Shown here: positions 1 to 64,000 of the stretch, one piece after another | How positions within the stretch are numbered: position 1 is the stretch's first letter | Layout: each line of letters starts with the position of its first letter | Source: a virus | Length of the DNA stretch: 64,000 nt | Virus record (IMG/VR): IMGVR_UViG_3300042341_001202 | Coordinates: 1-64,000 of that record | Strand: one strand, 5' to 3' | Translations under genes and position numbers: made by a program | The notes under the pieces: generated by a model | Told to the model about the DNA's origin: nothing | Database searches by the model: none | What the model saw: only the letters and a program-made list of their open reading frames with translations

Positions 1-125
1 TTCAACTTCTTTTTAGGAGTTACCATACCTGTACAACTAACCAATCCCTTATCATCAATGGTTATTGAACCAGTTGTTTTGAAATATTTTTCCAACAAAG
101 CCATTACTTCTTTTTTGTCTACCAT
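1..125 (-). CDS. LRR-family paralog, 5' end only (runs off window)
   Basis: This reads from ATG (complement of 123-125) leftward off the window edge. The visible start, MVDKKEVMALLEKYFKTTG, is the N-terminal signature of the paralog family at 32.4-38.4 kb, and the next residues (a short G-x-V strand) match too. The start overlaps the stop of the upstream gene in the shared ATGGTAG context (family W-stop / M-V). This shows that the 119-763 gene belongs to a second overlapping array that continues outside the window. Function unknown. Confidence 0.8.
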   Translation of the reverse strand, partial: MVDKKEVMALLEKYFKTTGSITIDDKGLVSCTGMVTPKKKL

Positions 126-763
126 CTGGCATTTCCTTCAAAGCCTGCATCTTCCAAGTCTTTTTGGCAGTCAAACATTGCTCGTTTGCCTTGCCCTGCG
201 TATTTGTTCAAAATATCATGGCATTGAATTACTTTGTCCCAACTTACCTTGGCTTGGCCTGGTGTGAAATCAACATGAAGTGCTACTAATGTTCGTAGCA
301 GAGGCAAGTCTGGTTCGTAATCCAAACTCATGGTACCAGCAATGTGGTCAGGACAGCCTTCAAGGCTAGTGAGGGGATTTTTGAACACCATAAATGCACC
401 GCCAACTTTTTTTGGCGCACCAATGAGATTGGTCAGCTTACAACTATAGGCAGTGTAGTCTTCTCCCACCTCAATTGGTCCTCCCTTGAGACTTTCAAGG
501 TTACTGTTGCGTGCCACAGAAAACACCCCAGTAACGCTTGTGGGCGCCCCTTCAAGACTTTTCAATCCCATACTGCTGACATTGAACATGCCTTTGACCT
601 CGCCAAACCTTACATTGAATCCTGATGATCCCATAAGGAATTGTATATCTCCAGTGAGATTCAGCTTGTTTTCATCGTCAAAGCGTATTTGCCTAATACG
701 CGAGGAATCATAATAGAGTTTGAATGTGTTCCAAATCTCTTTTTGTTCAGTGGTTAAGGCCAT
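119..763 (-). CDS. Leucine-rich-repeat-like paralog (214 aa)
   Basis: A member of the phage's expanded LRR-like family. After an atypical N-terminus (MALTTEQKEIWNTF instead of MVDK), it has degenerate repeats of the form SLEG-x-P-x-x-V-x-G-x-F. It ends in the family tail, N-K-Y-A-G-Q-G-K-R-A-M-F-D-C-Q-K-x-L-E-D-A-G-F, finishing in NARW. Its stop (TAG) overlaps the start of the next paralog. It is the first gene of its array and is read from the palindromic late promoter at 785-801. LRR folds usually bind protein; the partner is unknown. Confidence 0.85.
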   Translation of the reverse strand: MALTTEQKEIWNTFKLYYDSSRIRQIRFDDENKLNLTGDIQFLMGSSGFNVRFGEVKGMFNVSSMGLKSLEGAPTSVTGVFSVARNSNLESLKGGPIEVGEDYTAYSCKLTNLIGAPKKVGGAFMVFKNPLTSLEGCPDHIAGTMSLDYEPDLPLLRTLVALHVDFTPGQAKVSWDKVIQCHDILNKYAGQGKRAMFDCQKDLEDAGFEGNARW

Positions 764-784
764 AATGTTCTCAATCTCTAAAAA

Positions 785-801
785 CCTAAATAATATTTAG
801 G
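785..801. promoter_or_regulatory. Palindromic bidirectional late promoter
   Basis: CCTAAATAATATTTAGG is a perfect palindrome with a TAAATA late-type box on each strand. It lies between the divergent LRR gene (start 763) and the lysis cassette (start 811). T4-like late promoters consist mainly of TATAAATA, so one palindrome could serve both directions. Confidence 0.6.
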
Positions 802-810
802 AGAAATCAC

Positions 811-1212
811 ATGTTCGGATTTTTGTCAAATAAGTTGCTGCTGGTTGGAGTAGGTGCCTTTGTGCTGTTGTCTGGCACTTTTTACATTTATTTCAAACAC
901 ACACAAACACAACTGCAAATCATGGCTGCTAATGTGGCCAAAGCTGAGATAGCTATTGACTTACAGAAACAAGCTATCACTCAACTAGAGAACTTTGCAC
1001 AAGATCAAAAGATCTCCATGGAGATGATGCAAGGACGAATGAGCAAAGCTGAAGCTGATAGAGCCAAACTAGCTAAAGCTATCAAAGACTTGAATATTGT
1101 AGGCAATGCCCAGGTTGATAGGAAACAACTTCAAATCAACTTGAACAATCAATTGAATGAGTTGTTCAACTCAGCTGTTGAAGGGACAAAAAATGCGCCA
1201 ACTACCCCTTAA
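811..1212 (+). CDS. Rz-like inner-membrane spanin (i-spanin candidate)
   Basis: 133 residues. One N-terminal membrane segment (about 8-28, VGVGAFVLLSG) is followed by a long, charged helical region with coiled-coil character (about 35-115). This is the architecture of Rz-type i-spanins, which help fuse the inner and outer membranes at lysis. The 3' end overlaps a lipoprotein gene in another frame (start 1193), as in Rz/Rz1 pairs, and a holin-like gene follows. Start ATG has a TAGGAG ribosome site 8 bases upstream. Assigned from architecture and neighbours, not from a sequence signature. Confidence 0.65.
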   Translation: MFGFLSNKLLLVGVGAFVLLSGTFYIYFKHTQTQLQIMAANVAKAEIAIDLQKQAITQLENFAQDQKISMEMMQGRMSKAEADRAKLAKAIKDLNIVGNAQVDRKQLQINLNNQLNELFNSAVEGTKNAPTTP

Positions 1213-1579
1213 ATTTATTACTGCTAGCTTACTTTGTTTGTCTCTAGTGTCTTGTGGACCAAATGTAAAAGAACTGGAGATCAAAACCAGCAACACAAAA
1301 ATAACAGTGAGTGAACCTCCATCACCGCGAGAGTTGGTTATCAGCAACTTAAATGTGAATGTAGTTACAGCAGAAAATTTCAAAGAACTTGAGGCTCAGT
1401 TAAAAGCAGATCCCAAGAGTGTGTTCTTGGTAATGACCCCATCTGATTATGAAAACCTAGCATCAAATATTGCAGAGATGCGTCGTTATATGCTGCAACA
1501 GGGCGCCATTGTGCAATACTATCGCGATATGGTAAAAACCATTACACAAGACACACCCACTCCAGAAAAGACAAAATGA
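1193..1579 (+). CDS. Lipoprotein, o-spanin (Rz1-like) candidate
   Basis: Starting at ATG 1193 the 128-residue product has a lipoprotein signal peptide ending in the lipobox L-V-S-C (Cys about 21), then a periplasmic domain. It overlaps the i-spanin candidate by 20 bases out of frame and is followed by the holin candidate with an ATGA overlap (1576). It is longer than classical Rz1 and lacks obvious proline richness, so the role rests on order and lipobox. Confidence 0.6.
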   Translation: MRQLPLKFITASLLCLSLVSCGPNVKELEIKTSNTKITVSEPPSPRELVISNLNVNVVTAENFKELEAQLKADPKSVFLVMTPSDYENLASNIAEMRRYMLQQGAIVQYYRDMVKTITQDTPTPEKTK

Positions 1580-1944
1580 GTAATACGCAAGAAAAGTGGT
1601 TTGTGAAGTATTGGCGCCCTGCTGCTGCATGGATTTATTTGGCCATATGTGTATTTGATTTTGTAATCATGCCTGTATATGTTGCTAAAACTAATTTGAA
1701 ATTGGAAGACGTAGTCAAAGTTTCCTCAACATTTGAAGGCAGTGAAAAACTGGGCGCACTAACACTCTTAATGAAAAAGAACACTTGGGAACCCTTGACT
1801 GTTATGGAATCCGGAATGTTCCACCTGAGTTTCGGCGCAATACTTGGAGTAGCTGCCTATACTAGGGGCAGAGTACAAGAGGCTCAAGTAAATCAACAAA
1901 GCACACGCCAGAGCGTTGACAATCCCAATTACTCTCCATCATAA
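1576..1944 (+). CDS. Holin-like membrane protein (GTA-type 3TM holin family)
   Basis: 122 residues. The N-terminal W-R-P-A-A-A-W-I-Y-L pattern followed by a first membrane helix, an Asp-containing segment, and a later hydrophobic helix (about 84-95) resembles the 3TM holin family of gene-transfer agents and phages. It overlaps the preceding lipoprotein by ATGA and closes a three-gene lysis cassette. Holins form the inner-membrane lesion that times lysis. The peptidoglycan hydrolases in this window lie elsewhere (31829 and 41584). Confidence 0.65.
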   Translation: MSNTQEKWFVKYWRPAAAWIYLAICVFDFVIMPVYVAKTNLKLEDVVKVSSTFEGSEKLGALTLLMKKNTWEPLTVMESGMFHLSFGAILGVAAYTRGRVQEAQVNQQSTRQSVDNPNYSPS

Positions 1945-2338
1945 TCACTCAACATAGTGGCAACAAATGATGGTGTTGTGTCCATCCGCAAACGCTCACC
2001 GCGAAGGGTGGGAACCTGCGTATCAAGGTCTCTAGTTCAAAAAGCCTTGGCCACAAAATTGAACAAAAAGGATGAAAAACCTTGAGTTTTTCACCAACTT
2101 CTGCCATCAGTTCTGGTGGAGGTTGGGCTTGTTGGATAGGTATATCCAACATAACCGGGCAAAGGCATGATGTGCCTTGAGTGGTAGATCCTGCGCTGGA
2201 AATAGGTGCCCCGCCAGTGCTAGAGGGTCTGAACTGAGACTGTGAAACCGGAATGAGGTTTTTTCCAACCATTCTCCCCGCAAGGGGAGAAATATGACCG
2301 ATCCTCCAGAATGAGATGCGTCTTCCTGTAAATACTGA
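1945..2338. other. Region without a convincing gene
   Basis: No plus-strand gene. A minus-strand frame (start about 2272, M-V-G-K-N-L-I-P-V-S-Q-S-Q-F, running to 1949) has a phage-like first half rich in S, T, Q and P, then turns into implausible cysteine- and histidine-rich sequence. It may be a decayed or frameshifted gene. A perfect hairpin (TTCTCCCC / GGGGAGAA, GCAA loop) sits at about 2273-2292. Confidence 0.4.
2329..2334 (+). promoter_or_regulatory. Late-type TAAATA box, 4 bases before an ATG
   Basis: TAAATA ends 4 bases before the start of the ART gene at 2339, so the late transcript would be nearly leaderless. The same spacing recurs at 25946, 27203, 46721 and 48520. Confidence 0.5.
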
Positions 2339-3466
2339 ATGATGCAAACTAATGAAGCCCAAGATTGGGAACAGATAAAAGATCCAGCAAAAAGATGGCT
2401 TGGAAGATTCACATATATGAATCAAGGAAAGAATCCCGAAAAGCACGTATTAGATACTCTCATCAAGAAATATCCCAACAAAGCTGGAGTCATATATCGA
2501 GGAATGAATTTCACTCGGGAAGAATCCTATACAGAGTTCATGGAACTGTTCAACAAGTCAAATGGCAAGTTAACGTTCAATGTGGTCACAAGCTGGAGTG
2601 GTGATCCCAGCACTGCTAACCAATTTGCATTGACTCAACCCACTTATCAATTGAATCCTGCTGTGTTAGCCGCTCATGACCAACAAATGAAACGTCGAGA
2701 AAGGCTTAGTGGTTACAGAGGAGTAATTTTGAAAACCACTGTCTCTGCTGGAGTGGGCATTGATGTTGACGCCACTGGGGTTGGACATGAGAGTGAAATT
2801 GTGTTACCTCCTGGCACTTATCAAACAGAGATTTACCAAGAAGTAAAACAATACAAACACAGTCTTGAGGATGGCGACACCTCAGTTGATGATGTGATTT
2901 TGAAAACAACAGCAGAGAGCTTACGCAGCCGATCTACAGAGCACAGCTTCTTTGACTATGTGATACATCATCATGGCCAGGAATTGAGTCCAAAAGCACA
3001 GCAGCATTTGTTGAAATTGTTTGGTCCTCAAACTGGTATACCTTTGTTCAAGAGTTCTGTTGATCAGCATACAAATTACTTTACCAAAAAACCTGAGGTG
3101 ACGTTTGACTATCACATACCAAACATACGGCTGTTTGAGTTGGCAGAAAAAGGAATTTTCACTCCTGAAGTAACAAATAAGATCAGATTGTTGGGTAAAA
3201 AAATCATTAGTCAAGCACTGCCTGTAATAGAGAGTGTTATAGTTGATGCCACTTATTTCAACCCAGCACAGTTGGGTCTGGTGAGTAGGATTAGTCAGGA
3301 CAACCGAGTGATTGATGCTATAAGAAAAGCCATTAAGCCAGCAGTAGCCCAATTGAATCAAAAAGTTCAGGACATCAACAAAATACAAGATCCAAAAGAG
3401 AAAAGGCAGGCCATTGAGCATTACAAGGATGAGATGGTGCGCCTGTTAAGCAGATTGGGCATATAG
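2339..3466 (+). CDS. ADP-ribosyltransferase (R-S-E class)
   Basis: 375 residues. The toxin-type ART triad is visible: Arg54 in Y-R-G-M, the S-x-S strand T-S-W-S-G (about 84-88) followed by STANQF, and the catalytic E-x-E at about 151-153 (HESEIVLPPG). This is the layout of the ADP-ribosyltransferase exoenzyme fold, which includes T4 Alt/ModA and VIP2-like toxins that transfer ADP-ribose from NAD+ to host proteins. The C-terminal 200 residues are helical and unassigned. It sits beside a TAAATA box, upstream of the NAD-synthesis genes. The target is unknown; RNA polymerase and ribosomal proteins are the known T4 precedents. Confidence 0.85.
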   Translation: MMQTNEAQDWEQIKDPAKRWLGRFTYMNQGKNPEKHVLDTLIKKYPNKAGVIYRGMNFTREESYTEFMELFNKSNGKLTFNVVTSWSGDPSTANQFALTQPTYQLNPAVLAAHDQQMKRRERLSGYRGVILKTTVSAGVGIDVDATGVGHESEIVLPPGTYQTEIYQEVKQYKHSLEDGDTSVDDVILKTTAESLRSRSTEHSFFDYVIHHHGQELSPKAQQHLLKLFGPQTGIPLFKSSVDQHTNYFTKKPEVTFDYHIPNIRLFELAEKGIFTPEVTNKIRLLGKKIISQALPVIESVIVDATYFNPAQLGLVSRISQDNRVIDAIRKAIKPAVAQLNQKVQDINKIQDPKEKRQAIEHYKDEMVRLLSRLGI

Positions 3467-3495
3467 TAAATACGTCTATATAACGAAGATCAAGC

Positions 3496-3651
3496 ATGAT
3501 TACAGGCACACGCAAACTCATCAGCAAGGAAATCCAACAGGATGCTGATGTTTATGTTGGATCCACTGGGGAAGTTTGGTTCCAAGAAGGCACCCAAACA
3601 TTACGCTTTGGTGACGATGAAACCCCTGGTGGCATACCACATCACAACTGA
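3496..3651 (+). CDS. Short structural-protein fragment (51 aa)
   Basis: It begins M-I-T-G-T-R-K-L and includes D-V-Y-V-G-S-T-G-E-V-W and T-L-R-F-G-D-D-E-T-P-G-G. This pattern is common in T4-like marine phage fibre and structural proteins (a strand ending in L-R-x-G-D-G-x-T-P-G-G). It stops at TGA 3649 exactly where desaturase-like sequence begins in another frame. Probably a truncated gene left by recombination. Confidence 0.55.
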   Translation: MITGTRKLISKEIQQDADVYVGSTGEVWFQEGTQTLRFGDDETPGGIPHHN

Positions 3652-3805
3652 CAACAGCACCAACAACTGGATTTTTGCTGTGGTCTACTGGGGAGAAGGG
3701 TGGCACAACAATCATCATGCCAATCCTAAAAAATGGAATTTTGGTGAACGCTGGTGGGAAATTGATGTGTCGGGGTGTATTATACGCCTTGTACAAAAAA
3801 GTTGA
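3620..3805 (+). pseudogene. Fatty-acid desaturase C-terminal remnant
   Basis: In the frame ending at 3805 the sequence reads T-T-D-N-S-T-N-N-W, then Y-W-G-E-G-W-H-N-N-H-H, then RWWEIDVSGCIIRLV. This is the hallmark third histidine box and C-terminus of membrane delta-9 acyl desaturases. The two upstream histidine boxes and all membrane segments are missing and no start codon suits it. Delta-9-type desaturases occur in cyanophages, so this is a decayed auxiliary gene fused behind a structural-gene fragment. Confidence 0.8.
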
Positions 3806-3830
3806 CATAATCCCCATGTCTTGCTATATA
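3802..3830 (+). promoter_or_regulatory. Sigma-70-type early promoter for nadM
   Basis: TTGACA, 17 bases, TATATA. It is followed by the leader AAAAGGATAGACCTT, which also begins the nadV leader at about 7136-7151. That sharing suggests co-regulation of the two NAD genes. Confidence 0.8.
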
Positions 3831-3884
3831 AGAGAATAGCCAAAAGGATAGACCTTGCGGCAGATTGAGCAAAGGATTTTTGCG

Positions 3885-4955
3885 ATGAACAAAGCTGACC
3901 TAGGAATCTTTATCGGAAGGTTTTCTCCTTACCATTCAGGTCACCACCATGTGGTAACTGAAGCACTCAAGCACGCAGACAATTTGGTGATTTTGGTGGG
4001 CAGTGCCCGCAGTCCGCGCAGTTATCGTGTGCCGTTTACCTTTCAAGAACGGCGGGACATGATTGAAGGCAGCCTGCCTGCCGAGCTGAAAAACAGAGTG
4101 CGAGTTCTGCCTCTAGAGGACGCCACCTACAACGACAGCAAGTGGATCCACAATGTGCAGACGCTGGCTGCCCAAGGGGCGACGCTTTTTGGGCTTGACC
4201 CAGCCAAAGCCAAGATCACACTAGTGGGCCACAGCCGAGACAACACCAGCTATTACCTGAAACTGTTTCCTCAATGGAGCAATGTGGAGGTCAGCAGCTT
4301 CCGCGACATCAGCGGTACCAACATTCGCAACAGCTACTTCAGCAACATGGGCCACATGTGGGTGAGAGATGCAGATGGCCACCAAGCAGGTGACCTGCCT
4401 CAGGATGCAGTGGTGACACCCTATGTGCAGAAGTTTCTCAGCAGTTTCCTTGATACTCCCAACCACAAGCTGATCCGTGACGAGTATGAGTTTGTGCTGA
4501 AGTACAAAAGCAGTTGGGCGGCTGCGCCTTACCCTGTGAATCTAGTGTGCGTAGACGCTGTGGTGATCAAAAGCGGACATGTGCTAATGGTGGAACGTGG
4601 AGCAATGCCAGGGAAAGGCCAGCTTGCACTTCCTGGTGGATACCTAGATGTAACTGAGCGAGTAGTTGACGGGATGATCCGTGAGCTGCGTGAGGAAACT
4701 CGGTTGAAAGTCCCAGCTCCGGTGCTTAAAGGCAGCATTGTCAAGAAGGAAGTTTTTGACGATCCTAATCGCAGCAGCCGAGGTCGAGTGCTCACAGTAG
4801 CTTATCTCATTGATCTTGGCACAGGTCCACTTGACACAGTCAAGGGCGGAGATGATGCGGCCTCAGCCAAATGGGTAGCCCTTAAAGATCTTCGGCCAGA
4901 AATCTGTTTTGAGGACCACTATCATTTAATCTCTGTACTAGTCGGGGCAATTTAG
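3885..4955 (+). CDS. nadM: Bifunctional NMN adenylyltransferase / Nudix hydrolase
   Basis: 356 residues from ATG 3885. The N-terminal domain (1-190) is an NMN adenylyltransferase: nucleotide-binding G-R-F-S-P-Y-H-S-G-H (about 11-20) and the I-S-G-T-N-I-R motif (about 143-149) that contacts ATP. It makes NAD+ from NMN and ATP. The C-terminal domain (about 205-356) is a Nudix hydrolase with an intact box G-x5-E-x7-R-E-L-x-E-E-T near 250-272, which commonly cleaves ADP-ribose or NADH-type substrates. With NadV downstream it forms a two-step nicotinamide-to-NAD+ route. It has its own strong promoter. GC content is visibly higher than in most neighbours. Confidence 0.93.
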   Translation: MNKADLGIFIGRFSPYHSGHHHVVTEALKHADNLVILVGSARSPRSYRVPFTFQERRDMIEGSLPAELKNRVRVLPLEDATYNDSKWIHNVQTLAAQGATLFGLDPAKAKITLVGHSRDNTSYYLKLFPQWSNVEVSSFRDISGTNIRNSYFSNMGHMWVRDADGHQAGDLPQDAVVTPYVQKFLSSFLDTPNHKLIRDEYEFVLKYKSSWAAAPYPVNLVCVDAVVIKSGHVLMVERGAMPGKGQLALPGGYLDVTERVVDGMIRELREETRLKVPAPVLKGSIVKKEVFDDPNRSSRGRVLTVAYLIDLGTGPLDTVKGGDDAASAKWVALKDLRPEICFEDHYHLISVLVGAI

Positions 4956-4965
4956 GAAAAAGGTA

Positions 4966-5163
4966 ATGATGACGCGCATCAAGATTGAAACTTGCACCAC
5001 CATCAGTAATGTGGACCCCAGCAGTCTCGAGCAGTTGAAACAAACTCTCCGTATCTCACAGAAGCAGGGGTTGATTAGGCCCACAGGTGATCCCAGTATT
5101 GATGCGCCCATCACGGAACAAGAAAATGACAAAGAAAACAAAAAAGAAGATCCCAACAATTGA
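4966..5163 (+). CDS. Hypothetical protein (65 aa)
   Basis: Starts at ATG 4966, 10 bases after the nadM stop and behind an A/G-rich ribosome site (AGGAAAAAGG). A hydrophilic small protein with an acidic and lysine-rich C-terminus (E-N-D-K-E-N-K-K-E-D). No recognisable domain. It lies in the nadM-pyrE operon and overlaps the next small gene. Confidence 0.5.
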   Translation: MMTRIKIETCTTISNVDPSSLEQLKQTLRISQKQGLIRPTGDPSIDAPITEQENDKENKKEDPNN

Positions 5164-5275
5164 AGCCGCTCTAGCGGAATGTTTGGTGCAACAGGCTGGC
5201 GAGCTGTGGCAACCTGCTGAGCCAAGCCTGTTGGAACAACTGCTCCGTTACCGCGAAAGGACAGACAGTGAGTGA
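5126..5275 (+). CDS. Hypothetical protein (49 aa)
   Basis: From ATG 5126 the product starts MTKKTKKKIPTIEAAL and is basic at the N-terminus, amphipathic after. A longer form from GTG 5087 is possible. It overlaps both neighbours by a few bases, consistent with translational coupling. No function can be assigned. Confidence 0.45.
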   Translation: MTKKTKKKIPTIEAALAECLVQQAGELWQPAEPSLLEQLLRYRERTDSE

Positions 5276-5588
5276 CACTCCCCAGTTCACAGAAGTTGAT
5301 CTCAGCAAAACCACACGGCATGGCAGTGATGAGCTAACAGTGGGACCAACCTATATCTGCTTGATTCACGGCAGCTATTTCATAGGCACATTCGGCAAGG
5401 TATGGTTTGGCTTGAACTTCAATGGTTGGCATGGCTGCGGCTTGCAATACGATCCACCGGGCACTAACTCTAGCCGTTGGCAGCGGGTGTGGCGGTTTGA
5501 CAATGCAGAACTCATCAAACAAACTGAATCAGTTGTTGATGCATTGTTGAAAGGCACACCTAATGGGACACTACGACGAACAACGTGA
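5268..5588 (+). CDS. Hypothetical protein (106 aa), GTG start
   Basis: GTG start overlaps the previous stop by 8 bases. The middle contains aromatic- and glycine-rich strands (Y-F-I-G-T-F-G-K-V-W-F-G-L-N-F, then W-H-G-C-G-L-Q-Y), suggesting a small beta fold. No family recognised. Part of the co-oriented nadM-pyrE gene run. Confidence 0.55.
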   Translation: MSDTPQFTEVDLSKTTRHGSDELTVGPTYICLIHGSYFIGTFGKVWFGLNFNGWHGCGLQYDPPGTNSSRWQRVWRFDNAELIKQTESVVDALLKGTPNGTLRRTT

Positions 5589-5790
5589 TTTTGACGACTA
5601 TCAGCAAAGTCTACGGCGAGATAAACAGTTGATTGAAGATGTGAAAAGTGGCAAATTTGGGGTGCTCTTGCATGCTGCTGACATTGCCAACAGCAATACA
5701 GTGATGGTGAACTGTGGCACATTTGCACGCATGATCAGCATCATCTCACGACTTGACCCGAAAACCTACACATACCCCTGGGAACGATAA
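5563..5790 (+). CDS. Hypothetical protein (75 aa)
   Basis: ATG 5563 lies inside the end of the preceding gene (26-base overlap). The product is helical and charged, with D-Y-Q-Q-S-L-R-R-D-K-Q-L-I-E near the N-terminus. No domain recognised. Lies immediately before pyrE. Confidence 0.5.
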   Translation: MGHYDEQRDFDDYQQSLRRDKQLIEDVKSGKFGVLLHAADIANSNTVMVNCGTFARMISIISRLDPKTYTYPWER

Positions 5791-5800
5791 GGAAATTTCA

Positions 5801-6358
5801 ATGGTTATGACTGCACGAGCCTACCGGCATTTACGCGATCTCATCTCGGAAAAAAGTTTGATTCAAGATCAAAACTTCACTCTCAGCAGTGGAGCAGCCA
5901 GCAACTACTTCTTCAACATGAAGATCTCCATGTTGGATCCCATGGGCAGCAATCTCATTGCTGATGCTATGCTGGATATTCTCGATACATTGGATTTTGA
6001 CAGCGTAGGAGGGATGGCTGTGGGCAGCGTTCCGTTGGTTACCAGCATTGCCACCAAAAGCTACCTACGCAGTCGCCATTATCCAGCTTTCTTTGTGCGA
6101 AAAGAAGTGAAAGATCACGGCGTGCAAACAAAGATTGATGGCCACTGCACTCCGGGTAGCCGAGTGGTGCTGGTGGAAGATGTGACTACTACTGGAGGCA
6201 GCATCATGCGGGCTGTTGAGGCTGTGCGGGAGATTGGTTGCCAAGTGGACACAGTGCTCACAGTCGTTGACCGACTGGAAGGTGCGCGAGAGAATCTATC
6301 AGCAGAAAAGATTCGCTTGATCCCCCTCTACACACGAGTTGATTTTGAGGATTCATAA
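5801..6358 (+). CDS. pyrE: Orotate phosphoribosyltransferase
   Basis: 185 residues from ATG 5801 (AAGGAAATTTCA upstream). It contains the type I phosphoribosyltransferase PRPP motif V-V-L-V-E-D-V-T-T-T-G-G-S and the orotate-PRTase lysine/arginine segment V-R-K-E-V-K-D-H-G. It forms OMP from orotate and PRPP for pyrimidine synthesis. Its place between the two NAD-salvage genes is notable because NadV uses the same PRPP donor. A nicotinate or nicotinamide PRTase function is less likely, since the overall sequence follows PyrE. Confidence 0.85.
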   Translation: MVMTARAYRHLRDLISEKSLIQDQNFTLSSGAASNYFFNMKISMLDPMGSNLIADAMLDILDTLDFDSVGGMAVGSVPLVTSIATKSYLRSRHYPAFFVRKEVKDHGVQTKIDGHCTPGSRVVLVEDVTTTGGSIMRAVEAVREIGCQVDTVLTVVDRLEGARENLSAEKIRLIPLYTRVDFEDS

Positions 6359-6361
6359 ATT

Positions 6362-7093
6362 ATGATTATAATTCCTGACTCTCCCATTGCAGTTACACAT
6401 CTAAAAAGGCCTATTATTCTCCCAGGAACTCCTTTACCAGATTATGTGGTGGAGAAAATACTCGCAAGTGAACAAGTTATTGACGATGATGACTCCTCCT
6501 TTGAAACAATGTTTTCTGGGGCAAAACCAATTGATTCGTCCGGCTTTACTGGGGCAGTGACTCAGTGGGTTGAAGGAGAACTTGGAAGTTTAGGGTATCC
6601 TATAAATCACAGCAGAGGGATTGACGTACCGCCCTACAGTATCGAGATCAGAACTCGCAGAAAACACGCTACAGCTCCACAAACTTTTGGGTCTCTCAAA
6701 CTATCAGATATAATTCAAAACTCATGGCTTACATCTGATATCAAAACAAAGTGTCAACTCCACTATCAAGTGATGTGGGATGCGCAACACATGGTTGTTT
6801 GTGACGATCAAATCGTGGATTTCCGACATCCTTGGAGACAAGAGGCGTTACAAAAAGCTTTTGATAATGCTAGGGATGAGCTGATTGCATACTATTCTAG
6901 GCCCAATATTACAGTGCCTTTGAAATTCACTTCGACTGCTGGCGGAATTTATCTTGAAAGAACTTCAAGGAAGAACAGCAAAAAAAGCTGGTTCTCAGCA
7001 TTTTACCAGTTTCGAGTACGAAACAATTTGATGGAAAAATGGCATATAGCGGGCAGGAAAAACTCATACGATGAGCTGTTTTCAAAAATTTAA
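6362..7093 (+). CDS. Hypothetical protein (243 aa)
   Basis: Begins 3 bases after pyrE. The N-terminal part contains a proline-rich stretch (P-I-A-V...P-I-I-L-P-G-T-P-L-P-D-Y) and an acidic patch E-Q-V-I-D-D-D-D. The centre holds R-T-R-R-K-H, and the C-terminus is basic and aromatic. No domain recognised. The AT-richer composition differs from nadM and nadV, so it may have a separate origin. Confidence 0.6.
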   Translation: MIIIPDSPIAVTHLKRPIILPGTPLPDYVVEKILASEQVIDDDDSSFETMFSGAKPIDSSGFTGAVTQWVEGELGSLGYPINHSRGIDVPPYSIEIRTRRKHATAPQTFGSLKLSDIIQNSWLTSDIKTKCQLHYQVMWDAQHMVVCDDQIVDFRHPWRQEALQKAFDNARDELIAYYSRPNITVPLKFTSTAGGIYLERTSRKNSKKSWFSAFYQFRVRNNLMEKWHIAGRKNSYDELFSKI

Positions 7094-7096
7094 AAG

Positions 7097-7127
7097 TTGA
7101 CGTAATTGGGCATCTAGCCTATAAATA
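7097..7127 (+). promoter_or_regulatory. Dual early/late promoter for nadV
   Basis: TTGACG, 17 bases, TATAAA gives a strong sigma-70 match, and the same -10 extends to TATAAATA, the T4-type late box. The gene could therefore be transcribed by host-type sigma early and by late sigma later. Confidence 0.75.
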
Positions 7128-7183
7128 TGACACAGGAAAAGGATAGACCTTTTCCTTCACATACTGAACAAGGGAGACTTGTT

Positions 7184-8593
7184 ATGTTCAATTACGATAG
7201 CGTCATTCTTGACGTCGACAGCTACAAATTCAGCCATCCGTGGCAACTTCCCCCAAACACCACACACATTCACAGCTACGTAGAAAGTCGCGGCGGACGC
7301 TTCCCTCGCACACTGTTTTACGGGCTCCAAATGTGGCTCAAGCGTCGGCTGGTGACTCCAGTGACCATGAGCGACGTGGACGAGGCTGCTGGATTGGCAG
7401 CCGCACACATGGTGCCTTTCCATCGGGAAGGCTGGGAATACATTGTGCGTGAGCACCAGGGCCGGTTGCCAGTAGAGATTCGAGCAGTGCCCGAAGGCAT
7501 GGTGATCCCCACTCACAACGTGCTAGCCACTGTGGTGAACACCGATCCCAATGTGCCCTGGCTCACTAGCTTCCTAGAGACAGCTCTACTCCGTGCTGTT
7601 TGGTACCCCACCACAGTGGCCACACTCAGCTGGCATGCCAAGCAGACCATTCGAGCTGCACTGGGGAAGAGCAGCGACAACCCCGAAGGCGAGCTTCTGT
7701 TTCGACTGCACGACTTTGGCGCTCGTGGCGTCAGCAGCGATGAAAGCGCTCAGCTGGGTGGCAGTGCTCACCTAGTGAACTTCCGAGGCACCGACACTGT
7801 TGCAGCCCTCCTTGCAGCCCGACGCTACTACACCGAGGCCATGGCAGGGTTTAGCATTCCGGCAGCAGAGCACAGCACCATCACCAGTTGGGGTCGCGAT
7901 GGCGAAGCTGAGGCCTATGGCAACATGCTCAAGCAGTTTGCCCGGCCAGGCAGCATCCTTGCAGTGGTGAGCGACAGCTACGACATCATGAACGCGGTCA
8001 ACCACATCTGGGGCGAAACACTGCGAGACCGTGTGCTAGACAGTGGGGCCACCCTTGTGATTCGTCCCGACAGCGGTGATCCAGTTGTGGTGCCAGTTGA
8101 TGTGGTTGAGGCACTTGGTGAGCGGTTTGGCTACACCGTCAACAGCAAGGGCTACAAGGTGCTGAACAAGAGTGTGCGTGTGATCCAGGGCGATGGCATG
8201 AACATTGACAGCATCAAAACCCTGTATGACAACCTCACAGCACGCGGCTGGAGTGCAGAAAACGTGGCTGTGGGCATGGGCGGCCAACTCTTGCAAGGTA
8301 TTACTCGCGACACCAATCGATTTGCGATGAAAGCTTCAGCTGCCTGTATTGATGGGGAATGGCGCGAGGTATATAAGGATCCTATTACAGACAAAGGAAA
8401 AACATCCAAGAAAGGTAAAGTTACCCTTTGGCAGTCAGGTAACCAATTTCAAACAAGCGTTAACACTCCTCTACGCGGTCTTGAGAATGGTGTGGTGTGG
8501 ACCGACGTTCTGCAGACAGTCTACCGGAATGGACGCCTTCTCATTGATCAATCATTCCAGGACATTAGAGATCGATCTGAGAAAGTCTTTTAA
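7184..8593 (+). CDS. nadV: Nicotinamide phosphoribosyltransferase (3' end replaced)
   Basis: 469 residues from ATG 7184 (GGGAG 9 bases upstream). It makes NMN from nicotinamide and PRPP. Family landmarks are present: D-S-Y-K-F-S-H near the N-terminus, H-D-F-G-A-R-G-V-S-S, E-H-S-T-I-T-S-W-G, I-R-P-D-S-G-D-P, G-D-G-M, and F-A-M-K-A-S-A-A near the C-terminus. The last 85 or so codons (from about 8320) are AT-richer and differ in codon use from the body. A diverged second copy of the same C-terminus lies at 9670-9960, beyond a homing endonuclease gene. The gene end overlaps the endonuclease gene tail-to-tail by 42 bases. With NadM it forms a NARP2-like NAD+ rebuilding pair. Confidence 0.93.
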   Translation: MFNYDSVILDVDSYKFSHPWQLPPNTTHIHSYVESRGGRFPRTLFYGLQMWLKRRLVTPVTMSDVDEAAGLAAAHMVPFHREGWEYIVREHQGRLPVEIRAVPEGMVIPTHNVLATVVNTDPNVPWLTSFLETALLRAVWYPTTVATLSWHAKQTIRAALGKSSDNPEGELLFRLHDFGARGVSSDESAQLGGSAHLVNFRGTDTVAALLAARRYYTEAMAGFSIPAAEHSTITSWGRDGEAEAYGNMLKQFARPGSILAVVSDSYDIMNAVNHIWGETLRDRVLDSGATLVIRPDSGDPVVVPVDVVEALGERFGYTVNSKGYKVLNKSVRVIQGDGMNIDSIKTLYDNLTARGWSAENVAVGMGGQLLQGITRDTNRFAMKASAACIDGEWREVYKDPITDKGKTSKKGKVTLWQSGNQFQTSVNTPLRGLENGVVWTDVLQTVYRNGRLLIDQSFQDIRDRSEKVF

Positions 8594-9586
8594 TAAGACT
8601 GTCTCGTCATCGATAACAAGATACACGTCGTAGCCAGCTCTTTGCGCAGCAAAGAGCTTGGCTATATTTTGTTCTAAGAATGAATTTTTGGGACCAAACA
8701 ATGTGTATTTTGACTTGACCTCAAAGATTTTGTGTTCAATCCGGAAATCTGCAAAAAAGGTTTTTTCCTTACCGTGAAACGTGTATTTGATCATTGGTCC
8801 TCTTGTGACATTCTCTATGATTCCTACAGCTTTTGCCCGTTCCAAAAAACGCCGTTCATTTGAGTATTGCCAAAATATGCCTTCTATGAAGCCTGAATTT
8901 TTAGAGTTGGATTTCCAGTGTGCTCGCTCAAACCCATTTAAGCCAAGTTCATCAATGTTCTGGGATTTGGTTTCTACCATAATACTGGCACGTCGCATAG
9001 CCTCTGTTTCACCGGTGGCTGGATTAATTACAGTATTCATAGATTTCTGATTTTTTTCGCTTATCTTTGTGATCCATTTTTGTCCTTCTTCTGATTTAAG
9101 CCATTGTTGGTATTTTTTAGCTGTTAGCTTATGGACATTTAATCCAGTATCGTTGTCAATTTTATTTCTTTTGATGTTGGCTACTTTTTCAGCATTTCTT
9201 TGGTGAGCGTTATTGCCATAGACATCAATATCAGATGCTTTTGTTTTGGCTGCTTTCTGTGATGCAAGAGTCCCCAAAGTAACTCCTGGAGCTACCTCAA
9301 TAAATTTTGACTTTCTGATTTTCTGTCCGGCTTGTATCCTTATATGTTCACAATTGGCACTGTTGCGATTACAACAATATTTGCTGTTACGGAATTTCCA
9401 TTTGGCTGTTTTGTTGCACCCGTAATCACATAAATGATCACCATCATACTCAATGGGTTGAATTTTCTTTTTTTGAGGCTTTCCTTTTGTAGAACAAGCG
9501 GGACATTTTGCTGGATTTTGATGACATAGGTGTTTGCCATCCTTAGTTGTATATGTAGCAGGCCCCCCGCATCGGTGGCAATTCAT
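8552..9586 (-). CDS. Homing endonuclease (zinc-binding, PD-(D/E)xK-like C-terminus)
   Basis: 344 residues. The N-terminus has repeated Cys/His knuckles (C-H-R-C-G-G, C-H-Q-N-P-A-K-C-P-A-C, C-D-Y-G-C, C-C-N-R-N-S-A-N-C), as in phage homing endonucleases. The middle is basic and asparagine-rich. The C-terminus has F-F-A-D-F-R-I-E-H-K-I-F-E-V-K-S-K, a plausible D...E-V-K nuclease core. It has a strong AAAGGAG site and a TATAAATA late promoter on the same strand. Strongly AT-rich compared with nadV. Its placement between two nadV 3' ends marks it as the mobile part of the insertion. Confidence 0.82.
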   Translation of the reverse strand: MNCHRCGGPATYTTKDGKHLCHQNPAKCPACSTKGKPQKKKIQPIEYDGDHLCDYGCNKTAKWKFRNSKYCCNRNSANCEHIRIQAGQKIRKSKFIEVAPGVTLGTLASQKAAKTKASDIDVYGNNAHQRNAEKVANIKRNKIDNDTGLNVHKLTAKKYQQWLKSEEGQKWITKISEKNQKSMNTVINPATGETEAMRRASIMVETKSQNIDELGLNGFERAHWKSNSKNSGFIEGIFWQYSNERRFLERAKAVGIIENVTRGPMIKYTFHGKEKTFFADFRIEHKIFEVKSKYTLFGPKNSFLEQNIAKLFAAQRAGYDVYLVIDDETVLLKDFLRSISNVLE

Positions 9587-9606
9587 ATTTTATTCTCCTT
9601 TTGGTT

Positions 9607-9614
9607 TATTTATA
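9607..9614 (-). promoter_or_regulatory. Late promoter for the homing endonuclease
   Basis: TATAAATA on the minus strand (complement of TATTTATA), about 20 bases upstream of the endonuclease start and before an AAAAGGAGAA ribosome site. Confidence 0.65.
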
Positions 9615-9669
9615 CACTTGAAGGGCTTCACCTATTCTTACTGCTATATAAGTGTCCGTCTTTTCTGCA

Positions 9670-9960
9670 TGACCTACCATCAGTATAGACACACAGAAGT
9701 TTGCAATGAAAGCCTCTGCTGCCAAGATCAATGGTGAGTGGCAGGATGTCTACAAAGACCCTGTGACCGACAAGGGCAAGACCAGCAAGCGTGGCCGACT
9801 GATCCTCACTCGGGAACGTGGCAAGTGGGAAACACTGCCTGTCAACAGTGGATTTGATTGGGCCAACATGCTCCTGCCAGTCTATCGAAATGGAGAGCTG
9901 CTGCGGGACTGGACCTTCCAGGAGGTTCGAGCCAACAGTGACAAGGCTGCACTAGATTAA
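9670..9960 (+). pseudogene. nadV: Displaced original 3' end of nadV
   Basis: The open frame reads S-I-D-T-Q-K-F-A-M-K-A-S-A-A-K and continues to a TAA. It aligns along its whole length with the last 100 residues of nadV, sharing V-Y-K-D-P-[IV]-T-D-K-G-K-T-S-K and V-Y-R-N-G. Its GC-rich codon use matches the body of nadV better than the current nadV 3' end does. It starts inside the protein, so it is an orphaned exon-like fragment. Translation from ATG 9706 would give 84 residues of unknown use. Confidence 0.85.
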
Positions 9961-9978
9961 GCCGAACGATTGGGACAA

Positions 9979-10003
9979 AGAGGGGCATTTTTGCCCCTCT
10001 TTT
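9979..10003 (+). terminator. Rho-independent terminator
   Basis: AGAGGGGCA / TGCCCCTCT stem with a 4-base T loop, followed by TTT-C-T. Sits directly after the displaced nadV end, so it is the original terminator of the NAD operon. Confidence 0.85.
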
Positions 10004-10050
10004 CTGTTCTGCTTAACACCAAAAGATTTGTCAAAAAAGTGCAAACTATG

Positions 10051-10079
10051 TTGAAACCCACATAAACTACAACTATATA
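10051..10079 (+). promoter_or_regulatory. Promoter for the bilin operon
   Basis: TTGAAA, 17 bases, TATATA. The -10 is only 5 bases before the heme oxygenase ATG (10085), so the transcript would be nearly leaderless. Confidence 0.6.
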
Positions 10080-10084
10080 GTTAT

Positions 10085-10612
10085 ATGAGCGATTTAAAAA
10101 CACTTACTTGGGCAAATCACAAGCTTGCCGAAAGTACTCCTTTGATGGCTGCTATGCTTTCTGGAGATATAACACCTGAATGCTACTCTGATCTAGTGTA
10201 CAGCAAACACTTGTTGTATTCTGTTATTGAAAGCAGACTTGCTTTTGAGTGTGCTGACTTGCCTCGAGCAGGCTGTGCGTTCCAGGACTGGAAAGAGATG
10301 GGGTCCCACAGTCCCACTTTACCTGCCAGTTTTTTTGAATTTCACGAGAGACTGGAAACTGTGTCTGAAAGCCAATTGTGGGCGCATGTGTATGTGCACT
10401 ACCTTGCCCCGCTCTATGGTGGTCAAATCTTGAAGAAGATTTTGAGCCCTCGTTTTCCGGTAAACATGCTGAGTTTTGAAACACCCAAAGCAGCTATTGC
10501 TGAGATTCGCTACAAAACACATGCTGGTTTGGCTGAAGAGGCCAATCTCAGCTTTGAGATGACAACAAGGTACTATGACGAACTTCATCAATCTCATCAA
10601 CCAAACGGCTGA
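10085..10612 (+). CDS. Heme oxygenase
   Basis: 175 residues. The proximal-histidine helix N-H-K-L-A-E-S-T-P-L-M near residue 12 and the distal-helix pattern Y-V-H-Y-L-A-P-L-Y-G-G-Q (family Y-x-x-x-L-x-x-x-x-G-G-Q) identify a HO-1-like enzyme that opens heme to biliverdin IX-alpha. It overlaps the bilin reductase gene by 38 bases, so the two are translated together. Cyanophages and uncultured marine phages carry such pairs to make bilin chromophores. Slightly short for the family (about 200-240). Confidence 0.85.
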   Translation: MSDLKTLTWANHKLAESTPLMAAMLSGDITPECYSDLVYSKHLLYSVIESRLAFECADLPRAGCAFQDWKEMGSHSPTLPASFFEFHERLETVSESQLWAHVYVHYLAPLYGGQILKKILSPRFPVNMLSFETPKAAIAEIRYKTHAGLAEEANLSFEMTTRYYDELHQSHQPNG

Positions 10613-11201
10613 TAAATTTGAGCAGCTGATCCAAAACAACACCACTCTCTTGACGGAGATACCAACAGAGGATTTTGGTTGGACCAATAACCGATGGTAT
10701 AGCCAACAGTTTCGGCTTGCTCATGTGGAAAGATTTCAGCAACCAAAATTCAGTGTGTTGCACACTGTGATCTTTCCTCACCTGACTGATCCCAGCCCTA
10801 TTTTTGGGTTTGATATCATTGCCAGTGACACCAAGGCCACAGGTTTGTTTTTTGATTTCAGTCCCACTGTTGAAAGTTATGGAATCATATCTAGTCATCT
10901 ATGGAGTGAGCCACGTGAAAGACCTGAATGGGGAACAATTTTCAGCGAGCATTGGATCGCTTGCAGACCCACATATACGGAAGCTGAAACCATCAGCACA
11001 TTGGCATGCACACTGTTGGAACAATATCTATCTCAGTTGGGAACAAAAACCACAACAGATGTACCTATGGTCATAAAGAAGCAAAATCAATACAGTTTGA
11101 ACCAAAGACAAAACACTCATACTACTAGAGTTCTCATGAAGATACTGGGAGAAGAGCGTGGCCAGTATTTTGTGGAAAATATTTTATTCCCAACCATATG
11201 A
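10575..11201 (+). CDS. Ferredoxin-dependent bilin reductase (PcyX/PebS/PcyA family)
   Basis: 208 residues. R-W-Y-S-x-x-F, F-S-V-L-H-T-V-I-F-P-H, F-G-F-D-I-I-A-S and F-F-D-F-S-P match the bilin-reductase family, which reduces biliverdin with ferredoxin electrons to phycobilins. Overlap with the heme oxygenase gene implies sequential reactions. PcyX, described from marine phage metagenomes next to heme oxygenase, is the closest context precedent. Which isomer is produced cannot be told from sequence alone. Confidence 0.82.
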   Translation: MTNFINLINQTADKFEQLIQNNTTLLTEIPTEDFGWTNNRWYSQQFRLAHVERFQQPKFSVLHTVIFPHLTDPSPIFGFDIIASDTKATGLFFDFSPTVESYGIISSHLWSEPRERPEWGTIFSEHWIACRPTYTEAETISTLACTLLEQYLSQLGTKTTTDVPMVIKKQNQYSLNQRQNTHTTRVLMKILGEERGQYFVENILFPTI

Positions 11202-11205
11202 AGAA

Positions 11206-11234
11206 TTGACACACCCTATACTTGTAGTATCTTT
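11206..11234 (+). promoter_or_regulatory. Promoter of the sigma factor gene
   Basis: TTGACA, 17 bases, TATCTT, just after the bilin reductase stop and 24 bases before the sigma-factor ATG (GGAG ribosome site). Confidence 0.6.
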
Positions 11235-11257
11235 CAGACTGAAGCATGGAGTAGAGT

Positions 11258-12667
11258 ATGACACCCGCTACAACGACAGCCAAAACTATTGAAAAATCCA
11301 GTGATATGGATGCAACCAAACTGTATCTCAAGCAGGTTGCCAAAAACAAGTTGCTTACACATCAGCAGGAAATTCAATTTAGTCAACAAATTGAAAACAG
11401 CAAGAAAAACCTGCTCTTGAATCTGTTCTCTATTCCTATGGCAGTATGGCAGTTTGATACCAAGATTCAAGGTGTAGTAAAAGGGGAAATTGACAGCCAC
11501 AGCATTTTTGACATTGAAGAAACAGAACTAGCCCCTCTGCTCACAAATCTAGCAAACATTCAACAGGATATTATGCTGTTAAGCACCAGCCCCAATAGTG
11601 AACTCTGTCAACGAGTGGCTGAAACCTGTTCTTCGCTGAGTTTCAAACTCAGCTTTTACGACAGCATGGTTCAGCCCTTCAACGACATGGTGAAAGACAT
11701 TATTAGCGCACAAGGAGCTTACCTGCGCTTTGCACAAAGCAAAGGAGTCTCTCGTGAGTTGTTCCTAGCCGCATACCAAAGCATGTCACAAGACAAAAAT
11801 TGGCTGCGGTTCAAAACAGTTCACCAAGCCGAAGTGGAAAAGCATGAGTCGCAACTAGCAAGTTTTGTTGCCAACACGGGTATGCCACTTGACACACTCC
11901 TTGAAAAATGCCGCCAGATTCGGCAAGAGCAAAAAAACAAGGACGAGGCAGTGGAGATTATGCTCAAGAGCAATCTTCGACTCGTGGTGAGTGTGGCAAA
12001 GAAATACACCAACATCAGTCAAACTCCCATTCTTGATCTCATTCAAGAAGGCAACATTGGTCTCTTGAAAGCTATTGAGAAGTTTGATTGGAAGATGGGA
12101 TTTCGTTTCAGCACCTACGCCACTTGGTGGATCAAGCAGTGTGTGCTGAAAGCCTTGAATGAGCATCATCGTATCATTCGTATCCCAGCTCACATGAGCG
12201 ACCTTGCCAAGAAGGTAACGCGAGCACGAGCTGAGTTTGTAAATCACAATGGTTTTGAGCCCAGTGTGCAAGAAATTGCAGAGATGCTGGAAATTGATGT
12301 GGAAAACGTAGACAAAGTCTACAGTGTTGCGCAGGGCACAATCTCTCTGGAAACGCCAATTGGCGGTGAAGAAGATCAAACCATTGCACATCTTATTGAA
12401 GACACTGAAGGGGTGAATGCGTTTAACCTCTTGGCTGAGGCTGACAGCGCATATGCAGTGTCAGAGGTCTTGAAACATCTCAGTCCCAAGGAAGAGCGTG
12501 TGATCAGGATGCGCTTTGGTATTGGTGTAAACGAACAAAGCACACTGGAAGACATTGGCAACAAATTTGGTGTCACTCGTGAGCGTGTGCGCCAGATTGA
12601 AAGCAAAGCACTGGAAAAGCTCAAGAGTACGGAACTAGCTCAGAAGCTGCAAGAAGCTTTTACCTAA
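11258..12667 (+). CDS. Sigma-70 family RNA polymerase sigma factor (RpoD/RpoS-like)
   Basis: 469 residues. Region 1.2 (D-A-T-K-L-Y-L-K-Q-V, about 17-45), region 2 (L-R-L-V-V-S-V-A-K-K-Y ... F-D-W-K-M-G-F-R-F-S-T-Y-A-T-W-W-I-K-Q, about 233-290), region 3 with R-I-P-A-H-M, and region 4 helix-turn-helix (T-L-E-D-I-G-N-K-F-G-V-T-R-E-R-V-R-Q-I-E) are all present. About 150 residues between 1.2 and 2.1 correspond to a non-conserved region. It is a full group 1/2-like sigma, unlike T4 gp55, which is small. It probably redirects host RNA polymerase, perhaps to the TTGACA/TATAAT promoters here. Confidence 0.93.
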   Translation: MTPATTTAKTIEKSSDMDATKLYLKQVAKNKLLTHQQEIQFSQQIENSKKNLLLNLFSIPMAVWQFDTKIQGVVKGEIDSHSIFDIEETELAPLLTNLANIQQDIMLLSTSPNSELCQRVAETCSSLSFKLSFYDSMVQPFNDMVKDIISAQGAYLRFAQSKGVSRELFLAAYQSMSQDKNWLRFKTVHQAEVEKHESQLASFVANTGMPLDTLLEKCRQIRQEQKNKDEAVEIMLKSNLRLVVSVAKKYTNISQTPILDLIQEGNIGLLKAIEKFDWKMGFRFSTYATWWIKQCVLKALNEHHRIIRIPAHMSDLAKKVTRARAEFVNHNGFEPSVQEIAEMLEIDVENVDKVYSVAQGTISLETPIGGEEDQTIAHLIEDTEGVNAFNLLAEADSAYAVSEVLKHLSPKEERVIRMRFGIGVNEQSTLEDIGNKFGVTRERVRQIESKALEKLKSTELAQKLQEAFT

Positions 12668-12672
12668 TCCAC

Positions 12673-12680
12673 TATAAATA
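12673..12680 (+). promoter_or_regulatory. Late promoter TATAAATA
   Basis: Perfect TATAAATA, 5 bases before ATG 12686 and 6 bases after the sigma-factor stop. Confidence 0.6.
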
Positions 12681-12685
12681 ATCTT

Positions 12686-12832
12686 ATGAACAAAACAGCA
12701 CTGAAACCCAAAACCAAGACAAAGCTGTCAGCTTGCAGGCTCAGTAGAGTCTTGGTTTTGGGTCCGGTGTTTTTCGCACTCGTGGGATCCCCCACCTTTG
12801 GTATTGGTCCACTGCTTCTTGCAGAAAGCTGA
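12686..12832 (+). CDS. Small ORF (48 aa) containing a perfect hairpin
   Basis: MNKTALKPKTKTKLS, then a hydrophobic C-terminal half with V-L-V-L-G-P-V-F-F-A-L-V-G. The basic N-terminus and hydrophobic tail could make a membrane peptide. However, the DNA encodes a 14-bp perfect inverted repeat (12707-12720 with 12749-12762), so the transcript may instead act as RNA. No homolog recognised. Confidence 0.35.
   Translation: MNKTALKPKTKTKLSACRLSRVLVLGPVFFALVGSPTFGIGPLLLAES
12707..12762. repeat. 14-bp perfect inverted repeat
   Basis: CCCAAAACCAAGAC pairs exactly with GTCTTGGTTTTGGG across a 28-base loop that itself holds AAGCTG / CAGCTT. No T-run follows, so it is not a classical terminator. It lies between the sigma-factor and release-factor genes. 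Confidence 0.7.
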
Positions 12833-12914
12833 CGATATTTCCTTCAAAATATAGAGTTGTTAAGCTTACGCCTGTTGCATACAGGCGCTATAATTTTTAG
12901 GAATGGGAAATCAA

Positions 12915-13589
12915 ATGATTCAATACATTGAAATACGCCAAGCTGAGGGCGGAGAAGACAGTCAACTGTTTGTTGATGATTTGGCACGTGCCTATATTCG
13001 CATGGCCAGCAAGCTGGGTTGACTCACTACTGTAGTTAAAACGGTCCCAGGCTTCTGTGTTATCAAACTAGAGGGACAAGATCTTTCACAGTGGGCACAA
13101 GAAGCAGGTGGGCATAGGATACAGAGGGTTCCACCAACTGAAAGACGTGGAAGAGTCCATACCAGTACAGTCACAGTAGCAGTGCTAGAGTATCCTTCAG
13201 AACAAGCCATTGAAATACTTGACAAAGATCTAGTAATAGAGTGGTTTTCTGGCACTGGTCCCGGTGGTCAAAATCGAAATAAGGTAATGGCCAGTTGTAG
13301 ATTGCGACACACACCAACTGGGGTAGTCGTTACCGCCCAAACAAGAAGCAGAACCACTAGCTTTGCACAAGCTAGGCAGGAATTGGAGACACGACTTCAA
13401 AACAGGTTCAAGAGCCAAGCAGCCTCTCAAACCAGCCAAGAAAGAAAACATCAGGTTGGTAGCGGCCAGCGCGGAGATAAAATACGCACTATCCAAATTC
13501 AACATGACTCAGCTGTGGACCATCGCACAGGCAAACGTTGCACTGCGGAAAGTTATCTCAAAGGCGAAATTTACAAGCTTTGGTTGTGA
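12915..13589 (+). CDS. RF1-like peptide chain release factor with in-frame UGA
   Basis: 224 codons in one frame from ATG 12915, with a TGA at codon 36 (13020-13022). Before it: I-E-I-R-Q-A-E-G-G-E-D-S and A-R-A-Y-I-R-M-A-S-K-L-G. After it: H-R-I-Q-R-V-P-P-T-E-R (the P-x-T anticodon-like motif of RF1), the catalytic G-P-G-G-Q-N-R-N-K, and an RF1-like D-H-R-T-G-K-R. RF1 has Trp (R-R-W-R) at the position of the UGA. The N-terminal domain of cellular RFs is absent. The context UGA-C is a leaky stop, so Trp readthrough is plausible. A simple inactivating mutation is the alternative. Unlike bacterial prfB, no frameshift is needed. Confidence 0.8.
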
Positions 13590-13651
13590 GTTGCATTGTA
13601 AATCTAAGTGTGCAATAATACAACTGCACACCAAGATTTTTGTACAGGATC

Positions 13652-13876
13652 ATGACAAAAGAAAAAAAGCTTAAGCCAAAAAACAAAACGTATGTGGTAT
13701 GTACTGATACAAATCAACGAGTCAAGGGCCTAATTGTTCAAAAAGATGAACAACAATTGGTCCTTGACTTGCCCAGTGGGTATCAGATGCACATGGTTCG
13801 AAAGCCAAAAAGAAAATTATATATCCATCATGTTGGTATGCTGGAGTTTACTAGCGATGGCTGGGAAGTCAGCTAG
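13652..13876 (+). CDS. Hypothetical basic protein (74 aa)
   Basis: ATG 13652. MTKEKKLKPKNKTYVVC, with a lysine-rich N-terminus followed by strands that could form a small SH3-like barrel (R-V-K-G-L-I-V-Q-K-D-E-Q-Q-L-V-L-D-L-P-S-G-Y). Function unknown. It converges on the minus-strand fibre-associated gene ending at 13873. Confidence 0.55.
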   Translation: MTKEKKLKPKNKTYVVCTDTNQRVKGLIVQKDEQQLVLDLPSGYQMHMVRKPKRKLYIHHVGMLEFTSDGWEVS

Positions 13877-14217
13877 ACTTCGTAAAATTTATTGCCTGTG
13901 ACATTGATGCTGACAAATCCAAGTTGACTACTGCCAATAATTTGATCCTGTGGGCCCAACCCCACATTTGGCAATATAAAGAATTGGTTAGGCAGCAGTT
14001 CAGTGTCATAAGCGACCCAATGTTCATCACCCAGCGTACGGCCTGCAGGCAAAACTGCTACTCTAGCAAAATCAATAGTTGTACTCGTTACATTTGTAAC
14101 AATTACATTTACATAATATCCATATTCAGGCCTAGCAACTACAATGACTAGATTTTGTCCTGGAAGTGGTTGACCACCTCCCAACAATGCTGGATCGTAA
14201 ACGGTTTCACTGCACAT
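13873..14217 (-). CDS. Fibre-associated hypothetical protein (114 aa)
   Basis: Last gene of the minus-strand fibre operon. It overlaps the preceding gene by 11 bases. Beta-rich sequence (N-L-V-I-V-V-A-R-P-E-Y-G-Y-Y-V-N-V-I-V-T-N-V-T) suggests a small virion or chaperone domain. No family recognised. Confidence 0.6.
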   Translation of the reverse strand: MCSETVYDPALLGGGQPLPGQNLVIVVARPEYGYYVNVIVTNVTSTTIDFARVAVLPAGRTLGDEHWVAYDTELLPNQFFILPNVGLGPQDQIIGSSQLGFVSINVTGNKFYEV

Positions 14218-14533
14218 TTGATGTAACGGGGAAAGTTACCATATAGGTGTCTTGTTGTATTTTGGCCAAAAGTCGTGATTGCATAGATGCGTTAAGTAAT
14301 TCAACGTCCAAATTGGCTTCCAGCCAACCAATCAATACGCTTTCTGTTATTTCATCAAAAGGTATGTAGTTGAGAGGATCAGGTAAAGGTAAAATGCACC
14401 GTCCTGTTTCTGACACAGTGTAACCAGCATCTGAACAACTGTATCCCCATAACACTGCCACAATCACATTGTGTAGGCTACTGTCCTGTCGTTTCACTTG
14501 TAAATTTAAAGACGTCCAATTGTATGTTACCAT
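14207..14533 (-). CDS. Conserved marine-phage protein next to tail fibre (108 aa)
   Basis: W-T-S-L-N-L-Q-V-K, followed by V-I-V-A-V-L-W-G-Y and F-D-E-I-T-E-S-V-L-I-G-W-L-E, follows a pattern common in proteins encoded beside marine phage tail fibres. Position 15 bases after the giant collagen-like gene suggests assembly or tip function. No biochemical role known to me. Confidence 0.6.
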   Translation of the reverse strand: MVTYNWTSLNLQVKRQDSSLHNVIVAVLWGYSCSDAGYTVSETGRCILPLPDPLNYIPFDEITESVLIGWLEANLDVELLNASMQSRLLAKIQQDTYMVTFPVTSNVQ

Positions 14534-14548
14534 TTATATTTCCAATCA

Positions 14549-18640
<4,092 letters not shown>

Positions 18641-18659
18641 TTATAACCAACGTTTTGGA

Positions 18660-18667
18660 TATTTATG
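18660..18667 (-). promoter_or_regulatory. Late-type promoter for the collagen fibre operon
   Basis: CATAAATA on the minus strand, 29 bases upstream of the fibre ATG (18631). Confidence 0.55.
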
Positions 18668-18699
18668 CAAGCTACGACTATTGTTAAATAGGATTTATA

Positions 18700-19110
18700 A
18701 TGTTTGACAAAAGAAGACAACTCACACTATCTCCAACAGACTACTATGAAATTGAAGCCAGCGAAACACTTTGGCATCCATTTCAAATCAGCCCCAAAGG
18801 CTTTGTGACGTTCACATCTGCTCACACAAAATTTTACAATAACCAAAATTGGACTATTAGATTGTGGGCAAGTGAAAAGCCATCTGGTATCAGTCTCACA
18901 GGAAGCCCGCTGTCAACTCAAAGATTTGTCAGTCCGTTGAAACTGCCCCAAAAATTTGGATTTTATGATGTAACCAACGGAATTTTCAAAGACAACACCC
19001 TGTTGTTTGCCTATGGATTAGCACCTGATACCACCTATTACATCAACATTGACAACGTTGAAAACAGGAAAAACGGCTTTTATCTCAAGATAGACTTTGG
19101 CGAATTTTAA
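18700..19110 (+). CDS. Hypothetical virion-type protein (136 aa)
   Basis: ATG 18700, 9 bases after a TAAATA box (18685-18690). Beta-rich with aromatic strands (F-Y-N-N-Q-N-W-T-I-R-L-W-A-S). Probably late and structural. No domain recognised. Divergent from the collagen-like fibre gene. Confidence 0.55.
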   Translation: MFDKRRQLTLSPTDYYEIEASETLWHPFQISPKGFVTFTSAHTKFYNNQNWTIRLWASEKPSGISLTGSPLSTQRFVSPLKLPQKFGFYDVTNGIFKDNTLLFAYGLAPDTTYYINIDNVENRKNGFYLKIDFGEF

Positions 19111-19124
19111 AGTTACAGTTGCGC

Positions 19125-19937
19125 ATGAGCAATTTGAAGACAAGATTCCTAGAGCAAGCCCTTGTTCTTGACACCGAGACAACAGGACTTGATCCCACGA
19201 CAGCAGAAATTATTGAATTTGCCACTGCCTTATACCAAGACAGTCAGTGGAAGATCTCAACAAAATTGTTCAATACACCCAATGGCATTCCTCCTGAAAG
19301 CAGCGCCAAAAATCAAATCAGCAATAGGATGGTGCAAGGGTCTCCCTATTTTGACCAAAGTGTCTTGTTTGATGTTTTAGACATGCTGGGTGCACCAAAA
19401 TATTTTGTAGCTCATTATGCAGAATATGATAGATCAGTTTTGGTCAGCAGTTTTGAAAGAATGAACCAAGGTGATGTGGCAGCCATGTTTGCCAATCAGG
19501 ATTTGTGGATCTGCACCTGGCGTGTGGCTAGGCACATTTATTCCCCCACCTTTCAAGACAAAAGTTATGCTCAAAACTATCTCAGATATCGCTTGGATCT
19601 ACCAGTGCCTGATACCATTGGTGTGCACCGAGCTGGCGCTGATGTAGAAGTGTGTGGGGCTTTGATTGAGCGATTGATTGAAGATGGAATCAAGCAAGGA
19701 GTGTTGGATCCCAATAGAGAAATTGGACCTCAACTTGTGGAGTTGACACAAAAAGCTGTTCCAGTGAAAACCTGGCCTACAGGCAAGCACAAAGGCCAAG
19801 TTCTTGAGAGTATTCCAACAGAATATTATCTATGGAGCATGGAAAACCAGGGTATTCTGCGCGAGAATGACCCTGGTTATGACTTTGATTTGGCAGAAAG
19901 TGTAAGAAAGATTTTGGAGGTTAGGCTCTCTTCTTGA
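19125..19937 (+). CDS. DnaQ-like 3'-5' exonuclease (DEDDh)
   Basis: 270 residues from ATG 19125. Exo I motif V-L-D-T-E-T-T-G (Asp16, Glu18), Exo II region V-A-H-Y-A-E-Y-D, and Exo III H-R-A-G-A-D-V-E-V-C with His and Asp. This is the DEDDh set of RNase T, exonuclease X and PolC-epsilon-like proofreading enzymes. A C-terminal extension (about 205-270) contains T-W-P-T-G-K-H-K-G. It acts on single-stranded DNA or RNA ends; the substrate is not known. Ends overlapping the convergent gene at 19921. Confidence 0.85.
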   Translation: MSNLKTRFLEQALVLDTETTGLDPTTAEIIEFATALYQDSQWKISTKLFNTPNGIPPESSAKNQISNRMVQGSPYFDQSVLFDVLDMLGAPKYFVAHYAEYDRSVLVSSFERMNQGDVAAMFANQDLWICTWRVARHIYSPTFQDKSYAQNYLRYRLDLPVPDTIGVHRAGADVEVCGALIERLIEDGIKQGVLDPNREIGPQLVELTQKAVPVKTWPTGKHKGQVLESIPTEYYLWSMENQGILRENDPGYDFDLAESVRKILEVRLSS

Positions 19938-20466
19938 GCTTGCGACCTTCTTTCAAATGGCGTTGGTTGGGCTCAAATCCTTGAGCTATCATCTTCTCAG
20001 CCATATCACGGGCTTGCCTGCCAGTTACCCCTGCTTTTGATAATGCCGTTAGCCAACGGGTCATAAGTTCCTTATGCTCAGCTGCATGTTCTTCAGGACT
20101 GCCACGCCAAAATTCCTTAGCGCCTTTTTTCAAACCCTGTAATACATCGCCTATTCCCTCGTTAGTAGCATTGCTCTCAGCAAGTGTTTGGCTGACCATC
20201 TCATACTCGATGTAGTTTTTCACAGCCTCAAGATTTTCAGCAGCAATTGTAATCTTAGCTTGCACCCATCCTTCAAGTTCGCTAACAAACTTCAACATCT
20301 TGTGCAGTTCGATGCTGTTCTTAGCTGCGCGGTAGAGCTGAGATTGGCTCATACGCACTTCATCATCCACATGCTCTGGTTCTGGCATAGAGGAAGTTGG
20401 GGAAGACATGGAGCCCATATCTGGCATGTGCATAGCTGGGGTTGGTGTAGCGAACTCGTCGTTCAT
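19921..20466 (-). CDS. Hypothetical virion-associated protein (181 aa)
   Basis: Starts at ATG 20466 (not the longer frame at 20565), 33 bases after a minus-strand TATAAATA. Met/Pro/Ser-rich N-terminus, then a helical domain with W-V-Q-A-K-I-T-I-A-A-E-N-L and Y-I-E-Y-E-M, a pattern shared by abundant small proteins of marine T4-like phages. The C-terminus is basic. Late expression points to a structural or packaged protein. Confidence 0.6.
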   Translation of the reverse strand: MNDEFATPTPAMHMPDMGSMSSPTSSMPEPEHVDDEVRMSQSQLYRAAKNSIELHKMLKFVSELEGWVQAKITIAAENLEAVKNYIEYEMVSQTLAESNATNEGIGDVLQGLKKGAKEFWRGSPEEHAAEHKELMTRWLTALSKAGVTGRQARDMAEKMIAQGFEPNQRHLKEGRKLKKRA

Positions 20467-20498
20467 TGGTGTCTCCAAAAGGGGTGCAAATTGTGCAT

Positions 20499-20506
20499 TA
20501 TTTATA
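20499..20506 (-). promoter_or_regulatory. Late promoter TATAAATA
   Basis: Perfect T4-type late box on the minus strand, upstream of the gene starting at 20466. Confidence 0.7.
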
Positions 20507-20555
20507 TATCTGGGCAATGATGCTATAATGTTTTGTTGAACAAGGAAAAATCTCC

Positions 20556-21284
20556 ATGCCCACACTAGGCATCACATGTGTTGACACTAAATTTTATTCA
20601 AAAACAAAGGTTGCACTAGAGCGAACCTTGGAAACCTTAAATCATCTTGATATCAAAAAAATCTATTGGTTCAGTGATCAGCCATTGCAGATAGACACTA
20701 GTGTAACAATACAACATATACAAATTCCTCAGATTGATAACACTCTTGAAGAGGTTTGTTTTCAGAAAGTCTACTCTGAAGTAATGTTGCGCCAGTGTCC
20801 AAAACTGGTGGAAGAAGATTTCAACCTCATAATTCACGCTGATGGCTATGCGGTGAACAAAGATGCCTGGACAGATGAGTTCTGGAACTATGATTACACT
20901 GGCGCGGTTTGGAAAAAATGGACCTGGTGGTGTGAAAATTTAGTAGGCAATGGCGGTTTTTGCCTTCGCAGTAAAAAATTGTTATCCGCTCTAGACGCTT
21001 TGAATTTACCTACAGATGTTGATGATTATCCTGGCACAGTATTGGAAAAAGACTGGCTGGCCTCACAAGGCTATGCCAAACAACTTCGTTATATTCCAGA
21101 AGACAACATCATCTGTAGATGGTATCGACAAAAATTGGAAAAAGAGTTTGGTATAAAATTTGCACCCCTTGCGCTGGCTGATCAATTCAGTATCGAAAGA
21201 AACTTTGAAAGCCCTTGGCTGGGCAAAAGCTTGGGGTTTCATGGCAAACATGGGGTACATGAATTTTATGGGGTTGAAATCTAA
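20556..21284 (+). CDS. DUF5672-like glycosyltransferase-fold protein (242 aa)
   Basis: A-L-E-R-T-L-E-T-L-N at the N-terminus, then N-L-I-I-H-A-D-G-Y-A, W-T-D-E-F-W-N-Y-D-Y-T-G-A-V-W and V-G-N-G-G-F-C-L-R-S match the DUF5672 family, a glycosyltransferase-like group often beside LPS or phage sugar-modification genes. Two GT17-like genes follow at 22089 and 22895, so a glycan-modification role is likely. Acceptor unknown. Confidence 0.75.
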   Translation: MPTLGITCVDTKFYSKTKVALERTLETLNHLDIKKIYWFSDQPLQIDTSVTIQHIQIPQIDNTLEEVCFQKVYSEVMLRQCPKLVEEDFNLIIHADGYAVNKDAWTDEFWNYDYTGAVWKKWTWWCENLVGNGGFCLRSKKLLSALDALNLPTDVDDYPGTVLEKDWLASQGYAKQLRYIPEDNIICRWYRQKLEKEFGIKFAPLALADQFSIERNFESPWLGKSLGFHGKHGVHEFYGVEI

Positions 21285-21300
21285 AAATAATTTTTTTCCG

Positions 21301-21331
21301 TTGACATTTTTTGAACCTTCTCCTATAAATA
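21301..21331 (+). promoter_or_regulatory. Dual early/late promoter
   Basis: TTGACA, 17 bases, TATAAA, with the -10 extended to TATAAATA. Drives the small ORF at 21390 and possibly the tRNA cluster. Confidence 0.7.
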
Positions 21332-21389
21332 ACTTAAGGTAGCAAACAACAGTATGTTGCCCAAACACAAAAGGACTGGAACTATAAAA

Positions 21390-21506
21390 ATGTTTTCAAA
21401 ACTGATGCATAATATTTGGGAAAGGGATTGCTCATTTAGCAATGAGTATCAGCCCGCCGGTATTGTGCGCAAGCCAGTCCCAGCACCTGGAGGTGAAAAG
21501 ATCTAG
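21390..21506 (+). CDS. Small ORF (38 aa)
   Basis: MFSKLMHNIWERDCSFSNEY, then Q-P-A-G-I-V-R-K-P-V-P-A-P-G-G-E-K-I. It lies between a strong promoter and a strong terminator, so a dedicated short transcript is made. No ideal ribosome site, so it could instead be a small RNA gene. Function unknown. Confidence 0.45.
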   Translation: MFSKLMHNIWERDCSFSNEYQPAGIVRKPVPAPGGEKI

Positions 21507-21532
21507 ATCAACTTTGATATAGACTTTTCAGG

Positions 21533-21567
21533 ACCCTCCAGAGATCACAAGTCTCGGAGGGTTTTTT
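21533..21567 (+). terminator. Rho-independent terminator
   Basis: ACCCTCC ... GGAGGGT stem with an inner GAGA/TCTC helix, followed by TTTTT. Confidence 0.9.
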
Positions 21568-21631
21568 GTTGGTTGGACATTTATGCAAGGAGAGAGGAAA
21601 ACGAGAAACAAATATGAAAGCACAAACAGAT

Positions 21632-21751
21632 AATCGTAGATGAAACAATTGAGCTAAACGCTCCCAAAGGTCAACTGGGTGAAAGTCCCCGGTCTAGAGC
21701 TGATAATGGTAGACAAATCCATGCAGCCAGTAATATTATTCATCTACGATT
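21632..21751 (+). ncRNA. Structured RNA upstream of the tRNA cluster
   Basis: A 13-bp outer stem (AATCGTAGATGAA with TTCATCTACGATT) encloses about 94 bases. These contain ACTGGG / CCCGGT and GTCTA / TAGAC hairpins and the string GGGTGAAAGTCCCC. No ORF fits. It ends 25 bases before tRNA-Cys, so it may be a processed leader or an independent RNA. Not matched to a known class. Confidence 0.5.
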
Positions 21752-21776
21752 GTTTTAAGACAAAAGGATAGAATTT

Positions 21777-21848
21777 GGTCAGTTGGCAGAGCGATTATGC
21801 AACGGACTGCAAATCCGTTACACGGGGGTTTAAATCCCTCACTGACCT
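21777..21848 (+). tRNA. tRNA-Cys (GCA)
   Basis: Acceptor GGTCAGT/ACTGACC, anticodon loop CTGCAAA, T-loop TTTAAAT. CCA encoded at 21849-21851. Confidence 0.9.
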
Positions 21849-21860
21849 CCAAATATTTGT

Positions 21861-21933
21861 GGCGCCATAGTTTAGTGGTCGAGAACACTCCGTTTTCACC
21901 GGAGAGACGGGATTTCAATTATCCCTGGCGCTA
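21861..21933 (+). tRNA. tRNA-Glu (TTC)
   Basis: Acceptor GGCGCCA/TGGCGCT (one G-U pair), anticodon loop TTTTCAC, T-loop TTCAATT. CCA not encoded. Confidence 0.9.
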
Positions 21934-21943
21934 TTCACCTATA

Positions 21944-21972
21944 TTGACACCAAGATACATATCCTGTAGATA
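21944..21972 (+). promoter_or_regulatory. Promoter for tRNA-Ser(GCT)
   Basis: TTGACA, 17 bases, TAGATA, between tRNA-Glu and tRNA-Ser. Confidence 0.55.
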
Positions 21973-21980
21973 CAACTGAT

Positions 21981-22070
21981 GGAGCTGTGGCCGAGAGGCT
22001 TAAGGCGACGGTTTGCTAAACCGTTGTACATTGTAAAGGTGTACCGAGGGTTCGAATCCCTCCGGCTCCG
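21981..22070 (+). tRNA. tRNA-Ser (GCT)
   Basis: Class II tRNA: acceptor GGAGCTG/CGGCTCC, anticodon loop TTGCTAA, long variable arm (GTACA...TGTAC-like), T-loop TTCGAAT, discriminator G. Confidence 0.92.
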
Positions 22071-22088
22071 GAAATTTTTGAGAATCAA

Positions 22089-22898
22089 ATGAACAAAGTA
22101 TATGATTGTTTCAGTTTCAACGGAGAATGGGATTTACTGGAGTTAAGGCTCAATACTCTTGATCCTGTGGTTGATTATTTCGTAATTGCTGAAAGCAATC
22201 ACACACATATGGGCATACCCAAAAAATTACAGTTCAATATTCGTGACAGCAGATTAAGTAAATTCACACGCAAGATACGTTATATCCTGGTTTCAGATAT
22301 GCCCAATCAAGATGCGTGGGGCAATGATAGATTTCAGCGGAATGCCGCTATGAGAGGCTTGTGGGACGCACAGCCACAAGATTTGGTCATTATAAGCGAC
22401 TGTGACGAACTACCAAGGCGAGAGGCAGTAGGGGTTGCTAGAGATCACAGCTATAACTTGTTTGGTTTTGAACTAGCTTGGTATTACTGTTACATTAACA
22501 ATGTGAATGTTCACGGGCATCCTCCAGAAATAGCATCGGTTGGGGTTCGTTTCCAAGAACTCAAAAACCATACGCCAGATGATTACCGATGGGGTATCCG
22601 CGGAGCCAAGTATCAGGGCATTTGGATTTTCACCAACAGTGGTTGGCATTTCAGTTATCTTATGGACAAAGAAAAAATAATTGAGAAAGTGCAGAATTTT
22701 ACTCATCAAGAGTTCAACAACCCAAAAGTTTTGAGCACAATTGATCCAGTTGAAGCTGCATTGGCAGGACGCGACCTTTTGGGCAGAGACTGGATGAGTT
22801 GGAAATTGATGGAAAAAAATCAATTGGACCTACCAGCATATATTTGGAAAAATTGGACCAAATTTGAAAAACACTTTTTGTCACCAGGATTAGAATGA
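22089..22898 (+). CDS. Family 17-like glycosyltransferase
   Basis: 269 residues. Y-D-C-F-S-F-N-G-E-W-D-L-L-E-L-R-L-N and Y-F-V-I-A-E-S, then I-I-S-D-C-D-E as the metal/nucleotide-sugar D-x-D-type motif, match the GT17 (beta-1,4-N-acetylglucosaminyltransferase-like) family. Such enzymes in phages and bacteria are thought to modify glycans or glycoproteins. About half identical to the next gene by eye and overlapping it by ATGA, so a tandem duplication. Possible targets are virion proteins or host surface glycans. Confidence 0.85.
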   Translation: MNKVYDCFSFNGEWDLLELRLNTLDPVVDYFVIAESNHTHMGIPKKLQFNIRDSRLSKFTRKIRYILVSDMPNQDAWGNDRFQRNAAMRGLWDAQPQDLVIISDCDELPRREAVGVARDHSYNLFGFELAWYYCYINNVNVHGHPPEIASVGVRFQELKNHTPDDYRWGIRGAKYQGIWIFTNSGWHFSYLMDKEKIIEKVQNFTHQEFNNPKVLSTIDPVEAALAGRDLLGRDWMSWKLMEKNQLDLPAYIWKNWTKFEKHFLSPGLE

Positions 22899-23701
22899 AA
22901 AAGAAAGTTTATGACTGTTTTTGTTTCAATGGTGAATGGAGCATACTCGAGCTACGTTTGAACACACACACCCCTGTTGTGGACTATTTTGTGATTGTTG
23001 AAAGCATTTTCACACATGTGGGTCGCCCCAAGGAATTGAAATTTGATATCTCTGACCCAAGAGTTGCAGATTTTGCCCACAAAATACGATATATTTTAGT
23101 AACGGATTTTCCCAATGAAAGCGTTTGGGGTAACGAAGTCTTTCAAAGAGATGCCATTACCCGAGGATTGTGGGATGCAGAGCCCAACAGCTTGATCTTG
23201 ATATCAGATTGTGATGAAATCATTAGACCTGACTGTATACAAGCCTGTCTTGAAAACCAAGAATACAAGCTTTTTGGATTTCAACAGTTGAGTTATTTCA
23301 CGTTTTTAAATAACAAAAATGAAGCAGGCAGTGGTCCTCAAGTTTGGAGTGTGGGGGTATATTTTGAAGAACTCAAAAATGCCACTCCTACAGAATATCG
23401 AATGGGCATTAGAGATGGACATTTCTCTCACATGTGGTGGTGGCACGATGCTGGATGGCATCTCAGCTATATGATGACAAAGGAACAAATAATTGAAAAA
23501 GTCCAGAACTTTGCTCATCAAGAGTTCAACACTCCTGGCGTTTTGAGCAAGATTGATCCCATCAAACGAGCTAGGGCTGGGGAAGATATTTTGGGTAGAG
23601 AACATTGTCGATGGCAGCTTTTGCCTTTTGACTCTGTGGATTTACCCGCTTACGTGAGGCAAAATCCAGATAAGTATCAAAAATACTTTTTAGAGCCTTA
23701 A
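22895..23701 (+). CDS. Family 17-like glycosyltransferase, second copy
   Basis: 268 residues with the same landmarks as its neighbour (Y-D-C-F-C-F-N-G-E-W, Y-F-V-I-V-E-S, I-S-D-C-D-E-I, A-G-W-H-L-S-Y). Start ATG overlaps the upstream TGA. Divergence in the middle suggests different acceptors. Confidence 0.85.
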   Translation: MKKKVYDCFCFNGEWSILELRLNTHTPVVDYFVIVESIFTHVGRPKELKFDISDPRVADFAHKIRYILVTDFPNESVWGNEVFQRDAITRGLWDAEPNSLILISDCDEIIRPDCIQACLENQEYKLFGFQQLSYFTFLNNKNEAGSGPQVWSVGVYFEELKNATPTEYRMGIRDGHFSHMWWWHDAGWHLSYMMTKEQIIEKVQNFAHQEFNTPGVLSKIDPIKRARAGEDILGREHCRWQLLPFDSVDLPAYVRQNPDKYQKYFLEP

Positions 23702-23712
23702 CACTACACTAT

Positions 23713-23785
23713 GGGCCTATAGCTCATTTGGGAGAGCGCTTGATTTGCATTCAAGAGGCGCCTGGTTCGAACCCAGGTAGGTCCA
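23713..23785 (+). tRNA. tRNA-Ala (TGC)
   Basis: Acceptor GGGCCTA/TAGGTCC, anticodon loop TTTGCAT, T-loop TTCGAAC, CCA encoded. Confidence 0.92.
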
Positions 23786-23802
23786 CCAATTTAAATAAAT
23801 GT

Positions 23803-23875
23803 GCCAGCATAGCACAGCGGTAGTTGCATCTGCTTTACACGCAGGATGTCGGGAGTTCAAATCTCTCTGCTGGTA
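23803..23875 (+). tRNA. tRNA-Val (TAC)
   Basis: Acceptor GCCAGCA/TGCTGGT, anticodon loop TTTACAC, T-loop TTCAAAT, CCA encoded. Confidence 0.9.
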
Positions 23876-23882
23876 CCATTAT

Positions 23883-23955
23883 GCCAACCTAGTGATCGTG
23901 GTCGACACAAACCGCTGAAGACGGTAAGAGCCTGGTTCAATCCCAGGGGTTGGCA
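23883..23955 (+). tRNA. tRNA-Phe (GAA)
   Basis: Acceptor GCCAACC/GGTTGGC, anticodon loop CTGAAGA, T-loop TTCAATC, CCA encoded. Confidence 0.9.
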
Positions 23956-24120
23956 CCATTTCAAAGATATACCATGCCTAAAACCCTAATTTCATCATAT
24001 GCTTAGTCGTAGGGACATGTTGGCAACACAATTGCATCTCGCCACGCAACGTGTTGGGGTAAATCCTCCTCCCCCAACCATGGGAATAAATAAGTCAAAA
24101 GTCTAATACAGAGGACTAGA

Positions 24121-24582
24121 ATGAGCTCATCTGAATTTTTGAGAAAGCTTTCTCTTTTGATAGAGAACAGTGGGTATGATACTAGACTGTTGACTCTTCG
24201 AGAAAAGGTTGAGAGAGTCATGAAGCAACCTGACTTAGATTCGTGGAAAGAGTTAACAGAATTTGTGCTGCACTTAAACACTGACGGCTTGGATGAGCTT
24301 GAAAAAATCACTGTTGACAAAATCAAAAATGTGTGTGCCAAAGTTGAAGCCAAACCTCAATTGGCACAAAACATGAGACTGGTTTTAGATACTCATTATG
24401 GGCATTTGGCTTTTTTCACAGGCGGTAAGAAAAGTAACTTCAAGGAAAATGCGCCAACTATTGTGAGTGCTACCACCAAAAGTGGAGAAATAGATCGTGC
24501 TGTGGCGGACCGGATTGAAGACCCTGAAGGTTATTTCAAAAAGGCGAGCAGTTACTATAGCAAAAAGCGGAAACGGAAATAA
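24121..24582 (+). CDS. Hypothetical helical protein (153 aa)
   Basis: Late-type box AATAAATA at 24085-24092 and AGAGGA ribosome site precede ATG 24121. Charged and helical, ending in a very basic tail (Y-Y-S-K-K-R-K-R-K), which suggests nucleic-acid binding or a packaged protein. No family recognised. Confidence 0.55.
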   Translation: MSSSEFLRKLSLLIENSGYDTRLLTLREKVERVMKQPDLDSWKELTEFVLHLNTDGLDELEKITVDKIKNVCAKVEAKPQLAQNMRLVLDTHYGHLAFFTGGKKSNFKENAPTIVSATTKSGEIDRAVADRIEDPEGYFKKASSYYSKKRKRK

Positions 24583-24594
24583 CGCTTTTTGGAG

Positions 24595-24622
24595 TTGACA
24601 GTGTAAGTTTGCACTGTAAATT
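24595..24622 (+). promoter_or_regulatory. Promoter of the second tRNA cluster
   Basis: TTGACA, 16 bases, TAAATT, 46 bases before the first tRNA-Lys. Confidence 0.6.
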
Positions 24623-24667
24623 TACGATGTTGAGGACCGGTAGTAATTGGTCCTCAACAAAAACTAT

Positions 24668-24743
24668 GGATCACATGTACTCACTGGTGTGTACAACGGT
24701 CTTTTAAACCGTCCTCTGCGGGGTTCGATTCCCCGGTGATCCT
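24668..24743 (+). tRNA. tRNA-Lys (TTT)
   Basis: Acceptor GGATCAC/GTGATCC, anticodon loop CTTTTAA, T-loop TTCGATT, discriminator T, CCA encoded. Confidence 0.9.
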
Positions 24744-24754
24744 CCAATACTTTT

Positions 24755-24827
24755 GGACCGTTAACTCAGTGGTAAGAGTGCCATCCTCTTAAGTTGGAAG
24801 TCCTGGGTTCAAATCCCAGACGGTCCT
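24755..24827 (+). tRNA. tRNA-Lys (CTT)
   Basis: Acceptor GGACCGT/ACGGTCC, anticodon loop CTCTTAA with one T-T mismatch in the stem, T-loop TTCAAAT, CCA encoded. Confidence 0.82.
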
Positions 24828-24836
24828 CCAAATTTT

Positions 24837-24908
24837 GCGCATCTGGCTGAGAAGGGAAGCACACCCTTGATAAGGGTGGAGAGGCAGGGGCAGTACCTGC
24901 GGTGCGCA
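24837..24908 (+). tRNA. tRNA-Ile (GAT), non-canonical T-loop
   Basis: Acceptor GCGCATC/GGTGCGC, anticodon loop TTGATAA, T-stem GCAGG/CCTGC with loop GGCAGTA (G at 54 and 55 instead of T and pseudouridine). CCA encoded. Confidence 0.85.
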
Positions 24909-24926
24909 CCAAGTTAAGAATATAAT

Positions 24927-24998
24927 GGGGCATGGGCAAGGTACCCGGAGGATCTTTGCAAGATCCTAGCCTGATCGGCGCGATACCGATATGCTCCA
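24927..24998 (+). tRNA. tRNA-Ala (TGC), non-canonical
   Basis: Acceptor GGGGCAT/ATGCTCC, anticodon loop TTTGCAA in a 6-bp stem, T-loop CGCGATA (G55). The D-arm is unusual (GGG...CCC directly after the acceptor). CCA encoded. Confidence 0.75.
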
Positions 24999-25006
24999 CC
25001 AATTGT

Positions 25007-25077
25007 AGGTCGCTGGTGAATTAGTATCACGTTGAGCTCCAACCTCAAAGTGCCGGGGGCGGTACCTGGGTGGCCTG
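25007..25077 (+). tRNA. tRNA-Trp (CCA), non-canonical T-loop
   Basis: Acceptor AGGTCGC/GTGGCCT with wobble pairs, anticodon loop CTCCAAC, discriminator G as in bacterial Trp tRNAs, T-loop GGCGGTA (G55), CCA encoded. Could also be the tRNA that reads the UGA in the release factor gene. Confidence 0.82.
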
Positions 25078-25102
25078 CCAACTATTCTCTCAACCAACAA
25101 TT

Positions 25103-25208
25103 GCCATCGAGGTTGGAACAGCCTCCCAACACACCATGAGAATGGTAACTAGCCGGCAGCAATCACCTAGCTGGTGAAGAAATCCGGAAGTGGCATCCGG
25201 CGATGGCG
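25103..25208 (+). tRNA. tRNA-like gene with anticodon-loop insertion (Leu candidate)
   Basis: Acceptor GCCATCG/CGATGGC (perfect), D-stem GTTG/CAAC, anticodon stem CACC/GGTG, T-stem CCGGA/TCCGG with loop AGTGGCA. Between the anticodon-stem strands lie 37 bases instead of 7, including a GAGA-capped hairpin (ACCAT/ATGGT). Removing about 30 bases gives a loop with anticodon GAG or TAG, both Leu. The variable region is short (about 7). Confidence 0.5.
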
Positions 25209-25228
25209 ATTTAACGTCAAGACAATAA

Positions 25229-25344
25229 GGGCCTGTAGCTCAACTGAATAGAGCGTGAGACTTTGGATCTCAAGGTTGAGATGGTTTACTCCTGTCATAC
25301 CTGGGGAAATTGTACGCAGATCCTACGGATCAATGTCAGGTTGA
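25229..25344 (+). tRNA. tRNA-like gene, anticodon TTG (Gln), extended 3' half
   Basis: 5' part is canonical: GGGCCTG, TA, D-arm GCTC...GAGC, anticodon stem TGAGA/TCTCA with loop CTTTGGA (TTG). A T-arm candidate GATGG/CTGTC follows. About 40 extra bases, closed by ACCTG/CAGGT and holding ATCC/GGAT, separate it from an acceptor 3' strand CAGGTTG. First pair G-G would be open, as is tolerated in tRNA-Gln. May be a pseudo-tRNA. Confidence 0.4.
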
Positions 25345-25404
25345 CTCCACACCCTCTTAAAGCCATGTAAATAAATGCAGACAATAAGACAGGAGCAGGG
25401 TTAT

Positions 25405-25773
25405 ATGGGAACGCATGACCTTAGAAAATACATCAATATCTTGCAAGAAAATAGCCAAAAGCCTAACGCTCTGTTAGAATTTGAAGATGACAGAGATGAT
25501 GGCGACGGAGATGGCGAAGAAGAATATATGGAAGCTAAATTTCGTTTTGTCCTCCGAGGCGTAAAATATGCAGGTATAGTACGTGTGTTTCCAGGAGGCA
25601 ACGAAACAACTGTAGAGTATGATCTTAACGGTAGAAGATATACTAAGACTATGGACTCTAGTTCAGTAGATGACTATGATGAATTTATAAGGAATGCCAA
25701 AGGATTCATCCAAGAAATCAACATGTTGAAAGGCGATGGCCACCATTCAGTGGAAGATATTCCAACTACCTAA
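25405..25773 (+). CDS. Acidic late protein (122 aa), possible packaged protein
   Basis: ATG 25405 is preferred over 25375 because AGGAG lies 9 bases upstream. Starts MGTHDLRKYINILQENSQK, which contains I-N-I-L-Q-E, a possible prohead-protease (L-x-E) cleavage site as in T4 internal proteins. Then a run of acidic residues (D-D-R-D-D-G-D-G-D-G-E-E-E). TAAATA at 25368-25373. Function unknown. Confidence 0.55.
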   Translation: MGTHDLRKYINILQENSQKPNALLEFEDDRDDGDGDGEEEYMEAKFRFVLRGVKYAGIVRVFPGGNETTVEYDLNGRRYTKTMDSSSVDDYDEFIRNAKGFIQEINMLKGDGHHSVEDIPTT

Positions 25774-25858
25774 TATAAATCATTTTGGGTAAATCGTATA
25801 GCAGCTTTTCAACTGTCTTGGCAAGACAAGTAACGCCTGCGACGTGTACCAAGTTTAT

Positions 25859-25931
25859 GGTGTCTAGAGTCAGCAAGTGTGGACGCGGGTCTGTGGAACC
25901 CGCCAGTCGGGGGCAGTACCCGATAGACACC
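25859..25931 (+). tRNA. tRNA-His (GTG), non-canonical T-loop
   Basis: Acceptor GTGTCTA/TAGACAC with the His-specific extra G at -1 facing C73, anticodon loop CTGTGGA, T-loop GGCAGTA (G55). CCA not fully encoded. Confidence 0.85.
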
Positions 25932-25945
25932 CATTAAATATTACT

Positions 25946-26431
25946 ATGAAAATAAGTGAAATCACCTTACCAAAAACGCGATGGGATGCACATGGTATTC
26001 TTGTAAAAGCTGGATATAAGAGATTGGGCAGCGGAGCATTTGCTTCTGTTTATGAAAAACCTGGCCGCCCATATGTTATAAAGTTGTTCGGTAGTGAAGA
26101 CAGTGCATATCGTGCATTTATTGATCTAGCAAGAAAACATCCAAACAAACATTTTCCAAAGTTTTTTGGTAAATTGATTCGCTTTCCTGATTTTTATGGT
26201 ATAAGAATGGAAAAACTCTCACCATATAAAGGAAACTCCAGGTATATCCGAGATTACATCTTGTTTGGAGAAGACGAGACAGAAGAAATCATGCATCGGC
26301 CAGAATTAGCAGAAGCATGCGATTTGATCACGACTTTGCTGGGAAAATACAATCTCGATATCAAGAATGATAATATTATGCAGAGAGGAAATACCCTTGT
26401 GTTTATTGACCCAGTTTGGGGCAAAGAATAA
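25946..26431 (+). CDS. Small protein-kinase-fold protein (161 aa)
   Basis: MKISEITLP start, then a glycine-loop-like L-G-S-G-A-F-A-S-V-Y, Y-V-I-K-L-F (lysine strand), G-I-R-M-E-K-L (hinge) and L-D-I-K-N-D-N-I-M-Q-R-G-N-T-L-V-F-I-D-P (catalytic-loop D-x-K-x-x-N and a metal-binding D-P). A minimal kinase-like fold; homologous to 46143-46721. The TAAATA box is 5 bases before the ATG. The N-terminus resembles capsid-targeting leaders, so it may be injected. Activity unproven. Confidence 0.72.
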   Translation: MKISEITLPKTRWDAHGILVKAGYKRLGSGAFASVYEKPGRPYVIKLFGSEDSAYRAFIDLARKHPNKHFPKFFGKLIRFPDFYGIRMEKLSPYKGNSRYIRDYILFGEDETEEIMHRPELAEACDLITTLLGKYNLDIKNDNIMQRGNTLVFIDPVWGKE

Positions 26432-26454
26432 AAAGCAGACGCCAAGAGATAATA

Positions 26455-26526
26455 TCCCAGGTTGAACCAGCGTTCCACCGGCCTTCATACGGCTGAGTGA
26501 AAAGGTGCAACTCCTTTGCCTGGGAC
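26455..26526 (+). tRNA. tRNA-Met (CAT), non-canonical T-loop
   Basis: Acceptor TCCCAGG/CCTGGGA, D-stem GAAC/GTTC, anticodon loop TTCATAC, T-stem AAAGG/CCTTT with loop TGCAACT (G55). No CCA. Confidence 0.78.
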
Positions 26527-26538
26527 TAAAAATATAAG

Positions 26539-26566
26539 TTGACTGACCCCTCAACGCACTTATAAT
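26539..26566 (+). promoter_or_regulatory. Promoter for tRNA-Asn and paired ncRNAs
   Basis: TTGACT, 16 bases, TATAAT. Confidence 0.7.
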
Positions 26567-26613
26567 CTGTGTATTGATAGAGAGCGGTGAGGTAGAGACA
26601 AAAATAGAGATTA

Positions 26614-26687
26614 TCCCGGACGGGCGCAAGGTGTGCCAGCAGATTGTTAATCTGTTCATCAGGAAAGTTCGATTCTTTCTCCGGGAG
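26614..26687 (+). tRNA. tRNA-Asn (GTT)
   Basis: Acceptor TCCCGGA/TCCGGGA, anticodon loop TTGTTAA, T-loop TTCGATT, discriminator G, CCA encoded. Confidence 0.92.
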
Positions 26688-26700
26688 CCAAAAACAAGAT

Positions 26701-26842
26701 AGGACTGACGATGGTCCTCCCTCAAGGGTTCGAGTACATGGTTGGGTTAGCGTCCAACTTGCAGCAATGTGCGAAATCACAGCGTCCTCTGGAGCTGGGT
26801 GTAATGCCCAGATAGGCAGCCGGTTAAGCCGAACAAGCCGGT
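26701..26842 (+). ncRNA. Structured RNA, copy A of a tandem pair
   Basis: Shares with copy B (26976-27120): AGGACT...ATGGTCCTCC hairpin, a hairpin after ACATG, CAATGT-x-x-GAAAT, a TGTAA-loop hairpin, and CAGCCGGTTAAG...AAGCCGG. The TGTAA hairpin stems differ between copies (CTGGG/CCCAG here, CTACG/CGTAG in B), which is compensatory change. No ORF. Not a tRNA; family not recognised. Confidence 0.6.
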
Positions 26843-26975
26843 ATATCATACGCAGACACGGCGCTGCATGGTTGCTACAAGGAACATTTTGAGAGAATGG
26901 TGTGTAGGGATAGACAAGCGCGACGCCCAGGGTTGGCCAACTTATGAGACGTGAACCGTTTCCGCACCAGCAAAT
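26843..26975. other. Spacer between the two ncRNA copies
   Basis: No gene found. Contains GTTGGCCAAC (perfect palindrome), a GAGACG/CGTTTC hairpin, and ends CGCACCA, so a degenerate tRNA is possible but could not be folded convincingly. Confidence 0.3.
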
Positions 26976-27120
26976 AGGACTGCCCATGGTCCTCCTGAAA
27001 AGGTTTGAGAACATGCCTGGAGTTTATCGCCTAGGTAGTAACAATGTTTGAAATTTACAGAGGTCTCTGGTGCTACGTGTAACTCGTAGATAGTCAGCCG
27101 GTTAAGACGAAAAGCCGGAG
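26976..27120 (+). ncRNA. Structured RNA, copy B of a tandem pair
   Basis: Same order of conserved blocks as copy A, with covarying hairpins. It is followed by about 70 bases that share only GAGACGTG with the region after A, then the late promoter at 27190. Confidence 0.6.
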
Positions 27121-27189
27121 TATTTGTTGTTACCTACTCTTTACTGGGGTGTCATTCAAGTCTAGAGACGTGTGCAGCCAGCGTCAAAC

Positions 27190-27197
27190 TATAAATA
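27190..27197 (+). promoter_or_regulatory. Late promoter TATAAATA
   Basis: Perfect late box 5 bases before ATG 27203, implying a leaderless late mRNA. Confidence 0.65.
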
Positions 27198-27202
27198 TCC
27201 TT

Positions 27203-27565
27203 ATGTTGATATTTGAAGTTTTGGCGCCAGCGAACACAAGACTGGAATTGGGAAAACAACTACAAAGTATTTTAGATGCTGTGCGTGGTCCAGAAAACAG
27301 CCGGGTCAAGTTAACCAAACATCTTCTAGATAAAATGTTACAATACAATATTCGTGCCAGTAATGTTGCAGCTATGGTAAAAAAAGCTTTTCGATTCCAC
27401 AATCGCCCGTTGGCTGAACTGGGAACAAACAACAGAATCATATTGCGGAAAACAGATAAAACTGGCTTGGTGGTAGTCAAAAACACACACGGTGATTATG
27501 TGCTGGCTACTATTGACCCCAATTTGTATAACGTTAAAAATCCCAGTCCAGAACTGCGTGTGTAG
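27203..27565 (+). CDS. Hypothetical late protein with packaged-protein-like start (120 aa)
   Basis: MLIFEVLAPANTRLELG, then a helical, basic domain and a C-terminal strand pair (G-L-V-V-V-K-N-T-H-G-D-Y-V-L-A-T-I-D). The M-x-x-x-E-[LV]-L start plus adjacent late box resemble capsid-packaged proteins in this window. No domain recognised. Confidence 0.6.
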   Translation: MLIFEVLAPANTRLELGKQLQSILDAVRGPENSRVKLTKHLLDKMLQYNIRASNVAAMVKKAFRFHNRPLAELGTNNRIILRKTDKTGLVVVKNTHGDYVLATIDPNLYNVKNPSPELRV

Positions 27566-27593
27566 TTGACAGTTTCCTTCTCTCATATATAAT
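27566..27593 (+). promoter_or_regulatory. Promoter of the small lipoprotein gene
   Basis: TTGACA, 16 bases, TATAAT, immediately after the previous stop codon. Confidence 0.8.
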
Positions 27594-27600
27594 TGAAAAT

Positions 27601-27766
27601 AGATAGATATTTGGCCTGCTTTATATGCAGTCCTACAGCAGGTATTGAGTGCTCTGCCCAAAAGCGTTGCACCGTACACAAATTCAAATGAATTTGTGGG
27701 TTTTGGGCAGGAAGGGGAGTGTGCAACCTCCCTGAGAGATTTTTGTTTGAGTGGAAGGAACTCAAA
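27601..27766 (+). promoter_or_regulatory. Long structured 5' leader with predicted pseudoknot
   Basis: CTGCCCAAAA (27654-27663) pairs with TTTTGGGCAG (27701-27710), enclosing ACAAATTC/GAATTTGT. GTTGCAC in the bulge pairs perfectly with GTGCAAC at about 27720-27726, forming a pseudoknot. TTGAGT/ACTCAA then encloses the AAGGA ribosome site. Could be a riboswitch or protein-binding leader. Confidence 0.55.
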
Positions 27767-27961
27767 ATGACACGACTGTTACCAATTGTTGCTTTGTTGG
27801 GCCTATTGATTGGCTGTGCACCCGCACCCTACTATTCCGATCACCGATCTGGCTACAGCACATACCCGCGACACTATGGTCCTCCAACACCAGTGTGTCA
27901 TTACACTAGCTATTATGACAGATATCAGCGTCGCCACGTCACTGTCCGACGCTGTCACTAG
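27767..27961 (+). CDS. Small lipoprotein (64 aa)
   Basis: MTRLLPIVALLGLLIGCAP: signal peptide with lipobox L-I-G-C. The mature 45 residues are rich in Tyr, His and Arg (Y-Y-S-D-H-R-S-G-Y, R-R-H-V-T-V-R-R-C-H) with two further cysteines. The promoter and a 170-base structured leader imply controlled expression. Might act in superinfection exclusion at the membrane, but this is only a suggestion from type. Confidence 0.7.
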   Translation: MTRLLPIVALLGLLIGCAPAPYYSDHRSGYSTYPRHYGPPTPVCHYTSYYDRYQRRHVTVRRCH

Positions 27962-28064
27962 ATTTAGGGCCATGTTGGACACCCCACTGGAAAACCCACA
28001 GTGGACGATGACGGGGTCTGGGATCATCTCCCAGGTGGTCCACTAAGTTTTCATTTACGAGTTA

Positions 28065-28136
28065 CTGGGTGTAGCTCAGAAGCAGAGCGCTGGTTTTGGG
28101 AACCAGAGGCCAGGATTGCGAAATTCCTCACCCGGA
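28065..28136 (+). tRNA. tRNA-Pro (TGG), non-canonical T-loop
   Basis: Acceptor CTGGGTG/CACCCGG, anticodon loop TTTGGGA, T-arm AGGAT/TTCCT with loop TGCGAAA (G55), CCA encoded. Confidence 0.85.
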
Positions 28137-28151
28137 CCACTTTTTACCTAT

Positions 28152-28240
28152 GAGCAGCTTCCCCCACACCGGTCTGTAAAACCGACGCCTTTCAAAACAG
28201 TGGGGAATTGAGGCGAGGGGAGAGTTACCCTGGTTGCTCA
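28152..28240 (+). tRNA. tRNA-Tyr (GTA), atypical D region and variable arm
   Basis: Acceptor GAGCAGC/GTTGCTC, anticodon stem CGGT/ACCG with loop CTGTAAA, long variable arm (GCC...TCAA/TTGA...GGC), T-arm loop AGAGTTA (G55). No normal D-stem; instead TTCCCCCAC after the acceptor is complementary to GTGGGGAA in the variable-arm loop. No encoded CCA. Confidence 0.6.
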
Positions 28241-28324
28241 AAACTCTAAATAGCCTTGTAGATAAGGTATCTACAAACATTTGAAAAATCAAAGGAAACC
28301 TAAAATGCCAAGTGGCAGTATACA

Positions 28325-28381
28325 GCCGTCAATTTAGGGTTCTCAAGTCTCCTAAGTTGACGGCAATAGTAGGAGACAGCT
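28325..28381 (+). promoter_or_regulatory. Switch-like leader of the iron permease gene
   Basis: GCCGTCAA (28325-28332) pairs with TTGACGGC (28357-28364), extended by TTAGG/CCTAA. GTCTCCT (28347-28353) in that hairpin is complementary to AGGAGAC (28371-28377), which contains the ribosome site. The two pairings share CCTAA bases, so they compete. A TAAATA box lies at 28247-28252, and another hairpin (GTAGATA/TATCTAC) lies between. Confidence 0.6.
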
Positions 28382-28699
28382 ATGCGTAAATTTATCAAGA
28401 ATAGGTTTGAGATTTTGGCTGAGTGGATCAGCGCCAATTTGGGTCACCCATATGCGTTTTTGAGCGCAGCAGGTTCAGTTGTATTATGGGCCTTGCTGGG
28501 GCCAGTGTTTGGATTCAGTGACACATGGCAGCTGGTAATCAATACCAGCACAACCATTGTTACGTTTTTGATGGTGTTCCTATTGCAGAACACTGGCAAT
28601 AGAGGCATCAAAGAAATGGACGAGCGTATCAAAAGTCTGGAGCGGCAAAACAATCAATTGCTGACGGAGATACGTGCAATGGTTCACACCAAAGTTTAA
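28382..28699 (+). CDS. Low-affinity iron permease family protein
   Basis: 105 residues. P-Y-A-F-L-S-A-A-G-S-V-V-L-W-A-L-L-G-P-V-F-G-F-S-D-T-W-Q-L-V-I-N-T-S-T-T-I follows the low-affinity iron permease family closely (family G-P-x-F-x-F-S-D-T-W-Q-L). Two membrane segments, then Q-N-T-G-N-R and a coiled-coil tail. Possibly affects host iron uptake; the family is poorly characterised. The leader can mask the ribosome site. tRNA-Ser starts at the very next base. Confidence 0.82.
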   Translation: MRKFIKNRFEILAEWISANLGHPYAFLSAAGSVVLWALLGPVFGFSDTWQLVINTSTTIVTFLMVFLLQNTGNRGIKEMDERIKSLERQNNQLLTEIRAMVHTKV

Positions 28700-28789
28700 G
28701 GAAGTGTGGCAGAGCGGCTCTAATGCACTGGTCTTGAAAACCAGCGAAGGCAGGAATGTCTTCCGTGGGTTCGAATCCCACCACTTCCG
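28700..28789 (+). tRNA. tRNA-Ser (TGA)
   Basis: Class II: acceptor GGAAGTG/CACTTCC, anticodon loop CTTGAAA, long variable arm, T-loop TTCGAAT, discriminator G. Abuts the preceding stop codon. Confidence 0.92.
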
Positions 28790-28793
28790 TTCG

Positions 28794-28823
28794 TTGACAC
28801 AGCCTAGTGGACGCCCATATAAT
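28794..28823 (+). promoter_or_regulatory. Promoter
   Basis: TTGACA, 18 bases, TATAAT, ahead of the small gene at 28829. Confidence 0.65.
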
Positions 28824-28828
28824 TGAGA

Positions 28829-29083
28829 ATGAATATCACTTCTACTAGAGTGGCTCCCACAAGTGAGGAAATCACTGCTGCAAGAAAATGGGTTCGAAAA
28901 CAGTTTCCCTATGCACTTGCGCCATCGTATAGTCCAGGACAAGGCCATTTGATGTTCAGGTTCATGGAAGAAACTTTTGGTCCTTGTGACGTCTGCTGGA
29001 CCTATCTTGAGCCAGAAGTGTTGTTTAAAACAGAAGAAGATCGAGCAGCATTTTTACTCAGCTGGGGAAAATGGGACGAATAG
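28829..29083 (+). CDS. Small protein of the F-x-L-x-W family (84 aa)
   Basis: Ends V-L-F-K-T-E-E-D-R-A-A-F-L-L-S-W, matching the C-terminal signature (strand, acidic turn, F-x-L-x-W) of five minus-strand genes at 48022-50047. N-terminal half contains W-V-R-K-Q-F-P. Function unknown. Start ATG 28829 is 5 bases after the -10, nearly leaderless. Confidence 0.6.
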   Translation: MNITSTRVAPTSEEITAARKWVRKQFPYALAPSYSPGQGHLMFRFMEETFGPCDVCWTYLEPEVLFKTEEDRAAFLLSWGKWDE

Positions 29084-29135
29084 CCTGCATGGATCATTTG
29101 CAGCTAGCAAGATGCTGCTATATACTATGTACTGT

Positions 29136-29295
29136 GCCGGATTAGCTCATTTGGTAGAGCAATTGATTTTTCCGTGGCGGGATAATGCCACCAACTGGTG
29201 AATAAATTTACCAGTTGTTTGTGGGCAACACTGGCCTAAAGCCAGTACGCCAAATGGTAATCAATAGGTGGTCAGTTCGAAACTGACATCCGGCA
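29136..29295 (+). tRNA. tRNA-Thr with 87-base insertion in the anticodon loop
   Basis: Canonical outside the loop: acceptor GCCGGAT/ATCCGGC, D-stem GCTC/GAGC, anticodon stem ATTGA/TCAAT, variable 5, T-loop TTCGAAA, CCA encoded. The loop spans 29167-29260 (94 bases). Removing 87 bases leaves TTTGTAA (TGT) or TTGGTAA (GGT); both mean Thr. The insertion holds hairpins GTGGC/GCCAC, AACTGGT/ACCAGTT and ACTGGC/GCCAGT. Confidence 0.75.
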
Positions 29296-29317
29296 CCATA
29301 ATTGAAAGGCAGCAACA

Positions 29318-29899
29318 ATGCAACAGCTTCAAACCTACAGCAATCTCATTTGGAGTTTTGATGGGGCTATGAGCGACAGTCTTTGCAGTCTGTTACAGGA
29401 CCACATGAGCCTTTTAAAATTCAGTAATCAACCCAGTATTGATGGTCGCATGCCTTGGGAAGACCAAGACGACTTGCCTTATAACCAAATACAAGACATC
29501 ACAGTCAAACGTGCTATAGAGGCGTATCGCTTCACCTGTAGTCAGTTGGTATATCAAGTCACAAGGCAATTTGCCTACCCCAACTACACTGACTTAGTGC
29601 TGTGGCGGCCTGGACGACAAATGCATGAACACAAAGACAATGGTTACACTGACGACAGCAATCTCCGTCCTCGAGTTTGGTCATCTGTTACCTATCTCAA
29701 CGACGACTATCAAGGCGGAGTGACGTTTATAAAAAATGAACGTGGTGAATACTATAGCTCAGCACCTCGTAAGGGGCGGATAGTGATTTTTGCCAGTGAT
29801 GACCGTTGCACGCATGGTGTCACACCTGTTGAGGGTGGGAACAGATTTACGTTAAGTATTTGGTTCGCAACTGATCCCTACGCTCTTGAGCGCACTTGA
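29318..29899 (+). CDS. 2-oxoglutarate/Fe(II) dioxygenase, prolyl-4-hydroxylase-like
   Basis: 193 residues. Iron ligands His105 and Asp107 (H-E-H-K-D), distal His166 (C-T-H-G-V-T-P-V) and the 2-oxoglutarate Arg176 (N-R-F-T-L-S-I-W-F) are present in the P4H order, in a double-stranded beta-helix context (Y-L-N-D-D-Y-Q-G-G-V-T-F). Since this phage encodes three collagen-like fibres, hydroxylation of fibre proline is an attractive substrate guess. Cyanophages also carry related enzymes. Confidence 0.85.
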   Translation: MQQLQTYSNLIWSFDGAMSDSLCSLLQDHMSLLKFSNQPSIDGRMPWEDQDDLPYNQIQDITVKRAIEAYRFTCSQLVYQVTRQFAYPNYTDLVLWRPGRQMHEHKDNGYTDDSNLRPRVWSSVTYLNDDYQGGVTFIKNERGEYYSSAPRKGRIVIFASDDRCTHGVTPVEGGNRFTLSIWFATDPYALERT

Positions 29900-29908
29900 C
29901 TTCAACTC

Positions 29909-30259
29909 ATGCCACTACGAGACGAGGACAAGAAGCTGTGGCAACAGGTGATGCAAGGGGTTAAGCCATTAACCACTGCAACTCAAGTCCCCTTGCCTCA
30001 GTCTCTCCCAAAAACAAGTTCGTCATACCATAATCCCCTTCACACTTGGGATTTACATGGCATGACCTTGAGCGAAGCCTATCAAAGAACTATTGAACAA
30101 GTGTCAAACAAACATTTTCCCAGTCTAACCTTCATCACTGGCAAAAGTGGATTGATGCAACAGGAATTTTCACATTGGTTGGAGAAGAATCCAGCTGTGC
30201 AGCGTGTGGAAAGTTTGCCAGGTGGTGGGGCCTTCCGGGTGTATCTCAAGAAAAAATAA
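29909..30259 (+). CDS. Smr-domain protein
   Basis: 116 residues. L-D-L-H-G-M-T-type motif (W-D-L-H-G-M-T-L-S-E-A-Y), F-I-T-G-K-S-G and the closing G-G-G-A-F-R-V-Y-L match the Smr (MutS2 C-terminal) nuclease fold, which nicks DNA or cleaves RNA. Basic and proline-rich N-terminus. Ten bases after the dioxygenase stop; tRNA-Gly starts directly at its end. Confidence 0.82.
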   Translation: MPLRDEDKKLWQQVMQGVKPLTTATQVPLPQSLPKTSSSYHNPLHTWDLHGMTLSEAYQRTIEQVSNKHFPSLTFITGKSGLMQQEFSHWLEKNPAVQRVESLPGGGAFRVYLKKK

Positions 30260-30330
30260 GCAGGTATGGTGTAATAGGAACTCAGTGCGTTGCCAACGCA
30301 CAGTCGCCGGAGCGTTACCGGCTACCTGCT
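30260..30330 (+). tRNA. tRNA-Gly (GCC), non-canonical T-loop
   Basis: Acceptor GCAGGTA/TACCTGC, anticodon stem GTGCG/CGCAC with loop TTGCCAA, T-stem GCCGG/CCGGC with loop AGCGTTA (G55), discriminator T, CCA encoded. Confidence 0.87.
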
Positions 30331-30381
30331 CCAAACTTCCTTCTGTAAATATCCCAAACTGTTTACAGAAAGGACAAAAAA

Positions 30382-30774
30382 ATGGAAATAGTTGTAACGC
30401 GTCAACCCTCAGCCAATGGCTGCACAATTGGCACCATGAACATTGACGGAGCATTTGAATGCTACACTCTAGAGGATGTGGTTCGTCCCAACGGAGAAAA
30501 AGTCTATGGCCAAACTGCTATCCCTGAGGGTCGCTATCAAATCAAGCTGACCATGAGCAACAGATTCAAGATTGTGTTGCCACTGTTGGAAAACGTACCA
30601 AACTTTGAGGGTGTGAGAATACATCCAGGCAACACAGCAGCTGACACTGATGGATGCATATTGGTGGGTCAAACCAAAACTAGCAACAGCATTGGATCAA
30701 GCCGAGTGGCTTTTGACAAGTTGTTTTCACGATTGCAGGCCCACAAGGGAGAAATTTGGCTCACTGTAAAATAA
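30382..30774 (+). CDS. DUF5675-like protein (130 aa)
   Basis: F-E-C-Y-T-L-E-D-V-V-R, I-P-E-G-R-Y-Q-I-K-L-T and I-H-P-G-N-T-A-A-D-T-D-G-C-I-L-V-G follow the DUF5675 phage family, which has a conserved His and a D-G-C motif like a small transpeptidase-type fold. Late box TAAATA at 30346-30351 and AAAGGA ribosome site. Probably late; role unknown. Confidence 0.72.
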   Translation: MEIVVTRQPSANGCTIGTMNIDGAFECYTLEDVVRPNGEKVYGQTAIPEGRYQIKLTMSNRFKIVLPLLENVPNFEGVRIHPGNTAADTDGCILVGQTKTSNSIGSSRVAFDKLFSRLQAHKGEIWLTVK

Positions 30775-30787
30775 GTTGGTTGCACGA

Positions 30788-30832
30788 CTCCTTTTGTTTG
30801 TTTAGACTTCAACTCTGAACTTACAAAAGGAG
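30788..30832 (+). promoter_or_regulatory. Ribosome-site-masking hairpin
   Basis: CTCCTTTTGT pairs perfectly with ACAAAAGGAG, which contains the ribosome site of the queuosine-precursor transporter gene. A preQ1-responsive leader would be expected for this gene type, but the known preQ1 motifs are not recognisable. Confidence 0.55.
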
Positions 30833-30839
30833 AAGTTTT

Positions 30840-31466
30840 TTGTTCAATTTACAAGCTATTGATCGAAGTTTGTTGTGGAAGCTGGTGTGTTTCCACACAT
30901 TTGTAATTGCTCTCAGCAATTATCTAGTGACAATCAAATTTTCAATGTTTGGATTGCCGCTAACCTGGGCTGCATTTACTTTCCCACTTATTGTGGTGGC
31001 AACTGACTTAACTGTGCGGTTGGTTAACAAAGAAAATGCACGAGCTATTGTTAGTGCAGCTTTTGTGCCAGCAATTATTGCCAGCATTGCTGTTGTGTAT
31101 CTCAGCGGTGCTCCCTCAAGTGTGGCTTGGCGTATTGGCCTTGCATCTGGTGTTGCTTACCTCTTCAGTAACCTTATGGACGTGTTTGTGTTTCAAAAGG
31201 TGAGAGAGCGACTTCAAATGTGGTTTTGGGCACCTGCCATCTCAGCTGTGTTTGCCAACATTGTAGACACCTTTGTGTTCTTTGCTGTAGCCTTTTACAA
31301 CAGTGCTAACGCCTATATGGCAGCCAACTGGCACATTCTTGCATTGAATCAAACTGGAGCCAAGGTGCTGGTATCAGCAGCAGTGATTCTGCCCATTTAT
31401 GGTGTGCTGTTGGCTTGGTTGCAAACCCGAGTTGAACGAGACATTATGGGGCCAACAGGCTCATAA
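30840..31466 (+). CDS. Queuosine precursor transporter (VUT/YhhQ family)
   Basis: 208 residues from TTG 30840 (AAGGAG 8 bases upstream). Six membrane helices; T-F-P-L-I-V-V-A-T-D-L-T-V-R and Y-L-F-S-N-L-M-D-V-F-V-F-Q-K match the YhhQ family that imports 7-deazaguanine precursors. Could feed queuosine for the phage tRNAs with G34 (His, Tyr, Asn are present) or DNA base modification; no other deazaguanine gene is visible here. Confidence 0.85.
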   Translation: MFNLQAIDRSLLWKLVCFHTFVIALSNYLVTIKFSMFGLPLTWAAFTFPLIVVATDLTVRLVNKENARAIVSAAFVPAIIASIAVVYLSGAPSSVAWRIGLASGVAYLFSNLMDVFVFQKVRERLQMWFWAPAISAVFANIVDTFVFFAVAFYNSANAYMAANWHILALNQTGAKVLVSAAVILPIYGVLLAWLQTRVERDIMGPTGS

Positions 31467-31474
31467 AAGGTTTT

Positions 31475-31548
31475 CGTCCTGTAGCTCAACTGAATAGAGC
31501 ATTTGAATCCTAGTCAAAAGGTTGCGAGTTTGAATCTCGCCAGGACGT
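31475..31548 (+). tRNA. tRNA-Arg (CCT)
   Basis: Acceptor CGTCCTG/CAGGACG, anticodon loop ATCCTAG, T-loop TTTGAAT, discriminator T. The next promoter begins at the discriminator base. Confidence 0.87.
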
Positions 31549-31575
31549 TGACACAAACGGAAACTGTGTAATAAT
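31548..31575 (+). promoter_or_regulatory. Promoter overlapping the tRNA-Arg end
   Basis: TTGACA, 16 bases, AATAAT. Its first T is the tRNA-Arg discriminator position. Confidence 0.6.
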
Positions 31576-31828
31576 AGTATAGATATCCATTGCAGGAAGG
31601 AATTTAAATACCTTTGATGCACAGACGCCAGTAACCTGCGTTTGTGAGGGCAAGCTGGGATTTTGAGCTTGTCCTGTGAGAGTGATCAAATTGTTCTCTC
31701 TCCAAAATCAAAATCGAGATTGACAAAAATGTCAACTTCGTATTTTGGCGTGAAAGTCTTGTGCTTTCATGCAAAAGTTGTCTCTGTCATTTTGACTGCG
31801 GCAATCCAAGAAAAGAAGGAGCATTGCT
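31576..31828 (+). other. Structured leader of the SleB-type hydrolase gene
   Basis: About 250 bases without a convincing gene. Hairpins: GGGCAAGCT/AGCTTGTCC, TTGACA/TGTCAA with an AAAA loop, and CGC/GCG at the start. A short frame from 31728 (MSTSYFGVKVLC) overlaps the hydrolase start and is probably not a gene. Confidence 0.4.
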
Positions 31829-32377
31829 TTGAAAACTATCTTATGGCTAGCCTTTGCAGGGCTGCTGTTGATCATCAAGCCAGTAACCGCACAAACATAC
31901 GGTTTCAACAGTTATACAGCACAACTTACAAGTGTTCAGCCTTTGACAGCTGATCCCAATAGTGTCAAGGAAATCATTTGCATGAGCCTCAACATTTACC
32001 ATGAGGCCCGGGGCACAAGCCTTGCCAATCAAATTGGCGTTGCACATGTAACCAGAAACCGGCACAAACAAAAGAAAATGAGCATTTGTGACGTAGTGTT
32101 TGAAAGAAAAGGGGCGTCAGCTCAATTTTCCTGGAGCAACAAACCAGGTGCCAAACAAAAGCGTCTTGAGATTGAAAGTTGGGACCGGGCACAAGAAATT
32201 GCCTACAGCGTTCTCTACACCAAAACTCACGACATCACAAAAGGTGCAACGTATTTTCACGAAAAAACCATACGTCCTGTTTGGGCTTCACGAGCTCGGG
32301 AAAAAACAGCCATTGGTGCACATGTTTTTATTCGACTGGAAGAAGTTGCTGAGGCTCGGCCAGTAACGTTGCCGTAA
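31829..32377 (+). CDS. SleB-type cell-wall hydrolase (endolysin candidate)
   Basis: 182 residues from TTG 31829 (AAGGAG 7 bases upstream). N-terminal signal peptide (L-W-L-A-F-A-G-L-L-L-I-I...V-T-A-Q). Then I-Y-H-E-A-R-G, Q-I-G-V-A-H-V-T-R-N-R, I-C-D-V-V-F and A-Q-F-S-W, the conserved blocks of the SleB/CwlJ hydrolase_2 family with catalytic Glu in H-E-A-R-G. It cleaves peptidoglycan. The signal peptide suggests Sec export, so it may act from the periplasm as a signal-arrest or exported endolysin. Confidence 0.88.
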   Translation: MKTILWLAFAGLLLIIKPVTAQTYGFNSYTAQLTSVQPLTADPNSVKEIICMSLNIYHEARGTSLANQIGVAHVTRNRHKQKKMSICDVVFERKGASAQFSWSNKPGAKQKRLEIESWDRAQEIAYSVLYTKTHDITKGATYFHEKTIRPVWASRAREKTAIGAHVFIRLEEVAEARPVTLP

Positions 32378-32392
32378 GCAACGCTACTGGTC

Positions 32393-32998
32393 TTACCATC
32401 TTGCATTATCCTCAAATCCAGCATCTTCTAGTTCTTTTTGACAATCAAACATGGCACGTTTGCCTTGTCCTGCGTATTTGTTCAAGATTGTTTCAACAGT
32501 CGTGTGATTCATTGCTGACCGCAACGAGATACTTTTGGCTGCCAAACAACGGAGCAGTGGAAGAGTAGGCGTGTAAGGTATAGCCAAGTAATTGAGCTCT
32601 GAAGGCATACCTTGGAGTGAGGTTAATGGGTTGAGGTGACAACTAAAAAGATCACCAACACTGCTGGGAGCACCTTCCAGTGAAGTCAGTTGGTTGTTGA
32701 AGCATACGAAACTTCCAACCACATTCTTGGGTGCAGCTTTAAGTGAAATAAGTTGGTTACTTGAGCCTAAGAAACTTCCACCAACACTCTCTGGCGCCCC
32801 GTCCAGTGTGGTTAGTTGGTTGTAATCGCACTGGAAGTGTCCAAGAACACTCTTGAAACGCACAGGGAACTGGGGTAATTGTCTTTTAAGTATAACATTA
32901 CCCTGGCAAGTGATCAACCCCTCAGGATCTATTGTGACTTGGCCTGTTGTTTTGAAATTAGCTTTCAACAAAGCCATTACTTCTTTTTTGTCTACCAT
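32393..32998 (-). CDS. LRR-family paralog (201 aa), last of operon
   Basis: MVDKKEVMALLKANFKTTG head, a G-x-I-x-C-x-G-x-V strand, six LRR-like units (S-L-E-G-A-P-S-S-V-G-D-L-F-S-C-x-x-N-P-L-T), tail Q-G-K-R-A-M-F-D-C-Q-K-E-L-E-D-A-G-F ending in NARW. Closest in its head to the partial paralog at 1-125. Converges with the SleB gene. Confidence 0.88.
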   Translation of the reverse strand: MVDKKEVMALLKANFKTTGQVTIDPEGLITCQGNVILKRQLPQFPVRFKSVLGHFQCDYNQLTTLDGAPESVGGSFLGSSNQLISLKAAPKNVVGSFVCFNNQLTSLEGAPSSVGDLFSCHLNPLTSLQGMPSELNYLAIPYTPTLPLLRCLAAKSISLRSAMNHTTVETILNKYAGQGKRAMFDCQKELEDAGFEDNARW

Positions 32999-33744
32999 CT
33001 TGCATTCCCTTCAAATCCAGCATCTTCCAGTTCTTTTTGGCAGTCAAACATGGCACGTTTGCCTTGACCCATATACTTTTGCAGAATAGCCCGCACCTCG
33101 TGTGGCCATCCCATACCCGACCACAGTTTTTTAGCATTTAAACAACGCAAGAGCGGCAGAGTGGGGCTGTAGTCAATCCATAAAACCCTTACTTCAGTAG
33201 GCATTCCTTCAAGTGACTCTAGCTGATTACCCCATGCTCTCAACTCGCCAGTGATGGTTTTTGGTGCACCGTGTAGTGAGACTAGTTTGTTTTCCATGCA
33301 AAACAAATCATGCACTTTCTCAGGAACATGTTCCAGTGATGAGAGTTGATTTGTCATACAAGAGAAATTGGCACCAACTGATTTGGGACAGTGTTCAAGG
33401 CTTTCTATGTTGTTATTATCGCATTTGAAATCTCCGCCCACATGTTGAGGCGAACCCAACAAACTGGTGAGTTGGTTGTGGCCACACTTGAAATCTCTAC
33501 CTACCCAAGAGGGTGCGCCTTCTAGACTCACCAGATCGGTATGCTGTACAGCAAAATCGTAGCGTATTTTTCCAAACCTTACCCGCAAGGTTTTTATACC
33601 TGGCTTACCATCAAGGTAAGATTTCTCCTTGCTCTTGACACTGCCTGTGCAGGATATCAATCCTGTGTTGGGATCAACAGAGAGTTTACCTGTGTGAGAG
33701 TAATATTTGTCAAAAGTTTTTTTGATCCCGGCTAGATCTACCAT
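32992..33744 (-). CDS. LRR-family paralog (250 aa)
   Basis: Head MVDLAGIKKTFDKYYSHTG, then a longer than usual strand section and about seven repeats (x-H-N-Q-L-T-S-L-L-G-S-P-Q-H-V-G-G-D-F-K-C). Tail is the family type with MGQGKRAMFDCQKELEDAGF. Stop overlaps the next gene's ATG in ATGGTAG. Confidence 0.88.
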   Translation of the reverse strand: MVDLAGIKKTFDKYYSHTGKLSVDPNTGLISCTGSVKSKEKSYLDGKPGIKTLRVRFGKIRYDFAVQHTDLVSLEGAPSWVGRDFKCGHNQLTSLLGSPQHVGGDFKCDNNNIESLEHCPKSVGANFSCMTNQLSSLEHVPEKVHDLFCMENKLVSLHGAPKTITGELRAWGNQLESLEGMPTEVRVLWIDYSPTLPLLRCLNAKKLWSGMGWPHEVRAILQKYMGQGKRAMFDCQKELEDAGFEGNARW

Positions 33745-34355
33745 CGTGCATTTCCTTCAAATCCAGAGTCTTCCAAATCTTTTTGGCAGTCAAACATGGC
33801 AGCTTTGCCTTGACCTGCATATTTGTTCATGATTTCTTGAACCTTCTGGGGTGGCTCCGATTCATCAACCCTATGCATGAATACAATTTTTTTGGCAACC
33901 AATGCACGTAGCAAAGGCAAAGTGGGCGAATATTGTAACACTAGTCGCCCTAAACCTTCTTGCGGTATGCCTTCAAGACTTTCAAGTGGATTGCCCACAC
34001 AACTCAAAGATCCAAGAACTTTTTTGGGTGCACCTTGCAAGCTCTTGAGCTGGTTGAACCCACATAAGTAGTGTTCGCCAACAGCATCAGGACCGCCTTC
34101 AAGAGTTTGTAAATTGTTCTCAGTACAACGAAATTCATTGTAGACATATTTGGGAGATCCTTGAAGGCTTGTGAGCCCCATGCCCCCCACATCAAATCCT
34201 TCCACTTCATAAAAGCCAACTGGCAACTTCTTAACATGCAACATAAGCGTTACGTAACCTTTTGTGCTTATTGTTCCATCAGAATTGATTACAATGCTTT
34301 CATTACATTGAAAATAATCATCAAAAGTTTTTTTGATGTTATCAACGTCTACCAT
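33738..34355 (-). CDS. LRR-family paralog (205 aa)
   Basis: Head MVDVDNIKKTFDDYFQ, five repeats with L-Q-G-S-P and L-E-G-G-P turns, tail G-Q-G-K-A-A-M-F-D-C-Q-K-D-L-E-D-S-G-F (Ala in place of Arg). Overlapping stop/start with both neighbours. Confidence 0.88.
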   Translation of the reverse strand: MVDVDNIKKTFDDYFQCNESIVINSDGTISTKGYVTLMLHVKKLPVGFYEVEGFDVGGMGLTSLQGSPKYVYNEFRCTENNLQTLEGGPDAVGEHYLCGFNQLKSLQGAPKKVLGSLSCVGNPLESLEGIPQEGLGRLVLQYSPTLPLLRALVAKKIVFMHRVDESEPPQKVQEIMNKYAGQGKAAMFDCQKDLEDSGFEGNARW

Positions 34356-34987
34356 TTTGCATGATCCTCAAATCCAGCGTCTTCCAAATCTTTTTGGCAA
34401 TCAAACATGGCACGTTTGCCTTGGCCAGCATATTTGTTCAAAATTGTCTGCACTTTTCCCTTCTCCACAGTGTGAGTGTCGTCAGCAGGCTCTAAAAATA
34501 TATGCCTTGCTGCCAAGGTACGTAAGAGAGGCAAATGTGGTAGATACGGTAACCAAGCTGCATTTTCCACTTTCAACGGAAATCCATCCAAGCTTTTCAA
34601 CGGATTACCAATGCAATTGAAATTATTGGGTATCTGGACAGGTGCCCCCTTCAAATCAACAAGTTGATTATGGTCACAGTAGTAGTTCCAACCTACAATT
34701 TCTGGCCCCCCACTAAGGCTTTTGAGCATGTTACGTGAACAGTCAAAACTCACGCCCACTTCAGGGGGACAGCCTTCCAAGGTTACTAGTGCGTTCTCAT
34801 CTAACGATAGATTTTCAGTTACAGCTTTGAAGGCAACTGGCAGTTTTTCAAAACGTGTATAGTGGAGATTCAACAATTGAATATCGCCATTTACTGTTAC
34901 CAGTCCATCTGATGAAACTTTTGCACTGTTGTAGTCAAAGCTGAAATGGTCTTTCAATAACTGCAAGATTTCTCGTTTGTTTACCAT
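34349..34987 (-). CDS. LRR-family paralog (212 aa)
   Basis: Head MVNKREILQLLKDHFSFD, repeats with N-A-L-V-T-L-E-G-C-P-P-E-V-G and N-Q-L-V-D-L-K-G-A-P, tail ending DHAKW rather than NARW. Stop overlaps the next ATG. Confidence 0.88.
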   Translation of the reverse strand: MVNKREILQLLKDHFSFDYNSAKVSSDGLVTVNGDIQLLNLHYTRFEKLPVAFKAVTENLSLDENALVTLEGCPPEVGVSFDCSRNMLKSLSGGPEIVGWNYYCDHNQLVDLKGAPVQIPNNFNCIGNPLKSLDGFPLKVENAAWLPYLPHLPLLRTLAARHIFLEPADDTHTVEKGKVQTILNKYAGQGKRAMFDCQKDLEDAGFEDHAKW

Positions 34988-35640
34988 CTGGCGTTGTCCT
35001 CAAATCCGGCATCTTCCAATTCTTTTTGACAATCAAACATAACACGTTTTCCTTGCCCCAAATATTTTTCCAAAATGTATAACACCTTCCAGGCATCGCT
35101 GCCCTCGCTTTGATACGGCCAAAAAATAATCTCTGGTGCCACCAATGTGCGCAACAAAGGCAGCTGAGTATCATAAGTGATATACAAACTATCTCCAATT
35201 TTTTGAGGAAAGCCCTGCAAGCTCTCTAGAGGATTGGCTGAACAATTGAACACACTGGGGATTTCTCTAGGTGCCCCTTCCAAATCCTTCAATTGATTTT
35301 TACTGCAATTATAACTGCCGCCAAATGTGGGTGTTTGTGTCGTGCCTATTGTTTTGGGTCCAAACTTCAAACTTTTGAGTTCATTATTGTCACACTCAAA
35401 ATTCTTACCAACAGTTTCTGGACAACCCTCTAGTGTCTTGAGTTGGTTGATGCTGAGCATCATACTGCCTTCAATGTGAGAAAATTTCACCGGTAGTTCT
35501 TGAAAAGAACTGTGAAATTTGTTGTATAACACAACGTCTCCCATGACACTGACTTTGCCAGCTGGATCAACAATGGGGTCCCCATCTACCATGAAATGTT
35601 GAGTTAGCGTGTTCAACACATGCTGTTTGACGTCTACCAT
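34981..35640 (-). CDS. LRR-family paralog (219 aa)
   Basis: Head MVDVKQHVLNTLTQHF, a strand G-K-V-S-V-M-G-D-V-V-L, repeats with N-Q-L-K-T-L-E-G-C-P-E-T-V-G-K-N-F-E-C, and a small insertion (T-T-Q-T-P-T-F-G-G) in one repeat. Tail has V-M-F-D-C-Q-K-E-L. Confidence 0.88.
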   Translation of the reverse strand: MVDVKQHVLNTLTQHFMVDGDPIVDPAGKVSVMGDVVLYNKFHSSFQELPVKFSHIEGSMMLSINQLKTLEGCPETVGKNFECDNNELKSLKFGPKTIGTTQTPTFGGSYNCSKNQLKDLEGAPREIPSVFNCSANPLESLQGFPQKIGDSLYITYDTQLPLLRTLVAPEIIFWPYQSEGSDAWKVLYILEKYLGQGKRVMFDCQKELEDAGFEDNARW

Positions 35641-36239
35641 CTTGCATTTCCTTCAAAGCCCGCATCTTCCAGTTCTTTTTGGCAATCAAACAGGGCACGT
35701 TTGCCTTGTCCTGCGTATTTGTAAAATATTCCTTCAATTGTTAGAAGTTTGCTTTGCATAACATTGTGGGCATACAGCATTAGGCCCTGTTGGCAGTTCA
35801 AAGCTCGAAGCAAGGGCAATTTATTGTGATAATTTATGCTCAAGTGTTGGCCTACTCGTTGGGGAAACCCAGCAAGACTCAACACTGGAACCTCTTGTCT
35901 AAATCCCACACGACCTGAAACCTCAAGGGGCCCACCTGTCATGTCTTTCAAAGGATTTTTGTTGGCAGTGAATCTGCCTCCCACAATCTGCGGACAACCT
36001 TCAAGACTGGAGAGTCCACATCTGTCTAAAATCAAACTGGCATGGCAAACGCCAAATTTTACAGGCAGTTTTCCATTGGGAAACGGTCCTTGTATGGCCA
36101 AGAGCACACCATATCCTGGTGTGATCTCCTGCACATTTACTATACCACTATCTTCAATTTGAAAGCGCACCCGGTTGTCTGCCTCACCATTACGAAAATA
36201 AGTGTTCAACATGTGCTGAACTTCTTGTTTGTCTACCAT
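35634..36239 (-). CDS. LRR-family paralog (201 aa)
   Basis: Head MVDKQEVQHMLNTYF. The second half of the N-terminal domain differs (I-T-P-G-Y-G-V-L-L-A-I-Q-G-P-F-P) and is shared with the next gene at 36233, so these two form a subfamily. Tail R-A-L-F-D-C-Q-K-E-L-E-D-A-G-F. Confidence 0.88.
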   Translation of the reverse strand: MVDKQEVQHMLNTYFRNGEADNRVRFQIEDSGIVNVQEITPGYGVLLAIQGPFPNGKLPVKFGVCHASLILDRCGLSSLEGCPQIVGGRFTANKNPLKDMTGGPLEVSGRVGFRQEVPVLSLAGFPQRVGQHLSINYHNKLPLLRALNCQQGLMLYAHNVMQSKLLTIEGIFYKYAGQGKRALFDCQKELEDAGFEGNARW

Positions 36240-36832
36240 CTTGCATTTCCTTCAAATCCAGCATCCTCTAGATCTTTTTGACATTCAAACAGGGCACGCT
36301 TGCCCTGTCCTTTGTATTTTTCAATTATTTCTTCAATGGGATTAGTGTTAAAGGATGATGAGCTCAATATTACACCATCTTGGCAAGCTAACGTGCGCAG
36401 CAGCGGCAACTTGTCATGGTAAGGCAGTTTAGCATAGTCACCCACCCTATCAGGAAAACCATCCAAACTCTCTAATAGGTTTTTCTGCATCCCAAGCCAA
36501 AACCTACCTGTGACTTCTTTGGGCCCACCCTTGAAATTTTTCAATTGATTGCCAAGTGCAACAAAATTGCCTTGGATTACAGGGGGACAACCAACCAAGT
36601 CCACGATTTGATTCCGGTCCAATTTTAAGCTGGCTTTGAACAAGCCAAATCTCACAGGCAACTGACCTCCAGGGAAGGGTTTGTCCTTAATAGTGCGGAG
36701 ATGGCCGCGACCAGGAGTCAGCTCAAGCACATTAACCAAGCCCTCAGGACCTATGTCAAATTTCACAGCGTCATTTGGCTCAAAGAAAAAATACTCTGCC
36801 AACAGTTCCAAAATTTCCCTTTTGTCTACCAT
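36233..36832 (-). CDS. LRR-family paralog (199 aa)
   Basis: Head MVDKREILELLAEYFFFE, subfamily strand L-T-P-G-R-G-H-L-R-T-I-K as in 35634-36239, four repeats, tail R-A-L-F-E-C-Q-K-D-L-E-D-A-G-F (Glu for Asp). Confidence 0.88.
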   Translation of the reverse strand: MVDKREILELLAEYFFFEPNDAVKFDIGPEGLVNVLELTPGRGHLRTIKDKPFPGGQLPVRFGLFKASLKLDRNQIVDLVGCPPVIQGNFVALGNQLKNFKGGPKEVTGRFWLGMQKNLLESLDGFPDRVGDYAKLPYHDKLPLLRTLACQDGVILSSSSFNTNPIEEIIEKYKGQGKRALFECQKDLEDAGFEGNARW

Positions 36833-37647
36833 TTGGCGTTCCTTTCAAATCCTGCGTCTTCCAATTCTTTTTGACAGTCAAACAGGGCTCGTTTGCCCTG
36901 GCCTGCGTATTTTTTCAAGATGGTTTCCACTTGAATATACTTGCCCCACAGCACAGGCCAAAAATTGACCTTCTGGGCTACCAAAAGCCGTAACAAGGGC
37001 AAATCGGATTTGTAACTGACTTCAATCAAATCAGGAGTTTGGGAGCCTAACCCCTCAAGATTTTCCAAGGGATTGTGATCAAAAATAAACTGCTTGGAAA
37101 TATTCAAAGAGGCACCTTTGAGTGTTGTGAGCTTGTTGTTGGTTGCCCAAAAATATTCCACGGTCTGTGGTGCGTCTTGAAGATCAGTCAAGAGATTTTT
37201 ACTGACATCAAACATACCACCTATTTGCAGGGGAGCACCTCGCAAACTCACTAAATTGTTGTTGTATGCAATGTATTCTTGTGTAAAGTCTCGTGGACTT
37301 CCCAACAAATCTGAGAGTTTATTATTCTGGCAAGAATATTGTCCTTTTACTGTTTTTGGGCCACCAACCAAGCTGATCAACTGGTTTTCACTGCAATCAA
37401 ATGTGTCCAAGACAGTGTGAGGACAGCCTTCAAGTGTTTCCAACTTGTTCCTGTGACAGAGAAAATTGCCTTCCACCACTCCAAATCTCACAGGCAATCG
37501 AGAGGTCTCTTTGCTCAACAAAATTGATCCATGAGCATCTACAACACCTGTATCATGTATAGTGAAAAGGGTACTTTCCCAACCAAAGTATTCATTCAGT
37601 AACTGACGAACAGTTGTTTTGTCTTGTGGGAATTCCTGGTTTACCAT
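36826..37647 (-). CDS. LRR-family paralog (273 aa), longest
   Basis: Head MVNQEFPQDKTTVRQLLNEYF, then eight or nine repeats, the most of any member, with the clearest spacing of about 20 residues (N-K-L-E-T-L-E-G-C-P-H-T-V-L-D-T-F-D-C). Tail ends RNAKW. Confidence 0.88.
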   Translation of the reverse strand: MVNQEFPQDKTTVRQLLNEYFGWESTLFTIHDTGVVDAHGSILLSKETSRLPVRFGVVEGNFLCHRNKLETLEGCPHTVLDTFDCSENQLISLVGGPKTVKGQYSCQNNKLSDLLGSPRDFTQEYIAYNNNLVSLRGAPLQIGGMFDVSKNLLTDLQDAPQTVEYFWATNNKLTTLKGASLNISKQFIFDHNPLENLEGLGSQTPDLIEVSYKSDLPLLRLLVAQKVNFWPVLWGKYIQVETILKKYAGQGKRALFDCQKELEDAGFERNAKW

Positions 37648-38297
37648 CGTGCATTTTCCTCAAAACCCGCATCTTCCAATTCTTTTTGGCAGTCAAACAA
37701 AGCACGTTTGCCTTTGCCTGCATAACTGTTCAAAATTTTATGTAACTGCTGGAATTTTCCTTCGTTTCCTCGCTTATATTGCATAGGCACAATAAGGTCC
37801 ACATGCAAGGCTCCTAATGTTCTCAACAGTGGTATTGTGGGACTATACGTCAATGTTACCCAAGCAATGCTCTTGGGCAAGTGGTCAAGTGACTCCAGTG
37901 GGTTGTCTTGAATCTCCAGATTGTCAGATACTGTGTCCGGCAAACCTTGTAGAGAAGTCAACTTGTTGCTATTGAGAAGGATACTGCCACTGACCCAATG
38001 CGGAAAACTGGTTAACTTTGATAGCAAGTTGAAGCTGGCGTCGAAATCTCCTTCAATCTCAAATGGGCATCCTTCCAAGGTTCTTAGATTCTTGTTGTTG
38101 CAGGTGAAGGTACCATGCACCTTACTGAAACGCAAAGGTAACTGAGATTGAGGCCGCGTTAGGTGTAAGTCACCAGCCACAACAATCTTACCATCTTGAT
38201 CAAACATCCAACCAGCTGGATATAAGGCATTGCTCTCTATCTTGAAGTTCTGGCTCAAGATGGTTTTGGTTTGTTCATATTCCACATCACTTACCAT
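37641..38297 (-). CDS. LRR-family paralog (218 aa)
   Basis: Head MVSDVEYEQTKTILSQNF, repeats N-L-R-T-L-E-G-C-P-F-E-I-E-G-D-F and N-K-L-T-S-L-Q-G-L-P, tail R-A-L-F-D-C-Q-K-E-L-E-D-A-G-F ending ENARW. Confidence 0.88.
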   Translation of the reverse strand: MVSDVEYEQTKTILSQNFKIESNALYPAGWMFDQDGKIVVAGDLHLTRPQSQLPLRFSKVHGTFTCNNKNLRTLEGCPFEIEGDFDASFNLLSKLTSFPHWVSGSILLNSNKLTSLQGLPDTVSDNLEIQDNPLESLDHLPKSIAWVTLTYSPTIPLLRTLGALHVDLIVPMQYKRGNEGKFQQLHKILNSYAGKGKRALFDCQKELEDAGFEENARW

Positions 38298-38434
38298 CTT
38301 GCATGCAGTCCTACGCCAGAGTCTTCCAACTCTTTTTGGCAGGCAAACAAAGCACGTTTGCCACTCTCTGAATCAACATTGTAGGTGCCAAAAACATTGA
38401 ACCAGCTCTCAAAATCTTCAATGGGCTGAGGCAT
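38291..38434 (-). CDS. Mini LRR-family tail protein (47 aa)
   Basis: ATG 38434, product MPQPIEDFESWFNVFGTYN..., continuing G-K-R-A-L-F-A-C-Q-K-E-L-E-D-S-G-V and ending HARW. It is essentially the conserved C-terminal module alone, without any repeats. It overlaps the stop of the signal-peptide gene upstream and the next paralog's start, so it is translated as part of the operon. Shows that the tail is a separable module. Confidence 0.8.
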   Translation of the reverse strand: MPQPIEDFESWFNVFGTYNVDSESGKRALFACQKELEDSGVGLHARW

Positions 38435-38754
38435 TATTTGCCCAACTCATTCAAGGTGTCCACATCCACAAAAGTTTTGTCTGTGCCTGAGGTCATTATA
38501 CAAGTGAGGCTCTCACTTTGTCCAGGCACGCTGAGAGTATTTGTTACTAAGATTTCTTTTTGAGGGTTGATCCATACTGACACCATCTGGGTTTGAAACT
38601 GACTTACAATAACAGGCTGGTAATTTTCCTTCTTAAACATAGCAAAAGCTTGGCTTGTGGTTGTGCAAAGTTTTTTGCTGTCAACAGGGGTCCAAGCTTG
38701 GGCACATGATATGGTTAGCAGAGAAAAAGCTAGAGACAAAATGGGGAGACGCAT
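38434..38754 (-). CDS. Exported hypothetical protein (106 aa), operon leader gene
   Basis: From ATG 38754: MRLPILSLAFSLLTISCAQAW, a clear signal peptide (cleavage likely after A-Q-A). The mature part has two cysteines (L-C-T-T-T, L-T-C-I-M) that could pair. First gene of the LRR operon behind a TAAATA box. Stop overlaps the mini LRR gene by TAATG. Periplasmic role unknown. Confidence 0.75.
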   Translation of the reverse strand: MRLPILSLAFSLLTISCAQAWTPVDSKKLCTTTSQAFAMFKKENYQPVIVSQFQTQMVSVWINPQKEILVTNTLSVPGQSESLTCIMTSGTDKTFVDVDTLNELGK

Positions 38755-38777
38755 CAGAAAGTCCTTGAGGTTTTTCC

Positions 38778-38783
38778 TATTTA
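38778..38783 (-). promoter_or_regulatory. Late promoter of the LRR operon
   Basis: TAAATA on the minus strand (GATAAATAGG), 24 bases upstream of the signal-peptide gene. Confidence 0.6.
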
Positions 38784-38790
38784 TCAAAGG

Positions 38791-38819
38791 TTGACGGTGG
38801 CGAAAAAACCGCGTATAAC
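38791..38819 (+). promoter_or_regulatory. Promoter of the third tRNA cluster
   Basis: TTGACG, 17 bases, TATAAC, divergent from the LRR operon. Confidence 0.6.
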
Positions 38820-38881
38820 AATGATGTTGAAGCGCACTACACGGTGTGTGGCAAACAAAAGGAGACTATATACTACTGGAT

Positions 38882-38964
38882 GCCCTGGTGGCGGAACGGT
38901 CTACGCGGATGACTCAAAATCATCTCCTCTTACGAGGTTGGGAGTTCGAATCTCCCCTAGGGCA
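38882..38964 (+). tRNA. tRNA-Leu (CAA)
   Basis: Class II: acceptor GCCCTGG/CTAGGGC, anticodon stem GATGA/TCATC with loop CTCAAAA, variable arm CTCCTCTTACGAGG, T-loop TTCGAAT, CCA encoded. Confidence 0.93.
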
Positions 38965-38988
38965 CCAAAATTTTGGAAGTGACTTTGA

Positions 38989-39061
38989 TGGGGAGTAGCT
39001 CAATTGGTGGAGCATCCGACTTTGAATCGGAAGGCCGTGGGATCGTACCCCACCTCCCCTA
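38989..39061 (+). tRNA. tRNA-Gln (TTG)
   Basis: Acceptor TGGGGAG/CTCCCCT with an open T-T first pair (tolerated in Gln tRNAs), anticodon loop CTTTGAA, T-loop ATCGTAC, CCA encoded. Confidence 0.88.
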
Positions 39062-39086
39062 CCAACTTTTAAGACTTGTACCATGT

Positions 39087-39160
39087 GGCCCTGTATCCCA
39101 ATTGGCAGAGGAGACAGACTTAAAATCTGTTAGTTGAGGGTTCGAATCCCTCTGGGGCCA
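39087..39160 (+). tRNA. tRNA with anticodon TAA (Leu), short variable loop
   Basis: Acceptor GGCCCTG/TGGGGCC, anticodon stem ACAGA/TCTGT with loop CTTAAAA, T-loop TTCGAAT, discriminator A. The variable region is only 5 bases (TAGTT), whereas bacterial Leu tRNAs are class II. The charging identity is therefore uncertain. Confidence 0.8.
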
Positions 39161-39180
39161 TATTCCCTTATAGGATAGGT

Positions 39181-39206
39181 TCTCCGGTTCGGAGATTATA
39201 TTTTTC
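39181..39206 (+). terminator. Terminator after the tRNA cluster
   Basis: TCTCCG/CGGAGA hairpin with GTT loop, followed by TTATATTTTTC. Confidence 0.65.
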
Positions 39207-39259
39207 AATTATTTTCCCTGTTATTGTGTATGTCTTGGAACACCAGCTATAATTCCTAT

Positions 39260-39949
39260 ATGACATACCTAGATATACAACAACATCACAAGCCAAATCA
39301 TAAACATCCTTTCAAGAATCTGCTGTTCACCTGGTTCAATGAAGTCTACTCCCGGGAGCTCACAGCTAAGGAATATTATCTCCAAATCCCAGGCATGAGT
39401 GGAAAAAAGTATCGCTATCTCATGAACAAAATTTCCAGCAGCTTGGAGGAAGCTCGCTACTTGGAAATAGGCAGTTGGAAAGGCAGCACACTTTGCAGCG
39501 TGTTGAGCAACAATAGGGTGCAAGCCACAGCCATTGACAATTGGAGTCAGTTTGATGGCCCCAGGGATGAATTTTTTGCCAATGTAGACAAGACAATCCA
39601 GCTGGGAACCCAACTCACAGTGTTGGAAAAGGATTTTCGTTCAATTGACTATAGCACTCTAGGCAAGTTCAACATGTATTTGTTTGATGGTCCACACACT
39701 GCACAAGATCAATATGATGGCTTGATGATGGCCCAACCCGCTCTAGATCCTGATTATCTTCTTGTGGTAGATGATTGGAACTGGCCGCCTGCTAGAGAAG
39801 GAACACATCGAGCCTTGAGAGAATTGGGGGCTGAGGTCAGCTATATCACAATTATGACCACACCAGATGGCAGTCATCCCAACAATCATAGTGAAAACAG
39901 TGATTGGCACAATGGGTATTTTCTTGCTGCGGTTTCCAAGAAAGCTTGA
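39260..39949 (+). CDS. Class I SAM methyltransferase-like (Methyltransf_24 type)
   Basis: 229 residues from ATG 39260; ATG 39230 is an alternative. Y-L-E-I-G-S-W-K-G-S-T (SAM-binding motif I), F-N-M-Y-L-F-D-G-P-H (motif with D-G-x-H) and L-L-V-V-D-D-W-N-W match small methyltransferases found beside sugar-modification genes. Substrate unknown. TATAAT at about 39248 may be a -10. Confidence 0.75.
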   Translation: MTYLDIQQHHKPNHKHPFKNLLFTWFNEVYSRELTAKEYYLQIPGMSGKKYRYLMNKISSSLEEARYLEIGSWKGSTLCSVLSNNRVQATAIDNWSQFDGPRDEFFANVDKTIQLGTQLTVLEKDFRSIDYSTLGKFNMYLFDGPHTAQDQYDGLMMAQPALDPDYLLVVDDWNWPPAREGTHRALRELGAEVSYITIMTTPDGSHPNNHSENSDWHNGYFLAAVSKKA

Positions 39950-39974
39950 CAGTGTTGATATGATAGTGTAATAT
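39946..39974 (+). promoter_or_regulatory. Promoter for tRNA-Gly(TCC)
   Basis: TTGACA, 17 bases, TAATAT; the -35 overlaps the methyltransferase stop codon. Confidence 0.65.
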
Positions 39975-39984
39975 AGATGTGTAA

Positions 39985-40067
39985 GCGGCGTTAGCTCAGG
40001 GGTTAGAGCACAAGTCTTCCAAACTTGAGGCGAATAGGTTCCATCGGTTCGAATCCGATACGCCGCT
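39985..40067 (+). tRNA. tRNA-Gly (TCC) with enlarged variable region
   Basis: Acceptor GCGGCGT/ACGCCGC, anticodon stem CAAGT/ACTTG with loop CTTCCAA, T-loop TTCGAAT, discriminator T, CCA encoded. About 15 bases lie between anticodon and T stems, unusual for tRNA-Gly. Confidence 0.82.
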
Positions 40068-40157
40068 CCATTTAAACTTACTAACAGTTTTTGAGACGCA
40101 TACTATCGTGTTTGTTTTTGATTGTGTTAAACTTAAAATTACTACAAACATTCGTAG

Positions 40158-40185
40158 TTGACGTTGCAGAAAAGATCAATATAGT
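40158..40185 (+). promoter_or_regulatory. Promoter for the insertion-bearing tRNA-Arg
   Basis: TTGACG, 16 bases, TATAGT, 15 bases before the tRNA. Confidence 0.65.
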
Positions 40186-40200
40186 AAAACTACAAGTTAA

Positions 40201-40321
40201 GGATCCGTGGTCTAATTGGATAAGGCAAGAGCCTTCCGGTCCCGCAGGTAGCATTCAAGGTTCGAATCCTTGGGGACCGCTCCTAAGCTCTTCGATGGGG
40301 GTTCGAATCCCTCCGGGTCCG
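40201..40321 (+). tRNA. tRNA-Arg with a 47-base tRNA-like minihelix in the anticodon loop
   Basis: Acceptor GGATCCG/CGGGTCC, D-stem GTC/GGC, anticodon stem AGAGC/GCTCT, variable 5, T-loop TTCGAAT, discriminator G, CCA encoded. The loop is 54 bases (40233-40286). Removing 40237-40283 leaves CTTCTAA, anticodon TCT (Arg). The insert is a 7-bp stem CGGTCCC/GGGACCG stacked on a T-arm CAAGG/CCTTG with loop TTCGAAT, like an acceptor-T minihelix. Confidence 0.78.
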
Positions 40322-40356
40322 CCACTTACTACACTCTTATAAAAGAACCCAACCTA

Positions 40357-41148
40357 ATGCAACCACTCACCCCCGATCAAACCCAACGCATAAAAGAATT
40401 ATGGCATCAAGCCGAAGGAATTGTGATCTTGGCTGGTGCCGGCATGAGTGTAGACAGTGGCTTGCCAGATTTTCGAGGCGCCACAGGCTTGTGGACCGAG
40501 GCCAAAGAAAACTTTCTCAAGAAAGCTACAGCCAAAAGTTTTGACACCAATCCCCTTGAGGCTTGGAACTTTTACGTTGGCCGCATGATTAAATATCAAG
40601 ACACTGTCCCACATGAGGGTTACAAGATCCTCCTGGATCTCCTACAATCACACAACAAAAAAAGTTTTGTAGTAACCAGTAATGTTGATGGCCATTTTTT
40701 GAAAGCTGGTTATGACCCACAATATCTCTATGAGATACATGGCAATCTGCGAAAAATTCAGTGCACTCAACCCTGTTGCCGAAACTTACCCTCTATGCCA
40801 AAATTTTCTTCCCTGCTCACCTCAGAACAGGAAATCCCCAAATGCCCCTACTGCAACAAGAATGCTCGACCAAATGTGCTGATGTTCAACGACCCAGGGA
40901 TTGTTTGGACACAAATTGATCAAGGTCAAGAAAATTTTCGGAATTGGGCAGCATCAAAGATGGAGGTTTTGGGTATTGAAATTGGTGCAGGAACTGGAAT
41001 CCCCAGCATTAGGATCTTTGGTCAAGAACGCACCACTAACTTGATTCGCATCAATCCACATGAGTTTGAAACTTCACGTACAAGTGATTTAGGAATCTCT
41101 GCCGGTGGGTTAGAAGGGATACGGGCCCTAGAGAGGGCTGTGGGCTAG
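40357..41148 (+). CDS. Sirtuin (Sir2 family NAD-dependent deacylase)
   Basis: 263 residues from ATG 40357. G-A-G-M-S-V-D-S-G-L-P-D-F-R-G (NAD binding, about 27-41), V-T-S-N-V-D-G-H-F, catalytic His in Y-E-I-H-G-N-L, and four Zn-binding cysteines (C-T-Q-P-C, C-P-Y-C), then A-R-P-N-V-L-M-F. Classical deacetylase architecture rather than the Thoeris/DSR-type SIR2 nuclease. Could deacylate host or phage proteins or NAD-linked signals; consumes NAD+ made by NadM/NadV. Confidence 0.9.
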   Translation: MQPLTPDQTQRIKELWHQAEGIVILAGAGMSVDSGLPDFRGATGLWTEAKENFLKKATAKSFDTNPLEAWNFYVGRMIKYQDTVPHEGYKILLDLLQSHNKKSFVVTSNVDGHFLKAGYDPQYLYEIHGNLRKIQCTQPCCRNLPSMPKFSSLLTSEQEIPKCPYCNKNARPNVLMFNDPGIVWTQIDQGQENFRNWAASKMEVLGIEIGAGTGIPSIRIFGQERTTNLIRINPHEFETSRTSDLGISAGGLEGIRALERAVG

Positions 41149-41210
41149 CCTTACGCCCTCGCTATCTCTTGCTGATGTTGCATATGGTTATTTAAAGAAT
41201 CTCCTAGAGA

Positions 41211-41218
41211 TATAAATA
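41211..41218 (+). promoter_or_regulatory. Late promoter TATAAATA
   Basis: Perfect late box 25 bases before ATG 41243. Confidence 0.7.
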
Positions 41219-41242
41219 ATTTAAAATCTTAAGGAATACTCT

Positions 41243-41488
41243 ATGAGCGACGACATCAAAAAATACAGAGCCATTGTGGAACAATCACACGCTAATGTAT
41301 CAGGCAAAAAGAGGTTGACAGAAAATACCCAATCAACAGCACAAATGATTCTAGAGAGCCTACAAGGACAAAAGGTCAGCAAGGACCAATTGTTTGGCGC
41401 GCTAATCAACAATCCTCGCATTCGCTCTAGTTCTGCTGCTGTGCGTGTGTTGCAGGAAATGAAGGCTGGTCTCAAAAAGTCTGTGTGA
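41243..41488 (+). CDS. Hypothetical small late protein (81 aa)
   Basis: Charged, helical (MSDDIKKYRAIVEQS, then V-L-Q-E-M-K-A-G-L-K-K). AAGGAA ribosome site. Bounded by a late promoter and a terminator, so a monocistronic late transcript. No family recognised. Confidence 0.6.
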   Translation: MSDDIKKYRAIVEQSHANVSGKKRLTENTQSTAQMILESLQGQKVSKDQLFGALINNPRIRSSSAAVRVLQEMKAGLKKSV

Positions 41489-41515
41489 AACACAACTGAT
41501 TATAGTCAATAATTT

Positions 41516-41553
41516 AGTCCTGACCTGGAAACTCTGGGTCAGGACTTTCTTTG
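41516..41553 (+). terminator. Rho-independent terminator
   Basis: AGTCCTGACC pairs with GGTCAGGACT, followed by TTTCTTT. Confidence 0.88.
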
Positions 41554-41583
41554 GTTAAATACTCGACCTAGGAGACGTAGAGA

Positions 41584-42540
41584 ATGCAACTGGATCAAGT
41601 ATTAGCACAAGAAAATCAAAACCTTACAGAGGCATTGGGCAAGTGGGGCACGCTGGGGGCACTGGGCTTGAGTGCAGCTTTGGGTGCCTATGGTGGCTCT
41701 GCTCAAGGAAGTGCATTAGCCAAAAGCCTTTTGGGCAAAAGTGCACCTGGCCAAGAGCGAGTGGTTTCTCCATCAATTCCTCCACTGGCTGTGCCACCAA
41801 CAGCATCCACACCACAAACCGTTGCGCCCAAGCCCGCAACCGACCTTCCCCTGCCCCCAATTCCGCCAAAAGCTGTGCCAACAGTGAAACCCAGTGGCAA
41901 AGATGTGCATCCCAATTTTCCGCCAGCCCTACAATCTCAGCCTACAGCAGCTCCTGGCGACAAAATCAACAGCTTTGTACAAAACTTGTTGCCTAGTATT
42001 CGTGAGATAAATCAAGAAATATTACGTGACAGGACGACGTTGAAATCTATTATGCAGAGGCAAAGTCTCACACCAGCACAACAAACATGGCTGGAAGACA
42101 AGATGACCCGTTACAGAGCTAGTAATGTTCGTGAGCTGTTGCAAAAGATGGATGTGATTCCTCCCAGCTTGGTATTGAGCCAAGCAGGCTTGGAAAGCGG
42201 CTGGGGAACATCAGACATTGCCCGCCAATTCAATGCCTTTTTTGGTCAAAAAACTTGGGGAGACAAAAATGCTGTTATTGCACCTGGTGGTGAACGCTAT
42301 CAAACCTTTGACAATCCCGCCCAAAGCATACGAAGTTACATTCAAAATTTGAACAGTCATCCTGCTTATCAAAGTTTGCGACAAACTCGAGCACAGCTTA
42401 GGAAAGCCAACAAGCCCTTGACAGGCGATGTATTGGCTACTGGGTTGGAAAAATACAGCACCAAGGGCAAGGATTATGTACGCCAAGTTCAAGGCATGAT
42501 CCGGGGCAGACAGTGGACAGATTTGGATAAAAATCACTAG
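41584..42540 (+). CDS. Glucosaminidase (FlgJ/Bax-like peptidoglycan hydrolase)
   Basis: 318 residues. The N-terminal 130 residues contain a hydrophobic A/G segment (about 22-45) and a proline-rich linker. The C-terminal domain (about 190-318) has S-L-V-L-S-Q-A-G-L-E-S-G-W-G-T-S-x-I-A, with catalytic Glu in L-E-S-G-W-G, N-A-F-F-G-Q-K and Y-x-T-F-D, typical of FlgJ-type N-acetylglucosaminidases. The N-terminus (M-Q-L-D-Q-V-L-A-Q-E) and TAAATA box at 41556 fit a virion-associated wall-degrading enzyme. Confidence 0.85.
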   Translation: MQLDQVLAQENQNLTEALGKWGTLGALGLSAALGAYGGSAQGSALAKSLLGKSAPGQERVVSPSIPPLAVPPTASTPQTVAPKPATDLPLPPIPPKAVPTVKPSGKDVHPNFPPALQSQPTAAPGDKINSFVQNLLPSIREINQEILRDRTTLKSIMQRQSLTPAQQTWLEDKMTRYRASNVRELLQKMDVIPPSLVLSQAGLESGWGTSDIARQFNAFFGQKTWGDKNAVIAPGGERYQTFDNPAQSIRSYIQNLNSHPAYQSLRQTRAQLRKANKPLTGDVLATGLEKYSTKGKDYVRQVQGMIRGRQWTDLDKNH

Positions 42541-42577
42541 TATTGTATACTCCAACTAAAAATTTGGAGAACTAGAG

Positions 42578-43957
42578 TTGAGTTACAAAGGTAAAATTGT
42601 TATTTTGGGATTTGGCAGCATTGGCAGTGGACTTTTACCATTGTTGCTCAAACATTTTCAGCCGGAAAAGATTTTAGTTATTGGTGCTGATGACCGAAAC
42701 ATCAACATCTCCGCCAAATACAGTGTGGCTCACATTATTGAGCCAGTGCTTCCTGGTAATTATCAAAGTGTGCTGGCTCGCTATACTCAACCGGGTGATT
42801 TTTTGGTCAATCTCAGTGTAAATGTGAGTAGCAAGGCCCTAGTTGAGTGGTGCCAACTGAACCAAGTTCTCTACCAAGACACTTGTATTGAGCCCTGGGA
42901 AGGTTTTTATACTGACACAAGCCTTCCAGTAGAGCGTAGGAGCAATTATGCACTACGCCAAGAGATGTTGGACTACAGAGCCAACCTGCCCAACGGAAAC
43001 AAAGGCCCTACAGCCATTATGGCACACGGTGCCAATCCAGGCCTAGTGAATCATTTTGTGAAGCGTGCGCTTTTGAACATTGCATACAAACTGGGAAGCA
43101 ACCTAAACCCAAAAACACGAGCTGATTGGACCACTCTCTCCCAAACACTGGGCTTGAAAGTGATCCACATTGCTGAACGCGATACTCAAACTCCCAAGAG
43201 TCCAAAAGCTCGCGGCGAGTTTGTGAACACCTGGAGTGTGGATGGCTTTGTGAGTGAGGGCTTGCAACCCAGTGAGTTGGGCTGGGGAACTCATGAGAAA
43301 AGTTTACCCCAGGATGCCCAACGTTTCAGCTTTGGTTGTCAGTCTGCGATCTACTTGAACCGACCAGGTTGTGTTACCAAGGTACGGAGTTGGACACCTG
43401 GCGAAGGGGCGTATCAAGGTTGGTTGGTAACACACAATGAAAGCATCAGCATCTCTGACTACTTCAGCAACAGTGAGTATCGTCCCACAGTGCATTACGC
43501 ATATCATCCCTGTGACTCAGCAGTAATGAGCATGCACGAGCTGGCTGGCAAAAACTACACTCAACAAACCTCTCAAAGACTCATTGTGGATGAAGTAGAA
43601 AGTGGGGTAGATGAGCTGGGGGTGTTGCTCATGGGAACATTTGGGGCCTATTGGTATGGCAGCCATCTCAGCATTCAAGAGGCAAGGAAACTGGCTCCCC
43701 ACAACAATGCCACAAGCTTGCAAGTGGTGGCACCAGTGCTGGCAGGAATTTTGTGGGCCATTGAGCATCCCAATGAGGGCATCCTGGAAGCTGATGAGCT
43801 GCCTTTCCAAGAGATTACCAAGGTCACTGATCCCTATATGGGAAATTTGGTTGGCGCCTACACAAACTGGACTCCACTGGAGGATCGCGGACTTTTGTTT
43901 CCGGAAGAGGTTGACTCAAGTGATCCTTGGCAGTTCCTAAACTTTAGAGTCAGTTGA
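42578..43957 (+). CDS. Homospermidine synthase
   Basis: 459 residues from TTG 42578 (GGAGA upstream). N-terminal Rossmann motif I-L-G-F-G-S-I-G-S-G, then I-E-P-W-E-G-F-Y-T, M-A-H-G-A-N-P-G-L-V-N-H-F-V-K and I-A-E-R-D-T-Q match alphaproteobacterial-type homospermidine synthases, which make sym-homospermidine from putrescine with NAD+. Near full family length (about 475). With SpeD at 54970, the phage encodes two polyamine enzymes. Polyamines neutralise packaged DNA. Confidence 0.9.
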   Translation: MSYKGKIVILGFGSIGSGLLPLLLKHFQPEKILVIGADDRNINISAKYSVAHIIEPVLPGNYQSVLARYTQPGDFLVNLSVNVSSKALVEWCQLNQVLYQDTCIEPWEGFYTDTSLPVERRSNYALRQEMLDYRANLPNGNKGPTAIMAHGANPGLVNHFVKRALLNIAYKLGSNLNPKTRADWTTLSQTLGLKVIHIAERDTQTPKSPKARGEFVNTWSVDGFVSEGLQPSELGWGTHEKSLPQDAQRFSFGCQSAIYLNRPGCVTKVRSWTPGEGAYQGWLVTHNESISISDYFSNSEYRPTVHYAYHPCDSAVMSMHELAGKNYTQQTSQRLIVDEVESGVDELGVLLMGTFGAYWYGSHLSIQEARKLAPHNNATSLQVVAPVLAGILWAIEHPNEGILEADELPFQEITKVTDPYMGNLVGAYTNWTPLEDRGLLFPEEVDSSDPWQFLNFRVS

Positions 43958-43981
43958 CAGACAGCCAATGCATGTTATGCT
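43954..43981 (+). promoter_or_regulatory. Promoter of the ATP-grasp/TilS-like genes
   Basis: TTGACA, 16 bases, TATGCT, overlapping the homospermidine synthase stop. Confidence 0.5.
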
Positions 43982-44002
43982 CTATTATTAGAGGAGTAGC
44001 AG

Positions 44003-44803
44003 ATGCATTGGATTATTCAGGACAACCTGCTCAATGAGCGCAACTATAGCAGCCTTCTGGAAGCTCTAGTTCGTCTTCAAATCCCTCATGACATTGTCAA
44101 GGTGATTCCGTTCACAAGTGGGTTGCCATGGGAAGAGCGAATTACTCCCCTGGTAGACCCTCAAGGACACGTGATGGTGAGTGGGAGCATCAGCCTGGCT
44201 ACACTGGCTACTGATCGTGGTTGGACCCCAGGCAGCTTTCACAATGAGAACCATGACTTTCAAGTGTGGCGTGAACACATGAAAGGTCATCTCCTCAATG
44301 AGGAGGCAGTGGTGTGCAAGTTTGGTGATGTGCCCCATTTGTGGGATCGCTTTTTTATCCGACCCACAGAAGACACCAAGAGCTTCAACGGGCAGATAAT
44401 AGACTGGCAGGCGTTCCTATCTTGGCAACGTAAGGTGATTGGATTGCGTGAGACCTATACTACTCTTGATGAGAACACTCCAGTTGTGGTGAGTGAACTC
44501 AAACAGATATATCGGGAGGCCCGATTTTTTGTAGTAGATGGAGAAGTCATCACAGGCAGCACCTACAAGATTGGAAGCCGCGTTTGTCCAACAGCAGAAG
44601 TGCCACCCACAATGTGGGAATATGCTCAACGCATGGCTGGAAAGTGGGGACCAGCTCGAGCCTATGTGATTGACCTGGCTCTTACTGACGATGCTGATGA
44701 TGGATACAACAAGATTATTGAATACAACTGCTGCAATTGTGCAGGGTTTTATGAGATTGATGTGCAGAAATGGATTATGGCCATTGAAAACATGGAGTTT
44801 TAG
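44003..44803 (+). CDS. ATP-grasp (R2K-clade-like) protein (266 aa)
   Basis: F-I-R-P-T-E-D-T-K-S-F-N-G, F-F-V-V-D-G-E-V-I-T-G-S-T-Y, A-Y-V-I-D-L-A and I-I-E-Y-N-C-C-N-C-A-G-F-Y follow the ATP-grasp R2K group found in many phages, thought to ligate amino acids or peptides. The stop is a TAG placed directly before, and in frame with, the GTG of the TilS-like gene. Confidence 0.72.
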   Translation: MHWIIQDNLLNERNYSSLLEALVRLQIPHDIVKVIPFTSGLPWEERITPLVDPQGHVMVSGSISLATLATDRGWTPGSFHNENHDFQVWREHMKGHLLNEEAVVCKFGDVPHLWDRFFIRPTEDTKSFNGQIIDWQAFLSWQRKVIGLRETYTTLDENTPVVVSELKQIYREARFFVVDGEVITGSTYKIGSRVCPTAEVPPTMWEYAQRMAGKWGPARAYVIDLALTDDADDGYNKIIEYNCCNCAGFYEIDVQKWIMAIENMEF

Positions 44804-45412
44804 GTGTTCAAGTTGCTGGCCAAGTTGCCTCGAGAACTGGGGGTAGCGTGTAGCGGTGGTGTAGACAGCATGGCGGTGCTGGATTTTTTGCGCCTCCGGC
44901 ACAACGTCACTGTGTGTTTTTTTCATCATGACACCGAAACAAGTTCAAAAGCGTTGAGCTTTCTCAGCACATACTGTTATGAGAACTCCATTCCCATGCG
45001 AGTGGATTTTTTGGTTGATGCGTGCCCCAAAGGGGTTTCAATGGAAGAACATTGGCGCAACAGTCGATATGAGTTTTTGCACAGCATCGAAGGAGTTGTG
45101 GTAACAGGGCATCATCTAGATGATTGTGTGGAGACCTATCTCTTCAACTGTTTGCATGGGAAAACACACACCATTCCCATGTGGCGGAACAATGTGGTGC
45201 GACCCTTTCTCACCACACCCAAGAGTGTGTTTGAAAGTTGGTGTGTGAGACATGAGGTGCCTTGGGTTGAGGATGAGAGCAATAAAGATTTGAAGTATAT
45301 GCGGAATCACATTCGTCATAAGATTGTACCGGAGGCACTCAAGGTCAATCCAGGCTTGAGGAAGGTGGTCAAGCGGCTGGTTCTTCAAAGCATGCAAACA
45401 GAAAATAGTTGA
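44804..45412 (+). CDS. TilS-like PP-loop ATPase (tRNA-Ile lysidine synthetase family)
   Basis: 202 residues from GTG 44804 (GGAG 6 bases upstream). PP-loop S-G-G-V-D-S-M, F-F-H-H-D-T-E-T-S and G-H-H-L-D-D-C-V-E-T-Y match the N-type ATP pyrophosphatase core of TilS, and D-L-K-Y-M-R-N-H-I-R-H-K-I-V-P resembles its R-N-x-I-R segment. TilS makes lysidine at C34 of tRNA-Ile(CAU). A CAT-anticodon tRNA lies 40 bases downstream. Shorter than cellular TilS (about 430), lacking C-terminal domains. In frame with the upstream gene across one TAG. Confidence 0.82.
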   Translation: MFKLLAKLPRELGVACSGGVDSMAVLDFLRLRHNVTVCFFHHDTETSSKALSFLSTYCYENSIPMRVDFLVDACPKGVSMEEHWRNSRYEFLHSIEGVVVTGHHLDDCVETYLFNCLHGKTHTIPMWRNNVVRPFLTTPKSVFESWCVRHEVPWVEDESNKDLKYMRNHIRHKIVPEALKVNPGLRKVVKRLVLQSMQTENS

Positions 45413-45437
45413 CAGACTGCGATTTAGCGCATATTAT
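45409..45437 (+). promoter_or_regulatory. Promoter for tRNA(CAT)
   Basis: TTGACA, 17 bases, TATTAT, overlapping the TilS-like stop codon. Confidence 0.7.
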
Positions 45438-45452
45438 ATGAGCAGTTGATAA

Positions 45453-45526
45453 GGACGCATAGCTCAATTGGTTAGAGTCGGCCGCTCATAACGGTCTTGT
45501 TCCAGGTTCGAGCCCTGGTGTGTCCA
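45453..45526 (+). tRNA. tRNA with anticodon CAT (Ile2 or Met)
   Basis: Acceptor GGACGCA/TGTGTCC, anticodon stem GGCCG/CGGTC with loop CTCATAA, T-loop TTCGAGC, discriminator A. Adjacent to the TilS-like gene, so lysidine-modified tRNA-Ile reading AUA is the likelier identity. Confidence 0.87.
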
Positions 45527-45577
45527 GTAACCCCCTAACATTTTGACCTCCGTCTCCTGCACCATTATAATCAGCCT

Positions 45578-46165
45578 ATGCAGCCTCCATTTGAATTCAA
45601 GGTGACTGATGTAGTCACCGCACAAACACTTATTAAAAACCAATGGCCAACAAAAATCATCACTCTCTTGGGGCAAGAATATCCCAATGGTGTGCCCAGC
45701 GAGGGAAGTCATCATCTCACTGTCTCTGTTGATGACATCACCTATCCTGCTCCTGGCTGGAACACACCTTCAACATTCCATGTTGATACTATTTTGAAAT
45801 TCTCAAAAGGTTTTGAGCCAACTGATCGAGTGTTGTTTCATTGTTTCGCCGGAATAAGCAGAAGCACTGCAACAGCAATTGGGGTATTATGCCAACATCA
45901 AATCTCTCCAACTGATGCAGTTGTGTTGGTTGAACAAGCTACCGCAGGGTTAGATCCAAATGAACTGATTCTATTTCACTTTGACAGCCTGTTGGGATTG
46001 AAGTTGGGTTTGATGGACAGTTATCGGAGCTGGAGTGTGACTCAAAACGGAAGGCTGGTGAATCGCATGCCACGAAACTTCTCAGCTGAGCTTGAGCGCA
46101 ATGCTCGAGAGTATTACTCTCAAATGAGTCAGCGCAAGAGCATCAAAAATATGGATCTGTTATAA
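45578..46165 (+). CDS. Dual-specificity phosphatase-like protein
   Basis: 195 residues. Catalytic loop F-H-C-F-A-G-I-S-R-S-T-A (Cys-x5-Arg with Ser) and an upstream D-D-I general-acid candidate mark a cysteine-based phosphatase of the DSP group. The 3' end overlaps the convergent kinase-fold gene (46143), an interesting pairing with an opposing activity. Substrate unknown. Confidence 0.85.
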   Translation: MQPPFEFKVTDVVTAQTLIKNQWPTKIITLLGQEYPNGVPSEGSHHLTVSVDDITYPAPGWNTPSTFHVDTILKFSKGFEPTDRVLFHCFAGISRSTATAIGVLCQHQISPTDAVVLVEQATAGLDPNELILFHFDSLLGLKLGLMDSYRSWSVTQNGRLVNRMPRNFSAELERNAREYYSQMSQRKSIKNMDLL

Positions 46166-46721
46166 CCCAAACCGTTCCGCGTCGCATGATGTTGAGGGGA
46201 TGCAGGTCCAGTCTAGGACCAATCTTTTTCAATTGGCGTGTCATCAGCTGAACCACTTCCTCTGCATCTCTGCTGAGAGATGAACACTCAATAACGTCTT
46301 TGTCTATGTTTGTCCAATATAATGTTTGGCCAAGATTAGCATACAGTTGTTTGGCCACACAAAATGCCTCAGGCATTTCAATTTTTATATCAAATTCAGT
46401 CACTCGGGCTAGTTTTTCCATTCTCACATAACTGAAAAGCGTGCCAGGAATCTTTCTCTGCTCTCTACTGAATTTGGGAAAATGTGGGTTTTGAGGCACT
46501 CTTTGCGCCAAATCCACAAACTTGGTGTAGAGGCTCCCTGTGGGGTAGATTTTCAGCACATAAAGCTTGCTGGGATGCTCGGCCACAGCCGCCTCACTTC
46601 CTCTACCCAACACAGTCCAGCCACGCTCTCGCAACAGGTTTGACAGTTCTGTTCCAAACCCATAATTCAATTTGCCAATGGCTTTGAGCTCACGCTTCAG
46701 TTGTAGTTCAGCTAATTGCAT
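46143..46721 (-). CDS. Kinase-fold protein (192 aa)
   Basis: MQLAELQLKRELK start, then L-G-R-G-S-E-A-A-V-A, Y-V-L-K-I-Y, V-R-M-E-K-L and L-D-L-H-P-L-N-I-M-R-R-G-T-V-W-V-I-T-D-P, the kinase-like set also seen at 25946. Larger than that copy by about 30 residues. TAAATA lies 4 bases before the ATG on the minus strand. Possible packaged effector. Confidence 0.7.
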   Translation of the reverse strand: MQLAELQLKRELKAIGKLNYGFGTELSNLLRERGWTVLGRGSEAAVAEHPSKLYVLKIYPTGSLYTKFVDLAQRVPQNPHFPKFSREQRKIPGTLFSYVRMEKLARVTEFDIKIEMPEAFCVAKQLYANLGQTLYWTNIDKDVIECSSLSRDAEEVVQLMTRQLKKIGPRLDLHPLNIMRRGTVWVITDPYF

Positions 46722-46791
46722 ATGATATTTACTGATTTGTGATGAAAATTCTGTTTAAATAAACTAGCTGCTTTATTTTGGGAGACAGAGT

Positions 46792-47232
46792 TTGATCGTT
46801 GTGCTCAACACGCCACACAGTCCATTAGCCGAGCTCATCCTGGGAGATCCTGTTCGACCTCATATTCCAATTGAAACTCGATTCACCAATGGCGAAGTTT
46901 GGATGCTGTGCAATGAGCAAGATGATGTTGCGGCTGTGTTGTGTGTAAGTTGGCAGGATTTTGTGCCCGAGAGTGAAAGTGAGTTGTTCCAATGCAGTGG
47001 AGTGAGCCCAAGTGTGGCTGTGTTTTACACGGTGTGGAGTCTCTCACCAGGCGCCGGGCAAAAGATGATCCAGGAAGCGCAAAAACGTTTGAAACACGCT
47101 TATCCACATATTCAGCGTGCAGTAACACTCAGTCCGCCCACAGCTATGGCACGCAAGTTTCATCTCCGGAATGGGGCATTTGAATTGCAAGTAAATTCCA
47201 CAACTGTGAATTTTGAATACGCCCTCTCTTGA
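46792..47232 (+). CDS. GNAT-like acetyltransferase (146 aa)
   Basis: TTG start with GGAG 8 bases upstream and TAAATA at 46756-46761. V-A-V-F-Y-T-V-W-S-L-S-P-G-A-G-Q-K-M-I-Q-E-A and V-T-L-S-P-P-T-A-M-A-R-K-F-H-L-R-N-G-A-F resemble phage GNAT-fold proteins (acetyl-CoA loop G-A-G-Q-K; H-L-R-N-G-A at the C-terminal strand). Target unknown. Confidence 0.72.
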   Translation: MIVVLNTPHSPLAELILGDPVRPHIPIETRFTNGEVWMLCNEQDDVAAVLCVSWQDFVPESESELFQCSGVSPSVAVFYTVWSLSPGAGQKMIQEAQKRLKHAYPHIQRAVTLSPPTAMARKFHLRNGAFELQVNSTTVNFEYALS

Positions 47233-47257
47233 CGTTGTGTTTCGAGTCTGCTATACA
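47229..47257 (+). promoter_or_regulatory. Promoter of the suppressor tRNA
   Basis: TTGACG, 17 bases, TATACA, 11 bases before the tRNA. Confidence 0.7.
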
Positions 47258-47268
47258 ATGTCTAGTAC

Positions 47269-47339
47269 GGCCCCATAAGACAAAGGTAGTCAGCTGGACT
47301 CTAAATCCAGTGGTGTGAGTTCAAATCTCACTGGTGCCA
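47269..47339 (+). tRNA. Amber suppressor tRNA (anticodon CTA)
   Basis: Acceptor GGCCCCA/TGGTGCC (one C-T mismatch), anticodon stem CTGGA/TCCAG with loop CTCTAAA, so anticodon CUA reads UAG. T-loop TTCAAAT, discriminator A, CCA encoded. Own promoter and terminator. Charging amino acid cannot be read from sequence. Confidence 0.83.
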
Positions 47340-47410
47340 CCAAAAGTTTACAAAAAGGTTTTCAAACAAAATAATGACCTAGGTTTCACACAAGTTTGAA
47401 CTTTTCTTTG

Positions 47411-47446
47411 ACCCGCAAGCGGCCTCTGTGCCCTTGCGGGTTTCTT
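47411..47446 (+). terminator. Rho-independent terminator after the suppressor tRNA
   Basis: ACCCGCAAG pairs with CTTGCGGGT, followed by TTCTTC. Upstream, TTCAAAC/GTTTGAA may form a second hairpin. Confidence 0.8.
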
Positions 47447-47476
47447 CATATCAACTCAACAAGAAGGAACAAAAAC

Positions 47477-48025
47477 ATGACTGAGATTTTCTGCGAAGAA
47501 ATTGTCTTCCATTTTAACAAAAAGAACTTGGAAGATCCCGCTGTACCAATGTGGACCTTGAAAACCAAGGGCCAGTCACTATATGTGAGCCACGTTAGTT
47601 GCGAGTGTCCTTGGACCACCAAGGAAACACCTGATAACCAATCTACTAAAGGATCAATAAAAGTTAAGAACGCACTACTAATCATCAATGATTTCAATGA
47701 GGCAACCTTGCGACCAGCGACCTCAGCGGACAAGGCACGTTTGAAAGGAGAATGCCTGGTTAGAGTGGGCTGGTTGGGATTGGACCACAATGTGATGAAG
47801 GAGTTTTTGCAGAAGAATGAAATTGCTACCACCGAATGGAAAAATCTCCTTGGAGGATGTGGCAGCAGCTATTGGATAACTGATGTGTTGAGCAATAGTG
47901 ATGTAGTGCAGATGGAATTGGCACTTTGGGGAAAATTCAGAAGGCTACAGCCCAACGAGCCATTGTATAGAGGTTATGATAGCGCAGGGAATGAATGGAT
48001 TGACGATGATGACGAGGGCGGTTAA
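47477..48025 (+). CDS. Hypothetical protein (182 aa)
   Basis: ATG 47477 with AAGGAA 8 bases upstream. Mixed alpha/beta, with C-E-C-P-W-T-T and G-G-C-G-S-S-Y-W, and a strongly acidic end (I-D-D-D-D-E-G-G). No family recognised. Convergent with the small minus-strand genes. Confidence 0.6.
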   Translation: MTEIFCEEIVFHFNKKNLEDPAVPMWTLKTKGQSLYVSHVSCECPWTTKETPDNQSTKGSIKVKNALLIINDFNEATLRPATSADKARLKGECLVRVGWLGLDHNVMKEFLQKNEIATTEWKNLLGGCGSSYWITDVLSNSDVVQMELALWGKFRRLQPNEPLYRGYDSAGNEWIDDDDEGG

Positions 48026-48228
48026 CTCATCCAAGCCAGCATGAACGCTGTTTTCAACTCATTGTTAGGAAAGTATATCAAAAAGTTGCCAGTGGGGGTT
48101 TTGATAGCCTTAGCCTCATAGAGGTCAAACAACCAATCGTGTGCGTCGTTCCAACTGACAAATCCCTGCGAGCGCCAGAGAAGGGGCCACCAAAGGCTGT
48201 TGCGAGTCACTAATACTGAGTCTGTCAT
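48022..48228 (-). CDS. Small protein of the F-x-L-x-W family (68 aa)
   Basis: Ends F-P-N-N-E-L-K-T-A-F-M-L-A-W. Begins MTDSVLVTRNSLWW. Start overlaps the upstream paralog's stop by ATGA. Function unknown. Confidence 0.6.
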   Translation of the reverse strand: MTDSVLVTRNSLWWPLLWRSQGFVSWNDAHDWLFDLYEAKAIKTPTGNFLIYFPNNELKTAFMLAWMS

Positions 48229-48455
48229 TCACTTGCCCACGAGAGTTGAAATTGAACTTTGGTATCAGCATCAGGAAAACACAAGATCAACACATCCGAA
48301 TGCTCTACCATAGCCACACCGTATTTTTCCTGCAGAAAATTTCTCAAGCCTTCATACGTGCTGGCGTCAACAGTGGCAATAAAGTCTCGCCACCAATTGC
48401 TGCGCGGCACAACAAAAAGACAACACGCATGAGTCATAGGTAGGCTAGCACTCAT
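48225..48455 (-). CDS. Small protein of the F-x-L-x-W family (76 aa)
   Basis: Contains W-W-R-D-F-I-A-T-V and ends F-P-D-A-D-T-K-V-Q-F-Q-L-S-W. Tandem with 48022-48228. Confidence 0.6.
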   Translation of the reverse strand: MSASLPMTHACCLFVVPRSNWWRDFIATVDASTYEGLRNFLQEKYGVAMVEHSDVLILCFPDADTKVQFQLSWASE

Positions 48456-48519
48456 AGAGTGTGCGATTCTTGGAGAGTGATGGGTTCAAAAGATTCACAT
48501 TCTGTTGCTTAAATAGAGT

Positions 48520-49485
48520 ATGCTAATACGTGAACTTTTGAGTGAAGTCAAGCGGCCTCTAACCGTAGTTGACCTTCGATATGAAGAACCCGCTGACCCC
48601 AAGAAAGTGCTAAAGCACTGGGGGAGTGAGCCCAAAGAGTATATTCATCCTCAAGATGGATATTTTTGGCACTGGAGTGAAGGCAAACTTTTGCTACACA
48701 GTGAGAGAAATGAGCACTACAGTTGGAAAATGACCCAATTGTTGGGCTTGCGCGACTCAACGGAAACAAAGCAGCCTTTGGGAGAACTTTGGAACACCTT
48801 AAATGGCAAGGTGGATTTCAATAATCGTACAGTTACCATACTCAAGGAATATACAAATAACACGTCACGCCAAAGAGCCATCAGCAATCTTAAAGAATTA
48901 CAAGATGCATTCATAGTTTTGATGCGTTATGGTTTAGGTGAAGATTTCAAGGTAGCTGGAGTTCCATCACATGTTGCTAAAACTGTAGGCAAAGTATTGG
49001 CCCAAACAGATCCCACTAGTATTGTGCTCAGAGGAGACTCTCCTGTCATGTATCACGGCACAAGTAGTGACAGGTGGGAACAAATACAACAAAAGGGGTT
49101 GCAGCCAGGACACACTGGAGAAGCTTATGCGGATCTGCGTCCTGGATATAGTGAACACAATGTTTATTTGGCAACTAATCCCAAAGTAGCAGAGTTTTAT
49201 GCCAAAAGACAGGCCAAGAAAGATGGCAGTTCGTCAGGTGTAATACTTAAAGTAACAGTGCCTGATCCTGCTAGGTTACTGAGCGATGATGAGTGGATCC
49301 CTTCTGGCCAATGGAGCGAGAAAGAACAAAGAGTGATACCGCCTAGCCCCAGTGCTCAATTGCGGCGAGGAGGCAGTCAACAAGCCTTACGCAGCAGTGG
49401 GAGGCAGTTGGGCAGTTTTGCATACCGCGGGCGTATTCCCAGTTCAAGAATTGAACTTGTGCGGAATGTGGCTGTGAAAAGTTAG
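48520..49485 (+). CDS. ART/Tpt1-fold protein with capsid-targeting-like leader
   Basis: 321 residues. Leader MLIRELLSEVKR has an L-x-E processing candidate (L-S-E), like the T4 Alt leader. The C-terminal part (about 175-250) has M-Y-H-G-T-S-S-D-R-W, L-x-x-G-L-Q-P-G, N-V-Y-L-A-T and V-I-L-K-V-T-V, the H-Y-type NAD-binding core of diphtheria-toxin/Tpt1-like ADP-ribosyl transferases. A TAAATA box lies 4 bases before ATG. Likely ejected with DNA to modify a host target or RNA; a KptA-like role is the alternative. Confidence 0.75.
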   Translation: MLIRELLSEVKRPLTVVDLRYEEPADPKKVLKHWGSEPKEYIHPQDGYFWHWSEGKLLLHSERNEHYSWKMTQLLGLRDSTETKQPLGELWNTLNGKVDFNNRTVTILKEYTNNTSRQRAISNLKELQDAFIVLMRYGLGEDFKVAGVPSHVAKTVGKVLAQTDPTSIVLRGDSPVMYHGTSSDRWEQIQQKGLQPGHTGEAYADLRPGYSEHNVYLATNPKVAEFYAKRQAKKDGSSSGVILKVTVPDPARLLSDDEWIPSGQWSEKEQRVIPPSPSAQLRRGGSQQALRSSGRQLGSFAYRGRIPSSRIELVRNVAVKS

Positions 49486-49489
49486 CTGG

Positions 49490-49681
49490 TTATAGATAAG
49501 TCAAAACAAACTGGGTTTTTTCTTCCAAAGAAGGGAATGAGATGGTGATAGACCCGTTCCCAAAATACACTCCTGCTGCATGATCATTCTCCAATTTCAA
49601 AAGCAGCATTGATGGCACAATTTTAGCATCACGTGACATTTCATACCATTTGCTCCATGGAATGGAAATAGAGCAGTTCAT
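49490..49681 (-). CDS. Small protein of the F-x-L-x-W family (63 aa)
   Basis: ATG 49681 (the TTG upstream belongs to the previous gene). Ends F-P-S-L-E-E-K-T-Q-F-V-L-T-Y, with Tyr for Trp. ATGA overlap with the next paralog. Confidence 0.6.
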   Translation of the reverse strand: MNCSISIPWSKWYEMSRDAKIVPSMLLLKLENDHAAGVYFGNGSITISFPSLEEKTQFVLTYL

Positions 49682-49851
49682 AGCCAAGTCAGTACAAATT
49701 CTGAGTAGTGTTCACTATTCTCAAACTCAATCAAAAATGTGCGCTCGTTAGTGTACTCGAACCTATTAAGTGGTATGCTCATCAACCAGGTATAGACCTT
49801 CCCTGAGATCTGCAACCAACGCTGTTCGCTCATCTCAATAGTGTTGCTCAT
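49678..49851 (-). CDS. Small protein of the F-x-L-x-W family (57 aa)
   Basis: MSNTIEMSEQRWLQISGKVY, ending E-F-E-N-S-E-H-Y-S-E-F-V-L-T-W-L. A genuine gene by paralogy and ATGA coupling despite its small size. Confidence 0.55.
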   Translation of the reverse strand: MSNTIEMSEQRWLQISGKVYTWLMSIPLNRFEYTNERTFLIEFENSEHYSEFVLTWL

Positions 49852-50047
49852 TGTCAACCCAAACTAGGCGAAAGGCTATAGCATCTGATTGATGTTTGAA
49901 ATAGAAGTTGGCACCAGCACTTCTCCATAGATGCCTAGTGGGGCCAGGATCGCCCAGCGTGCGTAGGCACCACCAATAGGCTCCGTAGACGTCTCTAGTG
50001 ACTCTTACTAAATGAGGCCTGTGAGGATCAGCTGCTGGCGTGCTCAT
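49835..50047 (-). CDS. Small protein of the F-x-L-x-W family (70 aa)
   Basis: MSTPAADPHRPHLVRVTR, with G-A-Y-W-W-C-L-R and ending F-K-H-Q-S-D-A-I-A-F-R-L-V-W-V-D. Overlaps the next paralog by 17 bases. First of the three-gene run. Confidence 0.55.
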   Translation of the reverse strand: MSTPAADPHRPHLVRVTRDVYGAYWWCLRTLGDPGPTRHLWRSAGANFYFKHQSDAIAFRLVWVDNEQHY

Positions 50048-50221
50048 CACTTTTGTTCCAACACATGTTGCTCATCAAGGCAAGTCTCCCAGAATTGGAG
50101 ACAGCAAACGTTTCACATCAGCACGTAGGAGTAGCCTTCATCGTTTTTCATACTTCACATATAGCATGCCTTCCGAATTGACGCAAGGTAAATTACCCAG
50201 TTGCAGCCCTAGAAAAAATTG

Positions 50222-50249
50222 TTGACACCAATTTTTTTGGTGCTATATT
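50222..50249 (+). promoter_or_regulatory. Promoter with palindromic spacer
   Basis: TTGACA, 16 bases, TATATT. The spacer contains CACCAA/TTGGTG, an operator-like palindrome between -35 and -10. Confidence 0.65.
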
Positions 50250-50289
50250 GCACACATAGCTGAAACAGAAAACGGGAGTTTATTCTCAA

Positions 50290-50553
50290 ATGACTGAAAA
50301 GACTTTCACCTATGTGGGCATTGCCACAATGAAAAATCGCACCAAGTTCAAATATGCCAACGGCAGCATTGATGCGCGGGTCAAGAGCATGCAGCGGCTG
50401 GGTTTCACAAACATTGAGTTTGTGGGGCTTCCAGGTCCCATGACCAAAGCTGATGCCAAGAATTCAATTGCGGCACAGGAAATGGCTCAACGCCATAACT
50501 TTTCCTTGCCCAAGGCACCTGTGAGTCAAGAGGCTGAGGAAACTGAGGCTTAA
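50290..50553 (+). CDS. Conserved small protein (87 aa)
   Basis: MTEKTFTYVGIATMKNRTKFKY, with R-V-K-S-M-Q-R-L-G-F-T-N-I-E-F-V-G-L-P and acidic tail. Type common in marine T4-like phages; function unknown. Early-type promoter. Confidence 0.65.
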   Translation: MTEKTFTYVGIATMKNRTKFKYANGSIDARVKSMQRLGFTNIEFVGLPGPMTKADAKNSIAAQEMAQRHNFSLPKAPVSQEAEETEA

Positions 50554-50568
50554 AAGCCTTTGACATAC

Positions 50569-50613
50569 GTCTCCCTGTGTATAGACTTTGAACTAGCATA
50601 TACACAGGGAGAC
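50569..50613 (+). promoter_or_regulatory. 15-bp perfect inverted repeat masking a ribosome site
   Basis: GTCTCCCTGTGTATA pairs with TATACACAGGGAGAC, whose GGGAGA is the ribosome site of the next gene. It also overlaps a weak promoter (TTGACA at 50559), so it could be an operator for the helix-turn-helix protein encoded downstream. Confidence 0.7.
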
Positions 50614-50617
50614 ACTT

Positions 50618-50845
50618 ATGCTGACGCAAACTGAAAAGGTTTTTAACTATCTTGAGGCTGGTCGCACGCTAACTGCTCCAGAAGCTCGAGCTCGCTTTGG
50701 TATTCAAAATCTTCGTGCTCGAGTACATGAGCTGCGTGAAGATGGGGCTAATATTACCACTGTTCCTTATATTCGAAAGAATGGTCAGCGAGCAGTAAAA
50801 TATCAACTCATTACCCGCGCCACAAAGCGTGTTTCTCGAGCTTGA
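50618..50845 (+). CDS. Helix-turn-helix protein (75 aa)
   Basis: M-L-T-Q-T-E-K-V-F-N-Y-L-E-A-G-R-T-L-T-A-P-E-A-R-A-R-F-G-I-Q-N-L-R-A-R-V-H-E-L-R: a winged helix-turn-helix of a type found in many phages. Basic C-terminus (R-A-T-K-R-V-S-R-A). The upstream inverted repeat suggests self-control by binding DNA or by mRNA structure. Confidence 0.8.
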   Translation: MLTQTEKVFNYLEAGRTLTAPEARARFGIQNLRARVHELREDGANITTVPYIRKNGQRAVKYQLITRATKRVSRA

Positions 50846-50936
50846 TAGCTAAATAGGCAGTTGCACAAATAGACTGTCTAATTAAATTACAGCTGGTGTC
50901 ACTTACACTGAACACTGGTTTTTTAAAAATAACTGG

Positions 50937-50969
50937 GTGGGTTGAGAGTTTTTCTCAACCCACTTTTTT
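50937..50969 (+). terminator. Rho-independent terminator
   Basis: GTGGGTTGAGA pairs with TCTCAACCCAC, followed by TTTTTTG. Confidence 0.9.
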
Positions 50970-50971
50970 GT

Positions 50972-50999
50972 TTGACGGGTGGGAAGGATAGTGTATAGT
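50972..50999 (+). promoter_or_regulatory. Promoter
   Basis: TTGACG, 16 bases, TATAGT, directly ahead of the gene at 51006 (nearly leaderless). Confidence 0.6.
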
Positions 51000-51005
51000 T
51001 GATTT

Positions 51006-51428
51006 ATGACAATGCATCTTCTCCCTGCCTTCATCAACACAAATGGCAACACCAAGCGGAAGAAAACACCGCAGCAGGTGAAAGCTCAACAGGAACATGA
51101 AAAGTGGCTGAAAAAGAATGGCGTTCACCCTGAACAATTGGCCAGCAAGACTCAAACTAAAAGCCGCAAGCTGAAGCTAGATCTTGTCAAGGACAAGAGC
51201 AGTGCTAAATGCAGCAATGGTTTTGCCCCAGGTGGCGCCAAGCGGTCAGTGTTTGATAACGAATGGCAAAATCGTTATGATAATGATCCTGCTATGGCTG
51301 AACGCGAGAAGGCGGCACTTCGTGCTGCTCAAGAAAAGAAGAATCGTGTGATGCCCCTTTTCAACAAAGGCGGTCTTCAATATTCAGGCAATCTCAAGAT
51401 GACAGAGCTGGGTAAGCGTCGTCCATGA
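51006..51428 (+). CDS. Conserved basic protein (140 aa)
   Basis: MTMHLLPAFINTNGNTKRKKT, a highly charged lysine-rich middle and R-S-V-F-D-N-E-W-Q-N-R-Y near residue 80. This pattern recurs in marine T4-like phages. Function unknown. Converges with the collagen-like fibre. Confidence 0.65.
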   Translation: MTMHLLPAFINTNGNTKRKKTPQQVKAQQEHEKWLKKNGVHPEQLASKTQTKSRKLKLDLVKDKSSAKCSNGFAPGGAKRSVFDNEWQNRYDNDPAMAEREKAALRAAQEKKNRVMPLFNKGGLQYSGNLKMTELGKRRP

Positions 51429-51432
51429 CGCT

Positions 51433-53100
<1,668 letters not shown>

Positions 53101-53121
53101 CTACAACCACTTGGGCCCACA

Positions 53122-53325
53122 ATGCATTTACTACACGAACTCAAAGAGACTTTCTCTCAACAAAATTGGATCAAAAAGGTCTATGATTGTTGGCTTGTTG
53201 TTTGTTTTGTTTTGGCAATTCTTGCATTGTTTGGAGAAATCTCTCTACAAGCAATGAGTGTCTTGATGTTGCCTATGGTTGTAGTAGGCTACTTTGTAAG
53301 GCTAGTAGTTTATTTGAAGGGTTAA
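53122..53325 (+). CDS. Small membrane protein (67 aa)
   Basis: MHLLHELKETFSQQNWIKK, then two hydrophobic segments (V-V-C-F-V-L-A-I-L-A-L-F and V-L-M-L-P-M-V-V-V-G-Y-F). TAAATA box at about 53093. Holin-like in topology but alone; function unknown. Confidence 0.55.
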   Translation: MHLLHELKETFSQQNWIKKVYDCWLVVCFVLAILALFGEISLQAMSVLMLPMVVVGYFVRLVVYLKG

Positions 53326-53370
53326 CTATCCAAAAGGCAAGGATAGTGAACTGGTAGTGTAGGAATAGTC

Positions 53371-53408
53371 AAAAAAAGTTGGCTTGGAATCTAGTTCTCC
53401 AAGCCAAC
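53371..53408 (-). terminator. Rho-independent terminator after dps
   Basis: On the minus strand GTTGGCTTGGA pairs perfectly with TCCAAGCCAAC and is followed by seven T. Ends the dCMP deaminase-Dps transcript. Confidence 0.9.
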
Positions 53409-53435
53409 ATATCCTGGTCTTGAGTCCTAGCTGGG

Positions 53436-53900
53436 TTATTCTCTGTTTTGTTTTGTTGTCGCACGTAACATCCAACCGTGCTTGGCATGCCTCTCTAGAC
53501 GTCCTCCTAGGAAGTTGATAAGACCTTCATCATTGGAGATTTTGGCTTGCTCAACAGCTTTTTTCAGGCTGTCAATTACACGATCGTTGGTTTCCAGCAA
53601 CTTGCTGACCATAGCACTGCTGGTGGGAATCTTGCTGTCATCTTCAACTGTAGCCAATTCTCCCAAACGACCAAAATTGAATGGCACATATTCATCTAGT
53701 GCACGGATCTTTTCAGCAATATCATCCACTGATGCCCAAAGCTCTTCGTAGATTTTTTGAAACAACTTGTGGTATTCATAAAAATCTCTGCCTTCCACAT
53801 TGAAATGATACTTGTGTGCTATCATATACATGGTGAAAGTGTCGGCCAATACAACTTTCATTGCGTTGCCTAAATCGCTCATTTGGTTTTCCTCAGTCAT
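53436..53900 (-). CDS. Dps-like ferritin family protein
   Basis: 154 residues from ATG 53900 (ATG 53882 possible). H-K-Y-H-F-N-V-E-G-R-D-F-Y-E-Y-H-K-L-F-Q-K-I-Y-E-E-L-W-A-S-V-D-D-I-A-E-K-I-R-A-L follows the Dps ferroxidase signature (H...H...D..A-E-x-I-R). Dps sequesters iron, removes peroxide and can coat DNA. TATAAATA lies upstream within the preceding gene end, so late expression is possible. Complements SOD (55718). Confidence 0.88.
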   Translation of the reverse strand: MTEENQMSDLGNAMKVVLADTFTMYMIAHKYHFNVEGRDFYEYHKLFQKIYEELWASVDDIAEKIRALDEYVPFNFGRLGELATVEDDSKIPTSSAMVSKLLETNDRVIDSLKKAVEQAKISNDEGLINFLGGRLERHAKHGWMLRATTKQNRE

Positions 53901-54366
53901 CGTTTTCCCTATTTATAAGGGTTGTTTCATAGTTCACACCCGCAGCCTTGAGCATGCTTTGACTGACTTGAATTTGTTCACTCCATTTGGTAAAGAATAT
54001 TCCTGTGGAGTCTAAACAAGCTTGGTCCACAATCAAGTGTGTTATGCCGCTTTGGATGATTGCTCGAGTGCAATCACAACAGGGCCAGTGTGTTACAACC
54101 AATGTACAATCGTCACAACTGATGCCGTTGCGTGCACACGCATAAACTACATTCCTCTCCGCATGCTCAAACAGCCAGTTCTTTTGAGGTTTTTGCCACA
54201 CATGGGGGTCACTGTCATCAATGTTGCGTGGTGGGCCATTGTAACCAAAGCCACGAGGATTGCGATTCTTGTCAAAAATTACAGCGCCAACTTTGATCTC
54301 ATCTTTGCTCCAGCTGGCTACCTCATGTGCCAACCTTAACCATCTTTGATTCCATTTATGTGACAT
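53893..54366 (-). CDS. Deoxycytidylate deaminase
   Basis: 157 residues. Zinc-binding H-A-E-R-N and P-C-C-D-C motifs plus S-W-S-K-D-E-I-K-V-G-A-V identify dCMP deaminase, which makes dUMP for thymidylate synthesis and is standard in T4-like phages. Ends overlapping the dps start by 8 bases. Confidence 0.92.
   Translation of the reverse strand: MSHKWNQRWLRLAHEVASWSKDEIKVGAVIFDKNRNPRGFGYNGPPRNIDDSDPHVWQKPQKNWLFEHAERNVVYACARNGISCDDCTLVVTHWPCCDCTRAIIQSGITHLIVDQACLDSTGIFFTKWSEQIQVSQSMLKAAGVNYETTLINRENDD
53910..53917 (-). promoter_or_regulatory. Late promoter TATAAATA ahead of dps
   Basis: Perfect late box on the minus strand, inside the end of the dCMP deaminase gene. Confidence 0.6.
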
Positions 54367-54431
54367 AACGCAAATATCCCTATATCATATGAGCTTAACT
54401 TAAATACGTCCCTAGTGCAAGGCCCTTTGAG

Positions 54432-54923
54432 ATGACCAAGATAGTGTTTTTAGACTTTGACGGCGTGTTATTACCTGATCCTGATGCTAGAGAGCAAGCA
54501 GAGCAGGGACTGACTACCAATAACTATCTCTCTAAAGTTGTATTCAATCCCAGTTGTGTGAAAAATTTGAATGCCTTGCTCAAGGCAACTCATGCTGAAA
54601 TAGTTCTCAGCACAAGTTGGGCTGAGGGACACAGTGTTAGTGAAGTCAGCAATTGTCTCATGCGCAATGGTATTGATCCTTCCTGTATATTTGAATACGA
54701 TGATCCCAGTGAAGGCAATTACATGACTCCTAGACAGCAAGGGTCAAATCGGGGTCAAGAAGTTTTGAACTGGATTGCTGATCATCCTGAGATTGACACT
54801 TGGGTAGCAATAGATGACAACCCAGCCATCTTGTATTTGAAAACCAATTATGTGAGAACACATCCTGATCATGGTTTTGACAAAGCCAGCTTAGCAAAAG
54901 CCTTGAGCATTTTGAACAAATAA
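54432..54923 (+). CDS. HAD-like phosphatase (Swiss-Army-Knife RNA repair type)
   Basis: 163 residues. F-L-D-F-D-G-V-L (catalytic D-x-D), L-S-T-S-W-A-E and W-V-A-I-D-D-N-P follow the HAD domain of Swiss-Army-Knife RNA-repair proteins. Possible RNA-end healing, relevant in a genome with many tRNAs exposed to anticodon nucleases. AGGCCCTTTGAG precedes ATG; TAAATA at about 54404. Confidence 0.82.
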   Translation: MTKIVFLDFDGVLLPDPDAREQAEQGLTTNNYLSKVVFNPSCVKNLNALLKATHAEIVLSTSWAEGHSVSEVSNCLMRNGIDPSCIFEYDDPSEGNYMTPRQQGSNRGQEVLNWIADHPEIDTWVAIDDNPAILYLKTNYVRTHPDHGFDKASLAKALSILNK

Positions 54924-54969
54924 TCTACTTAAATAATAACTGTAAATTATCCTAGGGAAAGCAGGCATT

Positions 54970-55383
54970 ATGGTAGGGTTTGTAACAAACAATGGTATTT
55001 CATATGCAGGACAGCATCTTTTGATTGACTTGTATGACTGTCAACAGCATGGTACCCTTAACGAAATTCAAGAAGTTATGGAAGACAGTTGTAAGGCTAC
55101 AGGCGCAACTGTGCTGTTTTCATATCTGCACCCCTTTGATGGAGGAGGGGTAAGTGGTGCTGTGATATTAGCTGAATCCCATGAATCCATCCATACCTGG
55201 CCTGAATCAAAATTCGTTAGCTTGGATATTTTTGTGTGCGGCAATTGTGATCCGCATCAGGCAGTACCTATACTACAGAAATGGTTCAAGCCAGCATATT
55301 CTTCAATCAAGATGGAATTGCGGGGCATTGTGAAGCCAAATAAACTGCCTGTTGACATAAAGCAGTTTTGTCCTCATACATAA
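54970..55383 (+). CDS. speD: S-adenosylmethionine decarboxylase
   Basis: 137 residues. L-A-E-S-H-E-S-I-H-T-W-P-E contains the self-cleavage site (Glu69/Ser70) that forms the pyruvoyl cofactor. Conserved cysteine in F-V-C-G-N-C. Produces decarboxylated SAM for spermidine. Cyanophages carry speD; here homospermidine synthase adds a second polyamine route. No spermidine synthase is visible in the window. Confidence 0.92.
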   Translation: MVGFVTNNGISYAGQHLLIDLYDCQQHGTLNEIQEVMEDSCKATGATVLFSYLHPFDGGGVSGAVILAESHESIHTWPESKFVSLDIFVCGNCDPHQAVPILQKWFKPAYSSIKMELRGIVKPNKLPVDIKQFCPHT

Positions 55384-55385
55384 TT

Positions 55386-55697
55386 ATGTTTGAATCAATA
55401 ACGTTTTTGGAAGTATTGCAGTTCAGAGAGGAACGAAGTGACAAACTGTGGGGTCGTTTTCAACTTGACGATGATACTTGGCATGTATTCTGGTGTGCCT
55501 GGAAAGGCAGCAGCAGTTTCAAAACACATGGTGTTGGCTGGGAAGGTATGATTGGCTCACAGCGATCCAAAAACACTAAGTTGAAAAAAGGTTACAAAAC
55601 AATTGACTACCAGGAAGTTGTCAAAGACTGGCCTGAATTTCCCACTATGATGTTGGAAAGATTCACTTGGCACAAATTGCTGAGCTCTGCAATTTAA
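55386..55697 (+). CDS. WGR-like small protein (103 aa)
   Basis: K-L-W-G-R-F, W-H-V-F-W-C-A-W-K-G, L-K-K-G-Y-K-T-I and W-P-E-F look like a compact WGR-type domain (nucleic-acid binding in PARPs and bacterial proteins), but the match is short. ATG 55386, 2 bases after the speD stop. Confidence 0.5.
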   Translation: MFESITFLEVLQFREERSDKLWGRFQLDDDTWHVFWCAWKGSSSFKTHGVGWEGMIGSQRSKNTKLKKGYKTIDYQEVVKDWPEFPTMMLERFTWHKLLSSAI

Positions 55698-55717
55698 ATA
55701 CAAGAAAAGGATACCCC

Positions 55718-56263
55718 ATGAGCTTACGAAATCATATTTGTTTAGTAGAGGCTGCATCTCTCATAGAGCCTATCAAGATCACTAAGCTGCCTTATGGATT
55801 GAAAGATCTTGAACCAGCAATGAGTGAGCACAGCGTAGATGTGCATTACAATATTTTAACAAAAAACTACTTCAAGAAGTACAAAGCCACTGGTGACTTG
55901 TTTCAAAAAGCAGGTGCCCTATTACACAATGACTTCTTTTGGCCACTAATGCAACCTTATTCAAAAAACAACCAACCCGGTAATGCATTGGAAAAAAAGA
56001 TCTCATCAACGCACGGAACCTTAGATGCGTTCAAGAAAGCTGTGGTAGATGCAGCGTTGACTATCCAAGGCAATGGTTGGGTATTGATAATGGAAGATTT
56101 ACAAATACAAACCATCCAGAACCATGTTTTGAAACCTGGAATTGCCATGGCAATAGACCTTTGGGAACACACTACAGTTGATTACGATTTCAATCGGGAA
56201 AAGTTTTTCACGGAGTTTTGGAATGTAGTGAACTGGGATCACTTGGAACTCAAAATCAAATGA
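55718..56263 (+). CDS. Superoxide dismutase (Fe/Mn family)
   Basis: 181 residues from ATG 55718. L-P-Y-G-L-K-D-L-E-P near the start. All four metal ligands can be placed: His43 (D-V-H-Y), His70 (L-L-H-N-D-F-F-W), Asp148 and His151 (I-D-L-W-E-H), then F-W-N-V-V-N-W-D. Converts superoxide to peroxide. The GNGW motif is present but the Gln/His outer-sphere residue is unclear, so the metal is not assigned. Overlaps the IscA-like gene by ATGA. Confidence 0.88.
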   Translation: MSLRNHICLVEAASLIEPIKITKLPYGLKDLEPAMSEHSVDVHYNILTKNYFKKYKATGDLFQKAGALLHNDFFWPLMQPYSKNNQPGNALEKKISSTHGTLDAFKKAVVDAALTIQGNGWVLIMEDLQIQTIQNHVLKPGIAMAIDLWEHTTVDYDFNREKFFTEFWNVVNWDHLELKIK

Positions 56264-56592
56264 AATCTGTAATAAACTTAACACCATCAGCTGAGCAGCA
56301 CATAGATCTCATATTGTCTGAGGCAGTCCAAACAGTGTTCGTAATAGGCCTTGACAACAAAGGCTGTTCCGGACATAGTTACGTTTATGAACTGTGTAAT
56401 AATGATCAACTATCTAAATTTGATGAAACTATTGAAATTACAAATGGCACTATTGCCATCAAAGCTGATAGTGTAATGAAATTATTGGGCAGCACATTGG
56501 GCTTGGAAAGCGATTTATTTGGCAAAAAGTTTGTTTGGACCAATCCTCATGTATCTAACACCTGTGGCTGTGGCAAAAGTGTGAGTTTTTAA
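56260..56592 (+). CDS. IscA/HesB-like iron-sulfur assembly protein
   Basis: 110 residues. I-N-L-T-P-S-A start, G-C-S-G-H-S-Y (Cys36) and C-G-C-G near the end (Cys102, Cys104) are the A-type carrier cysteines. Translationally coupled to SOD, suggesting joint protection of Fe-S metabolism. Confidence 0.88.
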   Translation: MKSVINLTPSAEQHIDLILSEAVQTVFVIGLDNKGCSGHSYVYELCNNDQLSKFDETIEITNGTIAIKADSVMKLLGSTLGLESDLFGKKFVWTNPHVSNTCGCGKSVSF

Positions 56593-56597
56593 CTTAG

Positions 56598-57203
56598 ATG
56601 ATCAAAACAAACTATTCCAGTAAACTGTTTTTTGGAAAGTATAGCACCAAAATTACGGTGTCAACTGTTGTACCCAGCAAAAAAAGATATAATTATGGAT
56701 ATCCAAAACCACCTGAGGTTTTTGTTATACACGACTGGTGCAAAGATAACTTTGAAGAAAGCTATCTAATAAAAGATCATTTCATCAAGACCACCAATGA
56801 TCTTCAATATCATCAAATGGTTTATACGTCTAGCCTTGTGGACAAAAACAAATTAATTTTGGAATTTGGAACCAGGATACTTGAAATAACACAACCGTTG
56901 AACTTGGATCACGAAAAATCTCTCGATGTAAGAAATCTTGTGGTAGTCAGAAAAAATCTCCTGTTCAACAAATACAAATATAGTGTCTACTTCAAATATG
57001 ACCCAACTCATGAAACTTGGGACTGGCTCAAAAACTTTTTCCAAGATGAAACTGATTACAAGCTTGTGCCTAGCTCTAATGATATAACCTCATACCCAGT
57101 TTGGCCCCGAATTTATTTGACTGATGACACTCACCTCATGAGTTTGAAACTCATGTGGCAGGAACGCATTGATTACATCAAATCTGTAGAGTTACTGCCC
57201 TAA
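56598..57203 (+). CDS. Hypothetical protein (201 aa) with an L-x-L-x-W ending
   Basis: Basic N-terminal half. The C-terminus reads I-Y-L-T-D-D-T-H-L-M-S-L-K-L-M-W, which resembles the terminal signature of the small F-x-L-x-W family. Ends the SOD operon; unrelated to the structural genes that follow behind a late box. Confidence 0.6.
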   Translation: MIKTNYSSKLFFGKYSTKITVSTVVPSKKRYNYGYPKPPEVFVIHDWCKDNFEESYLIKDHFIKTTNDLQYHQMVYTSSLVDKNKLILEFGTRILEITQPLNLDHEKSLDVRNLVVVRKNLLFNKYKYSVYFKYDPTHETWDWLKNFFQDETDYKLVPSSNDITSYPVWPRIYLTDDTHLMSLKLMWQERIDYIKSVELLP

Positions 57204-57223
57204 ACCTGTTTTCACAATAGCCT

Positions 57224-57229
57224 TAAATA
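57224..57229 (+). promoter_or_regulatory. Late-type box TAAATA
   Basis: CTTAAATATTGG, upstream of the large tail gene at 57257. Confidence 0.55.
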
Positions 57230-57256
57230 TTGGTAATCAAAAATAATGGATTACCA

Positions 57257-60200
57257 ATGACGTCTTATCCTTTTTGGGTTACAGAAGGTCTGCTACCAAG
57301 CAGAAGTGAGGGCTATAGCTACAGCAGTAACCCAGAAATACTGTCTTATGGAGAAACTCTAGATCTTCCCTGCAATGTAAGCATTCCTCCAATAAATGGA
57401 AGTTTGCCTCCTGGCACACGTTTGGAATTTATCAACAGTCAAATTGAGATTTTAGGACAGATTTCAGGAGTTGTGGGCACACAAACTTTTAGTTTTACAC
57501 TCCGACTAAACAACGGCACATTTTCAACTGATCGCACATTTTACATAACTGCTACAAATAGTGTTGACATTCTGGAATGGCAGACCACCAATACAAGTGT
57601 TTTGGGCTACTATTATCAATCTGAACCACAAGAATTCGTAGTGGCTGCCCAAAATACACCTTTGAAATCCATTACCTACAGCTTTCCTCCTGTTATTACC
57701 TGGAGCCAAGGAGTTTCTATTGAAGCGCAAACAGGCTTGGTCACTGTTGACCTGTCTTGGAAACCCACTTCGTTGTATTCAATAATTGATTATGTTTTTA
57801 ACAATGGCTATTTGTATAAGTGTACAGTGCCTGGAAAGAGCGGGATAGCCAATGGTCCTTATGTTTCTGGACTGAATATAGTAGACAGCATTGACCCGCC
57901 TTGGCAGCCCAATACTTATTATGTAATAAACCAAATTGTGTCAAATGACACTGGAAAACTCTACGTGTGTTTGGCAAGTGGGTTCAGTGCACCTGCTGGT
58001 GGTCCCACAGGCACAGGAGGATATATTCCTGACGGATACCCTACTGCCTGGCAATACATTGCCCAAGCTGCTGTGTGGGACCAAGTAACACCTGGCACAA
58101 TTGACTCGCTTGATTTCACAATTATTGCATCAACCAACACTAAAACCATTTCTCAGGTGTTTTCAGTAGGGTTGATAAGTCCCCCACATGCGCCTATTTG
58201 GATTACTCCCTCAGGAAGCTTAGGCACTATTGCGCCTGGCACTAATTTTAATTTTCCTTTGATAGTATTTGAACCAGACTTGCAGAGCGTAGCTTTCTCT
58301 AGCGTAAACCTGCCTCCTTGGTTAAATCTCAGCATTCTTGGAGAGCTCTGGGGGCAGGCGCCTAATGTCTCTATTACCACTGTGTATTCGTTTACAGTGA
58401 TTGCAAGTGATGGTACAAATGCAATACCGCAAAACTTTTTTGTTACAGTGGCACAAGATGCCAAACAAATCACTTGGATAACACCAAATGATTTGGGCTC
58501 CGTAAATGACGGTGAATTCAGTAGCATACAATTTCAAGCCATTACAACTAGGCCTGGAGCTAGCATACAATACGGTCTCAGGGGTGGCAATATACCTCCC
58601 TACACTATAGTAGTGAGTGAAACCGGCATGCTAAGTGGTTTTGTGGAGTATCATGCTGTTTCCAAAACATATTATTTTGAAGTAAGTGCTGGAGACGGTG
58701 TAGATGTAGCTATTCAATGGTTCCGTCTAACAGTCCAAAGTCAGAATCTTGAACATTATATGAGCATACAGATTCCCATAACAGGCACAAACAAACTGGA
58801 CTTTATTATCAATAACAGCACCAGCCTAATGCCACCTGAATATCTGTTTAGAGAGGCTGATAAAAATTGGAGTCGAAATGACAGTCCAGCAGTCTCTATT
58901 ATAAATGGTTTAAATTATCAAAATGTTTCAACTGTTAGAGATGCTATTAGCAATTATTTGACAGAGTTTAAGCTGGGTTATGGCAACGTTTATGTAAGTG
59001 AAGGCAATCAACTGCCGTATCAAACATTATTTGTTGCTGTAAAAGATGCGAACAGTAATAGGACTTGGACTCCCTTTTCATTTTATCATAGTAATGAAAG
59101 AGTAAGCACTAGCACCGGACTGCAACTTGTAGCTAGTGTTAGTGGAAAGAGTGGAGATTTTCCTGAACCCACCACACCTGGTGCTGATGGATCAGTAGTT
59201 TGGCAGCTGGTTGCCTTCCCTAACATCGCTACTAGCCGTTTGTTACCATTGCCTTGGTATCCCCAGCACAGATATCAAACACAACAAACAATTGTAAATC
59301 AAGACCTACTTTTGACTGCACAAACCACTGGTTGGTCAGCAGGTGGGCTAGGACCTTCAGGAACAGCCATTCCCATAATAGATAATCAAGTTGTTTGGCT
59401 CAAACAAAACAAACAAGGTCCTAATCAAGCTTTTCCAGCCAGTGTCTATAATATCCGGCAAACAACAGAAAGATTGTTTGGGTTTTCCAACGCCAAAGGC
59501 TCTGGGGCACAAGCAACTGCATCAGTGAACTTGAGCAGTGGTGCATTGACAAACATAGCAGTAAATTCCTCTGGAACAGGATATTATAGTCAACCCAAAA
59601 TCTCTGTTATTGGACAAGGCTCGGGCGCACAAGTAGTGGGATATCTAGGTTTGCAGAGCGGTACTATTGAAAGCTCAACACCTGGATTCTTAGCTGACCA
59701 AGAGTTTGAAGTGAAAGTCGGCTCAGCAGTAAATCAACAATTTGGCAAAATAAAAATAGTCAGCGTAAACAACATAGGTGTAGTAACCAGTATTCAAGTA
59801 ACAGTTCCTGGACTTTTTTCGCATTTTCCCAAAGGGAACATTACATTTTTCAATGGTACAAAAAACTTTGCAGTATTATTTGATTTAGGGGTATCAACAG
59901 TCTCTATATTGAGCCCTGGGCAAGGATATCAGTCAGGAGCATTTATTGATTTTTCAGGAACAGAATTACTGCCTTCTTGGCAAGAAGTTTGGGCAGACAA
60001 TTTTGTATTATCAGTTCCGTTGGCGGAAGTCTCAGATTCTGGAGCAGAGTGGTTTAAAAACAATCCTTTTCCTGTAAATCCTTACGATGGTAACTTGATT
60101 GAAGTCAAACAAGTGGAGTTGACTGTTCAAGGCATTGTTTGGACTGGATCTACAACTTTTGATGAGGATACTATGACTTGGGATGTTGGCCAAACAGCCT

Positions 60201-60439
60201 TGGTAGAGTATGAACCCGCTAGCGAGACAGTGTTTGATAACAATACAACTTATTTTGACGAGTTTACAACTGAGTTTGACTTTGTGAACAACACTAATAT
60301 TCCCTTTAGCCAGGTAATATTTGATGAAAACAAGACTATTTTTGATTATTATAGCACTGTGTTCAATCAAAGGGCCTCAGTGACAGCAAGCAGGTTCTCT
60401 AGGACATGGGTTTTGAATTTTGGGAAACCTTGGCAATAA
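57257..60439 (+). CDS. Large tail protein with Ig-like repeats (1060 aa)
   Basis: Starts at MTSYPFWVTEGLLPSRSEGY (ATG 57257). The N-terminal 500 residues contain repeated bacterial-Ig/cadherin-like domains (L-P-P-G-T, F-T-V-I-A-S-D-G-T, F-T-L-R-L-N-N-G-T patterns about every 95 residues). The rest has carbohydrate-binding-like inserts (W-Q-P-N-T-Y-Y and W-Y-P-Q-H-R-Y, W-S-A-G) and G-S-G-A-Q-A repeats. Probably a baseplate- or fibre-associated adhesin expressed late with the downstream collagen-like fibre. Confidence 0.8.
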   Translation: MTSYPFWVTEGLLPSRSEGYSYSSNPEILSYGETLDLPCNVSIPPINGSLPPGTRLEFINSQIEILGQISGVVGTQTFSFTLRLNNGTFSTDRTFYITATNSVDILEWQTTNTSVLGYYYQSEPQEFVVAAQNTPLKSITYSFPPVITWSQGVSIEAQTGLVTVDLSWKPTSLYSIIDYVFNNGYLYKCTVPGKSGIANGPYVSGLNIVDSIDPPWQPNTYYVINQIVSNDTGKLYVCLASGFSAPAGGPTGTGGYIPDGYPTAWQYIAQAAVWDQVTPGTIDSLDFTIIASTNTKTISQVFSVGLISPPHAPIWITPSGSLGTIAPGTNFNFPLIVFEPDLQSVAFSSVNLPPWLNLSILGELWGQAPNVSITTVYSFTVIASDGTNAIPQNFFVTVAQDAKQITWITPNDLGSVNDGEFSSIQFQAITTRPGASIQYGLRGGNIPPYTIVVSETGMLSGFVEYHAVSKTYYFEVSAGDGVDVAIQWFRLTVQSQNLEHYMSIQIPITGTNKLDFIINNSTSLMPPEYLFREADKNWSRNDSPAVSIINGLNYQNVSTVRDAISNYLTEFKLGYGNVYVSEGNQLPYQTLFVAVKDANSNRTWTPFSFYHSNERVSTSTGLQLVASVSGKSGDFPEPTTPGADGSVVWQLVAFPNIATSRLLPLPWYPQHRYQTQQTIVNQDLLLTAQTTGWSAGGLGPSGTAIPIIDNQVVWLKQNKQGPNQAFPASVYNIRQTTERLFGFSNAKGSGAQATASVNLSSGALTNIAVNSSGTGYYSQPKISVIGQGSGAQVVGYLGLQSGTIESSTPGFLADQEFEVKVGSAVNQQFGKIKIVSVNNIGVVTSIQVTVPGLFSHFPKGNITFFNGTKNFAVLFDLGVSTVSILSPGQGYQSGAFIDFSGTELLPSWQEVWADNFVLSVPLAEVSDSGAEWFKNNPFPVNPYDGNLIEVKQVELTVQGIVWTGSTTFDEDTMTWDVGQTALVEYEPASETVFDNNTTYFDEFTTEFDFVNNTNIPFSQVIFDENKTIFDYYSTVFNQRASVTASRFSRTWVLNFGKPWQ

Positions 60440-60447
60440 TGATCCGT

Positions 60448-60453
60448 TAAATA
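60448..60453 (+). promoter_or_regulatory. Late-type box TAAATA
   Basis: GTTAAATAGCGC, 24 bases before the fibre start at 60478. Confidence 0.55.
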
Positions 60454-60471
60454 GCGCAGATATTTTTGTGA

Positions 60472-62714
<2,243 letters not shown>

Positions 62715-62715
<1 letters not shown>

Positions 62716-63140
62716 TGGCAGTAATCAGCAGAGTAAATCCCAATTTTCCAGTTCCTGGTATTGATCAAAGCTCAAAAGGCTTTCGAGACAATTTCTCCAC
62801 TATCAAAACAGAGATTGAAAATCTTCAAGGCAAAACAATCTTGATTACTGGCGATGTAGTATCTGGACCAGTGCTTATTGATTCAGGCACAAGTCCAGTA
62901 ATTATCTCCACAGTGGGTTTGGTGTTTCGTCAAAGTTTTGTAGCTGCGGACTTAGTGGGAGGTGTGCTCCCAGTAGCTCATAACCTGGGACAGAAAATAG
63001 TTTTGGTGCAGGTAAGCAACAATTTGAGCCAAGTAATAACACCTGATAGCATTACGCTCACAAGTACCAGCGCATGTTCAATTGATTTAACAAGTTTTCT
63101 GCCACTTGTGGGTAATTGGAACTTGATAGTGAGGGCTTAG
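62715..63140 (+). CDS. Fibre-related protein sharing the N-terminal module (141 aa)
   Basis: N-F-P-V-P-G-I-D-Q-S-S-K-G-F-R-D-N-F-S-T-I-K repeats the head module of the preceding fibre, followed by a short beta domain. May be a short fibre sharing an attachment site. Overlaps the convergent clamp-loader gene end by 4 bases. Confidence 0.8.
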
Positions 63141-64000
63141 CCCTCATTTGCCACACTGCTGAGTTCAATCAAACATGCTGAAAAATTGATCTCAGGATCA
63201 GCACACATGGCATGGTCTCTCAGCCGGTTAGCAATGATAACAATCGCTGCATTCTGTTGTTTATCACTTGGACCCCACCAGTTGAGATTTTGATACAAAA
63301 GTCGATAAGCTTCTTCAAATTCAGCACCTTGCAGCTTGGGTGCCAACAGCTTTCTGGCTTCTTGAATCTTGCCTTCGCGGAACAGTCCAACAGCTTGCAC
63401 GATGTAGTCGCTTGTGGCGCTAGCAGTGCCTTCACCTGGTCGTTGTAGTGTTTTGTTGATGCAGTTTTGTTGCAGCATGTTGATACACTTGCGTAGATCA
63501 GGATAGCATGCTGATACGTAATCATCCAGAATCTCAAAATTATGTTCAGTGAGATCAATGCCTTCGCTCATAAGAACTGTAGCAATGCGCTCTACAAACT
63601 GATCGCGTTCAAGGCTTTGGATTTCAAATGTTTGGCACCTGCTCTTGAGTGCTGGAATGATTTTGTGACCATAATTAGCAGTGAGAATGAAACGTGCCCC
63701 ATCACTGTAGGTCTCAACCATGTTGCGCAATCCTGATTGCGCTGCGACAGTTAGACCGTCAGCTTCGTCGATAATCACATAACGAAACTCGCCCATGGGC
63801 ATAGTAGACACAAAGTTTTCAAGATCACGTACAAAGTCGATACCATTTGTTGTAGATCCATTTACAAACTTGATATCTGAATTATCTACATCCAGCTCTC
63901 TCATCAGCATCATAGCTAGTGCAGTCTTACCAATTCCTGGATGCCCAATTAGCAATAGATTAGGCAGATGGCGCTCAGCTACCCAAGTTTCCACTTGGGC
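63137..64000 (-). CDS. DNA polymerase clamp loader ATPase, gp44-like (5' end outside window)
   Basis: The visible C-terminal 285 or so residues contain Walker A G-H-P-G-I-G-K-T, Walker B V-I-I-D-E-A-D, sensor-1 region T-A-N and the arginine-finger segment S-R-C, as in AAA+ clamp loader subunits (RFC small / T4 gp44). The frame is open to the window edge, so the start is beyond 64000. It loads the sliding clamp for phage DNA replication and anchors the T4-like assignment. Confidence 0.9.
   Translation of the reverse strand, partial: AQVETWVAERHLPNLLLIGHPGIGKTALAMMLMRELDVDNSDIKFVNGSTTNGIDFVRDLENFVSTMPMGEFRYVIIDEADGLTVAAQSGLRNMVETYSDGARFILTANYGHKIIPALKSRCQTFEIQSLERDQFVERIATVLMSEGIDLTEHNFEILDDYVSACYPDLRKCINMLQQNCINKTLQRPGEGTASATSDYIVQAVGLFREGKIQEARKLLAPKLQGAEFEEAYRLLYQNLNWWGPSDKQQNAAIVIIANRLRDHAMCADPEINFSACLIELSSVANEG

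Follow-up and report, generated by a model that had tools for sequence, protein, structure and literature searches.

The 64,000-nucleotide stretch of phage DNA analyzed here (the window) encodes an RF1-type release factor that, judging from comparison with its relatives, is probably gated by its own in-frame UGA codon. The codon would be read through, probably as tryptophan, and the factor made only when termination by RF2 is slow. The initial annotation had described one continuous frame of 224 codons with TGA at codon 36 and the same frame on both sides. Translation confirmed this, and codon 36 is the sole internal stop of 12915-13589. The gene and its landmarks are as follows.

12915..13589, plus strand: RF1-like release factor gene without domain 1; 224 codons plus stop; matches RF1 models and the ribosome-bound RF1 fold.
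12903, plus strand: alternative start ATG for the RF1-like gene, in the same frame.
13020..13022, plus strand: in-frame TGA at codon 36, the conserved predicted gate; TGA is kept in 98 of 98 distinct subclade homologues.
13017..13040, plus strand: codons 35-42 around the TGA, with synonymous-site constraint by codon-identity ratios; probable cis-acting readthrough context.
13131..13139, plus strand: P-P-T codon-recognition motif, RF1 type (UAA/UAG); seen in the translation and invariant in the alignment.
13263..13271, plus strand: GGQ peptide-release motif, from translation and alignment.
13587..13589, plus strand: terminal TGA of the RF1-like gene; the same codon as that passed at codon 36 terminates here.

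The window is part of a 148-kb virus record, and an identical 20.7-kb stretch sits within a contig of 309,756 bases. Thus, the phage is probably a jumbo phage. Just upstream of the release factor gene (10085-12667) are adjacent genes for heme oxygenase and a ferredoxin-dependent bilin reductase, followed by a gene for a full-length sigma-70-type factor (11258-12667). The bilin genes suggest that the host may be photosynthetic. We also identified a nicotinamide phosphoribosyltransferase-like gene (7127-8593), with a fragment about 1 kb downstream (9679-9948) that is 50% identical to its C-terminal end. Collagen-like repeats are present in three long proteins (14549-18631, 51433-53091 and 60478-62715). 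Nine head-to-tail minus-strand ORFs of about 200-270 aa, with overlaps of a few bases and TAG or TAA stops (32393-38297), are apparently a tandem gene family or an operon.

With TGA read as Trp, the protein matches the Pfam domains PCRF (1.5e-20) and RF-1 (2.6e-18), and RF1 models rank first in NCBIfam. Its score with the RF1 prfA equivalog is 186 bits, below the cut-off of 400, and the match to the RF1 model starts at about model position 107. Thus, domain 1 is missing. Marks of RF1 include H-R-I-Q-R-V-P-P-T-E and GGQ; the neighboring motifs H-R-x-Q-R-V-P-x-T-E and G-R-V-H-T-S are present as well. These domain matches, the model ranking and the P-P-T motif bear out the earlier identification as an RF1 with a P-x-T motif. 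A P-x-T motif reads UAA and UAG, not UGA. The AlphaFold model (mean pLDDT 90.5) aligns with ribosome-bound RF1 at a TM-score of 0.91 and 34% identity. In the model, codon 36 falls between the first helix and the next strand, ahead of the codon-recognition part, so a product terminated there is predicted to be unable to act as a release factor. The residue aligned to codon 36 was previously given as Trp. We find Trp in the solved RF1 structures (best match 'rkGW') and at this position in 7 of 8 full-length prfA controls.

Conservation of the TGA in relatives had been proposed as a check. TGA stands at codon 36 in three identical assemblies and also in the first distant relatives identified (54-56% identity). 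A wider scan yielded 78 loci (68 distinct proteins), every one with TGA at codon 36 and no further internal stop. After further scans, TGA was present in all 98 distinct subclade homologues, at protein identities to the window of about 50-60%, and TGG occurred at codon 36 in none of the 98. The remaining Trp codons of these 98 genes, 209 in number, are all TGG. Sequencing error, named earlier as a possible refutation, is excluded, as three identical assemblies and 98 distinct homologues keep the TGA.

A broken frame and a GTG-started ORF of 135 aa (13182-13589) could indicate a pseudogene, or a gene that yields only a truncated product from an internal start. This is very unlikely, given that sequence and reading frame are kept on both sides of the TGA at 50-60% identity, that the internal start lies beyond the PPT motif and that the gate is kept in 242 of 249 members of the wider family described below. 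The first start after codon 36 in the window gene is the GTG at codon 90, beyond the PPT motif. In half of the subclade, an ATG, GTG or TTG occurs after the UGA and before the PPT motif, and reinitiation is thus possible in part of the subclade.

The nucleotides around the UGA are under selection beyond that on the protein. We counted identical codons at shared residues in diverged pairs (35-62% identity). Codons 37-42 are identical 1.86 times as often as expected and codon 35 is identical 1.58 times as often (gene mean 1.00, sd 0.24). The peak of synonymous constraint comprises exactly codons 35 and 37-42, and synonymous sites elsewhere in the gene are variable. The commonest subclade context is GGC UGA ACU ACC CGC CUG AUA; the window has GGT UGA CTC ACT ACT. 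The leaky UGA-C context described in the initial annotation is present in the window, but it is not a conserved feature: across the readthrough genes of the family, the base after TGA is A in 102 cases, C in 38, G in 14 and T in none. T follows only 1 of all 160 readthrough stops, compared with an expected 13.6%, and 1 of 56 sites in clustered representatives (chance of none, 2.6e-4).

A conserved in-frame UGA with nucleotide constraint just downstream is also what selenocysteine insertion might produce. We identified no conserved RNA structure using RNAalifold (20 diverse sequences), and thus no consensus hairpin downstream, in a search for general consensus folding. Compared with the rest of the gene, folding downstream of the TGA is just slightly stronger. 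Moreover, the aligned residue is Trp, not Cys, and the identity and position of the stop vary across the family. We consider selenocysteine extremely unlikely.

Elsewhere in the window TGA serves as a normal stop, and the standard code is in use. Among window ORFs of at least 150 aa, 12 of 49 end in TGA, several with an ATGA overlap to the next ORF, and coding coverage changes from 0.84 to 0.85 when TGA is opened as sense. In the loci of the relatives, TGA ends 249 of 744 ORFs; in 114 of these, the stop and a possible following start are joined as ATGA or TGATG. Opening TGA there raises coverage from 0.64 to 0.71, as longer random frames would. A UCA suppressor tRNA was not found in the window, the rest of its contig or the loci scanned. 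Genome-wide use of TGA for Trp or TAG for Gln was rejected on coverage and stop usage.

The idea that the phage reassigns UGA to Trp, so that codon 36 is a plain Trp codon, draws on the TGA occupying a Trp position and on the presence of RF1 in some code-4 phages (PMC10746230). It is already contradicted and has almost no probability: TGA terminates many genes, including the RF1-like gene itself; opening it brings no gain in window coverage; there is no UCA tRNA in the sequences scanned; the 209 other Trp codons are all TGG; and relatives carry TAG, or shift frame, at other codons.

The odd tRNA-Trp near 25007, suggested earlier as the reader of the UGA, does not hold up. The cloverleaf-like fold at 25005-25082 has a CCA anticodon and an ordinary 5-bp anticodon stem, lacks a normal T-loop and was called as a tRNA neither by ARAGORN (even with relaxed settings) nor by Rfam. 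As the fold is not recognized as a tRNA, and no UCA anticodon was found, we rejected it as a dedicated suppressor. An Rfam 'skipping-rope' RNA (25102-25208) adjoins it.

A tRNA-Trp with an open 27-43 pair, and thus a 4-bp anticodon stem, has been reported to read UGA in E. coli (PMC13092985). Phage tRNA-Trp(CCA) genes with this feature occur at loci L005, L041, L088, L095 and L097. Their frequency (5 of 22, vs 118 of 1170 other tRNAs; p = 0.07) is insufficient to identify the short stem as the cause.

The window also encodes a tRNA with a CUA anticodon (47269-47342), called tRNA-Pyl by ARAGORN. It is possibly an amber suppressor, in a phage in which TAG is a frequent stop. Among the scanned loci only the window and L061 carry one, and we rejected it as part of the mechanism. 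An Rfam tRNA match over 121 bases (40201-40321), as if an insertion or intron lay inside a tRNA, is absent from the ARAGORN calls. At 44003-45412, the TAG stop of an ATP-grasp (R2K) gene is immediately followed, in the same frame, by a gene for a PP-loop ATPase. The TAG (44801-44803) was considered as a sign of a second recoded gene and rejected, as the parts before and after it match distinct families (ATP-grasp R2K and PP-loop). The locus more likely comprises two genes, and a TAG fusion is possible.

Going beyond the initial annotation, the predicted gate is family-wide by comparison of sequences, and relatives use TAG or a prfB-like +1 frameshift. Scans of IMG/VR and bacterial genomes, with contigs mostly of metagenomic origin, gave 261 distinct sequences: 249 short RF1-like genes, 8 full-length prfA genes and 4 unclassified sequences (L142 and L229, which are incomplete, and L196 and L208, with frames disrupted in other ways). 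None of the 8 prfA controls has an internal stop. The short members include 142 with an in-frame stop, 100 with a +1 frameshift and 7 with no stop, so that 242 of 249 have a recoding stop. The 142 readthrough genes contain 154 TGA and 6 TAG codons, some genes having two. All mapped stops are at codons 35-52 (window numbering), those of readthrough genes mainly at codons 36, 38, 43, 47 and 51, and those of frameshift genes mainly at codon 36, and also at 41, 48, 50 and 52. Domain-1-less RF1 genes with an in-frame TGA at other codons are present in the huge phages LR745206, LR756501, LR756502 and LR756504. Bacterial assemblies (L183-L228) also carry a stop-gated RF1-like gene; several Nannocystis have a CTT TGA frameshift site, and Kofleriaceae have CTT TAG. 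Cultured carriers include Nannocystis exedens DSM 71 and Thalassospira xianhensis.

The slip codon is CTT in 100 of 100 frameshift genes, a class defined by CTT at the join. This condition was met by 100 of the 104 frame-changed sequences, so CTT was found, not imposed. The stop that follows is TGA in 78 genes, TAG in 20 and TAA in 2. In clustered representatives, an SD-like motif no more than 12 nt upstream is present in 40 of 54 frameshift genes (e.g., CGGAGGGGTCTT followed by TGAC) vs 8 of 50 readthrough genes.

On a tree built with the recoding columns excluded, the short RF1-like family is separate from prfA with a support of 97. The fewest changes required on this tree are 39 for the full label, 8 for switches of mechanism (readthrough or frameshift) and 15 for the choice of stop within the frameshift class; these counts are estimates, as many inner branches are weakly supported. 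Clear local examples are L189, a frameshift at TAG within the UGA-readthrough subclade; L193 and L217, frameshifts among genes with readthrough at codon 47; L113 and L128, with TAG at codon 51 among TGA relatives; and the close relatives L247 and L253, which differ in having TGA or TAG. Because the stop, its position and the mechanism change while loss is rare, the site appears to be selected for being a stop. This pattern speaks against explaining the conservation of the site by Trp coding, selenocysteine or a changed code. The conserved feature, as read from these comparisons, is a termination-sensitive gate, not an amino acid. Quite probably, the whole of this bacterial-type RF1 branch, found in large phages and some bacteria, is obligatorily stop-gated, with selection preserving the gate as the position (35-52), the stop (UGA or UAG) and the mechanism (readthrough or prfB-like +1 frameshift) repeatedly turn over. 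Gating by UAG would represent direct RF1 autoregulation and gating by UGA a cross-circuit, with RF1 synthesis responding to the capacity of RF2; neither was known for RF1.

In the mechanism that we propose for the window gene, most ribosomes would stop at codon 36, giving an inactive 35-residue peptide, and a fraction would read the UGA through to form the 224-residue factor. The inserted residue would most likely be Trp, delivered by near-cognate tRNA-Trp with help from the conserved nucleotides on either side. Output of the RF1-like protein would increase if RF2 became slow or overloaded. The product would take over UAA and UAG, RF2 would be freed for UGA, and readthrough would fall, forming a negative feedback loop. 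Since the P-P-T product does not itself read UGA, feedback through UGA would be indirect; a direct loop would be expected in UAG-gated members. Among bacterial stop codons UGA is the leakiest; it is read only by RF2, and UAA is common to RF1 and RF2. Thus, we infer low-level readthrough from the leakiness of UGA; the aligned residue and near-cognate decoding point to Trp; and a dependence on RF2 would follow from its being the only factor that reads UGA.

The earlier proposal that UGA readthrough couples release factor synthesis to RF2 loses its tRNA-Trp component and otherwise stands as the best explanation for what the genes display: a stop that is kept at one codon, coding sequence before and after it, constrained nucleotides around it, and replacement by UAG or a prfB-like +1 frameshift in relatives, with no TGG relative and no sequencing error.

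Some neighboring genes could point to a different signal. In Novimethylophilus (L217), the release factor gene directly follows a Pnkp-type RNA-repair gene (kinase, phosphatase and ligase domains), and T4-type RNA ligases occur about 0.5-7 kb from the release factor gene in about 20 phage loci. The gate might thus sense stress or damage, not the RF2 level, with the RF1-like factor made when damaged ribosomes or tRNAs block termination and acting in rescue with RNA-repair enzymes, like PrfH with RtcB. PrfH likewise lacks domain 1 (PMC1586002). However, RtcB is unlinked to the release factor gene in the genomes searched, RNA ligases are common in large phages, and the RF1 codon-recognition motif is intact, unlike that of PrfH. 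Sensing of damage is possible but rather unlikely.

PrfH (RFH) is a separate family of class I release factors without domain 1 and is linked to RtcB (PMC1586002, PMC6514570). The genes described here share the lack of domain 1 and are sometimes near RNA-repair genes. Nevertheless, the window protein scores 52 bits with the NCBIfam prfH model (cut-off 167) and has an RF1-type motif. RtcB was matched in 5 of 19 genomes searched and was not near the release factor gene where positions could be compared.

A close known parallel in design is prfB, the RF2 gene, as both are release factor genes with an early in-frame stop that needs recoding. The roughly 100 frameshift relatives have the same CTT-stop slip and an upstream SD-like sequence. 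Unlike RF2, the window protein is of the RF1 type (P-P-T), lacks domain 1 and does not have the S-P-F (UGA) motif of the prfB type. The recoding site is in domain 2, whereas that of prfB is in domain 1, and the window gene continues in frame (readthrough), without a CUU UGA +1 frameshift and SD-like sequence. The window product does not read its gating codon, and UAG-gated relatives fit RF1 specificity. UAG is used by a fifth of the frameshift members, whereas a 2025 survey of more than 12,000 genomes reported TAG in 0 of 8,164 prfB motifs, and no credible prfA case (PMC12421855).

A proposal that predates the sequencing of release factor genes held that RF2 might be controlled by an early in-frame UGA, with readthrough occurring at low levels of the factor (PMC5009743). 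According to a 2016 review, neither a same-frame UGA in RF2 genes nor a UAG in RF1 genes was known, and the only example given was a giant amoeba virus with readthrough and frameshifting in a release factor gene (PMC5009743), which is the case of Mimivirus eRF1. In Mimivirus and Megavirus, the eRF1 gene has two internal stops; ribosomes get past one of them by frameshifting and past the other by readthrough (Jeudy et al., 2012, PMC3521657). That protein is of the eukaryotic/archaeal type, occurs in amoeba viruses and is not homologous, whereas the window protein matches bacterial RF1 in both sequence and fold. Phages recoded to code 4 or code 15 are likewise large and encode their own RF1 or RF2, but here the standard code is used and the sequences scanned yielded no UCA suppressor tRNA. 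No prior description of a stop-gated short RF1 family was found in the literature searched, which excluded most subscription journals.

Both predicted forms, in-frame UGA and in-frame UAG, thus occur in one RF1 family beside frameshift forms. Because of this, readthrough and frameshifting can be compared as interchangeable answers to one regulatory need. Stop-gated RF1 genes would be missed by pseudogene-style annotation or by calls of internal starts. For the phage, the gate is a plausible sensor of host termination capacity.

Follow-up and report, generated by a model that had tools for sequence, protein, structure and literature searches.

The RNA Locus and Its Neighbors

Two copies of a structured RNA element, designated A and B, occupy the interval between the end of a tRNA-Asn gene (position 26690) and a protein gene starting at 27203 in the window, the whole 64-kb stretch of DNA analyzed here, which is the first part of a 148-kb virus record. 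The conserved core of A lies at 26699–26850 and that of B at 26974–27124, both on the plus strand; the cores were delimited by alignment and folding, and matched the covariance models built from them (R1 and R2) with 179 and 177 bits, respectively. Upstream of A, a promoter scan located a sigma-70-type promoter-like site on the plus strand at 26539–26566 (TTGACT-16-TATAAT, 11/12), which ranked third among the 20 such sites found, compared with 8.3 ± 2.9 in shuffles. The tRNA-Asn gene (GTT anticodon, 26614–26690, plus strand), called by ARAGORN and showing a cloverleaf fold with z = −3.2, ends in CCA 8 nt upstream of A. Downstream of B, a box scan identified a T4-type late promoter box, TATAAATA, on the plus strand at 27190–27197, 5 nt upstream of the ATG of the next gene (27203–27565, plus strand). 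This open reading frame encodes a 120-aa protein starting with MLIFEVL that was seen only in this phage; the product had no Pfam or PHROG match, and its predicted structure was too poor for comparison (mean pLDDT 47.5). The end of B and this ATG, both on the plus strand, are separated by ~80 nt in which no terminator was found.

A and B share 74–75% identity (BLASTN: 111 of 151 positions identical, E = 1e-24), and 37 of the 148 ungapped aligned columns differ. The sequence blocks that had originally been reported to occur twice in the same order at this place were recovered in the two cores. Each core is ~150 nt long, or 215–275 nt when the 3′ parts, which match weakly, are counted. The spacer between the cores (26851–26973, plus strand) may include such a part for A: it contains a GAGACGUG block that is found again after B, and these blocks could conceivably close a 3′ part of each element. 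The reading frames of the two copies are disrupted by 2-nt and 1-nt indels and by stops, leaving no common frame, which rules out a protein-coding origin; A and B are paralogues, and neither is a protein gene. A covariance search of a 309-kb contig of the same phage revealed no third copy, and a search of the tRNA region with the filters off yielded no further copy, the next-best match being partial and scoring 10 bits.

The same region was present on three further virus contigs (309,756, 180,697, and 119,063 bases) with 100% identity over every compared stretch; thus, these contigs are the same phage as the window. Judged from its sequence, the source virus is a T4-like jumbo phage. It encodes a T4-type clamp loader that has its closest counterparts among isolates in Pseudomonas phages of the PA5oct group (47% identity), and the late-promoter box is enriched in the window (8 found vs. 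1.2 expected). At four places, a late box of the form (N)TAAATA ends a few nucleotides before an ATG (25934–25949, 27190–27203, 48509–48520, and, on the minus strand, 46732–46721); the products start with MKISEI, MLIFEVL, MLIRELL, and MQLAEL, respectively, and no obvious Shine-Dalgarno site was seen. These genes may possibly be expressed from leaderless late mRNAs for capsid-targeted proteins.

The tRNA array comprises 18 tRNAs in the window as called by ARAGORN, several divergent tRNA-like elements, and one skipping-rope RNA; the tRNA setting in which the two RNAs had been placed by the original prediction is therefore real. The skipping-rope RNA (RF02924, 25102–25208, 44.5 bits) carries extra sequence in its middle hairpin relative to the model. 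Five tRNA-like elements were missed by ARAGORN: a probable Ile (GAT) at 24838–24911, a probable Trp (CCA) at 25006–25075, a probable His (GTG) at 25859–25932, a cloverleaf with a CAT anticodon at 26455–26530 (z = −2.9), and a Tyr-like element (GTA) at 28150–28241 with possible pairing between the D region and the variable region. Several of them have the T-loop GGCRGUA in place of UUCRANN, and the T arms of two gave weak matches to the alpha-tmRNA model. The stretch 27966–28048 combines a 7-bp acceptor-like stem (GGGCCAU/GUGGUCC) with a T-arm-like hairpin (CUGGG-AUCAUCU-CCCAG), without a normal anticodon loop; it may be another tRNA-like RNA, but its folding energy does not favor this. A tRNA with a CTA anticodon, of the amber suppressor type and called as tRNA-Pyl, lies at 47269–47342; reading TAG as sense raised the coverage by open reading frames only from 83% to 88%, a gain that does not demonstrate recoding.

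Other features were also observed. The product of 25949–26428 is similar to the phage protein-kinase family phrog_15752 (E = 9e-10), described as a host transcription inhibitor. A perfect sigma-70-like promoter (27566–27593, 12/12) is followed by a structured stretch at 27600–27745, with a long hairpin (cugcccaaaa...uuuugggcag) and a possible pseudoknot (GUUGCAC/GUGCAAC), upstream of a small lipoprotein-like open reading frame. On the minus strand, nine tandem genes of ~200–270 codons with MVD, MVN, or MVS starts form an apparently paralogous array at 32393–38297.

A Common Fold with Compensatory Changes

A single fold of seven helices (H1–H7) and 35 base pairs describes both RNAs, and all helices form in both copies. 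Between the two sequences available for comparison, which are paralogues of one genome, six pairs had both bases exchanged and two had one base exchanged, and 0 of the 35 were broken. RNAalifold, which picks the helices unaided, gave a consensus energy of −37.3 kcal/mol, compared with −17.5 ± 3.4 kcal/mol in 1000 column shuffles that preserved where the alignment is conserved and where it differs (z = −5.8; 0/1000 as low), and the SCI of the A/B alignment was 0.90 versus 0.44 in the column shuffles. When random divergence of A to the level of B was simulated, a mean of 10.5 of the 35 pairs were broken, and none of 100,000 trials left every pair intact; the shuffle test is the cleaner of the two, because the simulated structure was chosen with both copies known. 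Shifting the pairing partners by 1–3 columns made all double changes vanish. The folding energies of the single sequences were ordinary (z = +0.3 for A and −0.8 for B); therefore, the evidence for the fold is comparative, not energetic. The compensatory changes in six pairs mean that the fold of A and B has been under selection rather than in decay, and the original view of this locus as a tandem of homologous structured RNAs with covariation was borne out.

Coordinates of the helices, all on the plus strand, are given for A unless stated otherwise. H1 (26701–26718) is an AGGACU/GGUCCU hairpin with a stem identical in A and B, and H2 (26719–26728) reads CCC-UCAA-GGG in A and CCU-GAAA-AGG in B, with one compensatory pair (C-G to U-A). 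H3 (GUACAU/AUGUGC) encloses H4 (GGUUGG/CCAACU) in an arm at 26734–26772 that has, in A, a 7-nt bulge on its 3′ side; three pairs are compensatory here, namely U-G to A-U in H3, and G-C to C-G and U-A to C-G in H4. H5 (CAG/CUG, 26780–26791), with three invariant pairs, is a weakly indicated and uncertain helix. H6 is a hairpin that reads CUGGG-UGUAAUG-CCCAG in A (26795–26811) and CUACG-UGUAACU-CGUAG in B (27073–27089), with two compensatory pairs; the change from CTGGG/CCCAG to CTACG/CGTAG reported at the outset is thus genuine, and the other helices added further ones. Its 7-nt loop, UGUAAUG or UGUAACU, appears to be T-loop-like. H7 is a CCGGUU/AGCCGG hairpin (26820–26841 in A and 27098–27118 in B), again with an identical stem.

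H2, H3, H4, and H6 are well supported by compensatory changes, whereas the invariant H1, H5, and H7 have no covariation support because only two sequences exist to compare. The paired bases of H1 and H7 are identical throughout (24/24) in an alignment that differs in a quarter of its columns. Such invariance, while other stems drift, would be expected if H1 and H7 were read as sequence; it is consistent either with recognition at the level of sequence or with local gene conversion. An extra helix below H3 (UUYG/YGAA) is compatible with both copies and was predicted at only 15% in A and 2% in B; we do not claim it.

Searches for Related RNAs

The original prediction could not place the two RNAs in a known family and named a match to one as a result that would speak against it; such a match was looked for and not found. 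Searches of the A and B cores against Rfam 15 gave no family match even at E = 10, and the only matches with E up to 10 across 26530–27230 were two chance ones that lay outside the structured cores. The GOLLD and ROOL models did not match A or B, nor did RF02924, which recovered the true skipping-rope member upstream. No ARAGORN or Rfam match to tRNA or tmRNA was obtained on the two copies, the T-arm-like hairpin being the sole resemblance, and the group I intron models of Rfam found nothing in them at E up to 10. The hammerhead motif CUGANGA is absent from B, and no Rfam ribozyme model matched either copy.

Relatives were also sought with the two covariance models, R1 and R2, the first of which had H7 shifted and the second of which placed it right, and with exact sequence patterns. 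Patterns taken from the 3′ hairpin, the T-loop joiner, and the GAAAU-CUCUGG block, which would miss relatives with altered blocks, were run on 2.9 million viral contigs and recovered the same phage only, plus chance matches (R2 ≤ 9 bits). The best of the latter (contig L093, 4415–4482) was rejected, being isolated, on a contig without tRNAs, and lacking the rest of the structure. One exact pattern gave two matches in species-representative genomes, each to a single hairpin only, and blastn against isolated phages returned nothing related to A or B. Covariance searches of ~50 related or jumbo phage records, many of which are fragments and may lack the region, gave no match; these records, reached via the clamp loader, include PA5oct, Atu_ph07, XacN1, Phosso, and Serratia phage BF. 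The proteins encoded by neighboring genes (25949, 27203, and 29318) likewise were seen only in the same phage. In these records and the contig of the phage itself, the covariance model that had been suggested as a check found the two copies themselves as the only relatives. Taken together, these searches suggest that A and B very likely represent a new RNA family, of a known general kind, with two members in one phage.

Possible Roles of the Two RNAs

We propose, with a probability of roughly 0.6, that A and B are paralogous stable noncoding RNAs that are cut from a tRNA transcript, fold on their own, and act in trans. The promoter-like site at 26539–26566 likely drives a transcript covering tRNA-Asn, A, and B; both RNAs would probably be made within this tRNA-Asn precursor, probably be released by host tRNA-processing nucleases, and probably persist as stable folded RNAs of ~150 nt. 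Each would present the two hairpins H1 and H2, the long arm of H3 and H4 with its bulge, the T-loop-like H6, and the 3′ hairpin H7. Our guess is that the partner of such an RNA is either an RNA-binding protein, from host or phage, or the translation machinery, contacted via the invariant parts, with H1, H7, the GAAAU and GAUAG-CAG joiners, and the UGUAA loop as candidates; having two genes might then raise the dose or supply the ligand in two versions. A bolder reading, which we regard as rather doubtful, is that A and B are the founders of a new class of phage RNA, assembled as a particle of two subunits, which during infection targets a host factor that recognizes tRNA or ribosomes, either by mimicry or as a sponge; the identical strands of H1 and H7 and the T-loop-like hairpin would allow A-B pairing or docking resembling that at the tRNA elbow.

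The short, terminator-free distance from B to the gene at 27203 could instead mean that the two copies regulate in cis as a tandem element, for instance a tandem riboswitch, an attenuator, or a signal for antitermination, either in the leader of this gene or in the tRNA operon; tandem homologous aptamers, for example the tandem glycine riboswitch, do exist in bacteria. However, because the late box sits 5 nt before the ATG, late transcription of 27203 would begin no earlier than the start codon and leave out A and B, which makes a leader role less likely; early read-through from A and B into this gene is possible. A tRNA lies directly upstream of A, no alternative terminator helix was seen, and no cis-regulatory family of Rfam matched the two copies; we consider this explanation unlikely. 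The promoter box of its own that 27203 possesses also argues against a type III-like toxin-antitoxin pair in which A and B would be the RNA part and the 120-aa product the toxin. Two RNA repeats immediately upstream of a small gene without a known family would suit such a pair; however, the known type III systems combine short near-identical RNA repeats with a ToxN-like endoribonuclease, whereas A and B are ~150 nt long and 75% identical, and the 27203 product matched no toxin in Pfam or PHROG. We hold this to be highly improbable.

The 5-bp stem and 7-nt loop (UGUAAYK) of H6 resemble a T arm, and the same region contains divergent tRNA-like elements missed by ARAGORN; A and B might accordingly be genes for tRNAs or tRNA-like RNAs that have decayed or been strongly remodeled, or remnants of introns, kept as by-products of the array. 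Against this stand the absence of any acceptor stem, anticodon arm, or CCA end that can be drawn for A or B, the failure of the tRNA, tmRNA, and group I intron models to match them even at E = 10, and the selection on the fold indicated by the six compensated pairs, and we judge such an origin quite improbable. Small self-cleaving ribozymes, or precursors of these, are scarcely credible: A contains CUGACGA and GAAA, as in the hammerhead core, but this motif of A falls inside hairpin H1, B has CUGCCCA at that place, and the ribozyme models of Rfam were silent. We thus favor stable RNAs acting in trans. Being a paralogous pair in one genome, A and B provide evidence from covariation without outside relatives, and they supply a defined structure together with ready variants, A versus B, for a test of function.

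Comparison with Known Phage RNAs

Phage tRNA regions have been known to carry stable RNAs since rnaC and rnaD of T4, followed later by GOLLD, ROOL, and skipping-rope RNA, and the functions of these RNAs are largely unknown. Such RNAs are easily overlooked, since they change rapidly in evolution and are passed over by gene callers. If comparison within genomes reveals more of them, phage noncoding RNA has been under-counted.

GOLLD and ROOL are phage noncoding RNAs of unknown function that often lie near tRNA islands (PMC12286853; PMC7567579), and many GOLLD members exceed 800 nt (PMC12286853). They share the phage tRNA-region setting with A and B but are several times longer and have an elaborate fold; the likeness to large phage RNAs drawn in the original prediction therefore holds for the tRNA neighborhood but does not extend to size, A and B measuring ~150 nt each, or 215–275 nt with the 3′ parts. 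The skipping-rope RNA is a small RNA with a true member in the same tRNA region 1.5 kb upstream; however, its fold, three hairpins inside an outer closing stem, is unlike that of A and B.

In the T4 record, rnaC (139 nt) and rnaD (119 nt) are annotated as small stable RNAs directly after tRNA-Arg. Homology with A and B was rejected, since no sequence similarity was detected and neither R1 nor R2 matched in the T4 record, the best R1 score over rnaC being 2.7 bits (E = 2). Moreover, rnaC and rnaD fold unlike each other, whereas A and B are paralogues with one fold. The T4 pair (species 1 and species 2) nevertheless likewise consists of two RNAs of ~120–140 nt lying side by side and adjoining a tRNA gene, and rnaC has a T-arm-like hairpin near its 3′ end, as A and B have in H6. 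A and B resemble rnaC and rnaD in placement and size only.

Follow-up and report, generated by a model that had tools for sequence, protein, structure and literature searches.

The stretch of DNA analysed here (the window: 64,000 nucleotides from the start of the 148-kb IMG/VR record IMGVR_UViG_3300042341_001202) comes from a T4-related jumbo phage and contains two interrupted tRNA genes, one for Thr and one for Arg. Their parts are as follows.

29136..29298 (+): tRNA-Thr(UGU) gene with an interrupted anticodon loop, encoded ACCA included (ARAGORN with introns; custom detector)
29136..29169 (+): Thr 5' exon, with the acceptor strand, D arm, 5' strand of the anticodon stem and U32 U33 U34
29170..29256 (+): Thr insert, 87 nt, between positions 34 and 35; no Rfam match
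29174..29180 (+): acceptor-like 5' strand of the Thr insert, GUGGCGG, of which UGGCG pairs with CGCCA
29193..29216 (+): middle hairpin of the Thr insert, AACUGGUGAAUAAAUUUACCAGUU, assigned from the fold
29230..29246 (+): T-arm-like hairpin of the Thr insert, ACUGG CCUAAAG CCAGU (5 bp and a 7-nt loop)
29247..29256 (+): acceptor-like 3' strand and A-rich tail of the Thr insert, ACGCCAAAUG
29257..29298 (+): Thr 3' exon, with G35 U36 A37 A38, the 3' strand of the anticodon stem, variable loop, T arm, acceptor strand and ACCA
40201..40324 (+): tRNA-Arg(UCU), the second interrupted tRNA gene of the window (ARAGORN and Rfam)
40237..40283 (+): nested mini-tRNA in the Arg gene, exactly filling its interruption at 35/36

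The DNA polymerase of this phage matches PHROG 262, and its portal protein shares ~50% identity with the portal of Pseudomonas phage PA5oct and 48% with the one of Agrobacterium phage Atu_ph07. A second record of the same phage (G001) spans 309,756 bp, position in G001 being window position minus 76. The region with the Thr gene is unchanged in four IMG/VR records, and 20.6 kb are identical between the window, G001 and two more; this identity across three further records argues that the interruption is not a one-off assembly error. All tRNAs called by ARAGORN in this genome lie within ~21.7-47.3 kb of the window, and ARAGORN found no further tRNA-Thr in the 310-kb genome, leaving the interrupted gene as the sole one.

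Several other features of this tRNA region deserve mention. ARAGORN missed tRNAs at 24837-24911 and 30260-30333, whose T loops (GGCAGUA and AGCGUUA) lack UUCRA, as well as similar genes in relatives (L098, L099, L105, L109 and L111; T loops AUCGUAA and AGCGUAA), as if the 54-58 pair had been swapped. Two more tRNA-like stretches, with anticodons UGC and CCA and odd T loops, were seen by eye in 24927-25080, where neither ARAGORN nor Rfam made a call. A Skipping-rope RNA (RF02924, 44.5 bits) lies at 25102-25208, and a tRNA with a CUA anticodon at 47269-47342, labelled Pyl by ARAGORN, is possibly a UAG suppressor. No tRNA was detected in G007 (328 kb) and G013 (223 kb), the records of L026 and L034, which have the identical DNA polymerase.

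With introns off, ARAGORN returned nothing at 29136-29298; with introns allowed, it called a tRNA-Thr over exactly this interval, its anticodon loop interrupted by an insert of 87 nt. Every stem is paired (acceptor 7/7, D, anticodon AUUGA/UCAAU 5/5 across the insert, and T) and the 3' end reads ACCA, in agreement with the canonical arms described in the original prediction, and the 94 nt it had counted between the two anticodon-stem strands were recovered by both ARAGORN with introns and our custom detector. Removal of 29170-29256 leaves a 76-nt tRNA with a 7-nt loop, UUUGUAA, and the anticodon UGU, which fits Thr. ARAGORN called this spliced 76-mer tRNA-Thr(tgt). The proposed splice points after 29169 and 29256 are correct for anticodon TGT and, as anticipated, the Thr isotype would survive. 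Two registers had been put forward, TGT and a one-base shift to GGT. The intact tRNAs closest to the exons by similarity are mostly Thr(tgt), which places the split at 34/35 (UUU|GUAA) and disfavours the GGU register.

The Thr gene with its insert folds far more stably than shuffled sequences (z = -5.5; z = -3.6 for the insert region alone). In the predicted fold U-A pairs lengthen the anticodon stem, beyond which come a bulge and more helices. The insert does have hairpins of its own, as had been noted. No Rfam family, group I introns and ribozymes included, matched the insert even at a relaxed E-value; at 87 nt and coreless, it is indeed too small for a group I core. We found no evidence for self-splicing and none for the suggestion that the insert acts as a maturation switch. 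DNA searches of cultured phages, of DNA-polymerase relatives and of the phage's own genome retrieved no homologue of the insert beyond the tRNA halves, nor was a diverged homologue found in these sets.

The interruption of the Arg gene, whose closest intact relatives are Arg(tct), has a clearer organization. Its mini-tRNA consists of CGGUCCC, a 12-nt linker with GGUA, the T arm CAAGG UUCGAAU CCUUG, GGGACCG and a tail, CUCC, which is a degenerate NCCA. Pairing is perfect in both the acceptor (7/7) and T (5/5) stems, both ends are flush with the splice points, and 11 nt separate the T arm (5 bp, 7-nt loop) from the 3' splice point.

We surveyed other phages with a strict detector requiring 7-nt acceptor strands, a D arm, a 5-bp anticodon stem, a T arm, U33 and R37. 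This phage and its relatives (1.24 Mb) yielded 112 ordinary tRNAs and 9 with anticodon-loop inserts, and three dinucleotide-shuffled versions of the same set (3.7 Mb) yielded no insert-bearing tRNA. Pattern scans of IMG/VR gave at least 53 insert candidates in 5.5 Mb and none in shuffles. A loose ARAGORN scan, which at low thresholds called many introns falsely, was left out of the counts, as were doubtful intron calls in relatives (L098:3903, L098:14430, L103:16008 and L105:1169). Altogether, the viral contigs hold at least 30 distinct inserts in the anticodon loop, 40-123 nt long, and the same positions within the loop recur across many phages. Four of the candidates from the pattern scans (L430, L451, L482 and L533) are group I-sized inserts of 202-236 nt in the anticodon loops of phage tRNAs, with group I-like signs in their sequence, and tRNA-Gly(GCC) and tRNA-Asn of other phages carry simple hairpin inserts.

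Among the 30 distinct inserts listed, 15 consist of a nested tRNA or mini-tRNA flush with the splice points, where shuffling predicts 0.18, and perfectly paired nested units were found in 12 (0.002 expected). In these units, 7-nt acceptor strands enclose a T arm and are followed by a 4-nt tail, mostly ACCA or GCCA, and then directly by the second exon; some Asn inserts have the nested form with degenerate ends. Once the flush inserts are taken out, the anticodon loop is again 7 nt long, has T33 and R37 and carries an anticodon that fits; examples are CUUUUAA (Lys), CUUCUAA (Arg), CUGUUAA (Asn) and CUUAUAA (Ile). Complete nested tRNAs with canonical anticodon arms occur as Asn within Lys (L397) and Phe within Arg (L138), other units keep the D arm and have odd anticodon arms (L404 and L562), and the mini-tRNAs are reduced to acceptor stem and T arm with a linker of 9-15 nt (L147, L318, L446 and the window's Arg gene). 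Several of these linkers contain a GGUA-like stretch, a putative remnant of the D loop. The inserts show a stepwise loss of the D and anticodon arms with the acceptor/T minihelix retained. What remains is the portion that RNase P and RNase Z read, and this is our main argument that the minihelix would serve as a processing handle.

The same pattern applied to GTDB genomes retrieved loop inserts that were nearly all archaeal and mainly of the known 37/38 type, with no nested geometry among them. This control indicates that the detector finds real introns and that nesting is not its artefact. Four representative nested-tRNA queries found no match in cultured phages. Neither nested tRNAs as introns nor small phage tRNA introns were described in the open-access papers searched. 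Our results suggest that the nested inserts are a previously undescribed kind of tRNA intron, a claim of newness that would apply to tRNA-in-tRNA inserts as a class and for which absence from the literature is no proof. By all features tested other than an exact NCCA, the Arg gene of the window falls into this class, and the Thr gene does so only in part. The suggestion that the Thr insert may represent a new small intron class holds up; the insert is one of many in the anticodon loops of large phages, half of which are nested tRNAs or mini-tRNAs.

The Thr insert departs from the exact nested geometry because of a 4-nt leader, UUCC, the lack of NCCA and a non-canonical T-like loop, CCUAAAG. 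No 7-bp acceptor stem starts at its 5' splice point, the only acceptor-like pairing being UGGCG/CGCCA, inside the insert after the leader, and its tail at the 3' splice point is AAUG rather than NCCA. Its T-arm-like hairpin lies 10 nt from the 3' junction, compared with 11 nt in exact nested tRNAs. A 5-bp/7-nt hairpin with a 5-bp outer stem placed in this way occurred in 0.065% of shuffles, a post hoc figure since the pattern had already been seen. The Thr insert thus looks like an eroded, expanded relative of the nested tRNA and mini-tRNA inserts, and it is probably descended from a nested tRNA.

An interrupted tRNA-Asn found in 14 contigs (including L290, L405, L412, L443, L454, L486 and L704-L709) has a 58-nt loop that is more conserved than its exons, its sequence being near-invariant among close relatives (L290, L412, L405 and others). 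The anticodon stem across this insert changes from UGCGG/CCGCA to UUCGG/CCGAA and the T stem from GGGGG/CCCUC to GAAGG/CCUUC, in both cases with pairing kept, as it is in the acceptor stem, which is also altered. These compensatory changes indicate that this tRNA is maintained. Either constraint or spread could account for how strongly the insert is conserved.

Distinct from the loop inserts, a family of phage inserts of 42-51 nt interrupts the anticodon stem in its 5' strand. Common to its members is a hairpin in which 6 of 7 pairs show compensatory changes, with ACAGCAA after it; they occur in many isotypes, with several per phage found by a model of the family (R1). They are present in L118, L123, L143, L166, L182, L194, L195, L198, L226, L232 and L315 and in the cultured phages Aeh1, PX29, Ah1, phiAS5, QD01 (a Vibrio phage; L715) and BUCT-ZZ01 (a Synechococcus phage; L716). 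One site lies at ~96384-96680 of Aeromonas phage Aeh1 (AY266303; L188), and the genes concerned in Aeh1 and PX29 are annotated as tRNA-Val and as joined tRNA-Leu. The parts of the 2006 Aeh1 paper that we consulted make no mention of inserts in its tRNAs (PMC1524935). This family looks like an undescribed class of tRNA intron. Model R1 had no match in the window, and membership of the Thr insert in this family was rejected on that ground.

Processing of a nested unit would involve both bacterial and phage enzymes. RNase P and RNase Z recognise a tRNA by its acceptor and T stems. After cleavage by RNase P the leader ends in a 3'-OH, and after cleavage by RNase Z or RNase E the trailer starts with a 5'-phosphate, the two ends that ligases of the Rnl1/Rnl2 type require. 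T4-type RNA ligases are common in T4-like phages. This phage encodes an Rnl1 (PF09511; G001:210664-211245) and a second RNA ligase (PF09414; G001:203093-203668). The archaeal-type (EndA-type) splicing endonuclease PF01974 was absent from G001, with positive controls in four archaea, and RtcB was absent from this phage; both were consequently rejected as splicing enzymes of the phage's own. Of the 15 records of 100 kb or more that carry an insert, 13 had an RNA ligase above the cut-off and two had none, compared with a ligase in 10 of 20 control records without a visible insert (p = 0.026), a comparison confounded by incomplete contigs and shared lineages. Since Rnl1 is also carried by G007, which has the identical polymerase and no detected tRNAs, this enrichment is suggestive only. 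In T4, Pnkp heals the ends of tRNAs broken in the anticodon loop and Rnl1 then seals the halves (PMC3400036); Thermotoga maritima RNase Z cuts directly 3' of an encoded CCA, and RNase E is able to produce the CCA end directly (PMC7479834).

From the inserts, the nested geometry and the ligase genes, all read from the sequence, we infer excision and ligation and the enzymes responsible. A tRNA, or a mini-tRNA of acceptor and T arm, would have landed in an anticodon loop and become an intron-like element. In the intact class, RNase P would cut at the 5' end of the nested element, leaving exon 1 with a 3'-OH, RNase Z or RNase E would cut 3' of the NCCA tail, leaving exon 2 with a 5'-phosphate, and the T4-type ligase of the phage would join the exons. 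No kinase or phosphatase would be needed, as RNase P and RNase Z already leave a 3'-OH and a 5'-phosphate. In the eroded Thr insert, another nuclease may be required on the 5' side. We tentatively interpret the Thr insert as an intron-like element of this origin, derived from a nested tRNA or mini-tRNA, removed by end processing and sealed by a phage ligase. The wider reading, that large phages carry tRNA-in-tRNA introns of which the Thr insert would be a late stage, in the phage's only source of tRNA-Thr, is one to which we give slightly less than even credence.

It is somewhat unlikely that the Thr insert is a true intron of other than tRNA descent, either a small self-splicing or self-cleaving RNA or the target of a host or phage nuclease that reads the extended anticodon stem and bulges. 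Its strong fold, with the U-A-extended stem, bulge and further helices, its geometry, which is not flush, and the precedent of hairpin inserts in phage tRNA-Gly(GCC) and tRNA-Asn would all suit such an element, but no Rfam ribozyme matched, half of the comparable inserts are clearly nested tRNAs, and the phage lacks the splicing-endonuclease family. A degenerate group I or archaeal-type intron is extremely improbable. Although a final G in the insert and a final U in exon 1 recall group I introns, and group I-like inserts of 202-236 nt occur in other phages (L430, L533 and L482), the Thr insert has neither the size nor the core nor an Rfam match; likewise, archaeal introns are picked up by the same search pattern but are never nested, and the Thr site is 34/35, not 37/38, in a phage without PF01974.

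The remaining explanations dispense with splicing altogether. Decay of the tRNA gene, with the insert as a mobile element and no tRNA made, is distinctly unlikely: the 58-nt Asn loop does outlast its surrounding tRNA in conservation, as a mobile element might, but the four stems of the Thr gene are intact and its anticodon suits its body, compensatory changes hold the stems of the interrupted Asn gene paired, and identical loop positions recur in many phages. Very unlikely, too, is a role for the unspliced RNA, with its long anticodon arm, as a tRNA-shaped decoy or regulator, for example for host anticodon nucleases. One proposed function of phage tRNAs is to counteract defences that cleave tRNAs (PMC10264068), and the whole RNA is stably folded around the extended arm; a decoy, however, needs no exact 7-nt loop, which flush nested tRNAs restore in 15 of the 30 listed cases.

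To our knowledge, tRNA introns known so far either splice themselves (group I, rarely group II) or belong to the archaeal/eukaryal type removed by a dedicated endonuclease. If correct, end processing of nested tRNAs would constitute a third route of tRNA splicing, combining bacterial end-processing enzymes with a phage ligase, and would extend the role of T4-type RNA ligases beyond repair. It would also account for the phage tRNAs that tRNA finders miss or mis-call, as happened to the window's Thr gene with introns off, and would provide a testable picture for the origin of new introns.

Compared with known systems, the Thr insert resembles the group I introns of bacterial and phage tRNA genes in its anticodon-loop site, for which 34/35 is possible, and in leaving a normal loop after removal, whereas group I introns exceed 200 nt and have a conserved catalytic core; a search of the insert for the P3-P8 core gave no Rfam match even at a relaxed E-value. 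With archaeal and eukaryal tRNA introns, which are removed by a protein enzyme and sealed by a ligase, it shares its small size, its structure and its position near the anticodon. Those introns, however, usually lie at 37/38 and need an EndA-type endonuclease, while the phage site is 34/35 and PF01974 is lacking; by eye, the Thr fold has bulges near the junctions and no clean 3-4-3 bulge-helix-bulge motif, and the archaeal-type hits of the GTDB search were never nested tRNAs, as phage inserts often are. In the T4 Pnkp/Rnl1 repair of PrrC-cut tRNA-Lys a phage ligase likewise seals a break in the anticodon loop (PMC3400036), and Rnl1 is present here too, but that system repairs damage by the host, excises no insert and uses a kinase/phosphatase, which the proposed model does without. 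Finally, tRNA genes in tandem or in clusters, whose processing is by RNase P and RNase Z/E, have in common with the nested units an acceptor/T minihelix with RCCA as the recognised unit; what sets the phage units apart is that they lie inside the anticodon loop of another tRNA.

Follow-up and report, generated by a model that had tools for sequence, protein, structure and literature searches.

Can a tRNA gene whose anticodon loop holds a second tRNA-like element still give rise to a functional tRNA, and how would the additional nucleotides be removed? The question is posed by a tRNA-Arg gene in an IMG/VR virus record of 148,227 bp, of which the first 64 kb, here called the window, were analysed. 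The gene (positions 40201-40324, plus strand) has an anticodon loop of 54 nt that includes a 47-nt insert, as can be read directly from the sequence (Table 1). The only tRNA introns generally assumed to occur in bacteria and in the viruses that infect them are self-splicing ones.

An earlier note, made without database searches, had described the insert as an acceptor/T-arm minihelix residing in the anticodon loop of a tRNA-Arg. Direct reading confirms this description: the acceptor strands of the insert pair at 7/7 positions and its T-stem at 5/5, CTCC follows at the insert end, and the gene as a whole is scored as a tRNA by Rfam (43.8 bits, cut-off 29). The two cuts envisaged in the note, just before CGGTCCC and four bases past GGGACCG, indeed leave CTTC and TAA. 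The insert thus lies between anticodon bases 35 and 36, and removal of the 47 nt yields the loop CTTCTAA and a perfect tRNA-Arg(UCU); when spliced in silico, the gene is called a clean tRNA-Arg(TCT) by ARAGORN. With default settings, ARAGORN misses the window gene; with introns allowed, it places an intron at 32/33 and predicts Arg(CCT), a register that was rejected, as it breaks the rule common to the other families described below. Two T-loop motifs spaced by 20-50 nt occur once in the window and in 0/100 shuffles. The tRNA sequence recurs identically in three further contigs (119, 181 and 310 kb) and is therefore not an assembly error. Only one other tRNA-Arg is present in the same array, with the anticodon CCT.

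The reading that we prefer, with a probability of roughly 0.7, is that the gene encodes a functional tRNA-Arg(UCU) with an intron that is removed by RNase P and 3' processing and sealed by a ligase. RNA data are lacking, and splicing is inferred.

Table 1. Features of the interrupted tRNA-Arg gene and its neighbours, and nested tRNA genes of other contigs; positions refer to the window unless a contig is named.
Feature	Location	Strand	Interrupted tRNA	Basis
5' exon of tRNA-Arg(UCU): acceptor GGATCCG, D-arm, AGAGC, loop 32-35 CTTC	40201-40236	+		sequence, structural scan, ARAGORN on spliced form
Outer acceptor stem, one G-U pair	40201-40207/40314-40320	+		sequence
Outer anticodon stem AGAGC/GCTCT	40228-40232/40287-40291	+		sequence
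Insert (proposed intron), 47 nt, anticodon 35/36	40237-40283	+		sequence, structural scan
Insert acceptor 5' strand CGGTCCC; proposed RNase P site immediately 5' of 40237	40237-40243	+		7/7 pairs with 40273-40279; position paired in 17 families
Linker GCAGGTAGCATT, 12 nt, contains GG, replaces D-arm and anticodon arm	40244-40255	+		GG in 9/9 minihelix linkers
Insert T-arm CAAGG TTCGAAT CCTTG	40256-40272	+		sequence, structural scan
Insert acceptor 3' strand GGGACCG	40273-40279	+		sequence, structural scan
Discriminator plus three (CTCC), proposed 3' cut after 40283	40280-40283	+		structural scan
3' exon: loop 36-38 TAA, GCTCT, variable TCGAT, T-arm, acceptor, G-CCA	40284-40324	+		sequence, structural scan, ARAGORN on spliced form
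Outer T-arm GGGGG TTCGAAT CCCTC (discriminator G; CCA ends at 40324)	40297-40313	+		sequence
Upstream neighbour tRNA-Gly(UCC), same tRNA array	39985-40070	+		ARAGORN/Rfam
Downstream neighbour, SIR2 family protein	40357-41148	+		Pfam PF02146, 8.9e-24
Minihelix insert, 44-48 nt	window		Arg-UCU	
Minihelix insert, 44-48 nt	L116/L451		Lys-UUU	
Minihelix insert, 44-48 nt	L092/L447/L509		Ile-UAU	
Minihelix insert, 44-48 nt	L156/L407		Gln-UUG	
Minihelix insert, 44-48 nt	L121/L538		Asn-GUU	
Minihelix insert, 44-48 nt	L444		Val-UAC	
Minihelix insert, 44-48 nt	L442		Arg-UCU	
Minihelix insert, 44-48 nt	L613		Gln-UUG	
Minihelix insert, 44-48 nt	L625		Glu-UUC	
Longer/degenerate tRNA insert, 65-86 nt	L382/L418		Pro-UGG	
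Longer/degenerate tRNA insert, 65-86 nt	L503		Thr-UGU	
Longer/degenerate tRNA insert, 65-86 nt	L349		Ile-UAU	
Longer/degenerate tRNA insert, 65-86 nt	L237		Gln-UUG	
Longer/degenerate tRNA insert, 65-86 nt	L196		Lys-UUU	
Longer/degenerate tRNA insert, 65-86 nt	L532		Ser-GCU	
Complete, intact tRNA-Phe as insert	L088/L424		Arg-UCU	
586-nt insert with HNH endonuclease gene	L619/L620/L622		Lys-UUU	
Leader-hairpin nested inserts	L640-L647 (Lak megaphages), L532:3923-4065, L040 near 6400-6550 (IMG/VR contigs)			

Acceptor-T stacks are substrates of RNase P, whose cut would leave a 5'-phosphate on the insert and a 3'-OH on exon 1. The proposed pathway would proceed as follows: the minihelix folds within the anticodon loop, a step supported by pairing and covariation; RNase P, by inference, cuts 5' of acceptor base 1, so that exon 1 keeps its 3'-OH; a 3' endonuclease, presumably of RNase Z type or RNase E in combination with trimming, cuts after discriminator+3 or, where no CCA is present, after the discriminator, providing exon 2 with a 5'-phosphate; and a phage ATP-dependent RNA ligase of the Rnl1, Rnl2 or DRB0094 type is inferred to join the exons to an exact 7-nt loop. 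In the window gene, CTTC would be joined directly to TAAGCTCT. RNase Z cleaves 3' of the discriminator and, in several bacteria, 3' of a CCA that the gene itself encodes (PMC7479834); the resulting 5'-phosphate on exon 2, together with the 3'-OH left by RNase P, constitutes the ends that ATP-dependent RNA ligases join. Phage RNA ligases have been linked to the repair of cleaved anticodon loops (PMC7824862). In the predicted fold of lowest energy, the window precursor has its two similar T-arms paired to each other (-45.6 vs -41.1 kcal/mol for the nested fold; folding z-score of -0.66), so that, should the model be right, the order of folding or the binding of proteins has to play a part.

The same nested design was found in at least 17 tRNA families of unrelated sequence, the window included, with Arg, Lys, Ile, Gln, Asn, Val, Glu, Pro, Thr and Ser as isotypes. 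The families were collected by searching viral contigs for pairs of T-loops with 20-50 nt between them, by narrower scans, one scan of genome contigs and a structural scan, which tested the inner T-stem and acceptor as well as the outer acceptor, anticodon stem and T-stem. These searches were restricted to GG/CC T-stems and mostly to CCA ends, and covered inserts in the anticodon loop only. Among the genome-contig matches listed, a single case was convincing, the Ile gene of a 164-kb contig (L349) with a phage-type RNA ligase, probably a phage binned with a Mollicutes genome. DNA similarity searches with four nested genes returned no named phage; the matches of L424 covered only its inner tRNA.

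Several groups of candidates were set aside. Many double-T-loop matches consist of an intact tRNA followed by a second T-loop, a probable attachment-site remnant, and were excluded by means of the outer acceptor, the anticodon stem and the 7-nt loop. Full or near-full tRNAs within tRNA-like halves (L406/L427, L048, L435 and L171) have non-standard loops and were left out; complete tRNAs lie at 7656 in L435, 1668 in L406, 8096 in L427 and 4994 in L048, the spliced loop not being 7 nt, and these four may be recent insertions or follow another register. The matches in L334, L278, L226, L135 and L148 seem to be chance pairings without a proper D-arm.

A hallmark of the class is a single excision rule, which supports the removal by tRNA-end processing that the earlier note had suggested, the RNA cleavage and ligation themselves remaining inferred. 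In all 17 families, the insert extends from acceptor base 1 to discriminator+3, or to the discriminator where no CCA is present, and excision would produce a loop of 7 nt that has T33 and a standard anticodon (17/17); the insertion sites are 34/35 in seven families, 35/36 in seven and 36/37 in three. Loop length and T33 were requirements in this tally, which is hence no independent test. When the spacing was left free, the commonest value (15/31 matches) was the one that yields a CCA tail and a 7-nt loop; the Pro genes of L382/L418 appeared at another spacing and fit once the anticodon stem is moved by one base. For 14 of the 17 families, in-silico spliced forms were submitted to ARAGORN, which called one clean tRNA of standard isotype in each (14/14) and mostly called no tRNA in the unspliced forms; for Gln (L613), Glu (L625) and Ser (L532), which were left out, loop and stems rest on the structural scan only. 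The insert ends in N-CCA in 14/17 families, among them three (L442, L444 and L613) in which the outer tRNA itself lacks CCA. The window insert departs from this with CTCC; in L121 and L532, where hardly any tRNA of the array has an encoded CCA, the insert stops at the discriminator. The base preceding the proposed RNase P cut is T in 14/17 families, which fits the model but is partly forced by anticodon composition.

The helices of the inserts appear to be maintained by selection on pairing. Across the 17 families, the insert acceptor is paired at 99% and the T-stem at 98% of positions, and the outer helices at 96-99%, whereas controls with one strand slid by 1-2 positions reach 33-62% (42-50% for the insert acceptor). 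The seven insert acceptor pairs comprise 3, 4, 4, 4, 4, 4 and 4 Watson-Crick types. The scan thresholds favour paired helices and thereby account for part of these percentages, but not for the number of pair types. Pairs were counted from structure coordinates because whole-gene alignment with MAFFT misaligned the inserts. All minihelix linkers contain GG (9/9; shuffle p=0.00025), which we read as the counterpart of D-loop G18-G19 docking on the T-loop.

The inserts form a size series: complete tRNA-Phe (L424), degenerate tRNA and minihelix, plus the 586-nt version with an HNH gene. From this series it may be inferred that a tRNA probably inserts into the anticodon loop of another tRNA, and that the inner tRNA would then shrink to the part needed for excision. 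The idea, also raised in the earlier note, that the window insert is a decayed nested tRNA therefore stands with respect to nested origin, since other families hold degenerate or complete tRNAs; decay, in contrast, concerns only the identity of the inner tRNA, as its acceptor and T-stem are still constrained to pair.

These data bear on whether the gene works at all. A tRNA or tRNA fragment could have landed in a tRNA-Arg gene that is now dead and drifting: the inner tRNA is devoid of D-arm, anticodon arm and CCA, evidence of transcription is absent, and ARAGORN fails to call the gene by default. Yet the outer tRNA is perfect once spliced, and 17 families keep the length of the spliced loop, T33, isotype and insert helices with covariation; the members of the pairs L116/L451 and L121/L538 differ by substitutions that preserve both structures. 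Furthermore, wherever an array could be listed, it usually holds no uninterrupted gene for the interrupted isoacceptor. Examples are Pro in L382 (array of 16 tRNAs), Gln in L156 (25 tRNAs), Thr in L503 and Val in L444, although most contigs are fragments and a second copy elsewhere is possible. Non-redundancy is expected if the interrupted gene works, not if it is a dispensable wreck, and a dead gene is considered very improbable. Non-redundancy also argues against the notion that the released minihelix is the actual product, a decoy or regulator, with the outer tRNA as a mere carrier. The strong constraint on the insert helices and the general ability of tRNA enzymes to bind minihelices would be compatible with such a role; however, the acceptor sequences are not conserved between families, and the outer helices are equally constrained (0.96-0.99); this possibility is likewise considered very improbable.

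A different matter is which enzyme cuts. The insert may be a true intron that is removed not by RNase P and RNase Z but by a dedicated splicing endonuclease of phage or host, or a ribozyme activity, that recognizes the minihelix. The leader-hairpin subclass described below needs another 5' cut, the window insert lacks CCA, and the Lak phage introns are still unexplained (PMC6784885). On the other hand, both insert boundaries fall where a mature tRNA would begin and end in 17 families, including the one with a complete tRNA-Phe insert; inserts of 44-48 nt are far below group I or II size, the window has no Rfam intron match, and the junction is not a bulge-helix-bulge. We regard a dedicated activity as unlikely, and excision by RNase P and 3' processing as the better account of the boundaries.

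Group I introns also interrupt bacterial tRNA anticodon loops and may, like some of the inserts described here, carry homing endonucleases, but they are self-splicing ribozymes of >200 nt, as opposed to 44-48 nt here. An Rfam scan of the window at gathering thresholds revealed only tRNAs and one skipping-rope RNA and no intron, and the 47-nt insert, without a match to the intron covariance models, does not qualify as a self-splicing intron of either group I or group II. Archaeal and eukaryotic tRNA introns are likewise small, located in the anticodon loop and dependent on proteins for removal and ligation; they usually reside at 37/38 and are cut at a bulge-helix-bulge, whereas here the site is 34/35 to 36/37 and the ends are tRNA-like. 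The window junction, an internal loop of 4 nt by 7 nt that separates the anticodon stem (5 bp) from the insert acceptor (7 bp), lacks the 3-nt bulges flanking a 4-bp helix, and neither the window site (35/36) nor that of any of the 17 families is the canonical 37/38. The window insert has the features that define the class, an acceptor/T minihelix whose excision at tRNA ends would give a 7-nt loop with T33, and lacks the N-CCA end, which is common in the class and not universal. The closest precedent is found in Lak phages, whose tRNAs contain conserved introns, one maybe encoding a tRNA, termed 'enigmatic' by Devoto et al. 2019 (PMC6784885); the part of that paper available to us describes no mechanism, minihelix class or endonuclease version. 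Both concern phage tRNA genes with inserts, and three T-arm-bearing inserts were found here in Lak A1/A2/C1; these three have a 26-30 nt leader with a hairpin and end at the discriminator, whereas the window insert starts at the acceptor. In the literature searched, which comprised open-licence papers only, nothing was found on the minihelix class, on where its inserts begin and end or on a mechanism. We regard the class as new because no known tRNA intron type has the tested defining features, one example (Lak) having been seen before.

The leader subclass comprises the Lak Val, Ser and Gly genes, L532 and L040. A leader of 26-32 nt precedes the inner acceptor and forms a hairpin of 4-6 bp with a six-base loop (ACAG AGTAAA CTGT and variants), and the 3' end is discriminator-only; the window insert, which starts directly at the acceptor, lacks this hairpin. 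With ~28 extra nucleotides before the inner acceptor, RNase P alone would give a wrong end of exon 1, and an extra 5' cut is needed. L532 was counted among the 17 families in an alternative register with one acceptor mismatch.

The last step of the proposed pathway calls for a ligase, and the search for an RNA ligase elsewhere in the phage genome, as the earlier note had advised, was successful for the 310-kb contig of the window phage: it encodes a T4 Rnl1-type ligase (PF09511, 2.3e-27) and a DRB0094-type ligase (TIGR02306, 1.4e-46). None was found in the 148-kb record that holds the window. ATP-dependent RNA ligases are present in most phages with nested tRNAs. The DRB0094-like family phrog_968 occurs in 6/8 nested contigs of at least 40 kb vs 3/27 controls (Fisher p=0.0012); the p-value is indicative only because the family was chosen after the first hits had been seen, and the controls were hand-picked by size and order and not matched for tRNA number. 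Some ATP-dependent RNA ligase is found in 11/27 controls. The L442 phage lacks phrog_968 and has Rnl1 and Rnl2 types; RNA ligases were found later in L503, L040 and the Lak records (phrog_968) and also in L622. Neither the L121 nor the L532 contig, each possibly a fragment, yielded a ligase, and RtcB was not detected in the phage records with nested tRNAs. Ligase-like matches in G006 (98.8 kb) and G009 proved to be DNA ligases. Phage RNA ligases such as T4 Rnl1 likewise seal anticodon-loop breaks, with the difference that they mend host nuclease damage and no encoded insert is removed (PMC7824862).

Elements with a homing endonuclease gene are probably mobile. The HNH-bearing insert in tRNA-Lys of L619 (586 nt, 26% G+C) keeps the acceptor GTGTAAT/ATTACAC, a D-arm-like hairpin, the T-arm and ACCA around an ORF of 174 aa (HNH, PF13392, 3e-9), the stop codon of which lies within the T-stem. 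A GIY-YIG gene and an RNA ligase gene are located within ~3 kb of the nested tRNA-Glu of L625. In Lak A2 and C1, the insert resides in a tRNA-Gly(UCC) and is absent in A1; the flanks match and the anticodon stem differs, as co-conversion would give. L626 contains an HEG-like ORF (2500-3310, plus strand) with the flanks GCATTAAAAA and TTTTTAATGC between apparent tRNA-Cys halves, possibly an intron without a T-arm.

It thus seems somewhat probable that a third class of tRNA introns exists: phage-borne, mobile, bounded by a minihelix, excised by tRNA end-processing and closed by phage ligases, with HNH versions and a tRNA-in-tRNA origin. If true, this would show how RNase P, 3' processing and a repair ligase, all of them already at hand, can be combined into protein-dependent tRNA splicing; phage RNA ligases would have a second job, and the 'enigmatic' Lak phage introns would be explained. 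The class also reveals tRNA genes missed by standard finders.

The window holds further RNA genes. Four tRNAs on the plus strand, Ile-GAU (24837-24911), Ala-UGC (24927-25001), Trp-CCA (25007-25080) and Gly-GCC (30260-30333), have the T-loops GGCAGTA, CGCGATA, GGCGGTA or AGCGTTA where TTCRANN would be usual; each has a 3' CCA, and ARAGORN missed all four. A tRNA with the anticodon CTA (47269-47342, plus strand), assigned to Pyl by ARAGORN, is likely an amber suppressor; the L349 array has one too. The skipping-rope RNA (RF02924, 44.5 bits; 25102-25208, plus strand) lies within the tRNA array, and the tRNA-Gly(UCC) upstream of the interrupted gene has an unusually long variable region of ~14 nt. 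In the middle of the tRNA region, nine consecutive ORFs of ~200-270 aa with 7-base overlaps occupy the minus strand (32393-38297).
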